Shown here: in pieces, positions 1-64,000 of the stretch | Layout of the letters: every line of letters begins with the position of its first letter | Numbering within the stretch: the stretch's first letter is position 1 | Source of the DNA: Natrinema versiforme | GTDB lineage: Archaea; Halobacteriota; Halobacteria; Halobacteriales; Natrialbaceae | Reading direction: 5' to 3' | Assembly (NCBI RefSeq): GCF_005576615.1 | Contig: NZ_CP040330.1 | Span: forward strand, 2,852,001-2,916,000 | DNA length: 64,000 nucleotides | Notes under the pieces: model-generated | The model's database searches: none | The model's input: only the letters and a program-made list of their open reading frames with translations | Told to the model about the DNA's origin: nothing | Program-made: the position numbers and the translations under genes

Positions 1-685
1 GACCGCCCCCGTCGCCGTGGCCGTCGCCACTCTGCCCGTCCGGCCCCGCCTCGAGCACCTCGCGTACCTGTTCGTTGTACCGCTCGAGTCCCTCGACGGC
101 GGCGTCGGGGCGGTCGTCGGCCGGCGGTTCCAGCCCGGGTTGGCCCTCGGGGTCCGGCCAGCCGACGACGACGGTGCCGACCATGCCGTCCCGTTCGTGG
201 GGCGCACAGACGTAGTCGTAGACGCCCTCGATATCGAACGTCCGCGTGAACGTATCGCCGTCATCGCTCAGGTGATCGCTCGCCCACGGCTCGGCCTCGT
301 CGGGGATGCGCTGCTGGCCGTTGTACACGTCCGGATGGTACGCGGTGGTGTCGTGGGATCCGCGTTTCAACACCCACTCGACGGTGCCACCCGGTTCGAC
401 GTGAACGACGTGCGGGACGAAGTGCTTGCCCGCGTCGTTCGTGGTCATCTCGACCGTGATTTCGGACACTGGCTGCCCGATTTCGTGATCGGTGTCGTGG
501 TCGTGCTCGTGAGTGTCGTCTCCGTCGTCGCTCTCGTTGCCCACGTCGGGAGTCTCGTCTCCGGGGTCGTCCTCGTTCTCCTCGGCGGTATCGTCGCTCC
601 CGCCGAGACAGCCCGCGAGGCCGACTGCGAGACCGCTACCGCCGGACGCCAGTAGTCGCCGCCGCGTCGGATTCGAGGTGTCCAT
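1..685 (-). CDS. Halocyanin-like blue copper lipoprotein (partial, C-terminus outside window)
   Basis: A predicted membrane-anchored, exported type-1 copper protein that would carry electrons on the outer face of the membrane. Reading from ATG at 685, residues 7-26 form a Tat signal with an arginine run (TRRRLLASG) and a lipobox ending LAGC at Cys26. A very acidic, His-containing linker follows, then a cupredoxin domain. The copper ligands are visible: a His near residue 111 (GSHD) and the C-terminal CAPHERDGM motif, giving Cys160, His163 and Met168. The reading frame is still open at base 1, after a Gly/Asp/His-rich tail, so the true end is not seen. It is transcribed away from the oxidoreductase at 829. 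The redox partner cannot be told from the sequence. Confidence 0.85.
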   Translation of the reverse strand, partial: MDTSNPTRRRLLASGGSGLAVGLAGCLGGSDDTAEENEDDPGDETPDVGNESDDGDDTHEHDHDTDHEIGQPVSEITVEMTTNDAGKHFVPHVVHVEPGGTVEWVLKRGSHDTTAYHPDVYNGQQRIPDEAEPWASDHLSDDGDTFTRTFDIEGVYDYVCAPHERDGMVGTVVVGWPDPEGQPGLEPPADDRPDAAVEGLERYNEQVREVLEAGPDGQSGDGHGDGGG

Positions 686-828
686 TTTCTCGTGATGATC
701 ACGTTCCCGAAGAAAAGCGTTCGCGACTGTCACAGTTCCTGAACCGTTCCGGCGATCGCTATCGGCACAACCGGCAATCGACGTGTTCCGTGCCCGGATT
801 CTTACAGGACCGTGCCCGAGACACACCC

Positions 829-1959
829 ATGACCCGAATCGGAATCGTCGGCGCAGGTGCGGCCGCCGCGGCGGCGACGTACGCCCTCGAGGAAACGCCC
901 GCCGAAACGGAGATCACGGTCCTCGAGAAGTCCCGCGGCCTGTGCGGTCGGGCCGCGACGCGGCGGCACGACGACGTCGTCTACGACTACGGCGCGAACT
1001 ACGTCACGTCCGACGACGAGCGTGTAGTCGAGTTACTGACCGAGACGCTGGACACCGAGGGGTTGGTCGACGTGACGGACCCGGTCTCGACGTTCGACGG
1101 CGACGGTGCGGTGTCAGAGGGCGACGACCGCGACAGGCACAAGTGGACCTACCGACAGGGACTGACACAGATCGCGAAACGGCTGTTCGCGCGCACCGAC
1201 GCAACGATTCACCGAGAGACGCGGATCGAAACGGTGGTCCGGAGTGACGGCGGCGAGAGCGAGAAGGGGAGCGGAGACGCGGGCAGGCGCGGAGTCGCAG
1301 GCGGACACGGAGACGCGGACGGCGTCTGGCACCTCGAGGACGCCGACGGAACCCGGTGGGGCCCCTTCGACGTGCTCCTCCTGAACCCGCCGGCACCCCA
1401 GACCGCCGACCTGCTGCGGTCGGCCGAGTGGGACGCTGACGTGCGCGACGATCTGGTCGACGCCGTCGAGGCGGTCCCCTTCCGGACGATCTGGACCGAG
1501 ATTTTCCACTATCCGTTCGAACTCGAGCGACCCTACTACGCGCTGGTCAACACGGACAAGGCCCACGCGGTGGGCTGGATCGGCCGCGAGGAGTGCAAGC
1601 CCGGCCACGTTCCCGACGGCGAGTCACTGCTGGTCGTGCAGGCAAACCACGAGTGGTCGGTCGAACACTACGACGAGTCGCCGGCCGAGAACCGCGAGCG
1701 ACTCGCGGACCTGACCGCCGACCTCATCGGGGACGAGCGCCTGCGGGACCCGGACTGGGCCGACCAGCAGGGCTGGCGGTACGCCTTACCCGAAGACGGC
1801 GTCGACGACGACCCGCTGCGCCGCGCCGAACGCGAGGGCCTATACTGTCTCGGCGACTGGGTCGCCGGCGAGGGGCGGCTCCACGCGGCGCTCCGGAACG
1901 GGCTCGAGGTCGGCGAGCGGATCGAGCACGGGCGCGGAGCCGACGGCTGCGGCTCATAA
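829..1959 (+). CDS. FAD/NAD(P)-dependent oxidoreductase, renalase-like
   Basis: A 376-residue flavoprotein. The N-terminus has the dinucleotide-binding motif GIVGAGAAAAAATYAL followed by an acidic strand end (TVLEKSRG). An LCGRAATRR segment matches the renalase/COG3380 style of amine-oxidase-like proteins. The C-terminus has the second FAD contact (LYCLGDWVAGEGRLHAAL), where the flavin pyrophosphate is usually held. The ATG at 829 is preferred over an upstream GTG at 790 because the Rossmann motif begins at once. A Gly/Asp-rich insert near residues 145-165 is low complexity and probably a surface loop. The gene ends tail to tail with trkA, overlapping by 6 bp. The substrate is unknown. Confidence 0.8.
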   Translation: MTRIGIVGAGAAAAAATYALEETPAETEITVLEKSRGLCGRAATRRHDDVVYDYGANYVTSDDERVVELLTETLDTEGLVDVTDPVSTFDGDGAVSEGDDRDRHKWTYRQGLTQIAKRLFARTDATIHRETRIETVVRSDGGESEKGSGDAGRRGVAGGHGDADGVWHLEDADGTRWGPFDVLLLNPPAPQTADLLRSAEWDADVRDDLVDAVEAVPFRTIWTEIFHYPFELERPYYALVNTDKAHAVGWIGREECKPGHVPDGESLLVVQANHEWSVEHYDESPAENRERLADLTADLIGDERLRDPDWADQQGWRYALPEDGVDDDPLRRAEREGLYCLGDWVAGEGRLHAALRNGLEVGERIEHGRGADGCGS

Positions 1960-3291
1960 CGCCGATGTGATCTCGTCTAACACGGCGGTATCGACGAAGA
2001 GGACCACGTGGTCGCCCCCTCGGACGACCGTCTCGCCGCGGGGCGTAATCAGGTCGCCGTCGCGGCTGATCGCGCCGACGACGACGCCGTCCGGCAGGTC
2101 GGCGATCGCGTCCTGAATCCGCGCCTCGAAGAGCGCGCTGTCCTCGCCGATCTCGATCTCGAGGACCTCCGCGCGGTCGGACTCGAGCATGGCGACGTTT
2201 TCCGCGCGGCGCTTGCGCGTGAATCGTGTAATCTCCTCGGAAGTGACGAGCCGAGGGTTGACGCCGACGTCGATTCCGACCGTCTCGAAGAGGTCGACGT
2301 ACTCGCCGGACTCGACGAGTCCGATCGTGCGCTCGACGCCGATCCGCTTCGCCAACAGGGAGACGAGCAGGTTCTTCTCGTCGCTCTCGAGGGCGGAGAC
2401 GACGATATCTGACTCGTCGACGTGTTCCCGGACGAGGAAGTCGATGTCCGTCGCGTCGCTCTCTAAGACAAGCGTCCCCGGCAGTTGCTCGGCCAGTTCC
2501 CGCGCCCGGTCCGGGTCGCGTTCGACCAGTCGCGGCTCGAGACCCTCCGCCTCGAAGAGCCGCGCCGTCTGATAGCCGATGTCGGTCCCGCCGACGATGA
2601 CGACCTCGTGGGCGTCCTCGAGGGTCGGTTCGGGTGTCAGCGAACTCGCGAAGGCGCGGACGCTCTCCCTGGACCCGATGACGACGACGGCGTCGCCAGC
2701 CGTGATGACCGTGTCGCCCCGCGGAATGATGACGTCGTCCTCGCGCAGCAACGCGGCGAAGGTCAGCGACTCGAACCGGTCGGCCTCGGAGACCGTCTCG
2801 CCGGCGACGGGGCTGTCGGGTTCAACCTCGAACTCGGCCATCTGGACGAGTCCGCCGGCGAAGGCCTCGACGTCGTGAGCGTTGGGCAGGCCGGCGATTC
2901 TGACGATCGTCTCGGCGGTCTGTAAGTTCGTACTGACCATGAAGTCGACGCCGAACGCGCCCGTCGACTGCTCCCACGTCCGCAGGAGGGTCGTCTTCTT
3001 CACGCGTGCGATCGTGAACGGACCGCCGACGGCCTTCGCTGCGCCACAGATGACGATGTTCGTCTCATCGACGTCGGTGCTCGCGATCACCATATCCGCG
3101 TTCTCGATGCCGGCCTCCCGCAGCGTCTCGATCGAGGTGCCGTCGCCCCGAATCGCCAACACGTCGTGAGAGTAGGTGATCGAATCGATGCGATCGGGAT
3201 CCGTATCGATCACGACGACGTGGTGGTCGTCGTCGAGGCTCTCGGCGATGTTCGAACCCACCTCGCCCGCACCGACGACGAGGACGCGCAT
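1954..3291 (-). CDS. trkA: Trk potassium uptake regulatory protein TrkA
   Basis: A cytoplasmic regulatory subunit that binds NAD(H) or ATP and gates a Trk/Ktr potassium channel. At 445 residues it has the full duplicated architecture: RCK-N 1 (residues 1-130, starting MRVLVVGAGEVGSNIAESL), RCK-C 1 (about 140-220), RCK-N 2 (about 228-350, with VVIVGGTDIGYQTARLFE) and RCK-C 2 (about 365-445). Both glycine-rich nucleotide motifs are present, the second slightly altered. No TrkH membrane subunit is encoded nearby, so the channel partner must be elsewhere. The start is the only ATG that keeps the first Rossmann strand. Confidence 0.93.
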   Translation of the reverse strand: MRVLVVGAGEVGSNIAESLDDDHHVVVIDTDPDRIDSITYSHDVLAIRGDGTSIETLREAGIENADMVIASTDVDETNIVICGAAKAVGGPFTIARVKKTTLLRTWEQSTGAFGVDFMVSTNLQTAETIVRIAGLPNAHDVEAFAGGLVQMAEFEVEPDSPVAGETVSEADRFESLTFAALLREDDVIIPRGDTVITAGDAVVVIGSRESVRAFASSLTPEPTLEDAHEVVIVGGTDIGYQTARLFEAEGLEPRLVERDPDRARELAEQLPGTLVLESDATDIDFLVREHVDESDIVVSALESDEKNLLVSLLAKRIGVERTIGLVESGEYVDLFETVGIDVGVNPRLVTSEEITRFTRKRRAENVAMLESDRAEVLEIEIGEDSALFEARIQDAIADLPDGVVVGAISRDGDLITPRGETVVRGGDHVVLFVDTAVLDEITSAL

Positions 3292-3450
3292 CAGCGTCTC
3301 ACCCGCGGGTAGCGAGGACTCGAACCGGTGCAGCGTCCGCTCATATCAGCAGTGTCGGCCGCCGAGCAGTAAGTGGGTTTGCCCTGCCAGCGAACCGGTT
3401 GCGAGACGAGAACAGCGGCCGCCGCCGACGGCCTCCGCGCGGCGCGAGCG

Positions 3451-3972
3451 CTACGGCATCTCGTGAACCGTCAATTCCACGTCCCGCGGCCGCCCCTCGA
3501 TGTCCGCGACGAGCCGTTCGACGACGGATCGGGCCTCGCCGAGCAGTTTGGGTTCGACCTTCTTGACAACCCAGTCGAGCGAGACGAACCGCGGGAGCGA
3601 GATGGCGTCTTCGTTCGCCGAGTGGGGATCGTAGCGCGCCTCGAAGTAGATCCGACTGGCCGTCTCCGCGTGGGCCGGCGCGGATTCCGGCTCCGGTTCG
3701 ACGCGCCACTGGCCGCGGGCGTCGAGGTCGTTGACCAGTTCCCACGTGAGCGATTCGGGGGCCGAGATATCGGTCACTCTCGAGCGAGCGGTGTAGCTCA
3801 GCTTCCACCACGCCAACTCGAGGTCGTAGACGGAGCCGGCTCCGCCGTCCCCGTCGACTCGAACCTCCTTGAGGTGGTCCGTGTACCGCGGGTAGTCGGT
3901 AAAGGATCGCACGTACGGGAAAACCTCCTCCGGCGACCGGTGGGCGAGCGTGCTGAGGAGAATTCTGTCCAC
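3451..3972 (-). CDS. SRPBCC (START/polyketide-cyclase-like) family protein
   Basis: A 173-residue protein that starts at GTG and shows the SRPBCC pattern: an N-terminal strand, then a helix with PEEVFPYVRSFTDYPRYTDHL, then alternating strands (YDLELAWWKLSYTARSRV), and a long C-terminal helix (PKLLGEARSVVERLVADIEG). The family binds hydrophobic ligands in a deep pocket, and some members are ubiquinone-binding or cyclase-like. The ligand here is unknown. It sits between trkA and the AOR homologue, all on the minus strand but separated by more than 100 bp on each side, so an operon is not clear. Confidence 0.75.
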   Translation of the reverse strand: MDRILLSTLAHRSPEEVFPYVRSFTDYPRYTDHLKEVRVDGDGGAGSVYDLELAWWKLSYTARSRVTDISAPESLTWELVNDLDARGQWRVEPEPESAPAHAETASRIYFEARYDPHSANEDAISLPRFVSLDWVVKKVEPKLLGEARSVVERLVADIEGRPRDVELTVHEMP

Positions 3973-4086
3973 ACCGGTCGTACGACGGGTCCGAAAGTAA
4001 GGATTGGCATACTATCAATCGGCTCCGCCACGGGCCCCGCTCGAGTCGCTCGGCCGCTCAGGTCGGGTCTGCGAACTCGGCCGCCC

Positions 4087-5868
4087 TCAGCGCGGGTCCG
4101 CGAGGAGCGAGTCGTCCGCGACCGCGTCGGCGAGTCCGAAGCGCTCGACGGTCGCTCGAGTCGGCCGGCCGTCGGGTCCCCAGCCTCGCTTCCGATAGTA
4201 GCGCTCGCGGGCCGTCTCGAACCACTCGTCGTCGACGGCCGATCCGGCGTTGGGCCCCGACTCGAGGGGCTCGCGGAGAGGTGCGGGCAGTTCGTCAGCT
4301 GCCCGCCCCAGCCCCTCCCGGACGTTGAACAGGCGAGTCAGGGTCCAGACCCGTTCTCCGACAGTCAGGGGGCCGCCCGCCGTCTCGAGTCCGACCGCGT
4401 CCAACCACTCCGCGCCGAGGTCGTCGAACGCCTCGCCGACGAAATCGTCCGCGATGAGACACCAGAGGGCCGAGCGCCGGTTCTGCTCCTCGATGACGGC
4501 CGCCGCCGCGCGGTCGGGACTCCACCGCCCGTCGAACGCCTCCCGCTCGATCGGGCGGGCTCGGCGGTGACAGGCCCCGCGGTCGCTGGTGGCGTACGCG
4601 AGCGCCATGCTCCGTGCGCCGCGCGGATCGTACGCCGGCAGCGCCATCGCCTTGACCGTCGGGACGAGGTCGTCCCCGCCGAACCGTTCCGCCGCCGCGT
4701 CGACGCCGTCTGCGAGCGCGTCGCCGACCGGCGTGTCCCGCGCGGCGATTTCCTCGAGCAACTCCCGAGCAGCGTCGGGGTCGCCGAAGGAGATCGAGCG
4801 CTCGAGCAGGTCCGCGTCGGCGGCCTTGATCGCCCACGCGACCGCGCTGCCGGCGCTGATGAGGTCGATGCCGAGCCGGTCGCAGGTGCGGCCGAGTTCC
4901 GCGACGGCGTCGAACTCGTCGATGCCAAGCCCCGCGCCCAGCGACATCGCGGTGGCCCCGCGCGGGACGTAGTCGCCGTCGTCGGTCTCGACGCGGAAGC
5001 CGCCGGGCTCGCCGGCGCTGTCGTCATTACTGTCGCCGCCGTCGTACTCTCGCCCGGTCATTCGCTCCCTGACCGCAGCGATGCCGATCCCGTCGGTTCC
5101 CTCGAACCGGCCGTCCTCCCAGCCGCGGGTCGAGAGCGCGCCGATCTCGTTCGCGAAATCGACGGTTTCGGCCGTCCCGCTCGCCTCGAGCCACCGTCCG
5201 GTCTCGGCGTCGCGGTACCGCTCGGCGTACGCCTCGCGCAGGTCCGCAAGTCCCTCGGGCGGCTCCCCCCGCGCGACGACGGCCTTCAACCGCTTCGAGC
5301 CCATCACGGCGCCGGCACCGCCCCTGCCCGCGTGGTGGTCCCCCTCGTCGGAGGCGATCGTCGCGGAGGCGACCCGCCGTTCGCCCGCCGGGCCGATGCA
5401 GGCGACCGACGCGTCGGGGAACGCCGCGGCCGTCTCGAGGGTGTCCTCGCCCCACGCGTCGGCGGGTTCGACGGTCGCCGTCCCGTCCTCGACGACGAGA
5501 CGGACGGGTTCGTCCGCCCGCCCCGTGACGAGCAGTCCGATACTGGGACCGAGCGCGCCGACGAGCGCGTCCGGAAACGAGCCGCCGGCATAGGAATCGA
5601 GGAAGCCGCCGGTCAGCGGCGATTTCGTGATGGCGGCGTATCGCGACTCGCCGGGCAGGTAGCCCGAGAGCGGGCCGAGCATGAACAGGAGGGCGTTCGC
5701 CGGCCCGAGCGGATCGGTCCCCGCCTCGAGTTCCGCGTAGAGGTATCGAGCGCCCAGCCCCTTCCCGCCGACGTACCGGCGGAGCCACGGCTCCGGGACG
5801 GGGACGCGTTCGACCGACTCCGCCGAGAGATCGACCCGGAGGAGTCGGTCGGGAGTAGCGAGTGCCAC
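4087..5868 (-). CDS. Aldehyde:ferredoxin oxidoreductase (AOR) family protein lacking the cluster cysteine triad
   Basis: AOR-family enzymes oxidise aldehydes to acids with a tungsten- or molybdenum-bis-pterin and one [4Fe-4S] cluster. The N-terminal domain is well kept: RYVGGKGLGARYLY near 31-44, ITKSPLTGGFLDSYAGG near 80-96, and a GRGGAGAVMGSKRLKAV pterin segment near 181-197. C-terminal landmarks are also present (LGIDLISAG near 332-340, LAYATSDRGACH near 423-434, Cys470 in SALWC). The CX2CX3C triad expected near residues 265-300 is absent, and no cysteine lies between Cys157 and Cys329. That stretch reads REYDGGDSNDDSAGE instead. The start is GTG. Next upstream on the same strand is yqeC. 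It may be a divergent paralogue with altered electron transfer, or may no longer be an oxidoreductase. Confidence 0.82.
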   Translation of the reverse strand: MALATPDRLLRVDLSAESVERVPVPEPWLRRYVGGKGLGARYLYAELEAGTDPLGPANALLFMLGPLSGYLPGESRYAAITKSPLTGGFLDSYAGGSFPDALVGALGPSIGLLVTGRADEPVRLVVEDGTATVEPADAWGEDTLETAAAFPDASVACIGPAGERRVASATIASDEGDHHAGRGGAGAVMGSKRLKAVVARGEPPEGLADLREAYAERYRDAETGRWLEASGTAETVDFANEIGALSTRGWEDGRFEGTDGIGIAAVRERMTGREYDGGDSNDDSAGEPGGFRVETDDGDYVPRGATAMSLGAGLGIDEFDAVAELGRTCDRLGIDLISAGSAVAWAIKAADADLLERSISFGDPDAARELLEEIAARDTPVGDALADGVDAAAERFGGDDLVPTVKAMALPAYDPRGARSMALAYATSDRGACHRRARPIEREAFDGRWSPDRAAAAVIEEQNRRSALWCLIADDFVGEAFDDLGAEWLDAVGLETAGGPLTVGERVWTLTRLFNVREGLGRAADELPAPLREPLESGPNAGSAVDDEWFETARERYYRKRGWGPDGRPTRATVERFGLADAVADDSLLADPR

Positions 5869-5999
5869 GGTGGACGATCACCGCGGACGGGAAAAAGCGT
5901 TATCACGGCATCTGTCGGCCTCCTCGAGGGGCAATCGTGCGTGTGACTGTGCCCGGTGGTCTCTCCGACTCGCGGACGACGGGAGAGTGACACCCAGTG

Positions 6000-6719
6000 C
6001 TAAACGATGTCCACGAGCGGGCGGTCGGCGCGCATCTCCGCGAGGACGACCCGCGGAACGTCCGCCCGCTCGTGGATCTCGGCGGCGACCCGCCGCGCGG
6101 TCGCCGCGAGCGCCTCGTCGTCAACCATGTTGAGGAGCGGGATCACCGTCGCGCCGTCCGGAACGTCCTTGCGGCCGCCGCGATCGCTGGCGAGGACGGT
6201 CGCCACGTCGGCCGGCCGGATCTCGTCGCCCGGCTCCAGCCCGGTCAGGGCCGCGACCCGATCGACCCGGTGCACTCGCTCTTCGGTCAGCGGCTCTCCG
6301 ACGACGTGCGCGCTCGCGATCGGAACGACCGTCTTCGCACTCGAGGGCAGTTGTGGCTCCCGCTCGTTCGGGGCTTTGAACCGCCGCATCCGCGCGCCGT
6401 CGGCTTTGGCGAGCACGGGCACGTCGAGGTCGGCGAGGGCATCGACCGTCGCGCGGTCGTACCCCAGATAGCGGTCCTCGCGTTCCCGCTCCGGAACGAC
6501 GCCGAGCGGCCAGTCGGCGGTCCCCTCGACGGCCGCGACCGGGTCGTCCGTGACCGCGACCCGCTCGACCCAGTCGTCGAAGATGGGAATGCGAACGGTG
6601 GCGGTGACGACCGCGCGCTCGAGGACCGACGCGAGCGTCGCCATCGTCGTCTTCTTGCCGCCAGCCCCGACAAAACAGGTCATATCGCGCCGCGCCTCGA
6701 GGGCCTCGACAACGTCCAT
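6000..6719 (-). CDS. yqeC: YqeC-like selenium/molybdenum-hydroxylase accessory protein
   Basis: A 239-residue P-loop protein. The nucleotide motif is FVGAGGKKTTMATLAS near residues 16-31, the variant glycine-rich loop of the YqeC family. Further YqeC-like features are VLAKADGARMRRFKAPNERE in the middle and the ALTGLEPGDEIRPADVATVL segment. YqeC is associated with selenium-dependent molybdenum hydroxylases in bacteria, and its exact reaction is not settled. The ATG at 6719 is chosen over a GTG at 6728. It lies 132 bp upstream of the AOR homologue on the same strand, which suggests a shared pterin-metal cofactor theme. No selD or selA homologue is visible in the window. Confidence 0.78.
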   Translation of the reverse strand: MDVVEALEARRDMTCFVGAGGKKTTMATLASVLERAVVTATVRIPIFDDWVERVAVTDDPVAAVEGTADWPLGVVPEREREDRYLGYDRATVDALADLDVPVLAKADGARMRRFKAPNEREPQLPSSAKTVVPIASAHVVGEPLTEERVHRVDRVAALTGLEPGDEIRPADVATVLASDRGGRKDVPDGATVIPLLNMVDDEALAATARRVAAEIHERADVPRVVLAEMRADRPLVDIV

Positions 6720-6888
6720 ACCGAACACACCGCACGGCTCGCCATAACGGTTTACTCCCCGGAACGGAAGACGGTGGTTGGCAGCGAGATGGACGGCTCC
6801 GAGGACCGGTACGCAAAGGAGTGATCGAACCGGTTCGGGACCGCGACAGACGATAACATTCTATACCCGGGCCAGTCAACGGGCGGTC

Positions 6889-7626
6889 ATGCGAGACGTC
6901 TGTATCGTCGGCGGCGGCGTCGCCGGCCTCGCCGCATCGATCTTCACCGCCCGCGCCGGACTGGACACCCTCGTCGTCGACGGCGGGGAATCCATCCTTG
7001 CGCGCAACGCCAGCCTCGAGAACTATCCCGGCTTCCCGGACGGGATCGACGCCCGCCGGTACTTACAACTGACCCGCGAACAGGCCCGGAACGCGGGCGT
7101 CGAGTTCGAACTCGGCCGCGTGACGCGCGCCGAACCGGTCGTCGAGAGCGATCTCGAGGAGGGCTTCGTCCTCGAGACCGATGGCGGGGAACCCCTCGAC
7201 GCCCGACGGCTCATCGCGGCCTCGTGGTCGGACAGCGACTACCTCGTCCCGCTGGATGTCGGTCGAACCAAACGCGGGAGCAAACACTTCGTCAACGTCG
7301 ATAACGGCGGGCGGACGGCCGTCGACGGCGTCTACGCCGCAGGCCGGGTCGCGGACGAGCCCCACCAGACCATCGTCGCCGCCGGTCACGGCGCGAAGGT
7401 CGGCCTCGCGGTCGTCCACGATTCGGACGCGAACTTCTACCACGACTGGGTCGCCCCCGAGGGCTACTTCACCGGTCGCGGCCGCGAGGTGCCGCCCGGC
7501 TGTGAAGAGATCGATGCCGAGGAACGGCGAAAGCGCGACGAGCAGGCGAGAGAGACGATGCTCGAGGCGTTCGCGGAGCCGCTCGACGAGGAGCCGACGA
7601 TGCATCCGAGCGTCGAGCAGGACTGA
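6889..7626 (+). CDS. Half-length thioredoxin-reductase-like FAD protein without the CXXC pair
   Basis: A 245-residue flavoprotein resembling only the FAD half of thioredoxin reductase. It starts MRDVCIVGGGVAGLAASIF with a Rossmann GxGxxG, continues with ENYPGFPDGIDARRYLQL as in TrxR, and has the second flavin motif as DGVYAAGRVADEPHQTIVAAGHGAKV. The NADPH domain and redox CXXC, normally inserted in the middle, are missing. The position reads LIAASWSDSDYLVPLD. A charged helical tail follows. The start at 6889 fits a TATA-like CTATACCC near 6861, so the mRNA is probably leaderless. The electron donor is unknown. It may use another reductase or have a sensing role. Confidence 0.8.
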   Translation: MRDVCIVGGGVAGLAASIFTARAGLDTLVVDGGESILARNASLENYPGFPDGIDARRYLQLTREQARNAGVEFELGRVTRAEPVVESDLEEGFVLETDGGEPLDARRLIAASWSDSDYLVPLDVGRTKRGSKHFVNVDNGGRTAVDGVYAAGRVADEPHQTIVAAGHGAKVGLAVVHDSDANFYHDWVAPEGYFTGRGREVPPGCEEIDAEERRKRDEQARETMLEAFAEPLDEEPTMHPSVEQD

Positions 7627-7674
7627 GCCACTCGCCGCTTTCGCGGCCGACGCTCGGTCTCACGCGGTCAGCAC

Positions 7675-7680
7675 AAAAAA
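7675..7680 (-). terminator. T6 run after small zinc-finger gene
   Basis: On the minus strand a run of six T follows the stop codon of the small gene at 7707-7826 by about 27 bp. Archaeal termination often uses such U-runs without a hairpin. A single short run is only modest evidence. Confidence 0.35.
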
Positions 7681-7706
7681 CGGCTTCCGATCGGCCGGTC
7701 TCTCGG

Positions 7707-7826
7707 TTAGTTCGCCTCGAGGGCGCACGCGGGGCTACAGAACCCGCGCTGGGCCGCGTTGGCGTCCGGATATGCCTTGAAATCGCCACCACACTGCTCG
7801 CACGTGATGGATTCGAAGTCAGACAT
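7707..7826 (-). CDS. Tiny CXXC zinc-finger protein (39 aa)
   Basis: A 39-residue protein starting MSDFESITCEQCGG and ending with FCSPACALEAN. The two pairs CEQC (residues 9-12) and CSPAC (30-34) make a classical zinc site, and the whole protein is one treble-clef or zinc-ribbon unit. Many haloarchaea encode such short zinc-finger proteins, and some affect motility or biofilm formation. The role of this one is unknown. The reading frame continues upstream, but the ATG at 7826 is chosen because the conserved zinc finger begins right after it. A T6 run follows the stop. Confidence 0.75.
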   Translation of the reverse strand: MSDFESITCEQCGGDFKAYPDANAAQRGFCSPACALEAN

Positions 7827-8048
7827 ACTCGGTCGTACCTTCGGCGTCCGGAGCCGAAAACGTATCGGAATCGCCCCGTACCCGGTCGATCCCCAGTTCG
7901 AACCGCATCGTTTCGAGACCGGAAACAGCTCGTTTCGTACCGATACGGTCACCCGGACCGTTCTCCCTCTGAAACGGTTCGATCTCCTGTCGGACCCACT
8001 GCGCAACGGACGATGCAATTATGTTGGTGGCCAATGACAACATACATC

Positions 8049-8243
8049 ATGAACGGTGTTCTGAACGAGACGACGAACAAGATCCACAAGCACGAATCGG
8101 GCCGGTCCGACTTCCAGACGACCTGCGGAGCGACCGCTCACATCGCTCACGAACACCTCCGCGTGATTCCCGTCGAGCAGGCAGTCAGCGACGGCGACGC
8201 GAACCGGTGCGGTCGCTGTTTTGCCGACGACGGCAGTTACTGA
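8049..8243 (+). CDS. Small haloarchaeal Cys-rich protein (64 aa)
   Basis: A 64-residue protein beginning MNGVLNETTNKIHKH. One cysteine lies in TTCGATAHIAHEHLR and a CGRC pair lies near the C-terminus (NRCGRCFADDGSY), with several histidines between, so a zinc-binding role is plausible. An AT-rich TATA-like stretch (CAATTATG near 8013-8020) lies about 30 bp upstream, which favours this ATG over one at 8034. I recognise the pattern as common in haloarchaea but cannot assign a function. It converges with the Vms1-like gene downstream. Confidence 0.65.
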   Translation: MNGVLNETTNKIHKHESGRSDFQTTCGATAHIAHEHLRVIPVEQAVSDGDANRCGRCFADDGSY

Positions 8244-8261
8244 CAACCAGTCGAAACGGGC

Positions 8262-9194
8262 TTACAACACCCGCAACTCCGTCGTCCAGAACGATCGAAC
8301 GGCGTCCTCGAGCGCCGGCTTCGGGTCGCCGGTCGCGTCGACGGCGGCCGTCGCGGTCGGCTCGAGGGCCGATTCCTCGACGAGCGCGTCGACGATGCCG
8401 CGCTGGCCGACGAGAGAAAGCGGCGTGTCGGCGGCCTCGCCGCCGGGTTCGTACCCGGCGAGGGCCTCCCGGCAGCGCTCGAGGTGGTCGTCGATCTGGC
8501 CGTCGCGAATCCGCTCGAATCGAGCCTGAGAGAAGCCGCCTTTCGAGTGGCTGCCCTTGACATCGCTCTCGAATCCGCGGTAGTCGACGCGGTCCGCGCC
8601 CTCGTAGACTCCGAGGGCGAACAGGTCGGTCCGGACGAGCGCGATCGCGTGGCGGCCGGTCGGGAGGAACCACTCGCGCTCGAGAGCGAACCGGTCGCTC
8701 CACGTCGCGTCTCGGTCGGGAACGACCGGGGGCTCGAGTGTCACGGTGAGCAGCCCCGCATCGTCGACGCAGCACAGACACGGCGCGGCGTCGTCGACGA
8801 GCGCGACGCGATCGCCGAGGACCGGTTCCAGTTCCGCGCGGGCGGACTCGGAAACGCCCTCGCCGTCCACGCCGACGGTCAGTGCACCTTCCGGGCCCGT
8901 TCGAAACGTCGTCAGCCGGTCGATCACCGACTCGAGACGGGCACCCCGCAGTTGCTCGCGGCGGCGGACGGCGAGCCCGGTTTCGTCCTCTTCGACCCGC
9001 TCGAGTTCACCCTCGAGTTGGGCGATCCGATCCTCGAGTCGGTTGATCCGCTCCTCGGCGTCCTGTCTGGCGGTCGCGGCGTCGGCCCGGCGCTCGGATT
9101 CGGCCTCGTAGCGCTTCTGTAACCGCTCGTTTTCGTCCTCGAGTTCGTCGATTCGGTCCTTGAGCAATGCACGGCCGAGCAACTCGTCGAACAT
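8262..9194 (-). CDS. Vms1/Ankzf1-like peptidyl-tRNA hydrolase (eRF1-like fold)
   Basis: A 310-residue protein. Residues 1-80 form a strongly charged coiled coil (DELEDENERLQKRYEAE and onward). The rest is an eRF1/Vms1-like domain containing FESDVKGSHSKGGFSQARFE near 217-236. The KGGFSQ loop corresponds to the glutamine-containing catalytic loop used by Vms1 to release nascent chains from tRNA on stalled 60S or 50S subunits. It most likely acts in ribosome quality control. The C-terminus (LVGQRGIVDALVEESALEP) resembles eRF1 domain 3. No other rescue factor gene adjoins it. Domain identity is fairly sure; substrate specificity is by family inference. Confidence 0.75.
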   Translation of the reverse strand: MFDELLGRALLKDRIDELEDENERLQKRYEAESERRADAATARQDAEERINRLEDRIAQLEGELERVEEDETGLAVRRREQLRGARLESVIDRLTTFRTGPEGALTVGVDGEGVSESARAELEPVLGDRVALVDDAAPCLCCVDDAGLLTVTLEPPVVPDRDATWSDRFALEREWFLPTGRHAIALVRTDLFALGVYEGADRVDYRGFESDVKGSHSKGGFSQARFERIRDGQIDDHLERCREALAGYEPGGEAADTPLSLVGQRGIVDALVEESALEPTATAAVDATGDPKPALEDAVRSFWTTELRVL

Positions 9195-9223
9195 CCGGGC
9201 GAAAACGGGAAGCGAGCGTACTT

Positions 9224-9613
9224 CTAGGTTCCGGCGTTTCGCAGGTCCTCGTCGGGCCGGTCACCCGAGTCCCGCCATCCGCCGGTGAACTCGAGCAACT
9301 GCCGGGCGCGCTCTCGACGGGCGAGAAACACCTCCCTGAGCGAGGGCGGGTTCCTGATCTCGGACCCTTCGACCATCGATTCGGGCAGTGCGAGCGTATT
9401 CGTCGGGACATCTTCCGCCCCGTGAACCGGGAAGTGCTGTGACTCGAGTTTCATCACCAGCGGGGTGTCGAGGCGCTCGAGTCCGTCGCCGGTCGCGTAC
9501 ACGGCCTCGTTGATCCGCTCGTGTTGCTCGCTGTGCATGAGTGCGTGATCCCCGTCGGTGGGGGTCACGTAGAGACGTCCGAGATAATAGCTTCGCGAGA
9601 ACACCTCGAACAT
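9224..9613 (-). CDS. Haloarchaeal DUF5802-like protein
   Basis: A 129-residue protein beginning MFEVFSRSYYLGRLYVTP. I associate this start with the haloarchaeal family DUF5802, from memory. It contains HSEQHERINEAVYATGDGL in the middle and an Arg/Glu-rich helical C-terminus. No catalytic motif is visible. The start at 9613 is supported by a TATA-like TTATATCG on the minus strand at about 9640-9647, roughly 30 bp upstream, giving a leaderless mRNA. Function unknown. Confidence 0.65.
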   Translation of the reverse strand: MFEVFSRSYYLGRLYVTPTDGDHALMHSEQHERINEAVYATGDGLERLDTPLVMKLESQHFPVHGAEDVPTNTLALPESMVEGSEIRNPPSLREVFLARRERARQLLEFTGGWRDSGDRPDEDLRNAGT

Positions 9614-10014
9614 GGTAACAAGTATCACGGGCTGGAGCGATATAACTGTTTGCGGATACGTTTAAATCGTCGCGCTATCAGACCGATCTTGGACGGCGGC
9701 CTCGGAGTCGGGTCGGATGCCCCCGCCCGCTTCGCGGATGAGGTATCGGATCGCCTGTTCGTTTCCGCGATCGACCGCTCTCGTTCACGACGGTTCGTAG
9801 CCCGCGATTGCGACGTTCTCGGCCGACGCAAACGATTCGAACGATCCGAACGAGCGCGGGTCGACTCGAGGCGGACTCAACTGTAATCGGGCCGGATTAC
9901 GGCCACTGCAGCCCGTTTGAACGCTCGGAACGACTCTCGGGAGTCGATCGAACTGAGTGAACGGTACGAACGAAGGTCCGTCTTTTTAGTATATTCGGGA
10001 CAACGACAGAAGCG
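9614..10014. other. Non-coding divergent promoter region
   Basis: About 400 bp between divergent genes. The left end holds the TATA of the DUF5802-like gene and the right end holds the TATA of the repeat protein at 10015. Possible ORFs in the middle (for example 9625-9831 minus) have arginine-rich composition typical of antisense frames. I see no supported gene or RNA here. Confidence 0.5.
9984..9993 (+). promoter_or_regulatory. TATA box of secreted repeat protein
   Basis: TTTAGTATAT is centred 26 bp before the ATG at 10015, the spacing expected for a leaderless haloarchaeal transcript. Confidence 0.6.
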
Positions 10015-10974
10015 ATGACAACCACTCGGTCGGTCACGCTCCTCGTGGCCGCACTGGTCGTCGGCCTCACGGTCGCGCCGCTTGCAAGCGGTGCCGTCGC
10101 GAGTTCGTTGACCGCGGCCCAAACCAGCCAATCCGACCAATCCGAGACGGCAACCACGAACGCCTCCGTCGGGACGTTGATGCAGGCGAACGCGGCCGAG
10201 ACGAAGAACACGGTCGATTCCGAACTGTTCGACGCGGAGTACGAAACCGCGGACAACGAGAGCCGCGCCGACGTCGTCAGCGATCGGACGACCGAACTCG
10301 AGACCCAATTGACCGAACTCGAAGCCGAACGCACCGAACTCCGGGAGCAACGCGACTCGCTCGCTCGGGGCGCCTACCGCTCTCGCATGGCGAAACTGAC
10401 GGTCGACATCGCCAGCCTCGAGCGGTCGATCGAACGAACCGAGCGCCGCGCCGCCGAGGCCGGCGTCAACGAGACCGAGCTCTCGGACCTTCGGGAGAAC
10501 GCCTCGCGGATCCGGCAGAACGCGTCGGAAGACGCCGGTCCGGGGACCGCGGCGGTCGCCCGCGGGCTGTCCACCGGTAACGGACCGCCCGGTGCCGGCG
10601 GTGGCCCGCCGGACGACCGCGGTCCGCCCGCCGAGAAGGGGAATAACGGATCCGCTGACGCTCCCGGGAACAGCGAGAACGCGGGGAACGGTGATGCGCC
10701 GGGAAATAGCGGAGATACAGGGAGCGGTGACACGCCGGGAAATAACGGAGATGCAGGGAGCGGTGACACGCCGGGAAATAACGGAGATGCAAGGAACGGT
10801 GATGCACCCGGGAATAGCGAGAGCGGAGGGAACGGCGACGCACCGGGAAATAGTGGAAACGACGGAAACGGCGACAACGGAAGCAACAGTAACGCCTCCG
10901 GAAACGGTGGCAGCGCTGGATCGGGTCAGAACGCAGGAAACGGCCAATCGTCGGGGAACGGAAACGGCAACTAG
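10015..10974 (+). CDS. Secreted coiled-coil protein with Gly/Asn/Asp-rich repeats
   Basis: A 319-residue predicted exported protein. Residues 1-27 are a Sec-type signal (LLVAALVVGLTVAPLASGAVA) without a lipobox. Residues 75-175 form an acidic coiled coil (RTTELETQLTELEAERTELR). From about residue 185 the chain is low-complexity Gly, Asn, Asp, Ser and Pro with repeated GDTPGNNGDA-like units and no hydrophobic anchor at the end. No enzyme motif is present. It could be a matrix or cell-surface protein, or a flexible scaffold. It is monocistronic, with a clear TATA box. I do not recognise a named family for the repeat part. Confidence 0.75.
   Translation: MTTTRSVTLLVAALVVGLTVAPLASGAVASSLTAAQTSQSDQSETATTNASVGTLMQANAAETKNTVDSELFDAEYETADNESRADVVSDRTTELETQLTELEAERTELREQRDSLARGAYRSRMAKLTVDIASLERSIERTERRAAEAGVNETELSDLRENASRIRQNASEDAGPGTAAVARGLSTGNGPPGAGGGPPDDRGPPAEKGNNGSADAPGNSENAGNGDAPGNSGDTGSGDTPGNNGDAGSGDTPGNNGDARNGDAPGNSESGGNGDAPGNSGNDGNGDNGSNSNASGNGGSAGSGQNAGNGQSSGNGNGN
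10648..10863 (+). repeat. 36-bp tandem repeats inside the secreted protein gene
   Basis: About six copies of a 36-bp unit encode a 12-residue motif around GDAPGNSGDA. Copies at 10720-10755 and 10756-10791 are identical. Copies at 10648, 10684, 10792 and 10828 are degenerate. The unit length is a multiple of three, so copy-number change keeps the frame. Confidence 0.85.
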
Positions 10975-11292
10975 CTAACGGGACCCGCCGGTGAGTTATT
11001 CTCTCGAATACCGACGCAACTACGGTCAGCACCCAGCACGGACGACGGATCGAGGTCGAAAGCGGTCGTCCAGACCGGACCGATTCGCTTCCCGATCGTA
11101 TCGCCGCCCGCGTTCGAGCACGTGCCGTCTTCGCGTGGTTCAATCGCGTTCCTCGAGGTCGGAACGACCCGATTCGCTCGCTGATCGGTGAAATCGTCGC
11201 GAATCGGCTCGAGGGCGTCGCCGGGGTGCGGTCGTCGCCGCGAGTCCGGCGAGCAGACACCCTTTTCAGCGGCGATCACTAACCCTCTCTCG
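10975..11292. other. Intergenic region upstream of ArsR-type regulator
   Basis: About 318 bp with no supported gene. Apparent frames extending the regulator upstream are Arg/Ser-rich and lack conservation-like character. A TATA-like CCCTTTTCAG near 11260-11269 lies about 28 bp before the regulator ATG. Confidence 0.45.
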
Positions 11293-11952
11293 ATGGACTC
11301 CGCCGCGTTGTTGGATTTACTCGGGAACGAAAACCGGAGACGGATCCTTCGGTTGCTCGCCCGCAAACCCTGTTATGTCACCGAAATCTCGGAATACCTC
11401 GGCGTGAGTCCCAAGGCGGTTATCGAGCACTTGCGGAAACTCGAGGAAGCGGGCCTGATCGAGAGCCGCGTCGACGATCAGCGACGAAAGTACTTCCACA
11501 TCGCCCGGAACGTCCGCCTCGAGGTGAACGTCTCGCCGTACGGGTTCGCGAGCAAGAGCGCCTATCCGGCGAACAGTAGCTTCGATATCACGACCTGTCG
11601 CCACCTCACGCTCGACGTGTCCTGGGACGACGCCGGTGATCTCGATGACCAACTCGCCGCCCTCGAAGACCTCGAGCGGCTCGAAAACGAACTCTCCTTG
11701 GCCCAGCGGTGGGTGCAGGGCCGGCTCTGTGACGTGCTCGATTCAATTTCCGAGAACGTCGGCGCTGGCCCGGAGAGTCGGATCTACGCCGACCTGCTCG
11801 CGAGCGTGCGCTCGGAGCCGAAATCCGTCGGCGAACTCAGCGAGGACATCGACGCGCCCCGCGAGGTCGTCGCCGAGTTGCTCGAGGTGATGGCCGACAA
11901 CGGCGTCGTTCGGCGAACCGAGCGCGGCTGGGAACTGACGATGAACGGGTGA
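11293..11952 (+). CDS. ArsR-family winged-helix transcriptional regulator
   Basis: A 219-residue DNA-binding protein. The N-terminal winged helix is clear: LLGNENRRRILRLLARKPCY, then the HTH core VTEISEYLGVSPKAVIEHLRKLEEAGLIES and a wing (DDQRRKYFHIARN), about residues 5-75. The middle (LEVNVSPYGF) and a helical C-terminus (DDQLAALEDLERLENEL) resemble a haloarchaeal regulator type. A second HTH-like segment lies near the end (KSVGELSEDIDAPREVVAELLEVM, roughly residues 175-205). The long upstream extension of the frame is rejected in favour of this ATG, which has a TATA-like box 28 bp upstream. The target genes are unknown. Confidence 0.82.
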   Translation: MDSAALLDLLGNENRRRILRLLARKPCYVTEISEYLGVSPKAVIEHLRKLEEAGLIESRVDDQRRKYFHIARNVRLEVNVSPYGFASKSAYPANSSFDITTCRHLTLDVSWDDAGDLDDQLAALEDLERLENELSLAQRWVQGRLCDVLDSISENVGAGPESRIYADLLASVRSEPKSVGELSEDIDAPREVVAELLEVMADNGVVRRTERGWELTMNG

Positions 11953-11989
11953 GCAAGGGGACGCACACGGCGAGCGACCGGAATCCGGC

Positions 11990-12619
11990 TCAGTCGATAT
12001 CCCGCGCAAGACCGTCGCGGAAGTCGCGGCCGAAGTAGTATCCCACGACGGACGCGAGGAGGCCGACGGTCGCGCCGACCGCGACGATCGTTTGTCCGGA
12101 ACCGACAGCCGTGAGGACGGCGTTGTTGAGGATCGCGGCGACGCCGCCGACCGAGACGCCGGCGACGCTCACCTCGAGGTAGCGCCGTTTCGACGCGAGC
12201 AGGCCGACGGTGAACGCGACGCCGAACATGCCGATCACGCGACCGGCGAACGGGAGCACGGTATCGCCGGCCACCAGGCCGGCACCGAGGACGAGCACCA
12301 GCGCGAGATACTCCTTCGGCGAGAAATACTGCCCGAGCGAGAGCCGCGACGTGAGCGGGGCGAGCCACGAGCGCGACGAGCCGGCGTCGGTCTCGCCGGC
12401 GGGTTCGGGCTCGGTCTCCGGCCCGCGGTCGATTCCGGTAGACAGGTCCTGCAGGGGGTCACTGCCGGACGCATCCGACGGCTCCGCGGGCCCGGGCGAC
12501 GCGTCGCCGGTACCGCCGCCCGACCCGGAGAGCAGTCGATCCGTCTCCTCGAGGAGGTCGTCGGTGGCGGCCGGGTCTCGGTCCCGACTCTCGGTCACCT
12601 CGTCTGAACGGTCGCTCAT
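11990..12619 (-). CDS. Membrane protein with acidic N-terminal tail
   Basis: A 209-residue protein. The first 90 residues are Asp/Ser/Gly/Pro-rich and likely disordered in the cytoplasm. The rest has about four membrane segments (EYLALVLVLGAGLVAG; GRVIGMFGVAFTVGLLA; AGVSVGGVAAILNNAVLTAV; IVAVGATVGLLASVVGYYFG). It ends YYFGRDFRDGLARDID. No enzymatic motif is visible and I do not recognise a named family. It is divergent from the small membrane gene at 12703. Confidence 0.65.
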   Translation of the reverse strand: MSDRSDEVTESRDRDPAATDDLLEETDRLLSGSGGGTGDASPGPAEPSDASGSDPLQDLSTGIDRGPETEPEPAGETDAGSSRSWLAPLTSRLSLGQYFSPKEYLALVLVLGAGLVAGDTVLPFAGRVIGMFGVAFTVGLLASKRRYLEVSVAGVSVGGVAAILNNAVLTAVGSGQTIVAVGATVGLLASVVGYYFGRDFRDGLARDID

Positions 12620-12670
12620 ATGTCATCTGAGGGTCCCCTGTCTCATGGACCTTTCCCCGAGACGGCCACA

Positions 12671-12679
12671 GGCTATAGG
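12671..12679 (+). promoter_or_regulatory. TATA box of small membrane gene
   Basis: GGCTATAGG is centred about 27 bp before the ATG at 12703, consistent with a leaderless mRNA. Confidence 0.5.
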
Positions 12680-12702
12680 ATGGTCGCCGCCCCACCGGAC
12701 CT

Positions 12703-12912
12703 ATGACCTGGGCCGCGCCGGCCGTGTTCGGGCTGTGTGCGGTCGGTGTCGGTACGTTCGTCTACGTCCTCGTGGCGAACCTCGAGCCCCAGCCCGAGTA
12801 CCCGGAACTCATGACCGACCTACTGCGGCTGCTCGGGTTCGCGATCGCGGCCTGTGCGGTCGGAATCGGGATCGTCTTTCTCGTCGCCGCCGGGCGAGCC
12901 TACACGTGGTGA
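12703..12912 (+). CDS. Two-helix small membrane protein (69 aa)
   Basis: A 69-residue protein with two hydrophobic helices (FGLCAVGVGTFVYVLVANL and FAIAACAVGIGIVFLVAAG) joined by a short polar loop containing EPQPEYPEL. TATA box spacing supports the start. No motif suggests a role. Stand-alone two-helix proteins like this are common in haloarchaea. Confidence 0.6.
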   Translation: MTWAAPAVFGLCAVGVGTFVYVLVANLEPQPEYPELMTDLLRLLGFAIAACAVGIGIVFLVAAGRAYTW

Positions 12913-13057
12913 GCGGCGGCTCGACGAGATCGACGGGTCACTTCGCTGTGGACCCGGTCGATCGGTTCAAACGCGTCACTCGAGGCAGGGACCGAAACCG
13001 AGGCGGGCTCGGAAAAGAATCACCGTGTCTCCGTGGCGAAAACGGATTTCGAGGTGG

Positions 13058-15403
13058 TTAGCGAACCGAGTCGAGCAGGAGCTTCTGTTCGACGCGTTTG
13101 ACCTCGTGTTGGACGTCGCGGACGGCGTCGATATTCGCCGAGATCGACGTGATGCCCTCGTTGGCGAGGAACTGGACCATCTCGGGCTTGGAACCGGCCT
13201 GTCCGCAGATACTGGTGTCGACATCGTGTTCGCGGCAGGTTTCGATGACGTCACCGATCAGGCGCAACACGGCGGGGTGGAGTTCGTCGAAGCGGTCGGC
13301 GACGTGCTCGTTGTTGCGGTCGACCGCGAGCGTGTACTGGGTCAAATCGTTGGTACCGAAGGAGGCGAAGTCGATGCCGGCCTCGGCTAACTCTTCGACC
13401 GAGAGCGCGGCCGCGGGCGTCTCGATCATCGCGCCCCACTTGCGCTTCTCGGGATCGATGCCGGCCTCCTTCATGCACTCCTTGGCCCGATAGATGTCCT
13501 CGGCGTCGTTGACCAGCGGCAGCATGATCTCGACGTTATCGTAGCCCATCTCGTAGAGCCGCCGGAACGCCTCGAGTTCGTGGGCGAAGACATCGGGTCG
13601 ATCGAGCGACCGGCGGATGCCACGGTAGCCCAGCATCGGATTGTGCTCGTTGGGCTCGTCCTCGCCGCCCTCGAGTTGGCGGAACTCGTCGGTGGGTGCA
13701 TCGAGGGTGCGCACGCGGACAGGACGGGGATAGAACTCGTCGGCGACACCGCGGATGCCGTCGATGAGTTCCTTGGTGTAGGCGTCCGGACCGTTTTCGT
13801 CGATGAACTTCTCGGGGGTCTGGTTCAGCGAGAGGATCATGTGCTCGGTCCGGAGCAGGCCGACGCCGTCGGCCCCTGTCGCGGCCGCGCGTTCGGCCGC
13901 TTCCGGAATCGAGACGTTGACCTTGACCTCGGTCGCGGTCATCGGCTTGACCGGCGACTGCGGGCGGACTTCCTCGACGGGTTCGGTCTCCTCGTCGGGT
14001 TCGACCGCCGACCCCTCGAGCACGGAACCCTTGTCGCCGTCGAGGGTGACAACCTGTCCGTCCTCGAGGACGGTGGTGGCGTTGGTGGTGCCGACGATAG
14101 CGGGGACGCCGAGTTCGCGGGAGACGATAGCGGCGTGGCTGGTCATGCCGCCCTCGTCGGTGATGATCCCCGAGGCCCGCTTCATCGCGGGGACCATATC
14201 GGGCATCGTCATCTCGGTGACGATAATGTCGCCCTCGCCAACTTTGGCCAGATCGTCGAGTTTCGTGACGATCTTCGCCGGCCCGCTTACCGTGCCGGGG
14301 CTCGAGCCCAGTCCGTCGACGATGACCTCGCCGGAGCCGCTCGCGTCGGCGGTATCGGCGCTGCCGCCCTCGGCGGCTTGAACGCTGCCGCTGCCGTCGG
14401 TAAGTCCCTTCGCGGGGTCGCCGCCTTCGGCGTCGACGGCGTCGGCGGCGTCGCTGCTGCTCTCGTCGATCGTCGTGATCGGCCGGGACTGGAGCATGTA
14501 GACCTCGCCGTCGACGATGGCCCACTCGACGTCTTGGGGCTCGCCGTAGTGGTCCTCGACGCGCTCGCCGAGGTCCATGAGGGCGTCGATCTCGTCGCCG
14601 GAGACGACCCGTTGGGTCCGTTTGTCCTCGGGGACCTCGCGCTCGACGGTCTGCCCGGTCGCCTCGTCTTTCTCGTGTTTGACTTTCTTCTCGGCGATGG
14701 TGACGTCCATCGACCGGTCTTCGCGATCGATGACGTAGTTGTCAGGCGAGACGGCGCCGGAGACGACGGCCTCGCCGAGCCCCCACGCGGCCTCGATGAT
14801 CATCGTCGGATCGCCCGTCGAGGGGTGGCTCGTAAACATCACGCCCGACTTTTCGGCGTCGACCATCTGCTGGACGACGACCGCGATGTTCACCGCGGAG
14901 TGGTCGAACCCTTGCTCCTGTCGGTAGTAGATCGCCCGCTGAGTGAACAGCGAGGCCCAACACTCCCGGACACGGTCCAGCAGGTCCTCCTCGGTGACGT
15001 TGAGGAACGTCTCCTGCTGGCCCGCGAAGGAGGCGTCGGGCAGGTCCTCGGCCGTCGCAGAGGACCGAACCGCGACGAACGCCTCGCCGTCGCCGACCTC
15101 GCTGTAGCTCGCGAGGATCTCCTCGCGAAGCTCCTCGGGGAACGGCGTCTCGAGGATGAGTTCCTGTGCGCGGTCGGCAGCATCGGCCAGCGCACTCGAG
15201 TCGTCGACGTCGACGTCGACGGCCTCGAACAGCTCCTCGTCGATTTCGGCGTCTTCGATAAACGCTCGATAGGTCCCGGCAGTCACGACGAATCCCGGTG
15301 GAACGGGCAGCCCCGCGCCCGTGAGCTCGCCCAAGGAGGCACCTTTACCGCCGACCTTCTCGAGGTCGCCGGCACTGATCTCGTCCAGCCAGAGTACAGC
15401 CAT
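13058..15403 (-). CDS. ppsA: Phosphoenolpyruvate synthase
   Basis: Makes PEP, AMP and phosphate from pyruvate, ATP and water for gluconeogenesis. At 781 residues it has the full order: N-terminal ATP-grasp/PPDK_N domain (residues 1-330, with GGKGASLGELTGAGLPVPPGF and AVRSSATAEDLP), a swivelling phosphohistidine domain (GGMTSHAAIVSRELGVPAIVG, catalytic His), and a C-terminal PEP/pyruvate-binding barrel (GADGVGLLRTEHM, FGTNDLTQYTLAVDRNN, and the acid/base Cys in DTSICGQAG). A Ser/Ala/Asp/Gly-rich linker of about 55 residues before the His domain fits haloarchaeal linkers. ATG at 15403 is preferred to an in-frame GTG at 15421. A TATA-like CTTTATTC lies about 30 bp upstream. Confidence 0.96.
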   Translation of the reverse strand: MAVLWLDEISAGDLEKVGGKGASLGELTGAGLPVPPGFVVTAGTYRAFIEDAEIDEELFEAVDVDVDDSSALADAADRAQELILETPFPEELREEILASYSEVGDGEAFVAVRSSATAEDLPDASFAGQQETFLNVTEEDLLDRVRECWASLFTQRAIYYRQEQGFDHSAVNIAVVVQQMVDAEKSGVMFTSHPSTGDPTMIIEAAWGLGEAVVSGAVSPDNYVIDREDRSMDVTIAEKKVKHEKDEATGQTVEREVPEDKRTQRVVSGDEIDALMDLGERVEDHYGEPQDVEWAIVDGEVYMLQSRPITTIDESSSDAADAVDAEGGDPAKGLTDGSGSVQAAEGGSADTADASGSGEVIVDGLGSSPGTVSGPAKIVTKLDDLAKVGEGDIIVTEMTMPDMVPAMKRASGIITDEGGMTSHAAIVSRELGVPAIVGTTNATTVLEDGQVVTLDGDKGSVLEGSAVEPDEETEPVEEVRPQSPVKPMTATEVKVNVSIPEAAERAAATGADGVGLLRTEHMILSLNQTPEKFIDENGPDAYTKELIDGIRGVADEFYPRPVRVRTLDAPTDEFRQLEGGEDEPNEHNPMLGYRGIRRSLDRPDVFAHELEAFRRLYEMGYDNVEIMLPLVNDAEDIYRAKECMKEAGIDPEKRKWGAMIETPAAALSVEELAEAGIDFASFGTNDLTQYTLAVDRNNEHVADRFDELHPAVLRLIGDVIETCREHDVDTSICGQAGSKPEMVQFLANEGITSISANIDAVRDVQHEVKRVEQKLLLDSVR

Positions 15404-15647
15404 CTCTACTGAGGTGGTCACTGGTACGAATAAAGAAGGTTGCGAACAGTTTCGCCCAATCGCAACTCACAAGTGAATGAGTTTCTGCCGTAGCGGCCGG
15501 CAAACGCGCGTTCGGATCGGGTGCCGCCGAATCGAACTGCGCGGTTACACGGGACGACGACCGATATGAAGCCGTCAGGTTACCGGACGCCGATAGCGTC
15601 GACCTGTTGCCCACAGCGATTATACAAGTTCGGTGATTGTTCCCGAT
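15404..15647. other. Divergent promoter region ppsA / membrane protein
   Basis: A 244-bp intergenic region between divergent genes. It holds a TATA-like CTTTATTC for ppsA on the minus strand near 15427-15436 and TTATACA at 15620-15626 for the plus-strand gene, 25 bp from its ATG. No coding sequence is supported. Confidence 0.5.
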
Positions 15648-16385
15648 ATGGAACTTCGAAATACGTTCAAGTGGACGCTCGTCTATCGCACGATTACGGT
15701 GGGGGCGCTCGGACTCGGGCTGGCGCTCGTCGCCGCGGGATTTCTCGCCGGCTTCGGCGGCGCGATCACCGGGTTACTCGCCGATCCGCTGAACCCCGGG
15801 ACAGCGATCGAGAGCGCGAACCCGACGATCACCCTGCTCTTTGCCGCGCTCGGCATCGTCGTCTGGCAACTCGGGAAGAGCTACGCGCTGTTCGTCACGC
15901 TCCCGCGCGCAGCGGGCCGAGCCGCCGGCCGACAACTCGACTCGAACCGACTCGCGAGCGAAGTCCACGACGGACTCGATGACCGTCTCGCCGACATGGA
16001 AGCCGAGATCGCCGAGACTCGCCGGGCTATCGAGGCGCTCGAGGAGAACGACCGGACCGCGACGTTCGACGAGCGCGAGCACCTCGACGACGCGGCGACC
16101 GCCGACGCGGCCGAGGCCGCCGGATCGAACGAGACGACCGACCGCGCCGTCGCACCGGCGACTCGAGAGGCGACATCGGAGCCAGCACCAGAGCGGGGGT
16201 CAGAGACAGAGCCGAAATCAGAATCGTCGACCGAACCGTCCGGAACGGGGCCGTCACCCCCCTCGAGTCCGTCGGACTCACCGCGGGACGGTCTCGAGAG
16301 CGACAGCGGCGGCGGTGAGGAACGTAGCAGCGATAGCGACAATAACAGCAGCGGCGGCAACGGCGGCAGCGACCCGCTCGCCTGA
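15648..16385 (+). CDS. Membrane protein with coiled coil and acidic Ser-rich tail
   Basis: A 245-residue protein. It has two hydrophobic segments (ITVGALGLGLALVAAGFLAG near 16-35 and TITLLFAALGIVVWQLGKSY near 60-79), a short coiled coil (LDDRLADMEAEIAETRRAIEALEEN near 110-134), and a roughly 110-residue disordered tail of Glu, Ser, Asp and Gly ending SSGGNGGSDPLA. ATG at 15648 is chosen over the in-frame upstream start because the TATA box TTATACA is 25 bp upstream. No family is recognised. Confidence 0.68.
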   Translation: MELRNTFKWTLVYRTITVGALGLGLALVAAGFLAGFGGAITGLLADPLNPGTAIESANPTITLLFAALGIVVWQLGKSYALFVTLPRAAGRAAGRQLDSNRLASEVHDGLDDRLADMEAEIAETRRAIEALEENDRTATFDEREHLDDAATADAAEAAGSNETTDRAVAPATREATSEPAPERGSETEPKSESSTEPSGTGPSPPSSPSDSPRDGLESDSGGGEERSSDSDNNSSGGNGGSDPLA

Positions 16386-16404
16386 GCGCGGCCGCACCGC
16401 GGAC

Positions 16405-17304
16405 TCAGGCCTCGAGAATCTCGTCCTCGTCGGCCTCGGGGACGACGAGAGAGCCGTCGAGGACGGTCACGCCACGGCCGCCGACCCGCACCCCGTCGTC
16501 GAGGCGAACCCGGACGATCCCCGGCCGGTCGACGTAGTGGCCCTGCTCGAGTCGAAGTTCCTCGGGGAGGTCGTCGTCGAACGCGCCGAAGCGGTCGAGG
16601 TACGCGCCGACGGCCCCGCTCGCGGTGCCGGTGACCGGGTCCTCCGGGACGCCGGCACCCGGCGCGAACATGCGGCCGTGGACCGTCGACTCGGCCTCGA
16701 GCGCGTCGAAGGTAAAGAGGTAGACGCCCGCGGCGTCGACCGCATCGGTGAGGGCTTCGATCGCGGCCATATCGGGCGCTGCGTCGCCGACATCCGAGAG
16801 GTACGTGATCGGTGCGATCAGGAACGGCAGACCGGTCGAGGACACCGCCAGCGGGATATCGGCGCTCGCGCCCTCGAGGGCGGCCCGATCGACGCCGAGT
16901 GCGTCGGCGACGCGATCGTAGCCCACGTCGATCTCGCGGATCGTCGGCTCGTCCTGTGTCATCCAGACCGTGCCGTCGTCTGCGACCTCGATCTCGAGCG
17001 TCCCGACGTTCGTCTCGAGGGTCGTCGTTCCCGTCGCGAGGCCCTCCTCGTGGAGGTGTGCGAAGGTGCCGATCGTCGCGTGGCCACAGAGGTCGACCTC
17101 CTGTGTCGGCGTGAAATAGCGAATCCGTCGGTCGGCGGTCTCGCTCGAGCGGAGAAAGGCCGTCTCGCTGACGGCCATCTCGGCGGCGATCGCCTGCATC
17201 TGGTCGTCCGAGAGGCCGTCCGCGTTCGGCACGACCCCCGCCGGGTTCCCGGTGAGCGGTTCGTCGGTGAAGGCGTCGACCTGCAAGACCCGAATCGTCT
17301 CCAT
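16405..17304 (-). CDS. PhzF-family isomerase/epimerase-like protein
   Basis: A 299-residue PhzF/diaminopimelate-epimerase-fold protein with two pseudo-repeated lobes. The N-lobe has VDAFTDEPLTGNPAGVVPNA and the catalytic-Glu segment MAVSETAFL. The middle contains RYFTPTQEVDLCGHATIGTFAHL, a PhzF hallmark. The C-lobe has RMFAPGAGVPEDPVTGTASGAVGAYL, the matching anion-binding loop. PhzF itself isomerises a phenazine precursor, but most archaeal homologues are of unknown substrate and no phenazine genes adjoin. The start at 17304 begins the conserved VLQVDAF strand. Confidence 0.9.
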   Translation of the reverse strand: METIRVLQVDAFTDEPLTGNPAGVVPNADGLSDDQMQAIAAEMAVSETAFLRSSETADRRIRYFTPTQEVDLCGHATIGTFAHLHEEGLATGTTTLETNVGTLEIEVADDGTVWMTQDEPTIREIDVGYDRVADALGVDRAALEGASADIPLAVSSTGLPFLIAPITYLSDVGDAAPDMAAIEALTDAVDAAGVYLFTFDALEAESTVHGRMFAPGAGVPEDPVTGTASGAVGAYLDRFGAFDDDLPEELRLEQGHYVDRPGIVRVRLDDGVRVGGRGVTVLDGSLVVPEADEDEILEA

Positions 17305-17392
17305 ACGACGTGGGTCGGGCGACCGGCGTATGAATCCTCGGTCCATCGGTCGAGCGACCGGCGGCTCGGCCCCCGCCGGTCGGTCGGCTGCG

Positions 17393-18727
17393 TTACAACC
17401 CGCCGATCCAGTCGGCGAGATCGGTGACGACCTCCTCGGCGACGTTGTTACGAACGGCGTAGGCGAACTCCACGGACTCTCCCTCGCCGGGCATGAACAG
17501 GTGATTGAGCCCGTCGTAGGTCTCGAAGTCCGCCGCCGAGTCCCCCTCGAGTTCGGACTGCCACCGCTCGAGGTCGTCGGCGGCGCTGACCTGAAAGTCG
17601 CGTGTCCCCTGCAGGAAAAACAGGGGTGCCTCGATCTCCGCAGCGGTCCCGAGATGGTCGTAGGACTCGAGGCTCTGCCAGAACGCGCCGGGTTTGTTGA
17701 GCAGCGTTTCGTCCGCCTCGTACTCTCCCGATCGAACTCGTTCGATCTCGTCGGTCCAGGTTTCGTAGACGCTCGTCAAATCTCCCCACTCCTGTGACCC
17801 GACCGACGCCTTGTGCTCGAGTTGCTCGAGGGTCAGGTCGTGGAACGGCCGCGCCGGCGCGGCGAGGCCGACGACGCCGGCGAGATTCCCGTCTCGAGCC
17901 GCGATCCGCGGCGCGGCCCGTCCGCCGAGGCCGTGGCCGACGACGGCGATCCGATCCGGGCCGACGCCCTCGACGCTCCGCAGGCGCTCGATCGCGACGA
18001 GCGCGTCGTCGACGGTGACGCGGTCGAGGGTGTACTCGGTGCCCGTGACCTCGCAGGCGGGGACGCGCTTGTCGTATCGAAGGGTCGCGACGCCCTGCGT
18101 GGCGAGCCCCTCGGCGAGGTCCGTAAACAGCTGGGTGCCGCCGCGGGCGGTGTCGGCGGTCACCGGTCCGGAATCGTGGACCAGCACGACCCCGGGGACG
18201 CCGTCGCCGTCGGCCGGCGTCGTGACGGTACCGGGGAGCGAACAGCCCTCGACCGAGAGCGTCAGGTCCGTCTCAGTGACCGCACTCGAGTCGACGTACG
18301 ACGGCCGTTCGTACTCGTCGGTGACCCCGCAGTCGACGATCCGCGATTCGGTGTCGACGACGACGCGGCAGTCGTGATCGCCGCGGGCGAATGACAGCGT
18401 CAGATCGACCGCCGACGCCCCGTCGCCCGTCGTCACGCTCGTGTCGGCGATTTCCTCGAACGAGCCGCCGACCGCGCCGTACCCCATCCAGAGCCGCTCG
18501 AGACGGCCGGGGTCACCGTATCGGTCCTGTTCGCTCGAGACGAATCGTTCGCTCGCCCGTTCGAACTCCCCGTTCGCGAGGTTCTCGACGAACGCCGTCG
18601 CGACGGTTTCGTCGCTCGTCGGGCCGCTTTCGTCGTCCGTGTCGGCGAGCAGGTCGGCACAGCCGGCCGCTGCCGACGCCGTCGCCGTCGATACCGCCGC
18701 CAGTACGGTCCGCCGTCGAGGTGCCAT
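17393..18727 (-). CDS. Tat-exported alpha/beta-hydrolase lipoprotein with Gly at the nucleophile position
   Basis: A 444-residue predicted lipoprotein. The signal is MAPRRRTVLAAVSTATASAAAGC (Tat, lipobox Cys23). Residues 40-150 resemble a DUF3887-type domain (VENLANGEFERASERF). Residues 155-440 form an alpha/beta hydrolase with an oxyanion strand (GVVLVHDSGPV) and a nucleophile elbow. The elbow reads VVGHGLGG, so Gly266 replaces the expected Ser of GHSLGG. The acid (LQGTRDFQV, Asp377) and His (GLNHLF, His409) remain. TATA-like CTTTATCC sits about 27 bp upstream of ATG 18727. It may be inactive or a binding protein, or the change may be a single-base error. Confidence 0.85.
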   Translation of the reverse strand: MAPRRRTVLAAVSTATASAAAGCADLLADTDDESGPTSDETVATAFVENLANGEFERASERFVSSEQDRYGDPGRLERLWMGYGAVGGSFEEIADTSVTTGDGASAVDLTLSFARGDHDCRVVVDTESRIVDCGVTDEYERPSYVDSSAVTETDLTLSVEGCSLPGTVTTPADGDGVPGVVLVHDSGPVTADTARGGTQLFTDLAEGLATQGVATLRYDKRVPACEVTGTEYTLDRVTVDDALVAIERLRSVEGVGPDRIAVVGHGLGGRAAPRIAARDGNLAGVVGLAAPARPFHDLTLEQLEHKASVGSQEWGDLTSVYETWTDEIERVRSGEYEADETLLNKPGAFWQSLESYDHLGTAAEIEAPLFFLQGTRDFQVSAADDLERWQSELEGDSAADFETYDGLNHLFMPGEGESVEFAYAVRNNVAEEVVTDLADWIGGL

Positions 18728-18854
18728 CGATACCGAAGCGACCACGGTCTGTCGGATAAAGACACGGTCGATTCTCTGTGGCTGTATTCAGTTTTGATAT
18801 GCGAAGGTCCGCGACCCTCGAGTCCGCGGGTTTGCGGAGCCGCGAAGCCACGTA

Positions 18855-20300
18855 TCAGTCGTCTCCCGGTTCCTCGAGCGAGTCGGCGCGGTCGTGGTCC
18901 GCCATCGGCGGCAGCTCGCCCGACTCGTGGGTCCCCACCGGCGGCCGGTTGACCTCGGCGGCGGACGAGGACTCGAGGTCGGTTCGGTCCTCGCCCTCGA
19001 TGGCCGCCATCTCGCCGTCTTCGCGTGCGTCCTGATCGATCCGCATCGAACAGAACTCGGCCCCGCACATCGAGCAGAAGCGGGCCTCCTTGTAGTTGTC
19101 TCCGGGCAGGGTCTGGTCGTGGAACGACCGGGCGCGGTCGGGATCGAGCGCGAGTTCGAACTGCTCGCGCCAGTCGAATTCGTATCGTGCTTCGGAGAGC
19201 GCGTCGTCCCAGTCGCGCGCGCCGGGGCGTTCGTTCCCCACGTCGCCGGCGTGGGCGGCGATCCGGTAGGCCGCGAGGCCGTCGCGAACGTCCGCCTCCT
19301 CGGGGAGCCCGAGGTGCTCCTTCGGGGTGACGTAACACAGCATCGCGGCACCGGCCTGGGCTGCCATCGCCGCACCGATGGCGCTCGTGATGTGGTCGTA
19401 GCCCGGCGCGATGTCGGTCACCAGCGGCCCGAGGACGTAGAAGGGTGCGCCGTCGCAGACCTCCTGCTGGCGCTCGACGTTCTCGGCGACCTTGTGCATC
19501 GGGACGTGGCCCGGCCCCTCGACCATCACCTGTACGCCGTGGTCCCAGCCGACGCGGGTCAATTCGCCCAGCGTGTCGAGTTCCGCGTACTGGGCCTCGT
19601 CGCAGGCGTCGGCCAGACAGCCGGGTCGCAGGCTGTCCCCGAGACTAAAGGTGACGTCGTGCTCGGCGAAGATTTCACAAATCTCGGGGAAGACCTGATA
19701 GAACGGGTTCTGATCGCCGTTCGCTTCCATCCACTTGGCCATGATCGAGCCACCCCGCGAGACGATCCCCGTCTTCCGGCCGTCGGTCAGCGGCAGGTGC
19801 TCGGCGAGGATCCCCGCGTGGATCGTCATGTAGTCGACGCCCTGCTCGGCCTGTTTCTCGACGACCTCGAGCAGCAGATCGGTCGTGATCTCTTCGGGGC
19901 TGCCTGCCTGCTTGACCGCCTCGTACAGCGGCACCGTGCCCAGCGGCACCGGCGAGTGCTCGACGTGGGCCTCCCGGATCTCGTCTAAATCGCTGCCCGT
20001 TCCGAGGTCCATCACCGTGTCCGCGCCGTAGTGAACCGCGGTGTGGAGCTTCTCGAGTTCCGTCTCGAGGTCGCTGGTCGTCTCGCTGTTGCCGATGTTC
20101 GCGTTGACCTTCGTCGCGAACTCGCGGCCGATGATCATCGCGTCGAGCGCGTCGTGGTTGACGTTCGCCGGAATGACTGCCTGTCCGTCGGCGACCTGCT
20201 CGCGGACGAACTCCGGATCGCGGTTCTCTCGCTCGGCGACGCGTTCCATCTCGGGCGTGACCGTCCCTTCACGGGCGGCCTGAATCTGCGTCTGCGCCAT
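18855..20300 (-). CDS. thiC: Phosphomethylpyrimidine synthase ThiC
   Basis: A radical-SAM-like enzyme that rearranges aminoimidazole ribotide into HMP-phosphate for thiamine synthesis. All ThiC landmarks are present in 481 residues: [18 protein letters not shown] near 42-59, DLGTGSDL near 98-105, [12 protein letters not shown] near 160-171, [11 protein letters not shown] near 181-191, [11 protein letters not shown] near 218-228, and [10 protein letters not shown] near 261-270. The C-terminal cluster motif is CSMCGAEFC (Cys409, Cys412, Cys417). A 55-residue acidic tail follows. The gene is leaderless, with a TATA box 28 bp upstream, so no TPP riboswitch can precede it. Regulation is expected at the promoter. 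Confidence 0.97.
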
Positions 20301-20323
20301 CGATAACTAGGTTGTACCATTCG

Positions 20324-20331
20324 ATTATAAA
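20324..20331 (-). promoter_or_regulatory. TATA box of thiC
   Basis: TTTATAAT on the minus strand is centred 28 bp from the thiC ATG. The spacing leaves no room for a leader. Confidence 0.6.
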
Positions 20332-20435
20332 TCTCCGGCGGTTCGGGTCGGCGACGGTCGGGCCGCTGGCCGGCGCGATCCGTTTCAGCCGACTTAAGGG
20401 GACCGCGCTCGAGACACCGGGTAGGTGGCCATCAG

Positions 20436-21131
20436 ATGTCCGACTTACCGGACGATTTCGACTGTACGATAACCAACTGGGAGTATATCTACGGCCTGTG
20501 TCGGGACGTGAGCGACGATATCCGCGACGACGAGTTCGAACCGGATGTCGTCGTCGCGCTGGCTCGAGGCGGCTGGTTCGCGGGGCGGTGTCTCTGTGAC
20601 TTCCTCGGACTGGACGACCTGACGAGCCTGAAGATGGAACACTACGTCGGCACCGCCGAGAAGTCCGGCGAACCGACCGTCCGCTATCCGATGCCAGAGG
20701 GCAGCGTCGAGGACAAGGACGTCCTCATCATCGACGACATCGCCGACACCGGCGGCTCGATTCAGCGGGCCTACGAGTACGTCGACGACCGCGACGCCGG
20801 CGAGGTCCGCACCGCGACCCTGCAACTGCTCGGTACCAGCGAGTTCCGCCCCGATTACGTCGGCGAACGCTTAGCGGAGTGGACGTGGGTCGTCTACCCC
20901 TGGAACTTCATCGAGGACATGGTCGACCTGATCACCAGCGCGATGGAGAAAGCCGACCAGCAGTCGTTTACCGAGGAGGAGATCCGCCACTTCCTCACCG
21001 AACACCACGGCATCGAGCGCATCGAGATGGAGATCGCCCAACCCGACCGCCTGCTGGAAGTCCTGAGCGAGATGGAACGGCGCGAGGTGCTCGAGTCGGT
21101 CGGAGCCGACGAGTGGGCGCTCGCCGAGTAA
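20436..21131 (+). CDS. Phosphoribosyltransferase family protein
   Basis: A 231-residue type I phosphoribosyltransferase. The PRPP-binding loop is DVLIIDDIADTGGSIQRA near residues 90-107, and DVVVALARGGWFAGRCLCDF near 37-56 matches the PRTase core of xanthine/hypoxanthine-type enzymes. The C-terminal 80 residues are helical and acidic and extend beyond the minimal fold. It may salvage a purine base, or act as a PRPP-responsive regulator, as some archaeal homologues do. Purine specificity cannot be told from sequence. It is divergent from thiC. Confidence 0.83.
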   Translation: MSDLPDDFDCTITNWEYIYGLCRDVSDDIRDDEFEPDVVVALARGGWFAGRCLCDFLGLDDLTSLKMEHYVGTAEKSGEPTVRYPMPEGSVEDKDVLIIDDIADTGGSIQRAYEYVDDRDAGEVRTATLQLLGTSEFRPDYVGERLAEWTWVVYPWNFIEDMVDLITSAMEKADQQSFTEEEIRHFLTEHHGIERIEMEIAQPDRLLEVLSEMERREVLESVGADEWALAE

Positions 21132-21253
21132 CGCGTCTCGTCGGGTCGTGTCTTTCCTCGAGACGGTAGTTCGTTCTCGATCCCGACTCGGGGACGTTAA
21201 TCACGGGAATCCGGAGTACTTACACATACGGTTACTGTAGGAAATACCACACG

Positions 21254-21862
21254 ATGCCCGCCGAGGATGAGTTATGGTATCCGTCCGTAGACGACATCTT
21301 GTTGCTTCATGACGATATTGTCTCGGAAGACGACGAGGCCAGTACTGGCGTTACCGATCCAGACAGGATCGAGTTTGCTATCGATTACGTCAAACACGGC
21401 CATTTCGGCGCGGTGCCGGAAACGATTCACGAAAAAGCGTTTCACCTGATGCGACTACTCGCATCGAACCATTGGTTTGTCGATGGTAACAAACGGACCG
21501 CCCTGAACACCACCGAACTCTTCTACCTCGTCAACGGATACGAACTCGATTACGGTGAAGACATTCGGTCGATGCTGAAGCTCTTCTCGGTGAGGGAATC
21601 GCTGATCGATCGAGAGATCGGACCGAACTATCTCGACGATCAGACGGTCCCACTTGAGTTAGATGATGAGACCGATCCGTGGGCCGCACTCAGCGTTCTC
21701 CTTGCCGCCGTTGCCGTACAGTATCTCGATGTCGATCCGGACGAATATCTGCCCGACGAGTACGACGAAGCGACGCTGCGCGATGAATGGGATCTGACCA
21801 CGATATACGACGGAACCGTTAACAATGATGGCGACGAAGAAACACCGGAAAATGGCAGCTGA
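21254..21862 (+). CDS. Doc/Fic-family toxin
   Basis: A 202-residue protein with a Doc-type Fido domain. The active-site motif SNHWFVDGNKRTAL spans residues 71-84. It follows the Doc form (H-x-F-x-D-G-N-K-R) rather than the AMPylating Fic form with HPFxxGNGR. Doc enzymes phosphorylate EF-Tu. Family membership is clear, but the archaeal target (an EF-1A equivalent) is inferred. Asp- and Glu-rich N- and C-termini flank the domain, and the codon choice looks less GC-rich than in neighbours, which fits horizontal acquisition. The next gene overlaps its end by 38 bp. Confidence 0.82.
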   Translation: MPAEDELWYPSVDDILLLHDDIVSEDDEASTGVTDPDRIEFAIDYVKHGHFGAVPETIHEKAFHLMRLLASNHWFVDGNKRTALNTTELFYLVNGYELDYGEDIRSMLKLFSVRESLIDREIGPNYLDDQTVPLELDDETDPWAALSVLLAAVAVQYLDVDPDEYLPDEYDEATLRDEWDLTTIYDGTVNNDGDEETPENGS

Positions 21863-22061
21863 CGAAAGCGTCCCCGATGGTTCGCGGAGTAACCTGCTCG
21901 AGCGGCTGCTTGAAGACGTACGAGAACAGTACGTCGAAGAACACGGCGAAGAGCCGCCGGAGGAAGTGATGCGCGACGCTCGCCGAGATCTACTGCGGTC
22001 GTTAGCTAAAAAGGGACGTGACGAACACCGGGACGTGTACGATGCGCTGGCGGACGAATAG
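21825..22061 (+). CDS. Probable antitoxin partner of the Doc-type toxin
   Basis: A 78-residue, highly charged helical protein (LLERLLEDVREQYVEEHGEEPPEEVMRDARRDLLRSLAKKGRDEHRDVYDALADE in pieces). It starts within the toxin gene in another frame. Two adjacent ATG codons at 21825 and 21828 are candidates, with a third at 21852. It carries no ribbon-helix-helix motif that I can be sure of. Its role as antitoxin is inferred from size, charge and overlap. The order is toxin then antitoxin, the reverse of phd-doc. Confidence 0.6.
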   Translation: MMATKKHRKMAADESVPDGSRSNLLERLLEDVREQYVEEHGEEPPEEVMRDARRDLLRSLAKKGRDEHRDVYDALADE

Positions 22062-22208
22062 CGCTGTCGTCTCGTTCTCAACTCACAGCTGCTCAATTCG
22101 TTTTTACAGGAAACTATCACCAGTTACAGACAGTTCACTACACGGCACTCGGCTTACCGGTCCGATCGAGCAGGTGAACATCCCGTGTATCGACTCGAGT
22201 CCGCGTCG

Positions 22209-23654
22209 TTACTCCGCGACGGAGTCGGTCTCGCTCGAGTCGGTCGTCTCCGATCCCGCCTCGCCCTCGTCGACCAGCGTCCCCTTCCACGTGCCGCGGC
22301 TGAACCACGCGACGGCGGCGATCGCGCCGGCGATATCGCCGATCACGACGCCCGTCCAGATGCCGGTCGGACCCCAGCCGGCGACGAAGATCAGGTAGTA
22401 GGTGACGGGGACGCGGACGATCCACAGCCCGAGCACCGCGAACGCGAGCGCCGTCTTCGTGTTTCCGGCCCCGCGGAACGCGCCCTGAATCACCTGTAAC
22501 ACCCCCATGAAGGCGAAGCCGACCGCGGCGAATCGGAGGTAGGTCACGCCGTAGTCGATCGTCGCTTGCGTTCCGGCGGCGTCGGCCGTGACGAACACCG
22601 AGACGAACGGCTCCGGAAAGAGAGCGGCGAGTACCCCCGCCGCGAACATGACAGATCCGATCACGCCCGCCGCGAGCCGGACCGCCCTCGCCGCCCGGTC
22701 GGGTTCGCCCGCGCCCAGATTCTGGCCGACGATCGTGTCCGTCGCCTGCCCCATCCCCAGCGCCGGCAGGAACGCGAGCGAGATCAGCCGATTCCCGAGT
22801 CCGTAGGCCGCAACGACCGCCGGCGGGAAGGTCACGACCATCGCCGTCATCGCGACCAGCGCAAGCGCCGTCATCGACTGCTCGAGTGCCGTCGGGATCC
22901 CCAGCCGCGTGATCTTCGCGACGTACTCGCGTCGCGGTCGGAGATGCGAGGGCCGGATGTCGGGTCCCACGTCGGTGTAGTACAGTAGGTAAAACCCGAT
23001 CGCCGTCGCGATCCCCCGCGAGATGAGCGTCGCGACGGCGGCTCCCTGCACCTCGAGGCGCGGGAGGGGGCCGACACCGAAGATGAGCAGCGGATCGATC
23101 GCGACGTTGATGACGACGCTGACGAGCATGACGCGCATCGGCGTTCGCGTGCTGCCGTAGCCGCGCATGAGCGCGACGAAGACGAAGAAGCCGAAGAGGA
23201 AGGGAAGCCCGAGGAAGAACACCCGCAGATACTCGGCGGCGAGCGGGATGATCGCGGCCTGGGTCTCGGCGTCGGCGGGCAAGACGGCGAGCATCGGCTC
23301 GGTTGCGACGAAGCCGAGGGCGCTCAGCCCGACCGCGACCAGCGAGACGAACGAGAGCGTCTGGCCGGCGATCAGCCCCGCGTCGCCGCTCTTCGCGCCG
23401 GTGTGCTGGGCGATCAGGATCGCGCCGGCCGTCGTGAAGCCGCCGCCGATCGCGATCAGCAGGAACAACAACGGGAAGGCGAGGCTCACCGCCCCGACCG
23501 CGTCGGGTGAGAGCGCGCCGAGCCAGAAGGTGTCGCCGACGTTGTAGGCGACCTGTAACAGCTGGATGACGATCAGCGGCCACGCCAGACGGATCATCGG
23601 CCGCACGAGGGGACCGTCGGTGAGACTGCCATCCGAAGCCTCGTCGAAAGCCAT
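22209..23654 (-). CDS. MATE-family efflux transporter
   Basis: A 481-residue polytopic protein with about twelve hydrophobic segments arranged as two six-helix lobes. MATE landmarks include IRLAWPLIVIQLLQVAYNVGDTFWLG at the start, MRGYGSTRTPMRVM in the middle and GRGAGNTKTAL-like AFRGAGNTKTALAFAV in the second lobe, which mirror each other as expected for the pseudo-repeat. MATE proteins export organic cations or drugs by Na+ or H+ antiport. The substrate is unknown. The ATG at 23654 begins just before the first helix. A longer in-frame start at 23813 would add an arginine-rich leader and overlap the mtnP promoter. Confidence 0.92.
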   Translation of the reverse strand: MAFDEASDGSLTDGPLVRPMIRLAWPLIVIQLLQVAYNVGDTFWLGALSPDAVGAVSLAFPLLFLLIAIGGGFTTAGAILIAQHTGAKSGDAGLIAGQTLSFVSLVAVGLSALGFVATEPMLAVLPADAETQAAIIPLAAEYLRVFFLGLPFLFGFFVFVALMRGYGSTRTPMRVMLVSVVINVAIDPLLIFGVGPLPRLEVQGAAVATLISRGIATAIGFYLLYYTDVGPDIRPSHLRPRREYVAKITRLGIPTALEQSMTALALVAMTAMVVTFPPAVVAAYGLGNRLISLAFLPALGMGQATDTIVGQNLGAGEPDRAARAVRLAAGVIGSVMFAAGVLAALFPEPFVSVFVTADAAGTQATIDYGVTYLRFAAVGFAFMGVLQVIQGAFRGAGNTKTALAFAVLGLWIVRVPVTYYLIFVAGWGPTGIWTGVVIGDIAGAIAAVAWFSRGTWKGTLVDEGEAGSETTDSSETDSVAE

Positions 23655-23811
23655 ACCCCGATAGTGATCGCGGCGGTACTTGGGTGCTCGTGACCCGTGA
23701 TAGCGACGGCCACCGGATCGAACCGCACAACGGGGGTCGGCGGTAGCCATCCGCATTGCAGGGCTGACCGATATCCGCGCGTTTAGGGTCCTGCTTGACA
23801 GATGTCCGTGC

Positions 23812-24669
23812 ATGACGATCGGCGTTATCGGTGGCAGCGGTATCTACGACGCACTGCCACTCGAGAACACCCGCAAAGAAGCAGTATCGACACCCTACGG
23901 CGAACCCAGCGAGGCGGTCACGCTCGGCGAACTCGCCGGGACGGAGGTCGCGTTCCTCCCGCGCCACGGCGAGGACCACCAGCATCCGCCGACCGACGCG
24001 GCCTACCGCGCGAACATCTATGCGCTCAAATCGGTCGGCGTCGACCGGGTCATCGCGACCAACGCGGTCGGGAGCCTGCGCGAGGAGCTGCCGCCGCAGA
24101 CGCTGGTCGTCCCCGACCAGATCTTCGACCGCACGAAACACCGCTCGCCCACCTTCTTCGGCGACGGAATGGTCGTCCACATGGGCTTCGCCGATCCCTA
24201 CTGTCCCGCGATGGTCGACCACCTCGCGACCGCGGCCGAAGAGGCGACCGACGACACGAAAACCGAGGAGGGCGGCACCTACGTCTGCATCGAGGGCCCG
24301 CAGTACTCCACGAAAGCCGAGAGCGAGTTCTACCGCGATCAGGGCTGGGACGTCGTCGGGATGACCGCCATCCCGGAGGCCAAACTCGCCCGCGAGGCCG
24401 AACTGAGCTACGCCACCGTCGCCGGAGTCACCGACTACGACGTCTGGAAGGACGACAGCGAGGTCACCTTGGACGAAGTCCTCGAGAATGCCGCGGCGAA
24501 TCGCGAGGCGATCAACGCGGTCGTCGAACGTGCCATTCGAACGATGCCCGAGGACTTCCACAGCGAGGCGTGGACCGCCCTCGAGGGCACCATCAACACG
24601 CCACAGGAGGCGATTCCCGAGGACACCCTCGAGCGCGTCGACCTGCTGGCCGGCGACTACCTCGAGTAG
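23812..24669 (+). CDS. mtnP: S-methyl-5'-thioadenosine phosphorylase
   Basis: Splits methylthioadenosine with phosphate into adenine and methylthioribose-1-phosphate in methionine salvage. At 285 residues it has the PNP/MTAP fold: GVIGGSGIYDALPLENT at the N-terminus (phosphate loop), FLPRHGEDHQHPPTDAAYRANIYAL near 46-70, ATNAVGSLREELPP near 83-96, and EGPQYSTKAESEFYRDQG followed by VGMTAIPEAKLARE near 180. The phosphate and ribose contacts match MTAP more than bacterial PNP. It ends immediately before the oppositely oriented gene at 24670. Confidence 0.93.
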   Translation: MTIGVIGGSGIYDALPLENTRKEAVSTPYGEPSEAVTLGELAGTEVAFLPRHGEDHQHPPTDAAYRANIYALKSVGVDRVIATNAVGSLREELPPQTLVVPDQIFDRTKHRSPTFFGDGMVVHMGFADPYCPAMVDHLATAAEEATDDTKTEEGGTYVCIEGPQYSTKAESEFYRDQGWDVVGMTAIPEAKLAREAELSYATVAGVTDYDVWKDDSEVTLDEVLENAAANREAINAVVERAIRTMPEDFHSEAWTALEGTINTPQEAIPEDTLERVDLLAGDYLE

Positions 24670-25326
24670 TCACTCGAACGCGCGTCTGAGTTCCAGCGCG
24701 GTCGTCTCGTCACTCCGGTCGACACGGCGGGCGCGCTCGAGGCGACCGGCGCTGGGGTCGACGTGCGTCGTGGCGGTCGACGGCGCTGTCGGTCCCCGGT
24801 TCCGGTTCTGATTCTGATCCCGGTGCCGATCCCCGTCTCGACCTCGACTCCGCTCCCCCTGCGGTACCGTCGGCTCCGGCCCCGCGACTCGTTCAGCCTC
24901 GGGACTCGAGCCCGCGCCATCCGCGAGCCCGATACAGTCCGCACAGAAGTCGTTGTGCCCCCACTCGAGGGTGTGCAGCGGCACGCCGAGGACGACGATC
25001 TGCTTGGCATAGCGACGGTGCGTGCCCGATTCCACGAGCGTCTCGCAGCGAACACACCGTCGGCGCTCGGTCTCGAACGGCTCCTCCTCGACGCGGTATT
25101 CGACTCCGAACGTATGGGCCGGATACAACGGCAGGCGACTCACGAGGTGGAGACCGACCAGCACGAGCAAGACGCCGACCGCCGAGAGCCACATCCCTGT
25201 CGTCGGGTCGGTGACGGTGATCGGCCCGACCAGCGCTCCCGCGAGGAGTGCGATCGGCAGGCACCTCCGGATCAGCGCGAACGTCTCGATCCGGGTGCGA
25301 AAGAGGACATCGTCCGGCCTCGTCAT
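24670..25326 (-). CDS. Membrane protein with CXXC zinc pairs and a Q/N/R-rich tail
   Basis: A 218-residue protein. Two hydrophobic helices near the N-terminus (RCLPIALLAGALVGPITV; LSAVGVLLVLVGLHLVSRL) are followed by a zinc-like domain with CVRC and CADC pairs around RRYAKQIVVLGVPLHTLEWGHNDF. The C-terminal third is low complexity with Arg, Asp, Gln and Asn (DGDRHRDQNQNRNR). The start at 25326 is chosen over an upstream in-frame GTG or ATG because the first helix begins soon after. No family name is known to me. Confidence 0.6.
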   Translation of the reverse strand: MTRPDDVLFRTRIETFALIRRCLPIALLAGALVGPITVTDPTTGMWLSAVGVLLVLVGLHLVSRLPLYPAHTFGVEYRVEEEPFETERRRCVRCETLVESGTHRRYAKQIVVLGVPLHTLEWGHNDFCADCIGLADGAGSSPEAERVAGPEPTVPQGERSRGRDGDRHRDQNQNRNRGPTAPSTATTHVDPSAGRLERARRVDRSDETTALELRRAFE

Positions 25327-25462
25327 CGACCCGACGTTTCGCCGGTGCGGGCTAAACGCTTGTGGGCGTTCGAGTCGATCGGGTTCGGATCCGGCCCGTT
25401 TCGGAGCAGGGGAAACGCACCGCTCGAATTCGCGAAGCGGTCCCGACGACAACAGTCGGCAT

Positions 25463-26674
25463 TCAATTCGCGATCGCTTCGCCCGCGTCCGACTCGGTCG
25501 TGGCGTCTTTGATCCAGAGATCGCCGAACAGTTCGTCCTGCTCGAGGGTGACTCGACCGCGGTGGGCCAAGAAGAGCAAGGCGAGGTAGGTCATCACCCG
25601 GGTCCCGCCGACTGCGTCGATCTCGGCGTACAGCACCTCGTCGCGGCCCGCCTCGTAGTGGTCCTCGAGTTCGGCTTCGACGTCGTCGATGACGGACTCG
25701 ATGTCCTCCTCGTGGGTCGTGTGGGTGACGTCGTCGCTCGTCGGCTCGTCGTCGACCCGAAAGTCGTCGCCGGAGTGGTAGTTCAGCTCCTGGACGCCGC
25801 GGTCGTACCCCTTCGGCGAGTCGCTCGTGTCGTAACTCCGCGACTCCTTCCACCACGTGTCGCGCTCGGCGGTCCGAAGCTCCCGGACCAGTTCGTCCAG
25901 CGTCTCCGGCTTCCCGCGGGCGTGTTTGCGCTCGAGGCGACGCTCCATCTCCTCCTCGAGGTTCTCGACGGGATCGAAGCCAGGCGGATAGTCCCGTTCC
26001 TCGTCCTCGGGATCCATCGGCCCGTCGTCGGCGAAGGGTGCTTCCCACGGCGGCAACTCCTCCTCGTCGGGGTCGTCGGTCGCGAACAGTTCGTCGCTTT
26101 TCATCCGCAGGAGGACGCTCGCGTAGAACAGCGCCCGGCCCGACGTCCGCAGGTCGACGTCCTCGATCGCCTCGAGGAATTTGTCGGTGACCGCGACGAT
26201 GTCGATGTCCCACGGCTCGATCTCGCCGTCTTTCGCCAGTTGGACGAGCAGTTCGACGGGTTCGACTTTCTCGTCGTCCTCGTCACCGTCGTCCCCGTCC
26301 GAGGCCGTCTCGATGTCCGTGAACTCGAGGACCGATTCACCCTCCTCGCCAGCGGGGTCGTCGGTGCTCGAGGGCGACTCGCCCGGCGGCTCGCGGTTCT
26401 CGTGCCCGGTGATGTTCAGCGGGATTTCCTCGCCGCCGTCGGCTCGCAGTTCGTTGCGTCGCTCACGGGTCGCTTTGTCCCCCGTCTGCTCGCGGGCCTT
26501 TGGCCCGCTCGCATCACTCGAGGGCTCCTTGGAGCCCTCGCTGCTCACGGCTTCGCCGTTCGCGCTGTCGGAGCCGCGTGGCGGCTCCCGTCGCTCACGG
26601 GTCGCTTCGCTCCCCGTTCGCATTTTCGAGGAGCCTTGCGTCGCCTTCGGCTCCTCAGGCTCCTCGCTAGTCAT
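25463..26674 (-). CDS. scpA: Chromosome segregation/condensation protein ScpA with extended N-terminus
   Basis: A kleisin that bridges the SMC dimer. At 403 residues it is much longer than usual because the first 135 residues are low complexity. The ScpA core starts near VEPVELLVQLAKDGEIEPWDIDIVAV (about residue 137), followed by LRTSGRALFYASVLLRMKS, and ends with a winged helix (DAVGGTRVMTYLALLFLAHRGRVTLEQDELFGDLWI). Residues 6-73 are encoded by palindrome-rich DNA (see repeat feature). ATG at 26674 overlaps the smc stop by 8 bp, indicating translational coupling. A further in-frame ATG lies at 26692. Confidence 0.9.
   Translation of the reverse strand: MTSEEPEEPKATQGSSKMRTGSEATRERREPPRGSDSANGEAVSSEGSKEPSSDASGPKAREQTGDKATRERRNELRADGGEEIPLNITGHENREPPGESPSSTDDPAGEEGESVLEFTDIETASDGDDGDEDDEKVEPVELLVQLAKDGEIEPWDIDIVAVTDKFLEAIEDVDLRTSGRALFYASVLLRMKSDELFATDDPDEEELPPWEAPFADDGPMDPEDEERDYPPGFDPVENLEEEMERRLERKHARGKPETLDELVRELRTAERDTWWKESRSYDTSDSPKGYDRGVQELNYHSGDDFRVDDEPTSDDVTHTTHEEDIESVIDDVEAELEDHYEAGRDEVLYAEIDAVGGTRVMTYLALLFLAHRGRVTLEQDELFGDLWIKDATTESDAGEAIAN
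26458..26665. repeat. Cluster of short perfect hairpins in the scpA coding region
   Basis: Within 208 bp lie a 10-bp palindromic stem with a 2-nt loop (26519-26540), an 8-bp stem with GTG loop (26570-26588), a 7-bp stem with TTT loop (26492-26508), a 5-bp stem (26547-26559) and an 8-bp stem with 13-nt loop (26628-26656). An 18-bp direct repeat occurs at 26458-26475 and 26590-26607 and yields the duplicated peptides SEATRER and DKATRER. The reading frame of scpA passes through all of it. Confidence 0.85.
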
Positions 26675-29600
26675 CAGCAGGAACCTCCTCACTACTCAGG
26701 TCGATCCCGGTCACCGCGCTCACGTTGTCCTGTTGCATCGTCACGCCGATTGCCCGCTCGGAGCGGTCGAGCATCGCCGAGCGGTGGGAGACGACGACGA
26801 ACTGGGCCTTGTCGGAGAGTTCCTCGACCATCTCGCCGATCCGCTCGGCGTTGACCGCGTCGAGGAAGGCGTCGACCTCGTCGAGCGCGTAGAACGGGGC
26901 CGGATTGTGCCGCTGGATCGCGAAGATAAAGGCGAGCGCGGTCAGCGACTTCTCGCCGCCGGACATCGCGTCCAGCCGCTGGATCGGCTTGTCGCCCGGC
27001 TGGGCCTTCATCGTCAGCCCGCCGTCGAACGGATCCTCCTCGTTCTCGAGGTGGAGCGTTCCCGTCCCCTCCGAGAGCTTCTCGAAGATCTCGGTGAAGT
27101 GGGCCGCGATCGCGTCGTAGGCGTCCATGAACGTCTGCTTCTTCTGGGTCTCGTACTGCTCGATGCGGTCGCGGATCCCCTCCGCTTCCTCGACCAGCGT
27201 CGCCCGCCCCTCCTCGAGGTCGTCGAGATCGCTGCGGACCTCGTCGTACTCGTCGATCGCGAGCATGTTCACGGGCTCCATGGCCTCCATGTCCGCCTGC
27301 AGGTGCTCGATCATCTCGAGGACGGTGTCGTGATCGGGCACGTCCTCGGGGTCGTAGTCGCCGACCTCCGATTCGAGGGATTCGATCTCCCACTCCAAGC
27401 TGCTCGCCCGCTCGCCGGCGTCCTCGAGTTTGCTCTCGACGGCGTTGACCCGGTCTTGCTGCTGATCGCGTTTCGTCCGGGCCTCGGAGAGCTCCTCCTT
27501 GAGGTCGCTGCGTTCGGCTTTCAGTTCCGTGAGCTCTTCCTCTAACTCCTCGACGGCGGCCCGTTTCTCGTCGAGTTCCTCGCGCTTGCCGGCGATTTTC
27601 GTCTCGTAGTCCTCGATCCGGTCCTCGTGCTCGGCCTTGCGGTTCTGGGCCGCCTCGATGTCGTCGTGGAGGTCCTCGATGGCGTCCTCGGCGTACTCCT
27701 TCTCGAGGCTCAGTTCGTTGAGTTCGTTGTCGAGTTCCTGAATGCGGTCCTCGCGCTCGTCGATCTCGGCCTCGAGTGCCTCGATCTGGCCCGTTAGCTC
27801 GGGAATCTTCGAGTCCGCGAGTTCGCTCTCGAGGTCCGCGATATCGGCCTCGAGTTCCTCGACCGTCGCGGTCTTCGCCTCGATCTCCGCGGAGATTTCG
27901 TTCATCCGCTCGTCGACGGACTCGCGTTCCTCGCGGAGCTCCTCGAGGTCGGCCTCGAGCGTTTCGATCTCGCGCTCGACGTCGTCGCGCTTCTCGTCGA
28001 GCCCCTCGAGTTCGGACTCGATCGAGCGGACCTCGTCGGCTGCGTCCGACTTCCGGTCGCGGGCGTCGTCGAGGCGCTCCTCGACGCCGCGCAGGTCCTC
28101 CCGGAGGGACTCGCGTTCCTCCTGCAGTTCCGTGATCTGTTTCGCGACGCGCTCGAGTTGACCCTCACCGCCCCCGGTAAAGGAGTACCGGGAGCCGCCG
28201 CCGGAACCGCCGGTCATCGCGCCGCTCTTTTCGACCAGGTCGCCGTCGAGGGTGACCATCCGGTAGTCGCCCATGTACGAGCGGGCGGTCTCGATGTCCT
28301 CGACGACCAGCGTGTCCCCGAGGACGTAGGAGAAGACCCCGGCGTACTCGCTGTCGAAGTCGACGAGGTTGTACGCGAAGTCGACGATTCCCGGGTCGCT
28401 CGGCGCCGACGACAGCCGGCGCTGGCTCATGTCCGTCAGCGGCAGGAACGTCGCCCGGCCCGCATTTCGGGACTTCAGATGCTCGATACACTGCTGGCCG
28501 ATGACGTCGTCGTCGACGACCACGTTCGCGAGGCGACCGCCCGCGGCGGTCTCGCAGGCCACGGCGTACTCGCCGGGGACGTTCCCCAGTTGGGCGACCG
28601 CGCCGTGGACGCCGTCGATCCCCGAGTTGAGGATCGTCGTCACCGCGCGCCCGAACGAGGAGTCGCCGCTCTCGCCCGCATTGGCCTCGAGTTCGGCGTA
28701 CTCCTGCTGTTTGGCCTGAATCTCGTCGTCGAGGTCGTCGACGTCGGACTGGAGCCGTCGTTTCTCGCCTTTCAGGTCGTCGACGACCTCCCCGATGTTC
28801 GCGCGGTTCCGTTTCGCCTTCTCGAGTTCGCGCTCTAAGTCGCCCCGCTGGCTCTCGATCTCGGGGATCTCTTCGCGTTTGTCCTCGATCGTCTGCTCTT
28901 TCTCGCTGATGTTGTTCGACCGCCGCCGGGCCTCGTCGAGCAGGCGGTCCTGCTCGCGCTGGAGGTCGTTTTTCTCGGTCTTGGCCGCCTCTAACTCGTC
29001 CTTTCGCTCGGCCAGGTCGGCTTTGAGTTCGTCGAACTCGGTGTCGACGGCCTCGATCTCGGCCTCGAGGTCGTCGCGTTCGGTCTCTCGCTCTTGGATC
29101 TCGCTCTTGATCGAGGCCTTCTCGAGTTTGTGCTCGCGCATCTCGTCGGCGAGGTCGTCGATCGTCTCCTGCTTGCGGTCGATCTGGACGAACGCCTCCC
29201 GGCGTTCGGACTCGGCGTCCTCGATCTGTTCCTCGCTGGCCTCGATCTTGTCCTCGAGCCGCGAGATGTCGCCTTTGATCTCCTCGATCTCGCTTTTGAT
29301 CCGGAGCTGTTCGTCCTCGCCCTTGCGCTCGATTTCCGCGTTTAAGTCCTCGAGGTCCTCTTGGAGCCGGACGACCGCGCCTTCGCGTTCGTCGAGTTCC
29401 CGCTGGAGGTCCCGGAGTTCGTCCTCGAGGTCGTCGACCTCGCTCTCGACCGACTCGAGTTCGTCGCGTTTCTCCTCGAGTTCGCTGGCCTTCCGGTAGC
29501 CCTCGTACTCCTCTTTCTCGCGGCGGAGCCGGCGGTAGCGCATGGCCTCGCGGCGTTCGTCCGCCAGTTGTTCGAGCCGGTCGCGTTTCTCCTCGATGCG

Positions 29601-30239
29601 GAGTTCGGCCTCGTCGATCCGTTCCTGGACCGTCTCGAGTTCGCCGAAGGCATCTTCCTTCTTGGCGTCGAACTCCGCGACGCCCGCGATCTCGTCGATG
29701 ATCTCCCGGCGGGCGTGGGGGGTCATGTTGATGATCTCGGTCACGTCGCCCTGCATGACGACGTTGTACCCCTCCGGCGTGATTCCGGCCTGTGCGAGCA
29801 GGTCCTGAATGTCCGAGAGGTTGACCGAGCGGTCGTTCAGATAGTAGTAGGAGTAGTAGTTGTCCTCGGTCTCCTTGACCCGGCGCCGGATGCGAATCTC
29901 GTCGACGTCGCCGACGTCGTCGCTGCCCGCGGCGTTGACGACCTGCGAGCGCTCGAGGGTTCCCTCGGAGTTGTCGAGAATGACCTCGACGGTGGCCTCT
30001 CGAGGGCCGCTCGAGCCGCCGCCGTCCTCGTGACCGGGGTTGTAGATCAGATCGGTCAGTTTCTCGGCGCGGATCCCGCGGGTACGGGCCAGTCCGAGCG
30101 CGAAGAGAACGGCGTCGATGATGTTCGATTTGCCGGAGCCGTTGGGGCCCGTGACGACGGTGAAATCTTCGTAGAACGGGATCTTCGTTTTCCGGCCGAA
30201 GCTCTTGAAATTGTCGAGGACGATCGCCTTGATATACAT
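26667..30239 (-). CDS. smc: Chromosome segregation SMC ATPase
   Basis: A 1190-residue structural-maintenance-of-chromosomes protein that compacts and segregates DNA. The N-terminal head has MYIKAIVLDNFKSFGRKT and Walker A GPNGSGKSNIIDAVLFALG near residues 31-49. Two long antiparallel coiled-coil arms flank a hinge (about residues 500-680, with VHGAVAQLGNVPGEYAVACETAAGG). The C-terminal head has the ABC signature MSGGEKSLTALAFIFAIQ and Walker B FYALDEVDAFLDAVN. The ATG at 30239 places the first strand at the terminus. A longer start at 30266 is less likely. scpA follows with an 8-bp overlap, the usual archaeal smc-scpA pairing. Confidence 0.97.
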   Translation of the reverse strand: MYIKAIVLDNFKSFGRKTKIPFYEDFTVVTGPNGSGKSNIIDAVLFALGLARTRGIRAEKLTDLIYNPGHEDGGGSSGPREATVEVILDNSEGTLERSQVVNAAGSDDVGDVDEIRIRRRVKETEDNYYSYYYLNDRSVNLSDIQDLLAQAGITPEGYNVVMQGDVTEIINMTPHARREIIDEIAGVAEFDAKKEDAFGELETVQERIDEAELRIEEKRDRLEQLADERREAMRYRRLRREKEEYEGYRKASELEEKRDELESVESEVDDLEDELRDLQRELDEREGAVVRLQEDLEDLNAEIERKGEDEQLRIKSEIEEIKGDISRLEDKIEASEEQIEDAESERREAFVQIDRKQETIDDLADEMREHKLEKASIKSEIQERETERDDLEAEIEAVDTEFDELKADLAERKDELEAAKTEKNDLQREQDRLLDEARRRSNNISEKEQTIEDKREEIPEIESQRGDLERELEKAKRNRANIGEVVDDLKGEKRRLQSDVDDLDDEIQAKQQEYAELEANAGESGDSSFGRAVTTILNSGIDGVHGAVAQLGNVPGEYAVACETAAGGRLANVVVDDDVIGQQCIEHLKSRNAGRATFLPLTDMSQRRLSSAPSDPGIVDFAYNLVDFDSEYAGVFSYVLGDTLVVEDIETARSYMGDYRMVTLDGDLVEKSGAMTGGSGGGSRYSFTGGGEGQLERVAKQITELQEERESLREDLRGVEERLDDARDRKSDAADEVRSIESELEGLDEKRDDVEREIETLEADLEELREERESVDERMNEISAEIEAKTATVEELEADIADLESELADSKIPELTGQIEALEAEIDEREDRIQELDNELNELSLEKEYAEDAIEDLHDDIEAAQNRKAEHEDRIEDYETKIAGKREELDEKRAAVEELEEELTELKAERSDLKEELSEARTKRDQQQDRVNAVESKLEDAGERASSLEWEIESLESEVGDYDPEDVPDHDTVLEMIEHLQADMEAMEPVNMLAIDEYDEVRSDLDDLEEGRATLVEEAEGIRDRIEQYETQKKQTFMDAYDAIAAHFTEIFEKLSEGTGTLHLENEEDPFDGGLTMKAQPGDKPIQRLDAMSGGEKSLTALAFIFAIQRHNPAPFYALDEVDAFLDAVNAERIGEMVEELSDKAQFVVVSHRSAMLDRSERAIGVTMQQDNVSAVTGIDLSSEEVPADD

Positions 30240-30326
30240 TCTTCTTGCGAGACCTCCGTACCGCAATCAGCCGTCGAAGGGCGCGAGGATCGCGTCTCGG
30301 CTCCCCACCAACGGCGATAGCCGCAG

Positions 30327-30641
30327 TTATGCTACAATGATGTCGTCGCTACCTGAGTCTTCCGCTTCGTCGTCGGCCGGTTCCGCTTCGGTCTCGGCGT
30401 CGGCCGCCGCTTCCGCGACGTCGTCGGGTTCGGCTTCCGGCGTTTCGTCGCCGTTGCCCGCCGTCGTTCCGGTCTCCTCGTTCCGTCGCTCCGGCACGCG
30501 CGTCGGCGTGTCGGCATCGAGTTCGGCCTCGAGGACGCGGATTCGCTCTTTGGCTTCGATGAGTTCGTCTGTCAGCCCTTCTACCGTCGACTCGAGTTCC
30601 GCAACCGTCGATTCGAGCGTCTCGACGCGGTTGTTCGACAT
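30327..30641 (-). CDS. Short acidic coiled-coil protein (104 aa)
   Basis: A 104-residue protein beginning MSNNRVETLESTVAELEST. A heptad-type coiled coil occupies residues 1-45 and the rest is Glu, Ala, Asp and Thr, ending SGSDDIIVA. Such proteins occur next to smc in haloarchaea (I associate it with DUF7518 from memory). A structural or chromosome-linked role is possible by neighbourhood only. The start is supported by a TATA-like CGTTTATG about 30 bp upstream on the minus strand. Confidence 0.6.
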   Translation of the reverse strand: MSNNRVETLESTVAELESTVEGLTDELIEAKERIRVLEAELDADTPTRVPERRNEETGTTAGNGDETPEAEPDDVAEAAADAETEAEPADDEAEDSGSDDIIVA

Positions 30642-30821
30642 ATCAGCTAGGGGGCCGTCCGGCCACATAAACGTACGTCAGACTACTATAATTTATATTA
30701 CAGTTCTGGCGTGGCGCGGTCGGCGAGTGCGCGCACTCGCGCTGACTGCGGACCGGAACAGGCGTCCGTGACGACGGCGGGGCGGTGACGACGTGAACCG
30801 GAGGTCGTGATGACAGCGGAG
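30642..30821. other. AT-rich intergenic stretch
   Basis: About 180 bp between two minus-strand genes. It holds a TATA-like box for the 104-aa gene near 30667-30675 and a second AT-rich core (TATAATTTATATTA, about 30688-30701). The second could be another promoter or a U-rich terminator for the kinase transcript. No gene is supported. Confidence 0.4.
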
Positions 30822-33800
30822 TCACTGTACGGCTTCCGCCGCCGCGGGGAGCGTGAACGAGAACGTCGATCCCTCGCCGGGTTCGGACTCGACCCAGATC
30901 TCGCCGCCGTGGCGTTCGATGATCCGCTGACAGAGCGCGAGGCCGATTCCGGTGCCGGAATACTCCTCGCGGCTGTGGAGGCGCTGAAAGACCTCGAAGA
31001 CGCGGTCGGACTCCTCGGGATCGATCCCGATCCCCTCGTCGCGGACCGAGATCACCCACTCCCCTCCCTTCCGGTCGGCGTCGACGGAAATCCGCGGCGG
31101 TTCGTCGCCGCTGTACTCGATCGCGTTCGACAGCAGGTTCTGGAACACCTGCCGCAACTGGTCCGCGTCGCCCTCGACGCGGGGGAGCTCCGTCGTCTCG
31201 ATCTCGGCGTCGCTCTCCTCGATCTGGAACTGCAGATCCATCAGCACGCTCTCGAGGACCGAATCGAGGTCGGTCGGTTCGAGCGGTTCGCCCTGCGTCT
31301 CGATCCGGGAGTACGTCAGCAGCCCCTCGATCATGTTCCGCATCCGCTCTGCGCCCTCGACGGCGAACTCGAGGAACTCCTCGCCGTCCTCGTCGAGCGC
31401 GTCGGCGTACCGACTCTCGATGAGTTGGAGGTAACTCGAGACCATCCGCAGCGGTTCCTGCAGGTCGTGGGAGGCCGCGTAGGCGAACTGCTCTAACCGC
31501 TTGTTGGACTCCTCGAGCCGCGAAATCGTCTCCTCGAGTTTGCGCTGGTACTCCTTGCGTTCGGTGATGTCGTGGGCCATCGTCACCCCGGCGAAGACGT
31601 CCCCTCGGTTGTCGGTGATCGGGACCGTATAGATCACCCACTCCCGGCCGGCGTACTCGAGTTCGATCGTTCGCTCCTCGCCCTCGAGGGCCGCCCGGAG
31701 CGCCGGTTCGAGCGCGTCGCTCGTCTCCTCCGGCCAGATGTCGTCGAAGCGTTCGCCCTCGGCTTCCGACGGGTCCACCGGGATCTTGTCGAAGCCCTGC
31801 CCCGCGACCAGCGTGTACTCGAGGTCGTGGTCGAACAGGGTGACGACCCCGTTCGGGAAGTGTTCGGCGAGGGTGCGGTAACGCTGTTCGGACTCCTCGA
31901 GTTCGCGTTCGCGCCGCTTTCGCGCCGTGATGTCGCGGTCCGAGACGAAGATCGACACGACGTCTCCCTCGTCGTTCGTGACCGGCCTGAAGACGCCGTT
32001 GAGCGTGTACTGGTCGCCGTCCGGCCGGGTGAGGTCGGTCTCGAACTCGACGTACTCGCCCGCGGCCGCGCGCTCGGTCCACTCCTTGACGGCCGACTGA
32101 ACCCCATCGCCCGCACCCCACCACGGCGTCTCCCAGAACGGCTCGCCGGTCACGTCCGCGAGGTCGGCGTCGACGTACTCCATCGCGGTTCCGTTGATGT
32201 CTAAGACCGTCCCGTCGGGCTCGAGCAGGCCGACGAGGATGTTCGGGTCCTCGAAGATCGCCTCGAACCGGCGTTCGGTTCGCTCGAGTTCCCGCTCGCG
32301 CTCCCGGCGTTCGGTGACGTCGCGGAAGTACACCGAGATACCGGTCTCGGAGGGGTAGAGGTTCGCCTCGACCCGGAAATCGAGCGTGTCGTAGTAGAGT
32401 TCGTAGCTGGTTGGCTCCTGCGTTTCTAAGGCCGTGTGGAAGGCGTCCCAGACCTCGTCGATCTCGTAGAGGTCGGGGAACACGTTCCAGAGCCGCTCGC
32501 CGAGGAGTTCCTCCTCGGAGTGCTGGAGGAGTTCCGCGGCGCGGTCGTTGACGTGCGTAAAGCGGAACTCGTCGTCGACCGCGTAGAAGGCGTCGGAGAT
32601 CCGCCCGAGGATGCGCTGGAGTTCGGTCTCGAGTTCCTGCTCGCGCTTCCGGCGATCCGTCATGTCCCGCGTCACCTTCAGGTAGCCCTGAAGCTGTCCG
32701 TCGTCGTCCCGGATCGCCGTGATCGTCACGTTCGCCCAGAACCGCGTGCCGTCATCGCGGACCCGCCACCCTTCGTCCTCGACGGACCCGTTCTCGGTCG
32801 CGGCCTCGAGATTCCGCTCGGGGACGTTCGCCGCTCGATCACCCTCGGTGTAGAACGTCGAGAAGTGCTCGCCGACGATCTCTTCGTAGTCGTAGCCCTT
32901 GAGCTTCCGTGCGCCCTTGTTCCAGCTGATGACGCAACCGTCCGTGTCCAGCCGGAAGATCGCGTACTCCTCGACGGCGTCGACCAGCGACTGGAACTCG
33001 GCTTTGTTCTCCTGTAAGTCCTCTTCGGACTGCTTCTGGTCGGTGATCTCGTAGTAGAACTCGACCCGTCCGCCGGCGAACTCGCCGGATTCGATCGGTT
33101 TGCTCTGGTAGGAGAGCCAGCGCTCATCGCGGTCGCCGTCGGCAGCGACCCGACACTCGAGGCGGTCGATGTAGCGCTCCTCGTCGTACGTCGAGACGAC
33201 GGTCTCAGCGAACGAATCGGGGTCGGCGATCCTGTGTTCGAGCGTGTCCTCGATGAAATCGCGACCGTTCCGCCCGATGAGCGCCTCCCGATCGAGGGCG
33301 AAGTACTGTTCGACGGTCTCGTCAACCCACGCGATCTCTTCGGCTTCGTCGAGGACGAAGACGCCGATATCGGCCGTGTCGATGACGCTCGTTATCGATT
33401 CGTACGATGCCACCGCCGATGCGAGCGTCTCCTGTTGGCGCTGTTCCGCGGACCGATCGCGAGCGACGCCGATAGTGCCCTGAAACTCGCCGTCCTCGAT
33501 CAGCAGGTTGACGCGCAGTTCGCAGGGGATCACGTCCCCGTCGGCGGTTCGGATAGCCAGTTCGAAGGTGGCGATATCGTCGTTTCGCGCGTCGATCTGG
33601 CTCGCAATTTCGCGTTCGATTCGATCGGTGTCGGCGTCGTCGAGCAGAATCGAGACGTGCTCGCCGAGGAGTTCCTCGCGCGGATAGCCGGTCTCCTCGA
33701 CGATGACATCGTTGACCGCGACGAACCGACCGTCGACATCGAGCTGATAGATCGCGTCGTCGATCGTGTTAACGAGGGTCCGATAGCGTTGGAGCGCGAT

Positions 33801-33857
33801 GTCGTCGTCGGCATCTCCCCAGAATGCCCCATCGCTCGCGCCCGCTCGAGTGCTCAT
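30822..33857 (-). CDS. Soluble multi-PAS sensor histidine kinase
   Basis: A 1011-residue cytoplasmic kinase with no membrane segment. I count six PAS-like sensor domains in tandem: TLVNTIDDAIYQLDVDGRF (near 30), DTADIGVFVLDEAEEIAW (near 155), FQSLVDAVEEYAIFRLDTDG (near 290), LGRISDAFYAVDDEFRFTH, FEDPNILVGLLEPDGTVLDI and LAEHFPNGVVTLFDHDLEYT. The kinase core follows: the H-box YAASHDLQEPLRMV (phospho-accepting His), then QVFQNLLSNAIEY (N-box), VRDEGIGIDPEE (G1) and GTGIGLALCQRI (G2). No response regulator adjoins, so it is an orphan, and its output may be a distant regulator. The sensed signals are unknown. Confidence 0.93.
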   Translation of the reverse strand: MSTRAGASDGAFWGDADDDIALQRYRTLVNTIDDAIYQLDVDGRFVAVNDVIVEETGYPREELLGEHVSILLDDADTDRIEREIASQIDARNDDIATFELAIRTADGDVIPCELRVNLLIEDGEFQGTIGVARDRSAEQRQQETLASAVASYESITSVIDTADIGVFVLDEAEEIAWVDETVEQYFALDREALIGRNGRDFIEDTLEHRIADPDSFAETVVSTYDEERYIDRLECRVAADGDRDERWLSYQSKPIESGEFAGGRVEFYYEITDQKQSEEDLQENKAEFQSLVDAVEEYAIFRLDTDGCVISWNKGARKLKGYDYEEIVGEHFSTFYTEGDRAANVPERNLEAATENGSVEDEGWRVRDDGTRFWANVTITAIRDDDGQLQGYLKVTRDMTDRRKREQELETELQRILGRISDAFYAVDDEFRFTHVNDRAAELLQHSEEELLGERLWNVFPDLYEIDEVWDAFHTALETQEPTSYELYYDTLDFRVEANLYPSETGISVYFRDVTERRERERELERTERRFEAIFEDPNILVGLLEPDGTVLDINGTAMEYVDADLADVTGEPFWETPWWGAGDGVQSAVKEWTERAAAGEYVEFETDLTRPDGDQYTLNGVFRPVTNDEGDVVSIFVSDRDITARKRRERELEESEQRYRTLAEHFPNGVVTLFDHDLEYTLVAGQGFDKIPVDPSEAEGERFDDIWPEETSDALEPALRAALEGEERTIELEYAGREWVIYTVPITDNRGDVFAGVTMAHDITERKEYQRKLEETISRLEESNKRLEQFAYAASHDLQEPLRMVSSYLQLIESRYADALDEDGEEFLEFAVEGAERMRNMIEGLLTYSRIETQGEPLEPTDLDSVLESVLMDLQFQIEESDAEIETTELPRVEGDADQLRQVFQNLLSNAIEYSGDEPPRISVDADRKGGEWVISVRDEGIGIDPEESDRVFEVFQRLHSREEYSGTGIGLALCQRIIERHGGEIWVESEPGEGSTFSFTLPAAAEAVQ

Positions 33858-33965
33858 AGTTATCCGAATGCGATAGACCGGGAAAAAACGCTCGCCGGCC
33901 CGAGCCGAGCGATCCGACGGACGGCGGTGCTTCGATCGGTTGCGGTCCCGGCGTTGAGTTCACTG

Positions 33966-33979
33966 TTAACATGTTTACG
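33966..33979 (+). promoter_or_regulatory. Shared 14-bp motif upstream of the Liv-type importer
   Basis: TTAACATGTTTACG lies 68-81 bp before the binding-protein ATG. A near-identical copy, 12 of 14 bases, lies in reverse orientation at 40009-40022 upstream of the SDR gene. It suggests a common regulator of both transcription units. Confidence 0.5.
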
Positions 33980-34010
33980 TTCTCCTATTTGGTTTGGTAG
34001 CTCATCTCAC

Positions 34011-34018
34011 ATATATGG
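34011..34018 (+). promoter_or_regulatory. TATA box of Liv-type operon
   Basis: ATATATGG is centred about 33 bp before the binding-protein ATG at 34047, which would leave a leader of a few bases. Confidence 0.5.
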
Positions 34019-34046
34019 CGCGACAGACGCGCGGTGTGCACTACCG

Positions 34047-35375
34047 ATGACAACTGGACCACTCACGGCGGCGGAATCCGACGGCATCGATCGACGAACG
34101 CTACTGAAAACAGTCGGCGGTTCGGCGCTTGCGGTCGCACTGGCCGGCTGTACGGAACTGCTCGAGGACGGGGAGGACTCGCTCGCGGACGCGGACGTTC
34201 CGGACGAACCGATCGAGTCGGGGCTCCAGACGTTCACCGAGGGCGCGCCGTCGGTACTCGGCGTACAGGCCCAGTACGGTGCCGAAACGGCGGTCCGGCG
34301 AATCAACGAGAACGACGGGATCGCCGGCCGGGAGATGAACCTCGACGTCGTCGAGGAGGGCGGCGCGTACCTCACCAACTACCAGCAGTTCGTCGACGAG
34401 GGCAAAGACGTCACGTTCGGCCCGATCTCGAGCAGCGGACACGCGGAGATGGTCCCCGAGATAGAGGCACAGGAGGTCATCAACGTCTCCACGGACGGGA
34501 CGGTGACGACGCTCTACGAGGAGGACTTCCCGGACGTGACCTACTCGTTCCGGTTTCAGAACCACGACGTGATGGAGGCGCTCGCGGCCGTCATGCAAGC
34601 GGTCGAAGTCCTCGGTTCGGACTCGATCGACACGTACGCCGGAATCAACCCCAACTACGCGTTCGGTCAGGACGAGATGGACCTGTTCTCGCGGGGGATC
34701 GAAGCGCTCACCGGCGCGGAAGAAGTGTACAGCGGCTTCCCGGATCTGGGTACCGGCGACATGTCCACCCACATCACCGAGGTCAACGGGGAGGCCCCCG
34801 ACATCGTCTTCTCGAGTTGCTGGGGCGGCGACGCGACGCTGTTGCTCGAGCAGGGCCACGCCAACGGCATGTTCGACGCCGTCGACCTGCTGGTCGGGCC
34901 GGTTCTCTACGGCTCGGCGAACGACCTGAGCGAGGACCTCGTCGACGGACCGATTTATTCCGGATCGCGCAACTTCTACTGGGGGGAGCCGTCGACCGAC
35001 CGGTGGAGCCCGGCCGCGGACCTCGTCTCCGAGGTAGAAGACGAGTACGGCGTCGTTCCGACGGCCCACTTCATGAGCGGCTACGGCGCGGTGACGGCGT
35101 GGGCCACGGCCGCGGAGAAGGCCGTCCGTCTCCTCGGCCGCTGGCCGGAACAGGAGGAACTCGCGACGGTCCTCGAGAATCACGGCTTCTTCACGCCGGC
35201 GGGCTACCACACCATCGGCGTGGACCATCAGGGGTACTCCAACGCGCACTTCGGCGAACTGACGTGGTCGTCCGACCACGACGCCGCGGCGCTCGCGGAC
35301 GTGAACGTCTTCGCCGCGAAGAACGTGTCGCCGCCGCCGGGCGAGACCTCCGCCGACTGGATCGGGAGCTGGTGA
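34047..35375 (+). CDS. Liv/urea-type ABC transporter substrate-binding lipoprotein
   Basis: A 442-residue exported solute-binding protein. The Tat signal (IDRRTLLKTVGGSALAVALAGC) ends in a lipobox. The mature part is a Peripla_BP_6-type two-lobe protein with INENDGIAGREMNLDV, a hinge-crossing ligand segment FGPISSSGHAEM, and GMFDAVDLLVG. This is the Leu/Ile/Val and short-chain-amide family, so the ligand need not be an amino acid. It is the first gene of a four-gene operon encoding the full importer. TATA and a shared 14-bp motif lie upstream. Confidence 0.87.
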   Translation: MTTGPLTAAESDGIDRRTLLKTVGGSALAVALAGCTELLEDGEDSLADADVPDEPIESGLQTFTEGAPSVLGVQAQYGAETAVRRINENDGIAGREMNLDVVEEGGAYLTNYQQFVDEGKDVTFGPISSSGHAEMVPEIEAQEVINVSTDGTVTTLYEEDFPDVTYSFRFQNHDVMEALAAVMQAVEVLGSDSIDTYAGINPNYAFGQDEMDLFSRGIEALTGAEEVYSGFPDLGTGDMSTHITEVNGEAPDIVFSSCWGGDATLLLEQGHANGMFDAVDLLVGPVLYGSANDLSEDLVDGPIYSGSRNFYWGEPSTDRWSPAADLVSEVEDEYGVVPTAHFMSGYGAVTAWATAAEKAVRLLGRWPEQEELATVLENHGFFTPAGYHTIGVDHQGYSNAHFGELTWSSDHDAAALADVNVFAAKNVSPPPGETSADWIGSW

Positions 35376-35402
35376 CGCCGTGCGAGACGGGACTCAATAA
35401 CT

Positions 35403-36323
35403 ATGCTCGAACACGTACTCAACGGGTTCTATTACGGCTCGATCCTGTTCATGATCGCGTCGGGGATGACGATCATCTTCGGCGTGCTCGGGATCCTCAA
35501 CCTCGCGCACGGGGAACTGTACGCGCTGGGGGCGTTCTGTGCCTTCAGCATCGTCGGCTTCCTCGCCGGGCAGGTCGCCGCCCCGACCGGACCCGCGACG
35601 GCGATCGTCTTCGGACTGGTCGTCCTCGCCGGGTCGCTCGCGGCCGCGGCCGTGTTACTGCCGGTCGGCGGCGCGCTCGAGGCGACGTTCATCAGGCCGA
35701 TCTACGACCGGGACGAGGTCTACCAGCTCCTGTTAACCTACGGGCTACTGCTGGTCCTCACCGACGTGATGAAGTTCGTCTGGGGCCCCTCGCCGGTCGA
35801 CGTGGGCGTCTTCAGCGCCGTCAACGAGATCCCGACGACGGAGTTGGTCGGGTTCGGCTACCCGTCGTACAACGTCCTCGTCATCCTGATCGGCGTCGCG
35901 GTGTTCGCCTGGCTCGCCTGGTTCTTCGATCGGACGAAGACCGGCCGCATCGTGCGGGCGACCGCGATCAATCGGGAGATGTCGACGGCGATCGGCGTCA
36001 GCACGGACCGCATGTTCACGCTCGTGTTCGCCATCGGCGCGTTCTTCGCCGGCTTCGGCGGCGCGATGGTCAGTATCGGCCCGAGCAGCGCCTCCCTCGG
36101 GATGGGGCTCAGCTGGCTGGTGCTCTCGTTCGTCGTGATCGTCATCGGCGGGCTCGGGAGTCTGAAAGGCGCGTTCGTCGGTGCGCTCTTGGTCGGCGTC
36201 TCGAGCCGCGTCGTGACGCCGTACTACCCGCAACTCGAGCTGGCCGTGCCGTTCCTCCTGATGGTACTCGTCTTGCTCGTCAGGCCCGAGGGCCTCTACG
36301 GAACGTGGGGTGAGATCCAATGA
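35403..36323 (+). CDS. livH: LivH-type ABC permease
   Basis: A 306-residue membrane permease of the branched-chain transporter class, with about eight hydrophobic segments. It begins MLEHVLNGFYYGSILFMIASGMTIIFGVLGILNLAHGE, the LivH hallmark, and has the cytoplasmic coupling loop near RATAINREMSTAIGVSTDRMF, followed by GGLGSLKGAFVGALLVG. It pairs with the LivM-type permease whose start codon overlaps its stop (ATGA, 36320-36323). Confidence 0.92.
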   Translation: MLEHVLNGFYYGSILFMIASGMTIIFGVLGILNLAHGELYALGAFCAFSIVGFLAGQVAAPTGPATAIVFGLVVLAGSLAAAAVLLPVGGALEATFIRPIYDRDEVYQLLLTYGLLLVLTDVMKFVWGPSPVDVGVFSAVNEIPTTELVGFGYPSYNVLVILIGVAVFAWLAWFFDRTKTGRIVRATAINREMSTAIGVSTDRMFTLVFAIGAFFAGFGGAMVSIGPSSASLGMGLSWLVLSFVVIVIGGLGSLKGAFVGALLVGVSSRVVTPYYPQLELAVPFLLMVLVLLVRPEGLYGTWGEIQ

Positions 36324-37462
36324 GTCGCTTCCTCGTCGAACGGGACGACGAGACCCGCGTGCGACTCTCGGAGGGCATGGAACTGACGAAAGGGCAGTCA
36401 GTCCTCGCGGTCCTCGGCCTCGCGGTCCTCTTTGCGGTCCCCGATATCACGCGACTGACCAGCCTCTCGTTTCAGGCGGTCCACCGCGGGATCCTCTTCG
36501 GTCTCGCGGCGGTCGGCCTGAACCTGCTGTTGCGCCACACCGAACTCGTCTCGTTCGGCCACGCGGCGTTCTTCGGCGTCGGGGCCTACGGCGCCGCCGT
36601 CTTGGCGTCGCACTTCGACGTCTCGAGCGGCCTCCTGTTGCTGTTCGGGGGCGTCCTCGCGTCGACGGTGACTGCGGTGCTGATCGGATACTTCGTCGCC
36701 GGCTACCTCGATATCTACTTCGCGCTGCTGACGCTCGCGTTCAACCAGGTCCTGTACGCGTTCGTCCTGCAGAGCGGCTACTTCAACTACAGCGACGGGC
36801 TCAGCGTCCGTCCCGACGGGCTGAATCCGCCGACGCTGTTCGGCCTCCAGTGGTCGTCAGCGGGGTACGACCTGATCCTGTACTACTTCACGGTCGTCGT
36901 CCTCGTCGTCTCGCTGCTGGCGATGTGGAAGCTCGTCAATTCGCCGTTCGGCCGGGCGCTCGACGCGATCGGACAGGACCGAACGCGGGCCAGATTCGTC
37001 GGGATCCCCGTCGAGAAGTACGTGTGGATCGCGTTCGCGATCTCGGGCGTCTACGGCGGACTCGCCGGCGGCCTGTTCGCGCTCCTGCAGTTACACGTGA
37101 GCCCGGATCCGACCCTCTACGCGTTCGTGTCCGGCGAGATCCTGTTCATGGCGATCCTCGGCGGGTTCGGCACGCTCGTCGGCCCGGTGGTCGGCGGCGT
37201 CGTCCTCGTCTATCTGCTGATCCAAGCGCCGTTCTACGTGGAGTACTACAACGCTCTGACCGGACTGGTGCTGATCGCGGTCGTCCTCTTCCTGCCGGAG
37301 GGAATCCTGGGATCGATCCCGAAGATCGGCACCGGGCTGGCGCGACGACGGCGTGATCCCGGCCTGCTCCGCGAGGACCTCACGACGCTCGGCTCGTCGC
37401 TCCGTCGCGGCGCGAATCGGGCCGTAACCACCGTTCGAATCATCGTTTTCGGAGTAAACTGA
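36320..37462 (+). CDS. livM: LivM-type ABC permease
   Basis: A 380-residue permease with about nine hydrophobic segments. LivM landmarks include GLNLLLRHTELVSFGHAAFFGVGAYGAAVL, LDIYFALLTLAFNQVLYAFV, FGRALDAIGQDRTRARFVGIPVEKY (the coupling helix) and ILGGFGTLVGPVVGGVVL. It overlaps the livH-type gene by 4 bp and is followed 1 bp later by the ATPase gene, so the operon is tightly coupled. Confidence 0.92.
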   Translation: MSRFLVERDDETRVRLSEGMELTKGQSVLAVLGLAVLFAVPDITRLTSLSFQAVHRGILFGLAAVGLNLLLRHTELVSFGHAAFFGVGAYGAAVLASHFDVSSGLLLLFGGVLASTVTAVLIGYFVAGYLDIYFALLTLAFNQVLYAFVLQSGYFNYSDGLSVRPDGLNPPTLFGLQWSSAGYDLILYYFTVVVLVVSLLAMWKLVNSPFGRALDAIGQDRTRARFVGIPVEKYVWIAFAISGVYGGLAGGLFALLQLHVSPDPTLYAFVSGEILFMAILGGFGTLVGPVVGGVVLVYLLIQAPFYVEYYNALTGLVLIAVVLFLPEGILGSIPKIGTGLARRRRDPGLLREDLTTLGSSLRRGANRAVTTVRIIVFGVN

Positions 37463-37463
37463 G

Positions 37464-38237
37464 ATGCTCGAAGCACGAGACCTACGCAAGGAGTTCGGAG
37501 AACTGCGCGCCACGGACGACGTCTCGCTGGAGTTCGGGAAGACCGACGGCGAGATGGTGTTCATCGTCGGCCCCAACGGGGCCGGCAAGACGACGCTGAT
37601 CAACCTGTTGACCGGGCTCCTCGAGCCCGATCGAGGTTCGGTCGTCGTCCACGGCGAAGAGAACGGCGCTTCCGTCGAAGACGACATCACCGAGATGCCG
37701 CCCGAGGACCGGGTCAAACAGGGCCTCGTCAGGAGCTTCCAGATCGTCCACGTCTTCGAGGAGATGACCGTCCGCGAGAACCTCCGCGTCGCGGTCCTCT
37801 CGCGCCACGGCAAGACACTGAGCATGCGATCCGTCGACGACGGCCACGAGGAGGTCGAGTCCGAAATCGACGGGCACCTCGAGCGGTTCCGTCTGACCGA
37901 CGTTCAGCACGAAGTGGCCGAGACGCTACCCCACGGGGACCGCAAACTGCTGGACGTGGCGATGTCGTTCGGGCTCGACCCGACCTACCTGCTGCTCGAC
38001 GAGCCGACCGCCGGCGTCGCGACCCGCGAGAAGGAGTACGTCATCGAGACCATCGTCGAGGCCGGCGAGGCCGACGACGTCACCACGGTGACGATCGAAC
38101 ACGACATGGACCTCGTCAAGGAGTACGCCGACCGCCTCGTGGTCCTCCACGAGGGGCGGGTCTTCCGGGAGGGCGATCCCTCCCTGCTCGAGACCGACTC
38201 GGAACTCCGGCGGGTCCTGTTGGGGGTGGACGAATGA
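37464..38237 (+). CDS. livG: LivG-type ABC ATPase
   Basis: A 257-residue ATPase subunit. Walker A is GPNGAGKTTLINLLTGL near 37-53. The LivG-type signature is the non-canonical LPHGDRKLLDVAMSF rather than LSGGQ, then Walker B TYLLLDEPTAGVA, and a switch histidine in VTIEHDMDLVKEYADRL. The long Q-loop region VRSFQIVHVFEEMTVRENL matches LivG. It overlaps the LivF-type gene by 4 bp (38234-38237). Confidence 0.93.
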   Translation: MLEARDLRKEFGELRATDDVSLEFGKTDGEMVFIVGPNGAGKTTLINLLTGLLEPDRGSVVVHGEENGASVEDDITEMPPEDRVKQGLVRSFQIVHVFEEMTVRENLRVAVLSRHGKTLSMRSVDDGHEEVESEIDGHLERFRLTDVQHEVAETLPHGDRKLLDVAMSFGLDPTYLLLDEPTAGVATREKEYVIETIVEAGEADDVTTVTIEHDMDLVKEYADRLVVLHEGRVFREGDPSLLETDSELRRVLLGVDE

Positions 38238-39010
38238 GCACGCTCGGCCCCGGTTCGGGTTCCGACGCCGGACCCGGTGGCTCCGACCCGCTGCTCGAGG
38301 TCTCGAACCTCACGTCGACCGTCGAGGGGTTCGAGGTCACTCACGGCATCGACCTCGAAGTCAACGAGGGCGAAGCCGTCGCGCTCGTCGGCCGCAACGG
38401 TGCCGGAAAAACGTCGACGTTCCGGTCGATCATGGGCCTGACGCCGGTCGCGAGCGGGTCGATCCGACTGCGCGGCGAGGAGCTACTCGACATGCGGCCC
38501 GAGCTGATTCCCAAGCGGGGGATCGGCTACCAGCCGGAGAACCGCGACCTCTTTACCGGGATGACTGTCGAGGAGAACTTCCGGCTCCCGATCTGGACCG
38601 CCGGGACGGCTCGCGGAATCGAGGACGAGGACGCCGTCGTCGAGGATGTCTTCGACCTCTTCGCGGAACTCGAGGAGCGGCGCGACGCCGAAGTGCAGAA
38701 CCTCAGCGGCGGGCAGGGGAAGATGACCGCGATCGGCCGAGCGCTCGCGCTCCGGCCGGACCTGCTCATCCTCGACGAACCGCTCGAGGGGTTGGCGCCG
38801 GTCGTCGTCGAGAACGTCAAGTCCCACATCCGCGAGATCATCGATCGGGACATCTCGGTGTTGATCGCCGAGTCGAATGCGAGCCACGTCCCCGAGATCG
38901 TCGACCGGATGTACGTGATCGAACGCGGCGAGATCGTCGATAGCGGCGACCCCGAGGCCCTCTCTTCCGACGAGGAGATCCAGCTGTTGATGCAGGGCGG
39001 CGGCGAGTGA
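38234..39010 (+). CDS. livF: LivF-type ABC ATPase
   Basis: A 258-residue ATPase subunit. Walker A is GRNGAGKTSTFRSIMGL near 53-69, the signature is NLSGGQGKMTAIGRALALRP, and Walker B is LLILDEPLEGLAPVVVEN, the LivF style (ending in GLAP). The first 20 residues are Gly/Ser/Pro-rich and probably disordered. It is the last gene of the importer operon, converging with the Bat-type regulator. Confidence 0.93.
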   Translation: MSTLGPGSGSDAGPGGSDPLLEVSNLTSTVEGFEVTHGIDLEVNEGEAVALVGRNGAGKTSTFRSIMGLTPVASGSIRLRGEELLDMRPELIPKRGIGYQPENRDLFTGMTVEENFRLPIWTAGTARGIEDEDAVVEDVFDLFAELEERRDAEVQNLSGGQGKMTAIGRALALRPDLLILDEPLEGLAPVVVENVKSHIREIIDRDISVLIAESNASHVPEIVDRMYVIERGEIVDSGDPEALSSDEEIQLLMQGGGE

Positions 39011-39129
39011 TCAGCGTCGCTGCGCCGATTTTCCGTGCTGTCGGTCGCGTTCCTCTTACCGGCGTTTTCGACAGCAGGTGAGGCGACGTACGATCGGACG
39101 CGGCGAGTCGAGACGGTTTCGTCTCTCGC

Positions 39130-39843
39130 TCAGAACTGGTCGTCGTTCATCCGCTCGAGCACGCCCAGCGCCGACTGGAGCACTTTGCGCTCGCTCCGGC
39201 GCAAGTTCATCGAGACGGCCGTCTTCGAGATATCGAAGTGATCCGCGAGGTCGTCGAGCGTCGTCCCGCGGGGCGTCTCGTAGTAACCGTGCCGGAACGC
39301 GACTGCGAACGTTTCGCGTTCGGTCTCGGTCAGCGATCGACAGCCGTCGAGCAGTTCCATCGCGCTCTCGGCGTTCTCCAAGAGATCGAACAGCCTCGAC
39401 GGGCCGAACTGGTCGCGGTCCTCGACGCTGAATTCGTTGTGACGCTCGAGTTCCGCGAGGGTCCGATCCTCGTCTTCGTCGGCGTCGAAACCGATGTGCC
39501 ACCGTTCCCGGCCGTTCTCGATCTGAAACGGGCCGGTGATGTAGCCCCCGTTCCGTTGGATCGTCTGCATGGCGTTGGTCACCTCGATTTTCGTGCCGAT
39601 TTCGGCGACGGTGTCGCGCTTGGAGAGGAGATAACAGTCCGTCATGTTCGAGTGGGTTCGGAGCGCTCGAAGCCCGTCCTCGAGCGTTTCCCTCGAGTCC
39701 CCCTCGGCGATGAGTCGCGTCTCGAGTTGTTCAGCGTCGGTGTCGAGTTGCCACTGAACGGCCGAGAACGCGATGTCGACGTCGTCCGTCGTGTCGATGA
39801 ACGGACAATCGTACTGCCGCATATCGATATCGAGGTCGATCAT
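39130..39843 (-). CDS. Bat-type HTH-10 transcriptional regulator
   Basis: A 237-residue regulator of the bacterioopsin-activator group. The C-terminal HTH_10 is explicit: TETERETFAVAFRHGYYETPRGTTLDDLADHFDISKTAVSMNLRRSERKV (in pieces), about residues 170-220. The N-terminal 165 residues are a ligand- or signal-binding domain of a type often found upstream of HTH_10, with no PAS or GAF signature I am sure of. It lies convergent to the Liv operon and divergent from the SDR gene, so it is the likely local regulator. ATG at 39843 is preferred over 39867. Confidence 0.85.
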   Translation of the reverse strand: MIDLDIDMRQYDCPFIDTTDDVDIAFSAVQWQLDTDAEQLETRLIAEGDSRETLEDGLRALRTHSNMTDCYLLSKRDTVAEIGTKIEVTNAMQTIQRNGGYITGPFQIENGRERWHIGFDADEDEDRTLAELERHNEFSVEDRDQFGPSRLFDLLENAESAMELLDGCRSLTETERETFAVAFRHGYYETPRGTTLDDLADHFDISKTAVSMNLRRSERKVLQSALGVLERMNDDQF

Positions 39844-39876
39844 CGCTAGGAAGAGAATGACTGACATACAAGGTCT

Positions 39877-39958
39877 TAATAGTTGCTATTATTTACACAC
39901 TATCCCCTTACCGTCGGAACTGGCGCATAGTTATGGACTTTAACAGACGATAATAGTT
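39877..39958. promoter_or_regulatory. Repeated TAATAGTT half-sites and inverted repeat in the divergent region
   Basis: TAATAG-TTG-CTATTA, a 6-bp inverted repeat, spans 39877-39891, just upstream of the regulator and overlapping its probable TATA box. The octamer TAATAGTT recurs at 39951-39958. The layout suits autoregulation by the Bat-type protein, but binding is not shown. Confidence 0.4.
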
Positions 39959-40008
39959 CGATTAGCAACTCCGAAAACTACGCACCGTACGGTCGTCCGA
40001 TAGGTCGT

Positions 40009-40022
40009 CGTTGACATGTTAA
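40009..40022 (-). promoter_or_regulatory. Shared 14-bp motif upstream of the SDR gene
   Basis: Read on the minus strand the bases are TTAACATGTCAACG, matching the Liv-operon motif at 33966-33979 in 12 of 14 positions. It lies directly upstream of the TATA-like CTTTTAGG (40030-40037) and 46-59 bp before the SDR ATG. Confidence 0.5.
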
Positions 40023-40067
40023 TGCCGATCTTTTAGGGTGGTCCTCGATAACAATGAACTGTGTACA

Positions 40068-40925
40068 ATGACTCAAAATCAGGTCACGGCGCCCACCGTC
40101 TCCGCTGAAGAGATATACCGATTTCCCGACGAATCGTTCACCGAACGCAACGTCTGTCTCGTGACGGGCGGGGCCTCGGGCATCGGCCGGGCGACCGCGC
40201 TGGCCGCCGCCGGCAACGGCCTCACCGTCGCGGCCACGGACATCGACGAGGACGGCCTCGCGGGAACGATCGACCGCGGCGAGGACCTCGACCTTGAGGG
40301 GACCATCGAGTCAGTGCCCGGCGACCTCACGAGCGACGACGACCTCGAGCGGATCGTCGACGAGGCCGCGCAACTGGGCGATCTCAAATACCTCGCGAAC
40401 GTCGCGGGGATGCAACACATCGACCCCATCGACGAGTTTCCGATGGAGACCTACGACCTGATGCATCGGATCATGCTCCGGGCACCGCTGTACCTCTCGA
40501 AACTCTGTATTCCTCACTTCCGGAGGACCGACGACGGCGAGGGCTGCGTCGGCAACATGGCGTCGGTCCACGGTCACTACGTCACCAGCGACAAGGTCGC
40601 GTACAACGTCTCGAAGTTCGGCCTGCGCGGACTCACCCAATCGATCGCCGCCGAGGGCGAGGGGAAGATTCGGGCGTTCTCGCTCAGCACCGGGTACGTG
40701 AAGACGCCGCTGGTCACGGCCCAGTTAGAGGACACCGCCGAACAGCGCGGTATCTCGGTCGACGAGGTGATCGAGGACGTCATGCTCGGCCAGTCCCGCG
40801 TCAAAGAGATGATGGAACCGATCGATGTCGCGAACCTCTTCCTGCTCGGTTTCTCCGATCTGGGCCGCCACCTCGACGGCGGCGACCTGTTGTTTGATGG
40901 TGGCATGACCCTTACCTACGAGTAA
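40068..40925 (+). CDS. 3-Hydroxybutyrate-dehydrogenase-like SDR
   Basis: A 285-residue short-chain dehydrogenase. The NAD motif is VTGGASGIGRATALAA near 35-50. The catalytic set is Ser in GNMASVHGHYV and Tyr/Lys in VAYNVSKFGLRGL. The stretch GYVKTPLVTAQLEDTAEQRGISVDEV resembles D-3-hydroxybutyrate dehydrogenases, where this region closes over the substrate. It would oxidise 3-hydroxybutyrate to acetoacetate in the cytoplasm. The ATG at 40068 is chosen over 40038. The acyl-CoA synthetase gene starts 2 bp after its stop, suggesting they act in one pathway. Confidence 0.83.
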   Translation: MTQNQVTAPTVSAEEIYRFPDESFTERNVCLVTGGASGIGRATALAAAGNGLTVAATDIDEDGLAGTIDRGEDLDLEGTIESVPGDLTSDDDLERIVDEAAQLGDLKYLANVAGMQHIDPIDEFPMETYDLMHRIMLRAPLYLSKLCIPHFRRTDDGEGCVGNMASVHGHYVTSDKVAYNVSKFGLRGLTQSIAAEGEGKIRAFSLSTGYVKTPLVTAQLEDTAEQRGISVDEVIEDVMLGQSRVKEMMEPIDVANLFLLGFSDLGRHLDGGDLLFDGGMTLTYE

Positions 40926-40927
40926 CA

Positions 40928-42958
40928 ATGTCGAAAAACACCAGTCCCAGCCTCGAGGACATCGACGAAATCGCCCACGAGCCGAGCCGGGAATTCGTCG
41001 AGTCGACGAACGTCTTCGAGTTCATGCAGGCGTACGGAATCGACGACTACGAGGAACTGATCGAGCGGACGACGACCGAACTGGAGGGCGAACCCGAAAG
41101 CGGCGTCGACTGGTTCTGGGACGAATTGGTCGACTACCTCGGGATCGAGTTCTACGAAGCGTACGACGAAATTCGAGACGACGGCGAGGGACCGCAGTTC
41201 ACCGACTGGTACCCGGGCGGCGAACTGAACATCGCCCACAACGTCGTGGACCGCCACGCCGCGGTCGACGAGGAGCGCCGGAACACGGTCGCGACCATCT
41301 GGGAGGGCGAGGACGGCGAGGTTCGCGAGGTCACCTACCACGAACTCCACCGGCAGTCGAATCAGGTCGCGAACGCGCTCGCAGAGCGGGGCGTCGGCAC
41401 GGGCGACACCGTCGGTCTCTACATGCCGATGGTCCCGGAGGTCGTCTCGATCCTCTACGGCTGTTTCAAGGTCGGCGCGATCGCGGTCCCGATCTTCTCC
41501 GGGTTCGGGGTCGACGCGGCTGCGACCCGGATCGCGGACTCGGAGTGTTCCGTGCTCTTTACCGGCGACGGTTTCTACCGCCGCGGCGATCCGGTCTTCC
41601 TCAAGTCCGCGGCCGACGAGGCCATCGAGGAGGCGGGTCACGTCGAGCGGACGATCGTCTTCGATCGGCTCGGCTCGAGCAACAGGGGCAGCGAACACGA
41701 AATCCCGTGGACCGACGACCGAGACGAGTGGTGGGCCGACGCCATCGGGGGTCGGGACGACGAGTACGAGACGAAGTCCCTCGACTCGAGTCAGGAGTCG
41801 ATGCTGCTCTACTCCTCGGGGACGACGGGGAAGCCGAAGGGGATCGTCCACACCCACGCGGGCGTGCAGGTCCAGTGTCCCAAGGAGGTCTACTTCGGGA
41901 TGGATCTCAAGCCAGCGGATCGGTTCTTCTGGGTCTCCGATATCGGCTGGATGATGGGGCCGTGGAGCCTCATTGGAACGCATACGTTCGGCGGCACCGT
42001 CTTCATGTACGAGGGCGCGCCGGACTACCCCGAGCCGGACCGCTTCTGGGAGATGATCGACCGCCACGAGCTGACGCAGTTCGGTATCTCACCGACGGCG
42101 ATCCGGGCGCTGCGCAAGCACGGGGACGAGTGGCTCGAGGGCCACGACCTCTCCTCGCTCCGGATTTTAGGGTCGACGGGCGAGCCGTGGGATCCCGAAT
42201 CGTGGCACTGGTTCCACGAGCACGTCGGCGACGGCGAGTGCCCGATCATCAACATCTCCGGCGGGACCGAGATCTGTGGCTGCTTCCTGATGCCGATGCC
42301 GACCGAGCCGCTCAAGCCCTGCACGCTCGGTGGTCCCGGTCTCGGGATGGACATCGATATCGTCGACCGGGAGGGCGATTCGGTCACAGAGAACAACGAA
42401 CGCGGCTACCTCGTCGCGCGGGACTCCTGTCCGTCGATGACCAAGTCGCTGTGGTCGGGCGACGAACGGTACCTGAACGAGTACTGGTCGACCTTCGAGG
42501 ACCCGCTGCTGTGGGACCACGGCGACTGGGCCCAGAAGGACGATGACGGCTTCTGGTTCCTCCACGGCCGGGCCGACGACACCCTGAACGTGGCCGGCCG
42601 GAAAGTCGGTCCGGCCGAGGTCGAAGGGGCACTCATCGACCACGAAGTCGTCAATCAGGCCGCCGCCATCGGCGCGTCCGACGACACCACCGGCACCGCC
42701 GTCGTCGCCTACGTCGTCCTCGAGGACGATGTCGCGGAGTCCGACGACCTCCGGGCGGAACTCCGCGCGCAGGTCGGCGAGGAGTTAGGAAAACCGTTCC
42801 GCCCGCGCGAGGTGCTGTTCGTCGACGAGTTCCCCAAGACCCAGTCCGGCAAGATCATTCGGCGAGCCATTCAGGCGGCCTACACCGGCGAGGAGCTGGG
42901 CGACATGAGCAGTATCGAGAACCCCGAGGCGCTCGAGGACCTCGAAGACGCGAGATAG
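40928..42958 (+). CDS. Acyl-CoA synthetase (AMP-forming)
   Basis: A 676-residue adenylate-forming enzyme that activates a carboxylate with ATP and CoA. The P-loop is LLYSSGTTGKPKGIVHTHAG, the A5-type motif is NISGGTEICGCF, and the A8-A10 end has GRADDTLNVAGRKVGPAEVE and KTQSGKIIRR (the lysine often acetylated). An ACS-type N-terminal domain is present (WFWDELVDYLGIEFYEAYDEI). It lacks the Trp and other residues typical of dedicated acetyl-CoA synthetase, so a longer acyl or acetoacetate substrate is possible. It is the second gene of an SDR-led operon. Confidence 0.87.
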   Translation: MSKNTSPSLEDIDEIAHEPSREFVESTNVFEFMQAYGIDDYEELIERTTTELEGEPESGVDWFWDELVDYLGIEFYEAYDEIRDDGEGPQFTDWYPGGELNIAHNVVDRHAAVDEERRNTVATIWEGEDGEVREVTYHELHRQSNQVANALAERGVGTGDTVGLYMPMVPEVVSILYGCFKVGAIAVPIFSGFGVDAAATRIADSECSVLFTGDGFYRRGDPVFLKSAADEAIEEAGHVERTIVFDRLGSSNRGSEHEIPWTDDRDEWWADAIGGRDDEYETKSLDSSQESMLLYSSGTTGKPKGIVHTHAGVQVQCPKEVYFGMDLKPADRFFWVSDIGWMMGPWSLIGTHTFGGTVFMYEGAPDYPEPDRFWEMIDRHELTQFGISPTAIRALRKHGDEWLEGHDLSSLRILGSTGEPWDPESWHWFHEHVGDGECPIINISGGTEICGCFLMPMPTEPLKPCTLGGPGLGMDIDIVDREGDSVTENNERGYLVARDSCPSMTKSLWSGDERYLNEYWSTFEDPLLWDHGDWAQKDDDGFWFLHGRADDTLNVAGRKVGPAEVEGALIDHEVVNQAAAIGASDDTTGTAVVAYVVLEDDVAESDDLRAELRAQVGEELGKPFRPREVLFVDEFPKTQSGKIIRRAIQAAYTGEELGDMSSIENPEALEDLEDAR

Positions 42959-43005
42959 GCGGGAACGCGGCGGTCAGTCGTGGGAGCGCCGGCGTTGGAC
43001 CCGGT

Positions 43006-43824
43006 TCAGAGAGCCGGAACGCCGAATAGGAGCGTGAACGCAGCGGCACCGAGCAACACGACGCCCAGCGCGACGGCGACGTCGTCACCGTCGGGGGCCA
43101 GTCGCTCGAGCGAGACGACGAGCGTCAGGCCGACCATCACGAGGGGGTTCATCGTTCCCAGAACGACCATGAGCGCGAACAGCGGCCACGTACAACCGAT
43201 GCAGTTGACGGCGTATCGGACGCCGTCGCGGGCCATCCGAGCGAGTTCGGGGCGGTGTGGGGCCGACTGGCGGCAGCCACACCGCGCGAGGAGGTCGCGT
43301 TTCAGCGACGTGAACTGGTAGCCGCCGGCGAACGCGAGCGAGCCACCGATACCGACGACGCTGGCGTCGACACCCAGCACCGACGCGGTCAGCAGGCCGC
43401 GGATCGAGAGCAGATACTCGACCGCCAGCGGGACTGCGCCGACCAGCGTCCAGACGAGGCCGTACGCGCCGAGGAACGCGGCGATCGAGGGCAGGAAGAC
43501 GGACGGTGAGTCACACAGTTCGTCACGGTGGCGGCGGACGACCGGCACGAGCGACGGGAGCATCATCGCCAGCATCATCGTTCCCCACATGAGCAGGTAC
43601 GCGACGAGACCGGTGAGGCCGTTCGCCGTCGCCAGCGCCTCGGGAACGCCGGGCGCACGCATCGGGGCCTCGAGGCCGGCAGGGGCCGGTCCCAGTCCGG
43701 GGAGCCACCCCTCGAAGAGGACGAGCCACAGCAGGGCGGACAGCGAGAGGACGAACGCGTCCGCGACCGGGAACGCGTCGAAATCGATACGATCACTGCA
43801 CGGAAGTGAATTATCGAGAACCAT
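43006..43824 (-). CDS. DUF2182 integral membrane protein
   Basis: A 272-residue polytopic membrane protein of the DUF2182 family. It has about six hydrophobic segments, with the hallmark MWGTMMLAMMLPSLVPVVRRHRDEL, YQFTSLKRDLLARCGCRQ, and VNCIGCTWPLFALMVVLGTMNPLVM, where paired cysteines (CGC and CIGC) could bind a metal. The family is thought to bind or handle metal, but the function is unproven. It is downstream of the beta-propeller gene on the same strand, separated by about 80 bp. Confidence 0.82.
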   Translation of the reverse strand: MVLDNSLPCSDRIDFDAFPVADAFVLSLSALLWLVLFEGWLPGLGPAPAGLEAPMRAPGVPEALATANGLTGLVAYLLMWGTMMLAMMLPSLVPVVRRHRDELCDSPSVFLPSIAAFLGAYGLVWTLVGAVPLAVEYLLSIRGLLTASVLGVDASVVGIGGSLAFAGGYQFTSLKRDLLARCGCRQSAPHRPELARMARDGVRYAVNCIGCTWPLFALMVVLGTMNPLVMVGLTLVVSLERLAPDGDDVAVALGVVLLGAAAFTLLFGVPAL

Positions 43825-43904
43825 TGGGACGTGGCGGGGCGGTCAGCGGGCGATCCGGAAACGGCACCGAAGGCGATAGTCGCCGTGATACTCGCGGTCG
43901 CGGG

Positions 43905-45179
43905 TTACGAGCTCCCGTCACGGTCGCTCGAGCGAGCGCGCCGATCGCGCTCGAGGATGGCACCGCCGGCACCGACGGCGACGTCGACGGAAACCGTCGC
44001 CAGCCCGTCGTCGACATCGTCGCTCGAGCGGGCGAGCGCGAGTCCGCGAAGCGACTGTTCGGTGGGGGCCTCGAGTCGGGTCCAGCGGACGCTCTTGTCG
44101 CGTTCGTAGATCCGGCCGCCGGTGGCGACCGCGACCGCGTCCGTCCCGACCGATCGGATCGCCTGCAGCGCGCCCTGTCCGACGTGCAGCGGCGTCCAGT
44201 TCTCACAGTGGGGATCGTACCGGTAGGCGATGCCGTCGGCACCGGCGATGAACACGGAGTCCGTGCCGGCCCAGACGTCCTGGAAGTCGACCTGTGCGTT
44301 CCGGACGCCGATCCGGTCCCACTCCTCGGGGTCGCTGTCGGTGGGTTCGGTGTCCGCCGGCTGGTCATCTCTGGATCCGGAATCCGTCGTGTCCTCGGCG
44401 GCCGTAGTATCGTCCGCAGCCTCGCTCGAGGGGTCGGAATCGTCCGAGTCGCCGTCCGCGGGTTCGGAGTAGGCGCCGCCGCTGGTGTCGACGGCGTAGA
44501 ACCCGTCCGGCCCCGCGGTCAGGCCGGGAATCGTCGACCCGCCGCCGGGTTTGACCACCTCGCCCCAGACCGGACAGCCGTCTTCGACGGCGCAGTCGAG
44601 CACCTCTCCGGACCCGTTGGCGACCCGGACTCGCTCCTCGCCGGTCTTCCCGGTGACGGCGATGGCCTCCCACGTGCTCGTCTTCTCCATCGGCGCCGAG
44701 TAGTCGCTGAGGTGGCCGTCGGCCACGTCGTAGTAGCCGAGCGCACCGCTGTCGCCGGCGAACCAGAGCCGACAGCCGTCGTCGGTCGTCGCGATGGACC
44801 GGAGGGTGTTCTCCGAGACGCCCGGCCCGCGCTCCAAGAGGATCCGCCACCCGTCGGGAGCCCGGTGGAGCAGGAGGCCGCCTTCGCCGCAGGCGTACGG
44901 ACCGTCCTGCCCGTGGACGACGCCGTGGAGGGTCCGCGACGTCGGCGATTCGACGGCCTCCCAGCCGCTTCGATCGCCGTCATCCCGGTCGTCACGGCTC
45001 CGGTCGGTGGCGCTCGAGTCGGGTTGCATTTCGGCGTCGAGATCACCTCCGTCGGCTCGCCGGTCCGCCGCGTCGTCACCGCTCTCGTCCCCTCCGTCGT
45101 CGCGCCCGTCCGTCGCCGGGCCGACGCGCTGGAGCCAGTCGAGCGCATCCGTCAGCGACTCGTCGAGGCGGTCGATCAC
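43905..45179 (-). CDS. Cytoplasmic beta-propeller-like protein, GTGA-coupled to GDH-like gene
   Basis: A 424-residue protein. It starts at GTG (MIDRLDESLTDALDWLQRVG) with no signal peptide, then an acidic linker of about 60 residues, then repeats of propeller type (DGPYACGEGGLLLHRA, LWFAGDSGALGYYDVADGHLSDYSAPMEKTSTWEAI, VFIAGADGIAYRYDP). It is clearly homologous to the exported protein at 56199-57170. An acidic insert separates two halves. The start overlaps the GDH-like stop by 4 bp (GTGA), so the two are co-translated. A scaffold or partner of the GDH-like protein is the best guess. Confidence 0.75.
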   Translation of the reverse strand: MIDRLDESLTDALDWLQRVGPATDGRDDGGDESGDDAADRRADGGDLDAEMQPDSSATDRSRDDRDDGDRSGWEAVESPTSRTLHGVVHGQDGPYACGEGGLLLHRAPDGWRILLERGPGVSENTLRSIATTDDGCRLWFAGDSGALGYYDVADGHLSDYSAPMEKTSTWEAIAVTGKTGEERVRVANGSGEVLDCAVEDGCPVWGEVVKPGGGSTIPGLTAGPDGFYAVDTSGGAYSEPADGDSDDSDPSSEAADDTTAAEDTTDSGSRDDQPADTEPTDSDPEEWDRIGVRNAQVDFQDVWAGTDSVFIAGADGIAYRYDPHCENWTPLHVGQGALQAIRSVGTDAVAVATGGRIYERDKSVRWTRLEAPTEQSLRGLALARSSDDVDDGLATVSVDVAVGAGGAILERDRRARSSDRDGSS

Positions 45180-46459
45180 CGCACCACCTCGTGAGCCGCC
45201 GCGACCCGCGAGACGCCGACGCTGTAGGCCGCTTCCCGCCAGCTCAGATCACACCGCTCGCGGCGCTCTCGCACGTCGTCGACCGCGTCCGCGAGCGCGT
45301 AGTCGAACTCGTTTGTCACACGGGCCTCGCTCGAGCGGTCGCGGCCGACGCTCTCGACCCACTCGAGGTGGGCCGCGATCATCGTCCCGGCCGTCGCCAG
45401 CACGTCGGGGACGACGGCGATGCCGCGATCCTCGAGGGCGCGCTGGCCGCCGGGTGTCACGCTCCCCGTCGCGCCCTCGACGACGAGATCCGCGTGAATC
45501 GCGTCGGCGTTCTCCGCGGTCACCGCCGTCGCGGGCTCCGCGAGGACCAGCACGTCGACGTCCCGCTCGAGGACGTTTTGTGTCCCGGTCATCGTTCCGT
45601 CGTCGTACTCGGCGAGCGTCCCCGGTCGCTGGAGATAGCTGGGGGCGAGGTCCGTGTCGAGGCCGGTCTCGTCGTCGGGAGCGGTCAGCCCCGCTCGATC
45701 GCTACACATCGCGACGACGGTCCCGCCGCGGAACTCGAGCAGGCGAGCGGCCGTCGCGCCGAGGGGGCCGGTGCCGTAGACGGCGATCGTCGCGTCGGAC
45801 AGCGGCCGGTCGTGGTCGGCCTCGAGGACGTCACGGGTCACGCGGGCGACGCTCTGCCCGCTCGCCCGGGAGATCTCTTGAAAGCCGCCGATGGCCGGCG
45901 GCTTGCCGGCGACCGTCGCGTTGTGCGGGCCGTCGACGCGGTCGGCGACGGCGTCGGCGAACCGCGCCATCGTTCGCTCGTCGGTCCCGACGTTCGGGAC
46001 GAAGACGTCGCTGTCGGGTCCGACGCCGGTGACGCGGGCCACGTAGGCTCGAGTGAGTCGGACGCGTTCGTCCCGCGAGAGCGTCGCCGGATCGACCGCG
46101 ACGCCGCCCGCCGCGCCGCCGAAGGGGACGCCCGCGAGCGCGGCGCTGACGGTCGTCGCGGCCGCGAGTCCGGCACAGTCGTCGCCGCGCAGTTCGGAGG
46201 TGTACCGGTGTGGCCCGACGAAGGGGCCGCGAGCGCGGTCGTGGCGCACGCGGTAGCCGTCACAGACGCCGAGCGTGCCGTCGTCGCGTTCGAACTGGAC
46301 CGTGATCCGCTGGCAGTGGTGCGGGTGCAGGAGTCGCTGCTCGATCTCGTCGGGAAGCGAGAGCCGACGCGCGGCGGTCGTCGCGTACGTCCACGGGGCG
46401 TCGAGATCGGGGTCTGTTCGACTGCGTTCGTCGCTGGAGAAATCTGTATCTGGTGTCAT
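45176..46459 (-). CDS. Glu/Leu/Phe/Val dehydrogenase-like protein lacking the catalytic residues
   Basis: A 427-residue homologue of glutamate dehydrogenases. Two domains are visible. The substrate domain includes GPFVGPHRYTSEL (80-92), where KGGIRYHP is expected, and PFGGAAGGVAVDP (112-124), where GGGKGG is expected. The Rossmann domain has IAVYGTGPLGATAARLLEF near 225-243. Compared with ordinary GDH, the three key lysines correspond to Val81, Ser105 and Ala117, and the catalytic Asp to Asn156. NAD contacts remain. It is likely a non-catalytic NAD-sensing or binding protein. ATG 46459 is chosen over 46480. The GTGA overlap links it to the beta-propeller gene. Confidence 0.82.
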   Translation of the reverse strand: MTPDTDFSSDERSRTDPDLDAPWTYATTAARRLSLPDEIEQRLLHPHHCQRITVQFERDDGTLGVCDGYRVRHDRARGPFVGPHRYTSELRGDDCAGLAAATTVSAALAGVPFGGAAGGVAVDPATLSRDERVRLTRAYVARVTGVGPDSDVFVPNVGTDERTMARFADAVADRVDGPHNATVAGKPPAIGGFQEISRASGQSVARVTRDVLEADHDRPLSDATIAVYGTGPLGATAARLLEFRGGTVVAMCSDRAGLTAPDDETGLDTDLAPSYLQRPGTLAEYDDGTMTGTQNVLERDVDVLVLAEPATAVTAENADAIHADLVVEGATGSVTPGGQRALEDRGIAVVPDVLATAGTMIAAHLEWVESVGRDRSSEARVTNEFDYALADAVDDVRERRERCDLSWREAAYSVGVSRVAAAHEVVR

Positions 46460-46485
46460 TGTCGGTCGATTACGTGCCACAACGT

Positions 46486-46514
46486 GGCCGATCGGTCGGA
46501 TCGGCCGATCGGCC
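46486..46514 (-). repeat. 10-bp inverted repeat upstream of the GDH-like gene
   Basis: GGCCGATCGG (46486-46495) and CCGATCGGCC (46505-46514) form a perfect 10-bp inverted repeat with a 9-nt spacer, lying 27-55 bp upstream of the ATG. A second short inverted repeat, GCCAC/GTGGC, spans 46476-46488. It could be an operator or leader hairpin. Confidence 0.45.
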
Positions 46515-46651
46515 CGTCAGTCGCCATCGGACCGGTCGCTCGACTCCGTCGGCGTCGAAGCGGCCGGTTCGGCTGCCCAAGCGGCTCGATCGCGGCTCCG
46601 ACGGACCGCTGTCCGTGACCGCCGCCGGGTGCCACCACGGACGGGTCGCGC

Positions 46652-47065
46652 TCACGGGAGGTCGCGAAAGAGACAGCGACGTTCCCACTCGTAGTGCTCC
46701 TCGAGACGCTCGTTGGCGCGCGTACTCGGCCGGTAGGCGTAGGTTCGACCGTCGAGGGGATGCTTCTCGACGTAGCCCTCTTCGATGAGTTCGGCCAAGT
46801 TCTGGTAGAGCCGCCCCTGCGTGATCTCCTCGTCGTAGTAGCAGTCGAGCTTGTCCTTGATGACGAGGCCGTGGGGGTTCCGGTCGGCGAGCATTCGGAT
46901 GACGAACAGTTGATCGCGCTTGAAGCCTGTCAGGTTCGTCAGCGGACGCGGATCCGCGTCGTCGGTCGTCGACCGTTGGGTCCGGTCGTCGGTATTCGAT
47001 TCGTCACTGTCGTCGGTATTCGATTCGTCACTGTCGTCGGTGTTCGTGGGGGTGTGATTGGACAT
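46652..47065 (-). CDS. PadR-like winged-helix regulator with repeated acidic N-terminus
   Basis: A 137-residue regulator. The N-terminal 40 residues are Asp/Ser/Thr repeats (DDSDESNT units). The rest is a PadR/RosR-type winged helix: LTGFKRDQLFVIRMLADRNPHGLVIKDKLDCYY, the recognition region ITQGRLYQNLAELIEEGYVEKHPLDGRTYAYRPS, then the dimer helix TRANERLEEHYEWERR. These proteins often respond to stress. It follows a tRNA-like folded element and lies in line with the respiratory-like gene cluster on the same strand. Confidence 0.8.
   Translation of the reverse strand: MSNHTPTNTDDSDESNTDDSDESNTDDRTQRSTTDDADPRPLTNLTGFKRDQLFVIRMLADRNPHGLVIKDKLDCYYDEEITQGRLYQNLAELIEEGYVEKHPLDGRTYAYRPSTRANERLEEHYEWERRCLFRDLP
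46985..47032 (-). repeat. 24-bp tandem repeat in the PadR-like gene
   Basis: Two perfect 24-bp copies (46985-47008 and 47009-47032) and a partial third encode the eight-residue unit DDSDESNT in the N-terminal tail. A multiple of three keeps the frame on expansion. Confidence 0.8.
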
Positions 47066-47076
47066 CGATTCGATAT

Positions 47077-47142
47077 CGGCGGTAGGGCCGCCGAAGCTAC
47101 GCGCGGGGATCGAACCCGCGGTCGGCCGAATCCGAGCGTAGC
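47077..47142 (-). ncRNA. tRNA-like three-way-junction element with T-arm, plus adjacent hairpin
   Basis: On the minus strand, GCTACG (47142-47137) pairs with CGTAGC (47101-47096) as a six-bp closing stem. Inside are a small hairpin (TCGG/CCGA) and a tRNA T-arm lookalike: CGCGGG, loop TTCGATC, CCCGCG (47120-47102). The loop fits the tRNA B-box pattern GGTTCGATCCC. Six bases later CGGCGG-loop-CCGCCG (47093-47077) makes another hairpin. There is no D-arm or anticodon arm, so it is not a tRNA. It may be a leader element, a decayed tRNA 3' end or an intercistronic structure. Function unknown. Confidence 0.5.
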
Positions 47143-47146
47143 GAAG

Positions 47147-47473
47147 TTAGGGGCCGTATTCCTTCCGGTGCTCGCGGTAGAGCACGGCGAGGAAGGCACC
47201 GAGGGGGACGAGCCCGAGAATGACGAGCAACAGCCCGGCGACGACGGTCGCGGCCAACTGGACGCTCGCGACGAAGTACGTCAACACGGCGACCGCGCCC
47301 GCGATCAGCAGCGCCACGCTCGAGACCACGAGGCCGAAGCTCAGCTTTCGAAACTGCCACTCGAGGTTCTCCGAGCGGTTCAACAGCCGGATCAGGACGA
47401 CGACCGGCGGGATCGTCAGGGCGATCAGTTGCAGGAGCATCAGTGCGACGTCGGTGCTGACAGTGGTTGACAT
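47147..47473 (-). CDS. Small membrane protein (108 aa), three helices
   Basis: A 108-residue protein with an N-terminal hydrophobic segment (DVALMLLQLIALTIPPVVVLIRLL) and two more (LSFGLVVSSVALLIAGAVAVL; TVVAGLLLVILGLVPLGAFLAVL), ending LYREHRKEYGP. No family is recognised. It lies between the heme-copper oxidase gene and the PadR-like gene on the minus strand, and may be part of the same transcript. The upstream in-frame extension is rejected because it overlaps the oxidase gene in an arginine-rich frame. Confidence 0.65.
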   Translation of the reverse strand: MSTTVSTDVALMLLQLIALTIPPVVVLIRLLNRSENLEWQFRKLSFGLVVSSVALLIAGAVAVLTYFVASVQLAATVVAGLLLVILGLVPLGAFLAVLYREHRKEYGP

Positions 47474-47684
47474 GGATAGACTCTGGACTGGCGGGAAGGT
47501 GGGCGGACAGCGCGCAACTGCGGTCGTCGGCCGGCGATGCGACTGAACAGTCTGGTGTCGATACGTCTGTGGACGGGCTGCTATCGGTTCGGCAGAACGG
47601 GTAGCGGTCGAGACGACCGTGAGCGCCGGCCGCCGGACCGCAAACCGCACGGGCGGCGAGTCCCCGCGATCGCACGTCGGTCGT

Positions 47685-49244
47685 TCAGTCGCGATCGCGG
47701 GGACTCGACCGCCATTCGCGCGTGTGAGTGGGGCCGCTCTCGAGGTCCCATGGATCGTCGGAGGCCGGTTCGCCGACCCACAGCGATCGACCGAGATTCG
47801 CGAGAAACACAAGTTGACCGGCGGCGATGACGTACGCTCCGACGGTCGCGAGTTGCTGCAGCGGCGCGTAGGCCGCCGGATAGGTCGCGACGCGTCGGGG
47901 GAGCTGTGCGAGCCCGACGAGCAAGAGCGCGCCGAAGGTCACGGCGACCCCGACAATCGTGAGCCAGCCGTGCAGGCGGGCCAGCCCCGGCTCGAGCCGA
48001 CAGTCGGTGAGCAGGGGGAACCAGTAGTACGCGCCGGCGACGAGCGCGAGCCCGACGAACCCGGCAAGTAGCAGGTGGAAGTGCGCGACGACGTAGTAGG
48101 TGCCGGTGTAGCGGACGTTGATCGGGACGGCGGCGAGGAAGACGCCGGTGACGCCGCCGACGACGAAGAAGCCGACGGCGGAAAGCACCGCGAGCATGGG
48201 CGCGGTGTCCCGGATCGAGCCGCCCCACAGGGTGACGAGCCACGTACAGAGCTTCGCGGAACTCGGGACGGCCACCGCCAGCGTGGTGAGCATGAAGACC
48301 GTCCGAATCGACGGGCTCATCCCGGTCACGAACAGGTGGTGGCCCCAGACGGTAAACGAGACGACGCCGATCGCGAGCGTCGAGTAGACCGACGACCGGC
48401 GGCCGAACAGTCGCCGCCCGGCGAACCGCGGGAGGACGTGGCTCGCGATCCCCATCGGCGGCAGGACCAGCACGTACACCAGCGGGTGGGCGAAGAACCA
48501 GAACAGGCGTTGCCAGCCCAGCGGCCCGCCACCGCCGACGAGGAACCCGGTCCCCAGCGACCGATCGGCAAGCAGCAGGGCGACCGTCGCGGCCAGCACC
48601 GGGAACGCGACCAGCGCCATCGCGGCGGCCGTCAACACCGTCCACGTGAACGTGTCGACGTCGAGCCACCGGATCTCGCGCCGCCGCAGGACCGTGACGA
48701 CGAGGTTCGCCGCCGTCGCCGCGGTCCCGACGGCGACGAGCGCGAGCCCGACGAGGACGGCGTCGACCGCGGGGTTCGACGAGAGAAGACTCAGCGGCGG
48801 ATACAGCGTCCACCCGCTCGCGACCGGCTCGAGCCCCGCGATCCCGAGAATCCCGCCGATAGTGCCCGATCGAATCGCCAGCGCCGCCGGGACCTGCAGC
48901 CAGAACGCCCAAGCGCCGAGCAGCGGGAACGCAGTCCCGTCGGCCTCGATCAGCGGGGGGACGGCGGCGTACGCGAACCCCCAGATCGCCGGCAGCGCGA
49001 ACAGGAACAGCATCGTCAGTCCGTGGGTCGTGAAGAAGGCGTTGTAGGTCTCTGCCGTCCAGCGGTCGAGCGTCGGCGTGACGAGCGCCGTTCGGAGTAA
49101 CAGGGCGTCGAGTCCGCCCCACAGCCCCATCGCCAGCGCGAATCCGAGGTGCCACCGAGCGAGCCGTCGATGACCGACGTTCGAGAGTCCCGCCAGCGAG
49201 TCGTTCGTCCCCTCGAGCGTTCGTCTCGGCATAGACGGCGTCAT
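47685..49244 (-). CDS. Heme-copper oxidase subunit I-like protein without D-channel residues
   Basis: A 519-residue polytopic protein with about twelve helices. Metal ligands are complete: His74 (TTHGLTML) and His390 for low-spin heme, His388 for the active-site heme (VVAHFHLLL), and His253, His302 and His303 for CuB, with Tyr257 in HPLVY. The K-channel Lys331 (SSAKLCTW) and the propionate Arg pair in LPRRVATYP are kept. Family A D-channel residues are lost: HPEVY is HPLVY (Leu255), and the loop GAPDMAFPR becomes EADGTAFPL. No subunit II gene adjoins. The ATGA overlap with the MFS-like gene fixes the start at 49244. Confidence 0.87.
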   Translation of the reverse strand: MTPSMPRRTLEGTNDSLAGLSNVGHRRLARWHLGFALAMGLWGGLDALLLRTALVTPTLDRWTAETYNAFFTTHGLTMLFLFALPAIWGFAYAAVPPLIEADGTAFPLLGAWAFWLQVPAALAIRSGTIGGILGIAGLEPVASGWTLYPPLSLLSSNPAVDAVLVGLALVAVGTAATAANLVVTVLRRREIRWLDVDTFTWTVLTAAAMALVAFPVLAATVALLLADRSLGTGFLVGGGGPLGWQRLFWFFAHPLVYVLVLPPMGIASHVLPRFAGRRLFGRRSSVYSTLAIGVVSFTVWGHHLFVTGMSPSIRTVFMLTTLAVAVPSSAKLCTWLVTLWGGSIRDTAPMLAVLSAVGFFVVGGVTGVFLAAVPINVRYTGTYYVVAHFHLLLAGFVGLALVAGAYYWFPLLTDCRLEPGLARLHGWLTIVGVAVTFGALLLVGLAQLPRRVATYPAAYAPLQQLATVGAYVIAAGQLVFLANLGRSLWVGEPASDDPWDLESGPTHTREWRSSPRDRD

Positions 49245-50605
49245 CGTCGATCGGAGGTGAACGCGCGTCCCAGTTCGCGCACGCCGAGCAGACCGACCGT
49301 CGTCGCGACGGTGAAGGCCACGACGGGATCGATCGCGTACAGGAGTCCGCCGAGCAGCGGCGCGGGAACAACGGCGACCCGGACCGCCGTCCGGATTTCG
49401 CCGGGGAGCCGCGGGCCGGGAACCGGGCTCGCTCGCCCGCTCGAGCCGACGGTCGGCCGGAGCGGCTCGATGGCGGTGCGACAGCCGAGCAGGCCGAAGA
49501 GGGCGGCGACGACAGCGGCGTTGGCCGGTGCCGCAACGAGCGCCATCGGGAGCAGCGAGAGCGCCGCGAGGCCGACGGCGAGGAGCGCTCGGCGATCGAC
49601 GCGCGAAGCGAGCGCGGGGAACGCGACCGCGCCGAGGGTCGCGCCGGCGGCTTCGACGAGGACGAACAGCCCGAAGACGGCGGCCGGCGCGAGCGAGAGG
49701 CCGCCGACCGAGAGGGCGATCGGCCGGTAGTCGACGACCAGCAGGATCAGAAACGGCGAAATGCCGGCGATCGCGACCCGGACGACCGCGTCGCCGATAA
49801 CGGCCCACCGGCGGCGGTCGGGCAACCGCGAGACGGCGCTTCGAACGACCGTGATCGACGGGTCGGACTCGGTCGTCGCGCCGCCCTCTCGGTCATCGCT
49901 CGCCGCTCCGCCGCCGGAGAGCGGCGATCGGTCGCCGAGGGTGCCGAGCGCGATCGCGCCGACGATGGCGACCGCAGCGCCGGTCGCTGCGACGAGCGCG
50001 AAGCCGGTCCGGACGGTATCGGCGCTCGCGACGGCCGTCGTCGCGAACGTCGCTGCGGCGACGACGCCGAGCGCCCCGAGGACGACCGGCGTTCGCCGAT
50101 CAGAGCCGACGGCTCGAGTCGGGGAGCAGTCGCGGTCTTCGTCGGCTGCCGTCGACGGCGAACTCGTCACCCGGGTGTCGACCGGCCAGAAACCGCGTGC
50201 AGGCCCCCGAACGTGCCACGCCTGCAGGAGCGCGACGCCGATCGCGAGCCAGCCGAGCGCCGAGAGCGGCGTTCCCAACAGCGTATCGAGCGCCGGCGAC
50301 CCCGCCCACGCCAGCAGGCCGACCGCGGCGAGCAGCGCCGACAGCACCGCGACCGCCCTCGCCTCGAGCGGCGTCGAATCGCCGCCGATCGGTCCGCTCG
50401 AGTACTCGGTCGCGGCGACGGCGATCCCGAGGCCGAGGGTCACCAGCGAGCCGACGACGATCGGCCCGTAGCCGAGCGCGGACACGAACTCGGGGAGGTA
50501 GCGTTCGGCCAGGCGAATCAGCCCGTGGGTCGACACGAGGGTCGCGAGGCAGACGAGTCGGACCGGATCGCTCCGTTCGACGGGGTCTATCGAGTGTTGA
50601 GTCAT
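49241..50605 (-). CDS. MFS-like membrane transporter
   Basis: A 454-residue polytopic protein with about twelve hydrophobic segments in two groups, separated by a hydrophilic Asp/Ser/Arg-rich loop in the middle. It begins ERSDPVRLVCLATLVSTHGLIRLAERYL and has ALAAVGFALVAATGAA-like helices. The exact MFS signature between helices 2 and 3 is not clear, so assignment rests on topology. It ends with TGA overlapping the oxidase start (ATGA), so the two are translationally coupled. Confidence 0.65.
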   Translation of the reverse strand: MTQHSIDPVERSDPVRLVCLATLVSTHGLIRLAERYLPEFVSALGYGPIVVGSLVTLGLGIAVAATEYSSGPIGGDSTPLEARAVAVLSALLAAVGLLAWAGSPALDTLLGTPLSALGWLAIGVALLQAWHVRGPARGFWPVDTRVTSSPSTAADEDRDCSPTRAVGSDRRTPVVLGALGVVAAATFATTAVASADTVRTGFALVAATGAAVAIVGAIALGTLGDRSPLSGGGAASDDREGGATTESDPSITVVRSAVSRLPDRRRWAVIGDAVVRVAIAGISPFLILLVVDYRPIALSVGGLSLAPAAVFGLFVLVEAAGATLGAVAFPALASRVDRRALLAVGLAALSLLPMALVAAPANAAVVAALFGLLGCRTAIEPLRPTVGSSGRASPVPGPRLPGEIRTAVRVAVVPAPLLGGLLYAIDPVVAFTVATTVGLLGVRELGRAFTSDRR

Positions 50606-50708
50606 GGGTACTGGAACAGGGGAATGGGGTCGCGGCCGTCTCGCGGCGACGGTCAGCGACGGCTGCGGCGGCGTCGACGCGGCGGGATCGGTCGCAGAAC
50701 GGTCAGCG

Positions 50709-52208
50709 TCACTTCAGCCCGCGATCCTCGAGCGCGTAGGCGATCCGCTCGAGGGTCTTGTAGGCGTAGTAGATGACGCCGGCGACGTGGGGTGCGAGTC
50801 GGTTACCGATACGGACGCGCCGATCTGGCTCGAGGACGACGTAGACCTGCACCGCGAGGACCGGGATGGTGACGACGTTGAGGACGGCCGTGTACGTCCC
50901 GGGGACGGTGCCGCCGGCTGCGCTCACTGGCGGGATGAGCCCGAGGCCGCCGAACAGCAGGTGGACTGCGAGACCGGCAGTCACTGCTGCGAGGAAGAAC
51001 GCGACGAAGATCACGGCAGCCATCCGGATCCCGTAGTAGCGGCGATAGGCCTGAACCAGCGGGAGGATCAGCAGGTCCGCGAAGATGAACGCGAGGACGC
51101 CGCCGAAGGAGACGCCGTTCTGCCAGAGAACGACCCCGAAGGGGATGTTCCCGACCGAACAGAGGAAGGTGACGACGCCGACGACGGCACCCAGAACGAC
51201 GTTCGAGACGAGCCGAACGGCGCTGCCCTCGGCACCGACACCGAAGACGGCTGTCCACCAAGCGTTCGGCACCAGCGCGGCCAGCAGGCCGGCGATGAGA
51301 AAGCCCAGCAGGATGTCCCGCCAGAGCATGTCCCACTCGCGGATCGTGTTCGCGGCCGCCGCCCGCCAGCGGTCGCCCGAGAAGAGTTCGGGGCCGGCAG
51401 TGACCGCCTCCCGGTCAGTCGCCGGATCGTACGCGCCCCGACAGCCCTCACAGCAGAAGTACCGCCGTTCGCCATCGACCTCCCGTACGATCGTGTCCTC
51501 GTCGGCCGGATCCGCACGCATGCCACAGGTAGCACACTCGGTCTCCTCGAGTGCCCGGGCGTGCTCTCGTGCGCGTTCGATCCACGCCTCGGGGACGAAC
51601 CGACGGTAGACGATCGCGAGGACGACGATCGCGACGAGGCCGCCGACGATCTCAGCGAGGGCGAACTGCCAGCCCAGCAGGAGCAGAACGACCAAGGCGA
51701 GTTCCAGTACGAGATCCGTACTCGCGAACTGGAACGCCCCCAGACTGGCCGCGGCCGACGCGCCCTTCGTGAACAGCGATCGGGTCATCGAGACCGCCGA
51801 GAACGAGCAACTCGAGGACGACGCGCCGAAGAACGAGCCGTAGGCGACGGCTCGCCAGCTGTCGTCGCCGAGGTAGTCAGTGATCCGGTCCTCGGAGAGG
51901 AACTCCTGGATCGCGCCGGAGAGCGTGAAGCCGAACACGAGCGCCCACCACGTCTCCCAGCCCATCTTGAACGCGATGATCGTGCCGTCGACGAGAGCCA
52001 GCAGGAACGCGCCGAGCAGCCCGACGAGCCGTGCAGCGAGGTCGAGTCCGCCGTCGTTCGGGGCGACCATTCCGGGGCCGGTCAACCGCCCGACGAACGG
52101 GGGACGCCGTCCGTGCTCGATCACCGTCAGTGCCAGTGAGGCGAGCGGTCGTCCCTGTGCGAGCGCGAGGTCTGACGCGTCGATGATCGGATGTAACGCT
52201 GAGAGCAT
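50709..52208 (-). CDS. COG0701 permease with inserted Cys-rich YHS-like domain
   Basis: A 499-residue permease. The two membrane halves (residues 60-205 and 290-430) each carry the COG0701/DUF318 signature: GSFFGASSSSCSFSAVSMT near 124-142, and CSVGNIPFGVVLWQNGVSFGGVLAFIF in the second half. Between them at 220-265 is a YHS-like segment ECATCGMRADPADED, with CATC (Cys225, Cys228) and FCCEGC (Cys252, Cys253, Cys256). COG0701 permeases move arsenic or other soft metals, so metal handling is plausible. The leader is long (about 130 bp to TATA), unlike the other leaderless genes. Confidence 0.85.
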   Translation of the reverse strand: MLSALHPIIDASDLALAQGRPLASLALTVIEHGRRPPFVGRLTGPGMVAPNDGGLDLAARLVGLLGAFLLALVDGTIIAFKMGWETWWALVFGFTLSGAIQEFLSEDRITDYLGDDSWRAVAYGSFFGASSSSCSFSAVSMTRSLFTKGASAAASLGAFQFASTDLVLELALVVLLLLGWQFALAEIVGGLVAIVVLAIVYRRFVPEAWIERAREHARALEETECATCGMRADPADEDTIVREVDGERRYFCCEGCRGAYDPATDREAVTAGPELFSGDRWRAAAANTIREWDMLWRDILLGFLIAGLLAALVPNAWWTAVFGVGAEGSAVRLVSNVVLGAVVGVVTFLCSVGNIPFGVVLWQNGVSFGGVLAFIFADLLILPLVQAYRRYYGIRMAAVIFVAFFLAAVTAGLAVHLLFGGLGLIPPVSAAGGTVPGTYTAVLNVVTIPVLAVQVYVVLEPDRRVRIGNRLAPHVAGVIYYAYKTLERIAYALEDRGLK

Positions 52209-52448
52209 GGTGGATGAAAGCGAGGCGGCCCGCCAGAAGCGAGGGCGTTCGATCGAGGCTGCGATCGGACAGCAGCGGCTGTGCCGTCGAGCCAGGAGGT
52301 CATCCGCGCCGAGGCGCGTCGTCCGGGCTTTCCAACACCAATCACCAATGGATTGTGCCCTATAAAAATGGACGAAACCTAGAAGATATAAATCGGATGT
52401 GCGACGTGTCGGTGTCGATTCGTTCGCGAGCCCACTCCCGGGGCTGTT
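52209..52448. other. Leader and upstream region of the permease gene
   Basis: A 240-bp gap. A minus-strand TATA-like TTTTATAG (52360-52367) lies about 150 bp upstream of the permease start, followed by a direct repeat of ATTGGTG within 52335-52352. That implies a leader of about 130 nt. No convincing ORF is present. Confidence 0.4.
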
Positions 52449-52892
52449 TCAGCGGTTCAACAGGCCGATCGCTCGGTGACGGTTGTAGAGGTAGGCGATA
52501 CAGACCGCCACGGTCGAGAGCAGAAACGCGACGATCGCGATCGCGATCGCGATTCCGAACCCGGCCGCCAGCCCGGAGAGCACGCCGAGGAGAAGGGGCG
52601 CGGCGACCGCCGCTCCGACGTAGATCTTGCGGTCGGGGGCCCACGAATCGGTCTCGCTCGCGACGTATTCGACGTCGCGCCAGATCGCGGGCAGCGTCAC
52701 GGCGCCCGTCGCGGTGACGACGATCAGGAGGGCGACGCTCCCCAGACTCGAGGCCACCACCGAGCCGCCGCCGGTGAGGCGAGCGAGCGAGACGATTCCG
52801 AGGAGGCTCAGGGCGGGATAGCCGATCAGGACGTACCAGTACCACGGCGCACGGCCGGTCGGGTCGATCGCTGTGAGATCACCACGTGACAT
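52449..52892 (-). CDS. Four-helix membrane protein (147 aa)
   Basis: A 147-residue protein with four hydrophobic segments (WYWYVLIGYPALSLLGIVSL; VASSLGSVALLIVVTATGAVTL; IYVGAAVAAPLLLGVLSGLAAGFG; IAIAIVAFLLSTVAVCIAYLYN). It is upstream of the permease on the same strand, but with a 240-bp gap. The start at 52892 is chosen over an in-frame start at 52955 because the latter adds a weak polar extension. No function is suggested. Confidence 0.65.
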   Translation of the reverse strand: MSRGDLTAIDPTGRAPWYWYVLIGYPALSLLGIVSLARLTGGGSVVASSLGSVALLIVVTATGAVTLPAIWRDVEYVASETDSWAPDRKIYVGAAVAAPLLLGVLSGLAAGFGIAIAIAIVAFLLSTVAVCIAYLYNRHRAIGLLNR

Positions 52893-52997
52893 GACGCATC
52901 CGCCGTTCGAACCACCCACTGATAAGCTGTCTAGATACATAATATTAGTACACAAAATAACTGAAATAGGCGTCTAGCGTGTCCTATGGGTCCGTAT

Positions 52998-53005
52998 CTT
53001 TATTC
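52998..53005 (+). promoter_or_regulatory. TATA box of zinc-ribbon-like gene
   Basis: CTTTATTC lies about 32 bp before the ATG at 53033, in a very AT-rich 120-bp divergent promoter. It supports this start over the downstream ATG at 53102. Confidence 0.5.
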
Positions 53006-53032
53006 TAAACACTCTCAGTATTGTGTCTGTTT

Positions 53033-53668
53033 ATGGCACTGGCACCGCTAGCCGGGATACCCCGGTCGGACCGCTCTGACGGTCCGATCGACCGCAAACA
53101 CATGATCGGTGAACACGCATTCTGCCCGACCAGCGGTGCATCTCTCTCGCGAGAGGTCCACTACGACGAACGCGGCCGTCCGGAACGCGTTCCCCAGTCC
53201 GACGACCTCTCGCCGAACGCGTCCCTCGACGCCCCGCTCACGACAGGGGAACGGCGCTCCTCGAGGCGTGCGCTCGCGACCCACTTCCGGCGGTGTCACC
53301 GCCGGCACGCCGACGCGGACAACGAACTCTACTGTCGCGCCGCGCTCTCGCTCGCCCGACTCAAGCGGGCGGCCACGGGTCGCCAAGGGCGCGATGTCAT
53401 CGTCTGGTACGCGCTGGCCGAACGGCTCGCCCGCGACGGGTTCGACGTGGACTGGATGAGCGCCCACGCCGAACCGCGATGTCCGGACTGCAGCGGTCGG
53501 CTAACGTACGTCGAGGGCCCCGACGGGCCGATCGGCCGCTGTGGCGGGTCGTGTCACGGGACGCGTGCCGATCGACTCGAGACGATCCGTGACACCGTCT
53601 GCTCGCTGTTCGCGCGAACGTTCCCCGACGATCCGACCCCAGATACCGATGCACTCACGCTACTGTGA
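53033..53668 (+). CDS. Haloarchaeal zinc-binding protein, unknown function
   Basis: A 211-residue protein. A cysteine near the N-terminus lies in MIGEHAFCPTSG, and a zinc-ribbon-like pattern is present near the end: CPDCSGRLTYVEGPDGPIGRCGGSC. The middle is Arg/Asp-rich and helical (RRALATHFRRCHRRHADADNELYC), and a Trp/Tyr segment follows (VIVWYALAERLARDGFDVDW). I do not recognise a named family. It may bind a nucleic acid through the zinc ribbon. It sits upstream of the DUF389 gene, 50 bp away. Confidence 0.6.
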   Translation: MALAPLAGIPRSDRSDGPIDRKHMIGEHAFCPTSGASLSREVHYDERGRPERVPQSDDLSPNASLDAPLTTGERRSSRRALATHFRRCHRRHADADNELYCRAALSLARLKRAATGRQGRDVIVWYALAERLARDGFDVDWMSAHAEPRCPDCSGRLTYVEGPDGPIGRCGGSCHGTRADRLETIRDTVCSLFARTFPDDPTPDTDALTLL

Positions 53669-53718
53669 TCGACCGCGACGGGTATCGCCGGTCCACCCTC
53701 GCCACGGGAACGACGAAT

Positions 53719-54732
53719 ATGCGACTCCTGACCGTGCTTACCACCTCGCAGTCGAGTACAGACGAGGTCACGGCGATCGTCGAGCACCACGACCTCGAGT
53801 ACAGTCTCACCGACCACACCGACGGCGAGAGCCGGACGATCACCGTCCCCGCGCCCGCCCACGCGATCGAGCCGTTGGAGGACGATCTGGCGACGGTCGG
53901 CGACGACGTCTCCATCGTCGTCGAAGAACCGATGGCGATCGTCGGGAGCGGCTGGGACGAGTCGCCGCCCGCGAAGCGACGCGAGTGGCTCTCGTTCGAA
54001 CGCATCTCGCGGAGCGAACTGCGATCGAAGGCCCAATCGCAGTTGCCCTCGCTCGTCATCTTCGCCGCGATGACGGCGATCAGCGGCGTCGTCGCCACCA
54101 CCGGCGTCCTGCTGAACTCGCTTGCGGTCCTGGTCGGCGCGATGGTGATCGCACCCCTGCTCGGGCCGGCGATGGCCTCGAGCGCCGCGACGGTGCTCGA
54201 CGAGCGCCAGTTGTTCGTCCGCGGGGTCAAGCTCCAGCTCGTCGGCATCGGCGTCGCGATGGCGAGCGCCCTCGCGTTCGCGGCGTTCGCGCGGACCTCC
54301 GCGGTCATCACGGCCGCGGTCGACCTGCAGGCGAGTCTGGGGCTCGGCAGCCACGGCCTGCCGCCGTCGCTGCTCGTGACCGTCGCGGTCTGTTCGGGCA
54401 TCGCCGCGGGGCTCGGGATGGCGACGACCGGGATCACGGACCTCATCGGAGTGATGATCGCGGCCGCGATCATGCCGCCGATCGGCGTCGTCGGTGTCGG
54501 CGTCGCCTGGACCGAGCCCGCGGCCGTCCTCGGCTCGCTCGTCGTCGTCGCGGTCAACGTCATCGCGATCAACGTCGGCGCGATCGCGACCCTCTGGACC
54601 GTCGGCTTCCACCCCTCGGACCGCTCGCGCATCCGGACGACCCGAGGAGCCATCCTCCGGCGAGTCGTCCTGCTGACGGCCTTGCTACTGGTCGCGATTC
54701 GACTCCTCGAGGTCGTCTCCGACGGCCTCTGA
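53719..54732 (+). CDS. DUF389 family membrane protein
   Basis: A 337-residue membrane protein. The N-terminal domain (residues 1-110) is a soluble alpha/beta lobe resembling the TIGR00341 family start (MRLLTVLTTSQSSTDEVTAIVEHHDLEYSL). Six hydrophobic segments follow, including LPSLVIFAAMTAISGVVATTGVLLNSLAVLVGAMVIAPLLGPAMA, the family signature. DUF389 proteins are widespread in archaea and bacteria and have no established role. The next gene starts 30 bp after the stop. Confidence 0.85.
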   Translation: MRLLTVLTTSQSSTDEVTAIVEHHDLEYSLTDHTDGESRTITVPAPAHAIEPLEDDLATVGDDVSIVVEEPMAIVGSGWDESPPAKRREWLSFERISRSELRSKAQSQLPSLVIFAAMTAISGVVATTGVLLNSLAVLVGAMVIAPLLGPAMASSAATVLDERQLFVRGVKLQLVGIGVAMASALAFAAFARTSAVITAAVDLQASLGLGSHGLPPSLLVTVAVCSGIAAGLGMATTGITDLIGVMIAAAIMPPIGVVGVGVAWTEPAAVLGSLVVVAVNVIAINVGAIATLWTVGFHPSDRSRIRTTRGAILRRVVLLTALLLVAIRLLEVVSDGL

Positions 54733-54762
54733 ACCGTCCCGATACCGCCGCATCTCCGACCC

Positions 54763-56202
54763 ATGACTGACGATCCGTCACACCCAGATTCCGAACGCGC
54801 ACCCGATTCGTCTCCGCCACCCGCGGCGGGCAACACCGCCGATTCCGAGGCGGTCCGCGGAACCGGCCGCTCGAGCGATGACGGCGACTCCGACCGCGAC
54901 GACCGAGACGACTACGACAGCGACGGCCATGACCGCGACGACCACGATACTCGCGACGACCGCGACGGCGGGGACGAGTCCTCGCTCGGCGTCTCCCTCG
55001 TCGGCTACGCGCTCCGACTGACGGCCGCCGCGCTGGTGGTCGGCGGGCGGCTCCTCTGGACCGGCGTCCGGATCGGCTCGCGGTACGTCACCGACACGCC
55101 GTCGCGACGGCGGGGCCGCCGGTGGCTCCTGCTCGAGGGCGATCGGCGGGTGATCGTCGGCTGGTTCGTCGCCGGCGTCTTCGCCGTCGCGCTCGTCCTC
55201 GGGGTTAGCGACGTCATCGGCGTCCGGGAGAGCCGGTTCGTCACGACGATGTTCAGTACGATGATCGCGGGGCTGTTCTCGTTCATCCCGATCGTCGTCG
55301 CGGTCAACCAGCTGATCATCTCGCGGCTGTTCGGCACGCCCGATCGGCTCACCGAGCGGATCGACGGCGTCCAGGCGTTCCGCAGTCGCGTCGAGACACA
55401 GACGGAGGGCGACGGTGTCAGTCCCACCGATCCCGCCCCGTTTCTCGCCCGCCTCGCCGGGACGCTCGGCAGCCGCGCCGACGAACTCGCGACCGAGTGC
55501 GGGGACGACCATCGGCCGACCGACGGCGGCGAGCGCAGCCGCGTCAGCGACGCCGACGACACGCCGATCTCGGCCCTCGAGTCGATCTGTCGCTTCGCGT
55601 CGCGAACGCGCGAGCACACCCGAGACCTCTCCGCGCAGCTCACCGGCGAGACCGAGTCGGTCTTCGCCGTCGTGCTACCGACGATCGACCACGACTACGC
55701 CGGTGCCGCAAACGAGGCGCAGCGGCTCGGTCACCGGTTCGACGAGGAACTGTCGGGCCGGGCCGCGTCGCTGCTCGAGGAACTCCGCGAGCTGTTCGTC
55801 ACCGCGGACGCGACGCGGCAGTACTTCACGACGATCTACCTCCAGCGCGAACTCGCGCGGCTGTCGCGGCTGATTACCTACAGCGGCACCGCCGCGATCC
55901 TGCTCTCGTCGCTGGTCATCATGATCTACGCCAGCGGCTACCCCCCGGTCGCCTTCGAGGGGTGGCTGCTCGTGCTCGTGAGCCTCGCGCTCGCGGTCGC
56001 GTTCAGCCCCCTCGCGGTGCTGTTCGCGTACGTCGTCCGCATCTCGGCCATCCTCAAGCGGACCTCCGCGCCGGGCGCGTTCACGCCGCCGGGCGAGTTC
56101 CACCGGTCGTACGACGCCCGCGGCGCGACCCAGCCCGGCGAGGTGACGGCGACGACTCGAGCGGCCGACGCCGACGACCGGTCGAGCGAGGGCGATCGGT
56201 GA
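54763..56202 (+). CDS. Membrane protein with Asp/His-rich N-terminus, unknown family
   Basis: A 479-residue protein. Residues 1-80 are Asp/Ser/His-rich (SDGDSDRDDRDDYDSDGHDRD and onward), which could bind metal or be disordered. Four hydrophobic segments include WFVAGVFAVALVLGVSDVIG and SRLITYSGTAAILLSSLVIMIYASGY. A conserved-looking central part (RITERIDGVQAFRSRVETQ, FDEELSGRAASLLEELRELF) is cytoplasmic. Downstream it is coupled (GTGA) to a Tat-exported propeller, which suggests the two work together across the membrane. Confidence 0.7.
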   Translation: MTDDPSHPDSERAPDSSPPPAAGNTADSEAVRGTGRSSDDGDSDRDDRDDYDSDGHDRDDHDTRDDRDGGDESSLGVSLVGYALRLTAAALVVGGRLLWTGVRIGSRYVTDTPSRRRGRRWLLLEGDRRVIVGWFVAGVFAVALVLGVSDVIGVRESRFVTTMFSTMIAGLFSFIPIVVAVNQLIISRLFGTPDRLTERIDGVQAFRSRVETQTEGDGVSPTDPAPFLARLAGTLGSRADELATECGDDHRPTDGGERSRVSDADDTPISALESICRFASRTREHTRDLSAQLTGETESVFAVVLPTIDHDYAGAANEAQRLGHRFDEELSGRAASLLEELRELFVTADATRQYFTTIYLQRELARLSRLITYSGTAAILLSSLVIMIYASGYPPVAFEGWLLVLVSLALAVAFSPLAVLFAYVVRISAILKRTSAPGAFTPPGEFHRSYDARGATQPGEVTATTRAADADDRSSEGDR

Positions 56203-57170
56203 CCGGGCGTCACCGGTCCCGGCGCGCCGTCCTCGCAGCGGTCGGGGCGGCGGCCGGATCGCTGTCGATCGCGGGCTGTGCCGACACCGACAGCGAGTGG
56301 GTCGCCGCCGACCCGCCCACCGACGCCGCGCTGGAAGCCGTCGTGACGACCGCCGACGGGGCCTACGCCGTCGGTGAAGACGGGATCGTCCTCGCCCGCG
56401 ACGGCGGCGACTGGACCGTCCGCCTCGAGCGCGGCCTCGGCGGGGCGGGCGACGGCTTGCGCTCCGCGGCGGTCACGAGCAACGGACGAGCCATGTGGGT
56501 CGCCGGCGACAGCGGCGCGCTCGGCTACTACGACGTCGTCGCCGACCGCGCCGTGGACTTCTCCGCACCGAAGGAGAAGACGACCTCGTGGACGGCGGTC
56601 GCCGCCGCCGGATTGGCCGGCGACGAGCGGCTCACGGCCATCAACAGCTCCGGCGAACTCCTCCGGGGCCGGCGCGACGGCGCGACCGTCGACTGGAGCG
56701 ACGTGATCAAACCCGGGTCCGGCTCGAGCGTGACCGACATCGACCTCACGCCGCTGGCGTACGGCTACGTGGTCGACACCGACGGCGGCGTCTTCGAGTC
56801 TCGAGACGGCGGCGTCTCGTGGAGCCGCATCGGGCTCGAGGGCGCGGGAGTCGACTTCGCGACGGTCGCGGCGACGGACAGCGGTCGCGTCTCGGTCGCC
56901 GGCGGCAACGGCGTCGTCTCCACCTACAACGGCGTCGACTGGTCGCGAACGACGCTGGGCGAGCAGCCGATCGCGGCGCTCGCACGGGACCGCGACACCG
57001 CGCTGGCGGTCTCGTCTGCGGGAGTGCTCTACGAGCGCGGCTTCGACGGCTGGGCCGAACTCGCCGACCTCCGGCCGGGGAACGAACTGCGGTCGGTCGC
57101 GCTCGCCACCGCCCGGTCGCCGCAACTGGTCGTCGGCGAGTCCGGAACGATATTCGAACGGCGGTACTGA
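56199..57170 (+). CDS. Tat-exported beta-propeller lipoprotein, paralogue of the 43905 gene
   Basis: A 323-residue protein starting at GTG. The Tat signal SRRAVLAAVGAAAGSLSIAGC ends in a lipobox. The propeller repeats match those of the cytoplasmic paralogue: DGAYAVGEDGIVLARDGGDWTVRLERGLG, WVAGDSGALGYYDVVADRAVDFSAPKEKTTSWTAV, DGGVFESRDGGVSWSRIG. The C-terminal repeat ends QLVVGESGTIFERRY. The start codon overlaps the upstream stop by 4 bp (GTGA). It probably acts outside the membrane with the upstream membrane protein. Confidence 0.82.
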   Translation: MTGRHRSRRAVLAAVGAAAGSLSIAGCADTDSEWVAADPPTDAALEAVVTTADGAYAVGEDGIVLARDGGDWTVRLERGLGGAGDGLRSAAVTSNGRAMWVAGDSGALGYYDVVADRAVDFSAPKEKTTSWTAVAAAGLAGDERLTAINSSGELLRGRRDGATVDWSDVIKPGSGSSVTDIDLTPLAYGYVVDTDGGVFESRDGGVSWSRIGLEGAGVDFATVAATDSGRVSVAGGNGVVSTYNGVDWSRTTLGEQPIAALARDRDTALAVSSAGVLYERGFDGWAELADLRPGNELRSVALATARSPQLVVGESGTIFERRY

Positions 57171-57256
57171 CGGCCGTCGGTCCCGGGACCGTTGCCGACT
57201 CGCATCCCCGCTCGTTCCATCAGTGATTACTTGTGTCTCTCCGTCACGTTCGAACG

Positions 57257-57718
57257 ATGGTCTCACGAAGAGACGCCCTCGCTCTCGGTTGCGGTGCGGG
57301 CGTCACCGCAATCTCCGGCTGTACCGGCCTCCTCTCCGACTCGTCCCGCCTTTCGCTGATCGCGTTGAACTTCGATTCGGAACCGCACGCGATGACCGTC
57401 GAACTGCTCCGCGCGGACGCCGACAGGTACTCCGAGGCGGTCGAGTTGCGAGAGCGATACGAACTCGAGGCGCCGCCGGACGGCGACGCCGCGTATGAAC
57501 ACCGCGAGCCAGATACGCTCGAGAACGAGAGATACGTCGTCAGGGCCGATCTCCAGGACTTGCCCGCGACGAGGGCGACGTATCAGTACTATCCGGGCTG
57601 TCCGGACGGCGACGAGTCCGACGACCTCTACGTCGAAGTCAGAACCGAACCGGAGAGCGACGACCGGTACATCGAATTCACGCAGAATCGGTGTTCGGGC
57701 AGTTCCGGGTGGTTCTGA
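57257..57718 (+). CDS. Tat lipoprotein (153 aa), unknown function
   Basis: A 153-residue exported lipoprotein. The signal VSRRDALALGCGAGVTAISGC has the twin arginines and a lipobox. The mature part is a small beta-rich domain with RLSLIALNFDSEPHAMTVELLRADADRYSEAVEL and YQYYPGCPDGDE, ending SGWF. No family is known to me. Two cysteines in the mature chain could pair. It lies 86 bp after the propeller gene on the same strand, so co-transcription is possible. Confidence 0.7.
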   Translation: MVSRRDALALGCGAGVTAISGCTGLLSDSSRLSLIALNFDSEPHAMTVELLRADADRYSEAVELRERYELEAPPDGDAAYEHREPDTLENERYVVRADLQDLPATRATYQYYPGCPDGDESDDLYVEVRTEPESDDRYIEFTQNRCSGSSGWF

Positions 57719-57845
57719 ACGGCCGTTCGTACCGCGCTGCGATCGCGACGGGCGATCGGTCCGGGGACGGTCGTGCTGGGACGGCGGGGACGCCGTCGGC
57801 TCCGTCCCGTTACGCTTTACCCCCACCAGCCCGAATCGAGGCGCA

Positions 57846-59342
57846 ATGACTGCCCAGACCGCCCAGCAGGGCGACCTCGTGACCGTCATCGGACTCGAGG
57901 TCCACGTCCAGCTGGAGACCGACACGAAGATCTTCTGTGGCTGTTCGACCGAGCCGAGCGACGAGCCAAACGACAACGTCTGCCCGGTCTGTCTCGGGCT
58001 CCCGGGCGCGTTGCCGGTCCTCAACGAGGCCGCCGTCGAGGCCGCCGTCAAGATCGGGAAGGCGATCGACGCCGACATTCCCGAGGAGACCCGGTTCCAC
58101 CGGAAGAACTACTACTACCCCGACCTGCCCAAGAACTTCCAGATCACCCAGTACGACGAACCGATCTGTGCCGACGGCGAACTCGAGGTGTCCGTCCAGG
58201 GGAACCGCCGCACGGTCGCGATCGAGCGCGCCCACCTGGAGGAGGACCCGGGCAGCCTGCAACACGTCGGCGGCGGTGGCGGCATCGATTCGGCCGATTA
58301 CACGCTCGTCGACTACAACCGTGCGGGCACGCCGCTGATGGAGATCGTCACGGCCCCCGACTTCCGCAGTCCGAGCGAGGTCCGAGCGTTCCTCGCGGAA
58401 CTCGAGGAGGTGCTCGAGTACCTGAGCGTCTTCGACGCCGAGCGGGACGGCAGCCTGCGGATCGACGCCAACCTCTCGATCATCCCCGAGGAAGAGATCG
58501 ACGGCGACGACACCGACGAGATCGGAATGGACGCACTCGAGTCGGCCAACCGAACCGAGGTCAAGAACATCTCAAGTCACAAGGGCGCAGAGAAGGCCTT
58601 GGCCTACGAGGAGACCCGCCAGAAGAACGCCATCCAGCGCGGGCGCGCGGTCGAACAGGAGACCCGCCACTGGGACGAGTCCCGCGGGATCACGGTCTCG
58701 ATGCGCTCGAAAGAGGAGGAGAAGGACTACCGGTACTTCGAGGAGGCCGACCTGCCGCCGCTGCGGGTCTCGGGCTGGAAAGACGAAATCGCGATCCCGG
58801 AACTCCCCTCCGCTCGCCGCGAGCGGTTCCAAGACGAATACGGCCTGAGCGAGGAGGCGGCCTCGAAGCTCACCTCGACCAAGCAGGTCGCGGACTTCTA
58901 CGAGGACGTCGCCGGCGAGTTCGACCCCGATCTGGCCGCGACGTGGGTCGCGGACAACCTGCTGGGCGAACTCAACTACCGCGACATCGAGATCACCGAG
59001 ATCGGGGGCCGACTCGAGGAGATCAAGCGACTCGTCGAACTCGTCGCCGAGGACGAAATCACGGCGAAAAACGCCCGCGAGACGGTCCTGCGATCGATGC
59101 TCGACGACGGCCGAACGCCCGACGAGGTCGTCGCGGAGGACGGACTGGGCAAGACCGGCGAAGACGAGGTCCAGCAGGCCGTCGTCGAAGCGATCGACGA
59201 GAACCCCGACGCCGTCGACGACTACGAGAGCGGCGACGACGGTGCGATCAACTTCCTCGTCGGACAGGTCATGCAAAAGACCGGCGGCAGCGCGGACCCG
59301 GGCGACGTGAACCAGTTGCTGCGGGCCGAACTCGAGGACTAA
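57846..59342 (+). CDS. gatB: Aspartyl/glutamyl-tRNA amidotransferase subunit B
   Basis: The GatCAB B subunit, which transamidates misacylated Glu-tRNA(Gln) or Asp-tRNA(Asn). At 498 residues it is full length. The catalytic and zinc parts are clear: TVIGLEVHVQLETDTKIFC near 14-32, the zinc set CGC and CPVC (33-35 and about 49-52), FHRKNYYYPDLPKNFQITQYDEP, and ESANRTEVKNISSHKG. The C-terminal YqeY-like helical domain (ELVAEDEITAKNARETVL) binds the tRNA elbow. gatA and gatC are not nearby, as is usual in haloarchaea. Confidence 0.97.
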   Translation: MTAQTAQQGDLVTVIGLEVHVQLETDTKIFCGCSTEPSDEPNDNVCPVCLGLPGALPVLNEAAVEAAVKIGKAIDADIPEETRFHRKNYYYPDLPKNFQITQYDEPICADGELEVSVQGNRRTVAIERAHLEEDPGSLQHVGGGGGIDSADYTLVDYNRAGTPLMEIVTAPDFRSPSEVRAFLAELEEVLEYLSVFDAERDGSLRIDANLSIIPEEEIDGDDTDEIGMDALESANRTEVKNISSHKGAEKALAYEETRQKNAIQRGRAVEQETRHWDESRGITVSMRSKEEEKDYRYFEEADLPPLRVSGWKDEIAIPELPSARRERFQDEYGLSEEAASKLTSTKQVADFYEDVAGEFDPDLAATWVADNLLGELNYRDIEITEIGGRLEEIKRLVELVAEDEITAKNARETVLRSMLDDGRTPDEVVAEDGLGKTGEDEVQQAVVEAIDENPDAVDDYESGDDGAINFLVGQVMQKTGGSADPGDVNQLLRAELED

Positions 59343-59477
59343 CCGGCGCGTTCGACGGTTTCTTTCCTCCACAACCGAGCTTGCGGGTCTTGTGGACCTG
59401 ACGCGCCCCGAGTCGCGACTATCACCGGAGTCGTTTCCGTACCGATCCGGTACACGTCCCCTTCCGCGACCGCGTGA

Positions 59478-59485
59478 ATTATAAA
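59478..59485 (+). promoter_or_regulatory. TATA box of MBL-fold gene
   Basis: ATTATAAA is centred 27 bp from ATG 59509, supporting that start over ATG 59494 for a leaderless mRNA. Confidence 0.6.
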
Positions 59486-59508
59486 CTATCGACATGTTCC
59501 TAGCCGGC

Positions 59509-60474
59509 ATGGACCGCATTACGCTCGGCAACGAGGAGTTCGAGGGCCGAAACAACGCGTACGTGCTCGCTGACGACGACGCGGACGAACTCGCGCTGGT
59601 CGACACCGGCATCGCCACCGATCCGGTTCGGCGGGACCTCCGCGACGGCCTCGCCGAACGCGGCTACGATTTCGCCGACATCGACGACATCGTCCTCACT
59701 CACTTCCACGTCGATCACGCCGGACTGGCGGGCGAGATTCAGGCCGAAAGCGACGCGACGGTCTACGTCCACGAGGCCGACGCCCCGCTGGTCGCACAGG
59801 ACCCGGACGCGGTCGCCGCCGTCGAGGACCGCCGCCGAGAACGCCTCGAGGAGTGGGGCGTCCCCGAGGACGCGCGAGCGGAACTGCTCGACTTTCTCGA
59901 GTCGGCCGAAATCGATGGCCCGCCGGCCGAGCCGACGCCGATCGAGAACGGGGAGATACTCGAGGTCGGCGGCCGAACCCTCGAGACGATCCACGCGCCG
60001 GGGCACGCGGCCGGGCTCTGCTGTTTCGAGACGGCGGGCGGCGACGAGGCGTTCGTCGGCGATGCCGTCCTCCCAGTGTACACGCCGAACGTCGGCGGCG
60101 CGGACGCCCGGGTCGAGCGCCCGCTCGAGAAATACGTCGCGACGTTGCGGCGGATCGCCGACCGCGACTACGAGCGGGTCTGGCCCGGCCACCGTGACCC
60201 CATCGACGAGCCGACCGACCGCGCGCTGACGATCCTCGAGCACCACCGCGAGCGGACCGAAACCATCCTCGAGTTGCTGGACGACCACGGCCCGGCCGAC
60301 GCGTGGACGATTAGCGCCCACCTATTCGGCGACCTCGAGGGGATTCACATCGTTCACGGGCCGGGGGAGGCGTTCGCCCATCTCGACCATCTCCGGCACG
60401 AGGGGGTCGTTGCGTTCGAAAACGGCGAGTACCGATCGCTGGACGAATCGGTGTCGCTCGACGACCTGTTCTGA
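59509..60474 (+). CDS. MBL-fold metallohydrolase with C-terminal winged-helix-like tail
   Basis: A 321-residue metallo-beta-lactamase-fold hydrolase. The zinc motif is LTHFHVDHAGL (His65, His67, Asp69, His70), followed by APGHAAGLCCF, GDAVLP and VWPGHRDP, the full set for a binuclear site. The last 80 residues resemble a winged helix (TETILELLDDHGPADAWTISAHLFGDL). Similar proteins include glyoxalase II-like and lactonase-like enzymes. The substrate is unknown. The TATA box at 59478 sets the start at 59509. Confidence 0.88.
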   Translation: MDRITLGNEEFEGRNNAYVLADDDADELALVDTGIATDPVRRDLRDGLAERGYDFADIDDIVLTHFHVDHAGLAGEIQAESDATVYVHEADAPLVAQDPDAVAAVEDRRRERLEEWGVPEDARAELLDFLESAEIDGPPAEPTPIENGEILEVGGRTLETIHAPGHAAGLCCFETAGGDEAFVGDAVLPVYTPNVGGADARVERPLEKYVATLRRIADRDYERVWPGHRDPIDEPTDRALTILEHHRERTETILELLDDHGPADAWTISAHLFGDLEGIHIVHGPGEAFAHLDHLRHEGVVAFENGEYRSLDESVSLDDLF

Positions 60475-60568
60475 TCGGTCAGTAGTTTCGAGAGAAGGAG
60501 TATCGCTTCGTAGCCTCCGCCATCGGCAACTCTGAATACGTATCTCGTTCACAAGTTCCTTGGTAACT

Positions 60569-60592
60569 ACCCTCATCTTTATTAACGAGGGT
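60569..60592 (+). promoter_or_regulatory. Inverted repeat flanking the TATA of the second Liv-type operon
   Basis: ACCCTC (60569-60574) and GAGGGT (60587-60592) flank TTTATTAAC, a probable TATA. An operator over the promoter is suggested. The start of the binding-protein gene lies about 52 bp downstream of the TATA. Confidence 0.4.
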
Positions 60593-60633
60593 TCGAAAGA
60601 AGAGTGTGAGAATCGGTAACTCAGTGACTCATA

Positions 60634-61971
60634 ATGCCTAACGAAGATAACAATACTCTCGGAATGGATAGATCTGGTAAGGGGGGCGTGGGACGCCGGA
60701 CGTTTCTGGGTGCGGCTAGTGCCGGTGCCCTGACGGCGACGCTGGCCGGCTGTCTCGGCGGCGGTGGCGACGACGGACTCACGATCGGCCACCTCGCGCC
60801 GACCGACAACCCGCTCGGCATCGGCTCCACACGAACCGCGGAGATGGCCGTCGAAGAACTCAACGAGGACGGCGGGTTCAACGGTGAGGAGGCGGAACTC
60901 ATCACCAGAGACACGCGAACGGACCCGGCCGAAGCCCAGAACGTGACGGAGGAACTCATCCAGCAGGAGAACGTGAACCTGCTCATCGGGACGTTCAACT
61001 CCGAGACCACGCAGTCGATTTTAGACCTCACCGCGGAGTTCGACGTCCCGTTCATGATCACCGGCTCGGCCGCGCCGAGCCTGATCACGGACTCCGTCGG
61101 ATCGGACTACGAACAGTACAAGAACATCTTCCGTATCGGCCCGATCAACTCCGATTTCCAGGCGGAGTCGATCGCCGATTACTGCACCTATCTCAACGAC
61201 CGACACGGCTGGAGTCGGGTCGCGTTCCTGCGCGATCAGGCCGAGTGGACGACACCGTTCGGCGATCAGATCCCGGACCTGCTCTCGGAGCGCGGACTCG
61301 ATCTCGTCTACGAGGACGCCCTGTCGATCGAGGGGACCGATTTCAGCCCGGTCATGAGCGATATCAACGACTCGGACGCGGACTTCGTCTTGCGGTTTTT
61401 CGCACACATCGACGGCGGCGACATGCTCACGCGCTGGCACGAGGGCCAGTACGAGTTCGGCATCGAGGGCGTCCACGTATCCGGGATGCTCCCGTCGTAC
61501 AACGAGGCCTACAACGGCGCTGCGACCTACGAGACGACCTCCCAGTCCGGGGCCGCGGGCGTCGCCCCCATCACGGAGCGAACGGAGTCGTTCGTCTCCG
61601 ACTACGCGAGCCGCTACCAGGACGAAGAGGAGTCGCCGATCCGGGCGCCGATGTACATGGGATTCAACACGTACGACGGCATCTCGGTCTTCAAGGAAGT
61701 CGTCGACGGGATCGGAACGACGAGCACGCGGGACAATCTCGACGACTTCGTCGACGAGATGCTCGGCGTCGACTTCACCGGCGTCGCCGGGCAGGTCAGT
61801 TTCTACGGGGAAGACGCCGAATACCCCCACGACGTACAGGAGGAACGCGGCGACGACGGCACGGTTACGAACTACCCGGTGACCCAGTGGGTGTCGGAAA
61901 CGGAACTCGAGTGTGTCTACCCCGAACAGTACCGCACGGCCGAGCATCAGATGCCGCCCTGGATGCAGTGA
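60634..61971 (+). CDS. Second Liv-type substrate-binding lipoprotein
   Basis: A 445-residue exported solute-binding protein of the branched-chain/amide class. The Tat signal is GVGRRTFLGAASAGALTATLAGC with a lipobox Cys. The mature two-lobe protein includes GIGSTRTAEMAVEELNEDGGF, the ligand segment GTFNSETTQSI, and WSRVAFLRDQAEWTTPFGDQI. The paralogue at 34047 is only distantly similar, so the ligands likely differ. It is the first gene of the second Liv operon. Confidence 0.87.
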   Translation: MPNEDNNTLGMDRSGKGGVGRRTFLGAASAGALTATLAGCLGGGGDDGLTIGHLAPTDNPLGIGSTRTAEMAVEELNEDGGFNGEEAELITRDTRTDPAEAQNVTEELIQQENVNLLIGTFNSETTQSILDLTAEFDVPFMITGSAAPSLITDSVGSDYEQYKNIFRIGPINSDFQAESIADYCTYLNDRHGWSRVAFLRDQAEWTTPFGDQIPDLLSERGLDLVYEDALSIEGTDFSPVMSDINDSDADFVLRFFAHIDGGDMLTRWHEGQYEFGIEGVHVSGMLPSYNEAYNGAATYETTSQSGAAGVAPITERTESFVSDYASRYQDEEESPIRAPMYMGFNTYDGISVFKEVVDGIGTTSTRDNLDDFVDEMLGVDFTGVAGQVSFYGEDAEYPHDVQEERGDDGTVTNYPVTQWVSETELECVYPEQYRTAEHQMPPWMQ

Positions 61972-61974
61972 GCG

Positions 61975-62847
61975 ATGCTCGGAGATATTGGGACACTGGT
62001 GTTGCAGGGGACGATGATCAGCGCCGTCTACGCGCTGATCGCCATCGGATTCACCATGATCTTCGGCGTCGGCGGGACGCTGAACCTCGCCCACGGGGCG
62101 TTGATCATGGGCGGTGCCTACGTCTTCGCGCTCCTCTCTCGAGAGATCCACGCTGCCGTCGCGTTCCCCGTGACGATCGCCGTGATCGCCCTCCTCTCGT
62201 GGGGGCTCTATCAGGTGCTCGTTCGCTGGGTCGAGGAGAACGTCGTCATCACGTTTCTGGCCACCGTCGTCGTCGCGATCGCGACGACGGAGTTCGTCCT
62301 CTACCAGTTCGGCAGTTCGCCGATCGGGATGACGCTGATAAGCGGCGCCGTGAACCTCGAGCCCTACGGGATCAACGCGCGGACTCGCTACGTCCAGTTC
62401 GTCGGCTTCGTCATCTCGTGGATCGCGATCGGGCTGCTGTGGTACTACGTTACCCACACCGACGACGGCCGATCGGTCCTCGCGGCCTCGATGAGCGAAC
62501 GCGGGGCCCAGTTGACCGGCGTCGATCTCCACGCGGTGCGATCGAAGACGTGGCTCATCGCCGGGGCGCTCGCCGGAACCGCCGGCGTCATCCTCGGCTC
62601 GACCGGCGGTGCGACGCCGCTCATGTGGCTGAACCCGCTCGCGCTGGCGTTTATCATCGTCGTCATCGGCGGCATCGGCTCGATCAAGGGATCCGTCATC
62701 GCGGCGTACGTCATCGGATTCCTCGAACAGTTTACGGTCACCTTCATCGGGCACGGATTCAGGGGCATCCTCTCGCTGGTCGTGCTCGTGGTCTTCCTGT
62801 TGTACATGCCACAGGGACTCTACGGGAGGGAGTTCGCCCATGATTAG
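61975..62847 (+). CDS. livH: Second LivH-type permease
   Basis: A 290-residue LivH-type permease with about eight hydrophobic segments. It has the hallmark GTMISAVYALIAIGFTMIFGVGGTLNLAHGAL, the coupling loop with SMSERGAQLTGVDLHAVRSKTW, and GGIGSIKGSVIAAYVIGFLEQF near the end. It starts 3 bp after the binding-protein gene and overlaps the next gene by 8 bp, so the operon is tight. Confidence 0.92.
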   Translation: MLGDIGTLVLQGTMISAVYALIAIGFTMIFGVGGTLNLAHGALIMGGAYVFALLSREIHAAVAFPVTIAVIALLSWGLYQVLVRWVEENVVITFLATVVVAIATTEFVLYQFGSSPIGMTLISGAVNLEPYGINARTRYVQFVGFVISWIAIGLLWYYVTHTDDGRSVLAASMSERGAQLTGVDLHAVRSKTWLIAGALAGTAGVILGSTGGATPLMWLNPLALAFIIVVIGGIGSIKGSVIAAYVIGFLEQFTVTFIGHGFRGILSLVVLVVFLLYMPQGLYGREFAHD

Positions 62848-63997
62848 TACGATCCTACTCCTCGGAACGGTACTCGCGACGGTGACGAGACGACTCGGCA
62901 ACGTCGCCGGCACGGTACGACGAGAGGTCCTGTTACCGATCGGTCAGGCGCTCGAGCGACTCCTCGCGCCGATCGATCGAGCACTCGAGCCCGCCGCGAA
63001 CGCCTACAACCGGTCGCTCGGACCGTACTTCGGCACGATGACCGGGCTGCAGTTCGCGCTGATACTCGTCAGCGTCGTGGCCCTCCTGACCGCGGGCGTG
63101 TGGGCGCCGATGGTCGGTCCGCTGGTCGGCGGCGGCCTCCTGCGGACGCTCGCGCTCGCCAGCATCTGGGCCATCTTCGCGATGAGCTGGGACATCCAGA
63201 GCGGTTACACCGGCTACATCAGCTTCGGCCACTCCGTGTTGTCGGGAGCGGCCGGCTACACGACGGCGCTCCTGATCGTCCACGTCGATCCGGGGCTGTC
63301 GATCTGGGTCACGGCCTCGGTGTCGGTCCTCGCGGCGCTCGTGATCGGGCTGCTGATCGCGCTGCCGACGCTCCGACTCGAGGGCCCGTACTTCTCGCTG
63401 ATCACCTTCGTCGCCGTGCTCCTGTTCTACAGGCTGACGACGGCGTTCAGTTCGCTGGGTGGTATCCCCGGGTTCGGACAGCCGGATGTCTTCACGTGGG
63501 ATCCGGTCATGCGGTACTACTACATGGCCATCCCGATGTTGCTCATCGCGCTCGGGCTGACGTTCATGGCCCGGTCGAACCTCGGGATGATCCTGGTCGC
63601 GATCCGCGAGAACGAATCGGCGGTGTCGGCCGCCGGGATCAACCCGACGAAGTTCAAGATCTGGTCGTTCGCGCTCAGTTCGATCCCGATGGGGATCGGC
63701 GGGGTGCTCTTGGTCGGCTTTACGGGTAACGTCGACCCGGAGACCTTCGTCATCGTCGACAATAGTATCGAGATGATCGCGATGGCCGTCATCGGCGGCA
63801 TGAGCTCGATCCTGGGACCGCTCGGCGGCGCGTTCCTCTTTGAGTTCCTCAATCACCAGCTCTTCCACAGCTACTCGACGCCGGTCCGGTATCTGTTCCT
63901 GTGGGGACTGGTCTTGCTCGTGCTCGTGTTCGCGCGGGACGGGCTGTTCAGGATGATCTGGCACCGCCTCGGTGCCGTTCGAGGTGAGTCCGAATGA
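62840..63997 (+). CDS. livM: Second LivM-type permease with N-terminal extension
   Basis: A 385-residue LivM-type permease. A 65-residue charged extension (TRRLGNVAGTVRREVLLPIGQALERLL and onward) precedes the first helix, unlike the other LivM in the window. The core has SIWAIFAMSWDIQSGYTGYISFGHSVLSGAAGYTTAL, LRLEGPYFSLITFVAVLLFYRL, ENESAVSAAGINPTKFKIWSFALSSIPMG and GGMSSILGPLGGAFLFEFL. It overlaps the previous gene by 8 bp. The next gene begins at its stop codon. Confidence 0.9.
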   Translation: MISTILLLGTVLATVTRRLGNVAGTVRREVLLPIGQALERLLAPIDRALEPAANAYNRSLGPYFGTMTGLQFALILVSVVALLTAGVWAPMVGPLVGGGLLRTLALASIWAIFAMSWDIQSGYTGYISFGHSVLSGAAGYTTALLIVHVDPGLSIWVTASVSVLAALVIGLLIALPTLRLEGPYFSLITFVAVLLFYRLTTAFSSLGGIPGFGQPDVFTWDPVMRYYYMAIPMLLIALGLTFMARSNLGMILVAIRENESAVSAAGINPTKFKIWSFALSSIPMGIGGVLLVGFTGNVDPETFVIVDNSIEMIAMAVIGGMSSILGPLGGAFLFEFLNHQLFHSYSTPVRYLFLWGLVLLVLVFARDGLFRMIWHRLGAVRGESE

Positions 63998-64000
63998 GCG
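63994..64000 (+). CDS. Start of next operon gene (probable LivG-type ATPase), truncated
   Basis: Only ATGAGCG is inside the window. The ATG overlaps the LivM-type stop by 4 bp (ATGA), as in the first Liv operon, where the ATPases follow the permeases. The identity is inferred from operon order alone. Confidence 0.4.

Follow-up and report, generated by a model that had tools for sequence, protein, structure and literature searches.

Three adjoining genes on the minus strand occupy the part of the window considered here, the window being the whole analysed stretch of 64,000 nucleotides from a Natrinema versiforme genome (Table 1). The middle gene, here called est, encodes an EstD-like protein and lies between thiC upstream and a PhzF-like gene downstream. 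Visual inspection of the N-terminus of the window protein revealed a twin-arginine stretch and a lipobox (MAPRRRTVLAAVSTATASAAAGC), and most syntenic orthologues begin with the same pattern. An alternative upstream GTG start is possible (450 amino acids); the ATG at 18727 agrees with the orthologues. An N. versiforme protein was among the closest named relatives, with 91% identity to the window protein. The PF01738 match covered residues 171–287, and the protein has the domain order of EstD, in which DUF3887 is followed by the hydrolase domain. The NCBIfam EstD model NF041096 aligned at 252.7 bits (window residues 40–442 against model positions 22–418 of 421), below its equivalog cut-off of 600 bits, which two Ser-type relatives also missed (L008, 330.4 bits; L014, 432.9 bits). 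The window protein is an orthologue of the EstD-type esterases, and its motif predicts that it is exported and anchored at the surface.

Table 1. Features of the est locus, with coordinates counted from the first nucleotide of the window
Feature	Position	Strand	Basis or remark
thiC, upstream neighbour	18855..20300	–	Pfam ThiC_Rad_SAM, 621.6 bits
EstD-like exported protein (export predicted), CDS	17393..18727	–	444 amino acids plus stop; the range in the sequence-only reading takes in the stop codon; ORF without stop, 17396–18727
Putative N-terminal Tat-type (RRR) signal and lipobox AAGC, Cys23	18659..18727	–	Motif recognised by eye
DUF3887 domain, residues 43–131	18335..18601	–	Pfam PF13026, 34.3 bits against a cut-off of 31.8
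Alpha/beta hydrolase domain, approximately residues 151–444	17396..18277	–	Pfam DLH PF01738; AlphaFold2 model; match to PET46 (8b4u)
Asp185 codon (HGSGP to HDSGP; oxyanion-loop Gly replaced)	18173..18175	–	Alignment of orthologues
Gly266 codon, GGC, nucleophile Ser position	17930..17932	–	Translation and alignment
Asp377 codon, catalytic acid position, retained	17597..17599	–	Alignment
His409 codon, catalytic base position, retained	17501..17503	–	Alignment
PhzF-like gene, downstream neighbour	16405..17346	–	Pfam PhzC-PhzF, 232.2 bits

Paired substitutions at the active site

A sequence-only reading of this gene had reported glycine in place of the catalytic serine, with the acid and base retained. 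The 444-residue translation bears this out: the elbow reads VVGHGLGG, in which GHGLGG begins at residue 264 and thus places Gly266 at the nucleophile position, and both Asp377 and His409 are present. The same reading had derived the glycine from a single base change, AGC to GGC, and six syntenic orthologues from the family that have Ser indeed show AGC or AGT at this codon, so one base change is enough. Such a one-base difference would also fit a sequencing or assembly error in the window genome, an option that had been left standing and was to be recognised by serine in all related strains. The opposite was seen, since 25 of the 26 gene-bearing genomes of the genus have Gly. Moreover, the family orthologues include 32 Gly rows (31 distinct sequences, 31 genomes), which encode the residue by GGC, GGT, GGA or GGG. 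These orthologues rule out the error, whose probability is practically nil, and Gly266 is a real evolved change.

The substitution has a partner. In the loop after beta3, the Gly forms read HDSGP where the Ser forms have HGSGP, corresponding to Gly185Asp. The 134 aligned rows, among which three row pairs were identical or more than 99% alike, comprised 101 with Gly185 and Ser266, 32 with Asp185 and Gly266 and one with Gly185 and Gly266. Asp185 was thus found in 32 of 33 Gly rows vs none of 101 Ser rows. The sole Gly185/Gly266 row (L107, genome G028) has Gly266 without Asp185, and Asp185 is therefore not indispensable. Three sequences were left out of the 134, namely L018 (Ser; wrong frame of a cut piece), L085 (Ser) and the broken copy L071 of genome G022, whose two pieces show HDVGP (loop) and GHGLGG (elbow), so that it too has Asp at 185. 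A further 33 loci, many of them in genomes that had been counted before, and another 20 loci were all of the Ser type, apart from L237, the gene also listed as L176; wherever the loop was visible, these Ser rows had Gly at 185. Eight bacterial relatives showing both sites (L009, L012, L014–L017, L019 and L020) likewise combined Ser with Gly185. Five further matches stand outside these counts, one each in G196, G209, G241 and G309 and a second copy in G227. The sequence-only reading had also taken the glycine for a possible loss of hydrolase activity in a protein that keeps its fold. Loss of classical serine-esterase chemistry would still be the natural reading, but the account was incomplete, as it missed the paired Gly185Asp.

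The remaining polar residues of the site were largely kept. Among the 33 Gly rows, Asp377 was found in all, His184 in 32 (L176 has Gly) and His409 in 31, with Arg in the other two, which belong to genus g23. The Arg409 copies, L064 and L065, have a diverged acid motif (RDTRAT vs RDFQVS), and L060 and L061 share this diverged motif with His409 kept. The elbow reads GLGLGG or GLGVGG in L058, L059, L062 and L063, where His265 is lost too. At residue 270 (codon 17918–17920), four positions after the nucleophile, Arg occurs in 20 of 33 Gly rows vs 4 of 83 Ser rows; Arg270 could pair with Asp185, but the residue elsewhere is T, L, M or W. No newly fixed Ser, Cys or Thr nucleophile was seen in all Gly forms, position 190 being Thr in 26 of 32, Ser in two and Asp in four.

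The conservation of His184 and Asp377, together with the new carboxylate at 185, would be compatible with a metal or cation site in which Asp185, His184, His409 and Asp377 bind a divalent metal in a hydrolytic or structural role. However, two copies have Arg409 and L176 has Gly at 184, and neither metal ions nor EDTA are reported to have a significant effect on EstD (PMC6622161), making such a site very unlikely.

Structural placement of residues 185 and 266

The AlphaFold2 model of the window protein had a mean pLDDT of 87.5 and a pTM of 0.86, and its confidence drops to block means of 72 at residues 181–190 and 67 at residues 191–200, below the remainder of the domain. A fold search with the model returned Z scores of at least 8 for 1000 of 1000 aligned chains, and the predicted structure has the canonical alpha/beta hydrolase fold with its elbow after beta5. 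Esterases of the PET46 type matched the hydrolase domain best, with PET46 itself (8b4u; Z 26.9, rmsd 2.9, 249 aligned) and LJ0536 (3pf8; Z 25.0, rmsd 2.8, 240 aligned) among the top matches. Both matches begin at model residue 148–151, past the DUF3887 part, and no structure combining DUF3887 with a hydrolase was among the fold matches listed. Searching with a Ser-type model gave similar esterases.

In the phmmer alignment, Gly266 corresponds to Ser115 and Asp185 to Gly38 of PET46. The oxyanion hole is reported to be formed by the amides of Phe39 and Met116 in PET46 (PMC10495362) and by those of Phe34 and Gln107 in LJ0536 (PMC3158066). Because Gly38 adjoins the oxyanion residue Phe39, residue 185 appears placed to face the vacated serine site.

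Distribution of Gly and Ser forms

The est gene was present in 26 of 29 genomes of the genus, comprising 24 with an intact Gly form, one with a frame-broken Gly form (G022) and one with a Ser form (G004). Among the other 25 gene-bearing genomes, thiC was found in the fetched stretch of 23 and the PhzF-like gene in that of all 25, lying 14–76 bases away in 22 genomes and 938, 1470 and 2575 bases away in three. In the remaining genomes of the genus, G007, G008 and G009, est is missing and thiC and the PhzF-like gene adjoin. The thiC and PhzF-like matches of L239, L240 and L241 (G008, G007 and G009) are separated by 17, 17 and 24 bases. The absence of est in G007, G008 and G009 is a clean loss, and the gene, lost in 3 of 29 genomes, is therefore not essential. 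No second complete EstD relative was found in 24 of the 26 gene-bearing genomes of the genus (E 0.001 in the genus, 1e-20 in the family), and G017 and G027 carry a Ser-type paralogue in addition.

Family-wide, a relative at E ≤1e-20 was found in 53 of 125 genomes. Gly orthologues lie between thiC and the PhzF-like gene in three further genera (seven genomes: three in g19, one in g8 and three in g23), and Ser orthologues occupy the same locus in g5, g10, g21 and G004. One g23 genome carries two identical Gly copies. These identical proteins, L060 and L061 of genome G101, have the same neighbours and lie one on each of two contigs; whether this is a true duplication is uncertain because the contamination estimate is 13%.

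Several copies depart from the common pattern. At the same locus in G004, L070 is of the Ser/Gly185 type and 57% identical to the window protein, and the flanking genes of this genome fall deep within the Gly-bearing genus in a quick tree. The gap between L070 and thiC is approximately 2.5 kb, and its nearest relatives, L003 and L007, are also without thiC close upstream (absent from 2 kb upstream of L003 and 4 kb upstream of L007). A foreign Ser-type copy thus appears to have taken the place of the original gene in G004. The Gly copy of G022 (Haloterrigena sp. H1; L071/L021) has Asp185 and a frame broken near residues 204–212, which may be a real mutation or an assembly error. Genome G010 holds, approximately 2.2 kb from its intact gene, a degraded second EstD-like copy in fragments with stops (L002 7509–7831 / L051). 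Rows with a GHSQGG elbow (L083–L093 and similar) form a separate Ser-type branch with a changed acid motif, and most of them lack a signal sequence and start right at the DUF3887 region; they are possibly cytosolic paralogues.

Number of origins

The Asp185/Gly266 pair also occurs in another haloarchaeal family, where L176/L237 of genome G364 reads VGDDGP at the loop and GHGLGG at the elbow. The neighbourhood there is similar, with the gene order phosphoribosyltransferase-like, one unrelated gene, est, PhzF-like and PEP-utilising enzyme, the neighbour names being carried over from window counterparts (Pfam), and no thiC was seen at this locus. No match to L176 at E 1e-75 was found in the other 145 genomes searched of its family. 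In a 63-row tree built with columns 185 and 266 removed, a single clade of all 33 Gly rows was rejected (p-AU 3.75e-11), although the test leans on the model at L176, since this is a single sequence on a long branch (0.96). A single origin of the 32 family Gly rows was not rejected (p-AU 0.129), and we therefore make no claim beyond two origins. On the best tree, parsimony required four changes for Gly266 and five for Asp185, and a quick flanking-gene tree grouped one Gly genus with Ser genera, but neither result raises the supported number. An independent-pairs correlation test could draw on two pairs whose branches have support; both point the expected way, but two are too few for significance. 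At least two origins of Gly266, each with Asp185, are thus supported.

Selection and evolutionary rate

Across the 32 family Gly copies, changes counted on the gene tree were nine synonymous and no non-synonymous at codon 266, five and one at codon 185, three and none at codon 377, and one and one at codon 409. The means per site over 409 sites were 3.88 synonymous and 4.59 non-synonymous changes, and 64 of the 409 sites were without non-synonymous change. Codons 266 and 185 are under purifying selection. In 83 Ser forms (the Ser rows minus 18 GHSQGG-type rows), the only positions at least 90% conserved whose Ser-form residue fell below 75% in the Gly forms were 185, 190 and 266. With looser cut-offs, seven further positions differed (166, 168, 198, 206, 238, 310 and 378), several of them already altered in close Ser forms. 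Arg217, Tyr218, Arg221, Gly264 and Asp377 were kept in the Gly forms.

In the genus, est evolves faster than both neighbours: its omega, approximated by a fast codon-model search with kappa given as 1.00, was 0.25, whereas the PhzF-like gene had 0.095 and thiC 0.052. The median est/phzF distance ratio was 2.32 (24 Natrinema), 1.97 (3) and 1.77 (3) in the Gly groups, 2.73 in the nearest Ser group (4, from g10 and g21), and 2.72, 1.71 and 1.01 in three other Ser groups, so that the Natrinema Gly group exceeded two of the four Ser groups. Neither the codon counts nor the ratio of the nearest Ser group lent support to relaxed decay.

These results bear on a simple loss of function, in which catalysis would have become dispensable, glycine fixed through relief of strain at the elbow, and Asp185 carried along as a passenger. 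Glycine does favour the strained backbone geometry of a nucleophile elbow, est is missing or frame-broken in four genomes of the genus (three and one, respectively), and its omega lies above that of both neighbours. However, purifying selection holds Gly266 and Asp185, the pair recurs in another family, evolution relative to the PhzF-like gene is not faster in the Gly groups than in the nearest Ser group, and, besides the pair, only position 190 was relaxed among the sites at least 90% conserved in the Ser forms. We thus consider simple loss improbable. On balance, the Gly-type pattern has the appearance of a rewiring of two residues under selection, and not of decay.

Discussion

The pairing with Gly185Asp, the origins numbering at least two and the purifying selection on the remaining active-site residues point to a replaced function instead of a simple dead enzyme. 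We propose, with a probability of roughly one half, that the window protein is a non-hydrolytic, ligand-binding pseudo-esterase in which Asp185 stands in for the serine/oxyanion site and has His409 as its partner. In this scenario, Ser266Gly at the elbow and Gly185Asp at the residue just before the oxyanion-hole amide would be linked changes that were then kept by selection. Having lost the serine side chain and gained a carboxylate in the oxyanion loop, the protein would no longer form the classical acyl-enzyme. Asp185 would take the space of the serine side chain and of the oxyanion, giving a negative charge there, and, judging from the expected geometry, would be ion-paired with residue 409 (protonated His, or Arg in two copies), backed by Asp377. 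The surface-anchored pseudo-esterase would then use the conserved EstD pocket to bind a ligand, which would probably be a small molecule of cationic or hydroxylated character instead of an ester. Arg is the sole substitute for His409 in the Gly forms (2/33), suggesting that positive charge is important next to Asp185 and Asp377.

The full conservation of Asp377 and the near-full conservation of His409 exceed what a mere binding protein needs and would fit altered catalysis too, leaving room for a catalytic use of Asp185. Asp185 may be a relocated catalytic carboxylate that enters the space of Ser266 and acts, with the His409–Asp377 dyad, as nucleophile or general base. The reaction would then be of a new type, with the carboxylate located in the beta3 loop and not at the beta5 elbow. 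In line with this possibility, no reactive side chain other than Asp185 became newly fixed together with Gly266 in nearly all Gly rows, and the pair evolved at least twice. Moreover, the residue before the second oxyanion residue often takes part in ligand binding in this fold (PMC7034887). Nevertheless, the Gly rows with Arg409 (two) and Gly185 (one) imply that neither partner is strictly required, and Asp185 adjoins the oxyanion amide, not the elbow apex. We therefore treat the relocated carboxylate as a tentative reading, conceivable yet on the unlikely side. A transplantation of the reactive group, with Asp185 in the oxyanion loop after beta3 taking over from Ser266 in the beta5 elbow, would represent a new catalytic arrangement in this fold and is a doubtful proposition. 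If true, it would make this a serine hydrolase whose nucleophile or base was moved by a two-residue swap, at least twice in haloarchaea.

Natural losses of the nucleophile are known in the alpha/beta hydrolase fold; this one is set apart by the specific second residue, the recurrence in another family and a site that is mostly intact. The question thus opened is what a hydrolase fold does without its nucleophile, and whether a carboxylate can replace it. Since Ser-type and Gly-type orthologues lie at the same chromosomal place, including one Ser-type species within the genus, a direct experimental comparison is possible. The results also call for caution in annotation, as such proteins can be named 'alpha/beta fold hydrolase', as is a Natronorubrum bangense copy. 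Among the open PubMed Central papers listed for natural Ser-to-Gly pseudo-hydrolases and switched nucleophiles, we found no report of the Gly266 and Asp185 pair.

Compared with known systems, the window protein resembles EstD of Thermotoga maritima in domain order along almost the whole model. EstD represents bacterial lipolytic family X, has a GHSLG elbow and was 96% inhibited by PMSF (PMC6622161). In contrast, the window protein has GHGLG and an Asp in the oxyanion loop. The GxRDYQV and NHLFMP motifs, which supply Asp and His, are common to most of the bacterial relatives examined, and Asp377 and His409 are kept in the window protein. PET46 and LJ0536, of the feruloyl/cinnamoyl esterase type, share its elbow and oxyanion-loop positions, but both have a catalytic Ser where it has Gly266. 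NDRG3 has replacements at all three triad positions and a pocket blocked by helices (PMC7022630). The window protein is like NDRG3 in keeping the fold and losing the nucleophile; unlike NDRG3, it keeps the Asp, the His and most of the pocket and gains an Asp. Neuroligins are a further case of an alpha/beta hydrolase fold without a catalytic nucleophile. Haloalkane dehalogenases and epoxide hydrolases carry an Asp nucleophile at the beta5 elbow, whereas the window protein has Gly at that position and its new Asp in the beta3 loop.

Follow-up and report, generated by a model that had tools for sequence, protein, structure and literature searches.

A glutamate dehydrogenase homolog predicted to be non-catalytic within a haloarchaeal haem-copper oxidase gene cluster

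Background

Inactive paralogs of glutamate dehydrogenase (GDH) are known as regulatory subunits, GdhA of Thermus being an example. The GdhA protein of Thermus thermophilus is the inactive regulatory subunit of the Thermus GDH (PMC9570180). In the literature searched, no report of a catalytically dead haloarchaeal GDH was found, and none of a GDH-fold protein tied to a cluster of oxidase and propeller genes. The window, a stretch of 64,000 nucleotides from the genome of Natrinema versiforme, encodes a candidate for both, here called GDHL, among the following genes:

43006-43824, minus strand: DUF2182/PpoB2 membrane protein (Pfam: copper chaperone)
43905-45179, minus strand: beta-propeller protein (YCF48-like), 424 aa, its start overlapping the GDHL stop by 4 nt
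45176-46459, minus strand: GDHL, catalytically dead GDH-fold protein, 427 aa
46652-47065, minus strand: PadR-family winged-helix regulator, upstream of GDHL
47147-47473, minus strand: small conserved membrane protein of about 108 aa, flanked by the oxidase and PadR genes
47685-49241, minus strand: haem-copper oxidase subunit I (PF00115)
49241-50605, minus strand: MFS-like transporter
50709-52208, minus strand: ArsP/UPF0718-type permease with a weak central TRASH-like metal-binding match
52449-52955, minus strand: small membrane protein at the cluster start, present in about half of the loci

Results and discussion

Loss of catalytic and substrate-binding residues

The sequence-only reading of this locus described an uninterrupted gene for a GDH homolog, and both points hold. 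The minus-strand frame is open from 46459 through to 45176, and its product matches both domains of the ELFV dehydrogenase family in Pfam (PF02812, 1.2e-30, 106.4 bits; PF00208, 5e-35, 121.8 bits), far above the curated cut-offs of 25.3 and 23.4 bits. The nearest NCBIfam family is haloarchaeal GdhB (NF041398), yet the score of 342.4 bits leaves GDHL outside that equivalog family, whose cut-off is 620 bits. The structure predicted from three sequences reaches a pLDDT of only 36, so the integrity of the fold rests on sequence homology. A scan of viral contigs found no relative.

The same reading had aligned the three conserved lysines of GDHs with Val81, Ser105 and Ala117, and the catalytic aspartate with Asn156. 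These assignments are borne out: each of the 24 ordinary haloarchaeal GDHs compared has K, K, K and D in the four columns, which are invariant again in an alignment with 42 GdhB-type sequences. The lysines have not shifted to nearby positions, because the sole lysine among the 427 residues is K186, part of a GKP motif, which excludes a displaced lysine as a stand-in. GDHL thus has no lysine at the three substrate positions of an active ELFV dehydrogenase, and N156 replaces the catalytic aspartate. The claim that all four catalytic positions are lost is therefore correct for the window protein, but not for its family. While the three lysines are absent from all 24 orthologs, position 156 is Asp in 13 of them, Gly in seven, Glu in three and Asn in one; loss of the aspartate is not a family trait, since more than half of the members keep it. 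A fifth loss had been overlooked: the substrate-binding serine, whose column was equated by motif with S380 of C. symbiosum, is Ala363 in 24/24 orthologs and S in 42/42 GdhB-type sequences.

Most columns near the old substrate lysines have become fixed anew (P83, H84, A101, A106, A117, A362, A363 and L365); the remodelled pocket reads GPHRY, GGAAGG and AAHLEW. GDH identity has also been lost diffusely, with only 35% of 207 GDH-invariant columns fully kept in the GDHL family, which counts against the reading preferred below. Catalytic columns are lost more often than other GDH-invariant columns (p = 0.016 only, a descriptive contrast and not a strong statistic); cofactor columns are not (p = 0.27). 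Judged by its sequence, GDHL is almost certainly not a glutamate dehydrogenase. A new enzymatic chemistry, in which the remodelled pocket binds and converts another ligand, would account for pocket columns that are conserved within the family and differ from those of GDHs. This is nevertheless quite unlikely: the old catalytic positions offer no conserved acid-base residue (Ala117 is invariant and position 156 varies), and erosion extends to the cofactor site.

Erosion of the cofactor site

The glycine-rich NAD motif had been read as intact, and GDHL as a non-catalytic NAD-binding sensor. The six residues GTGPLG are indeed present in the window protein; the rest of the site is not, D253 being replaced by S, N331 by T and N356 by T, so that the NAD(P) site of an active ELFV dehydrogenase is incomplete. 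Across the family, GxGxxG is kept in 12 of 24 members and broken in the other 12, with variants such as GTAACG, GCGPAA and GTSTVG. Both cofactor-site asparagines (in EGANG and LANAG; columns 331 and 356) are lost in 24/24 orthologs, and the aspartate after beta-2 (column 253) in 23/24, the window protein included, whereas ordinary GDHs retain all three. A sensor of NAD could draw on the glycine motif of GDHL and of half its family; it is very unlikely all the same, because the motif drifts and the other cofactor residues are gone from the window protein too, which leaves that proposal unsupported. The sequence points to a remodelled substrate pocket combined with an eroded cofactor site; an NAD sensor would predict the reverse.

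Distribution and selection

Orthologs of GDHL were found in 24 of 125 Natrialbaceae genomes (the window and 23 others), with identities of roughly 47-87% versus at most 44% for ordinary GDHs. They form one clade with support of 100/99. A GDH with 45% identity in genome G200 was rejected as a member; it lies outside the cluster and groups with ordinary GDHs. dN/dS (NG86) is 0.08-0.27 for GDHL pairs and of the same order, 0.08-0.20, for pairs of real GDHs.

A decaying pseudogene might be suspected from the greater diversity of the GDHL family (mean column entropy of 0.99 bits versus 0.63 bits in real GDHs). Against this, the frame is open in all genomes fetched, dN/dS is far below 1, the new motifs are fixed and coupling to the next gene is conserved; decay, already disfavored, is extremely improbable. 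The earlier view that GDHL is non-catalytic rather than randomly decaying is thus well supported, since the losses are fixed in 24 orthologs that share a conserved locus and evolve under purifying selection, as expected of a pseudoenzyme kept by selection.

A conserved oxidase gene cluster

All 24 GDHL loci share a collinear cluster of genes for the permease, MFS transporter, oxidase subunit I, small membrane protein, PadR regulator, GDHL and propeller, followed in most loci by the DUF2182 gene. An oxidase of the cluster type (at least 65% identity) was found in exactly the 24 GDHL-bearing genomes. No gene for subunit II of the haem-copper oxidase was found in or near the cluster. Several neighbors are linked to metals: the DUF2182 protein, the TRASH-like permease and, in Haloprofundus, a gene with a heavy-metal-associated domain. 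The same cluster, propeller included, occurs without any GDH in many haloarchaea.

Subunit I encoded at 47685-49241 reads HPLVY and retains the CuB histidines and tyrosine; the common motif of A-type oxidases is HPEVY. Apparent in-frame stops in the oxidase matches, one in each of two loci, were dismissed as terminal stops overrun by the alignment. A link between the cluster and denitrification was dropped, no evidence for it having been found. The DUF2182 gene of genome G023 (L053, reverse strand, about 4663-5471) falls into two reading frames, possibly through a frameshift or an assembly error. The cluster of genome G410 also contains a Na+/H+-exchanger-type antiporter and a TrkA-C domain protein (L108, 10902-12605). 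The RefSeq protein WP_226778228.1 (L126, 8272-9747), named cbb3-type cytochrome c oxidase subunit I, has no Pfam match and is probably misnamed.

Translational coupling of GDHL to the beta-propeller, proposed from the window, extends to the family: the 4-nt overlap between the GDHL stop and the propeller start is kept in 22 of the 23 other loci (23/24 with the window counted, genome G120 being the exception). No export signal is visible in this propeller. A partial model shows a propeller fold but is only half confident (pLDDT 56), and its Foldseek matches are many generic propellers with YCF48 structures among them; for both reasons, no blade number is claimed. A paralog of the propeller, encoded in the cluster of N. 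zhouii, matches PF14870. The literature searched contained nothing that connects YCF48 to haloarchaea. Because the cluster often occurs without a GDH, the older of the two partners is probably the propeller.

A second YCF48-like propeller is encoded at 56199-57170 on the plus strand, its GTG start overlapping the stop of the gene at 54763-56202 by 4 nt. Its N-terminus resembles a lipobox-bearing Tat signal (RR...AGC), and this protein may therefore act outside the cell as the counterpart of the GDHL-coupled propeller.

Origin and proposed role

Two genomes from a different family (G410 and G430) carry, in the slot beside PadR, a GDH in which the residues K, K, K and D, the serine, the glycine motif and the asparagines are all intact. 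The GDH from G410 does not fall within the ordinary GdhB clade (99/99 and 100/99) and branches on the GDHL side of the tree. Together, the intact slot gene and its placement fit a single recruitment of an active GDH whose catalysis was lost later; as judged from the sequences and their tree, this order of events is suggested. The slot of genome G029 (L109) contains a GDH-like gene that has degenerated differently, with L, Q and M for the lysines, Gly for the aspartate, and the serine and glycine motif kept. It is possibly an independent loss of the lysines; its branch is long and its place in the tree unsure.

In the proposed sequence of events, a GdhB-like GDH would have been recruited into a haloarchaeal cluster encoding haem-copper oxidase subunit I, PadR and a YCF48-like propeller. 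The Natrialbaceae lineage lacks the three lysines, the substrate serine and the cofactor Asn/Asp residues, but has kept full-length homology, its place in the operon and the translational link to the propeller; that the losses came after recruitment is suggested by the tree. GDHL now most probably serves the propeller as a non-enzymatic partner, structural or regulatory, by way of its surfaces and of a remodelled pocket that would no longer bind glutamate, and the putative role of the pair would be to assemble the oxidase or load it with metal.

Since GDHL has kept its place in the cluster of 24 archaea despite the lost residues, re-use as a non-enzymatic part is probable. From the coupling, which like co-transcription bears on interaction indirectly, and from the strict co-occurrence and the neighboring genes, we infer that GDHL works together with the propeller when the oxidase is assembled or receives its metal. 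With moderate confidence, GDHL is best seen as a fixed pseudoenzyme, a protein of GDH fold that partners the coupled YCF48-like propeller non-enzymatically in one of these two processes. A wider and more tentative proposal, which is possible though doubtful, is that an oxidase assembly cluster captured a GDH that stays active in one lineage and elsewhere became a non-enzymatic GDH-propeller subunit, its re-specified pocket serving in sensing or scaffolding of oxidase maturation.

Intact GDHs in two genomes and dead ones in 24 share one slot, and the steps from enzyme to non-enzyme are thereby directly testable. Annotation of the cluster, which is common among haloarchaea, mostly reads hypothetical; its named parts provide a handle on a putative respiratory or metal system. 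RefSeq gives a GDHL-type protein a dehydrogenase-domain name (in one annotated plasmid record), which could mislead metabolic models.

Comparison with known systems

The ordinary family nearest to GDHL is haloarchaeal GdhB (NF041398), with which it shares the same two domains and full-length homology (342 bits). Unlike GdhB, GDHL falls short of the 620-bit cut-off, lacks the three lysines, the serine and the cofactor Asn/Asp residues, and lies in a different operon.

By analogy, the closest precedent for GDHL would be the inactive GdhA of Thermus GDH. T. thermophilus GdhA (PDB 3AOE) is likewise an inactive GDH-fold paralog beside active GDHs in one cell, the likeness being one of inactivity. 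GDHL could accordingly be pictured as a regulatory subunit in a mixed hexamer with an active GdhB, given this precedent (PMC9570180), the three ordinary GDHs that the N. versiforme genome encodes besides GDHL and the full-length homology that GDHL has kept. Such a role is unlikely, however. GDHL is at most 42% identical to the GdhB-type GDHs of the same cell and 34% identical to the third, and its presence tracks the oxidase, not GDH. Thermus GdhA pairs with GdhB and has a leucine site, whereas GDHL is coupled to a propeller instead of a GDH gene, in an oxidase cluster, and lacks the arginine of that site: with positions mapped by motif and not by structure, the leucine-binding arginine (column 138) is A, S or Q in 24/24 orthologs, although column 169 is Asp in 23/24.

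The propeller that partners GDHL in the preferred reading invites comparison with the YCF48/HCF136 propellers of photosystem II assembly, whose fold it matches among those of many other propellers. The hosts of GDHL differ from those systems in having no photosystem; a haem-copper oxidase subunit is encoded in the cluster instead.
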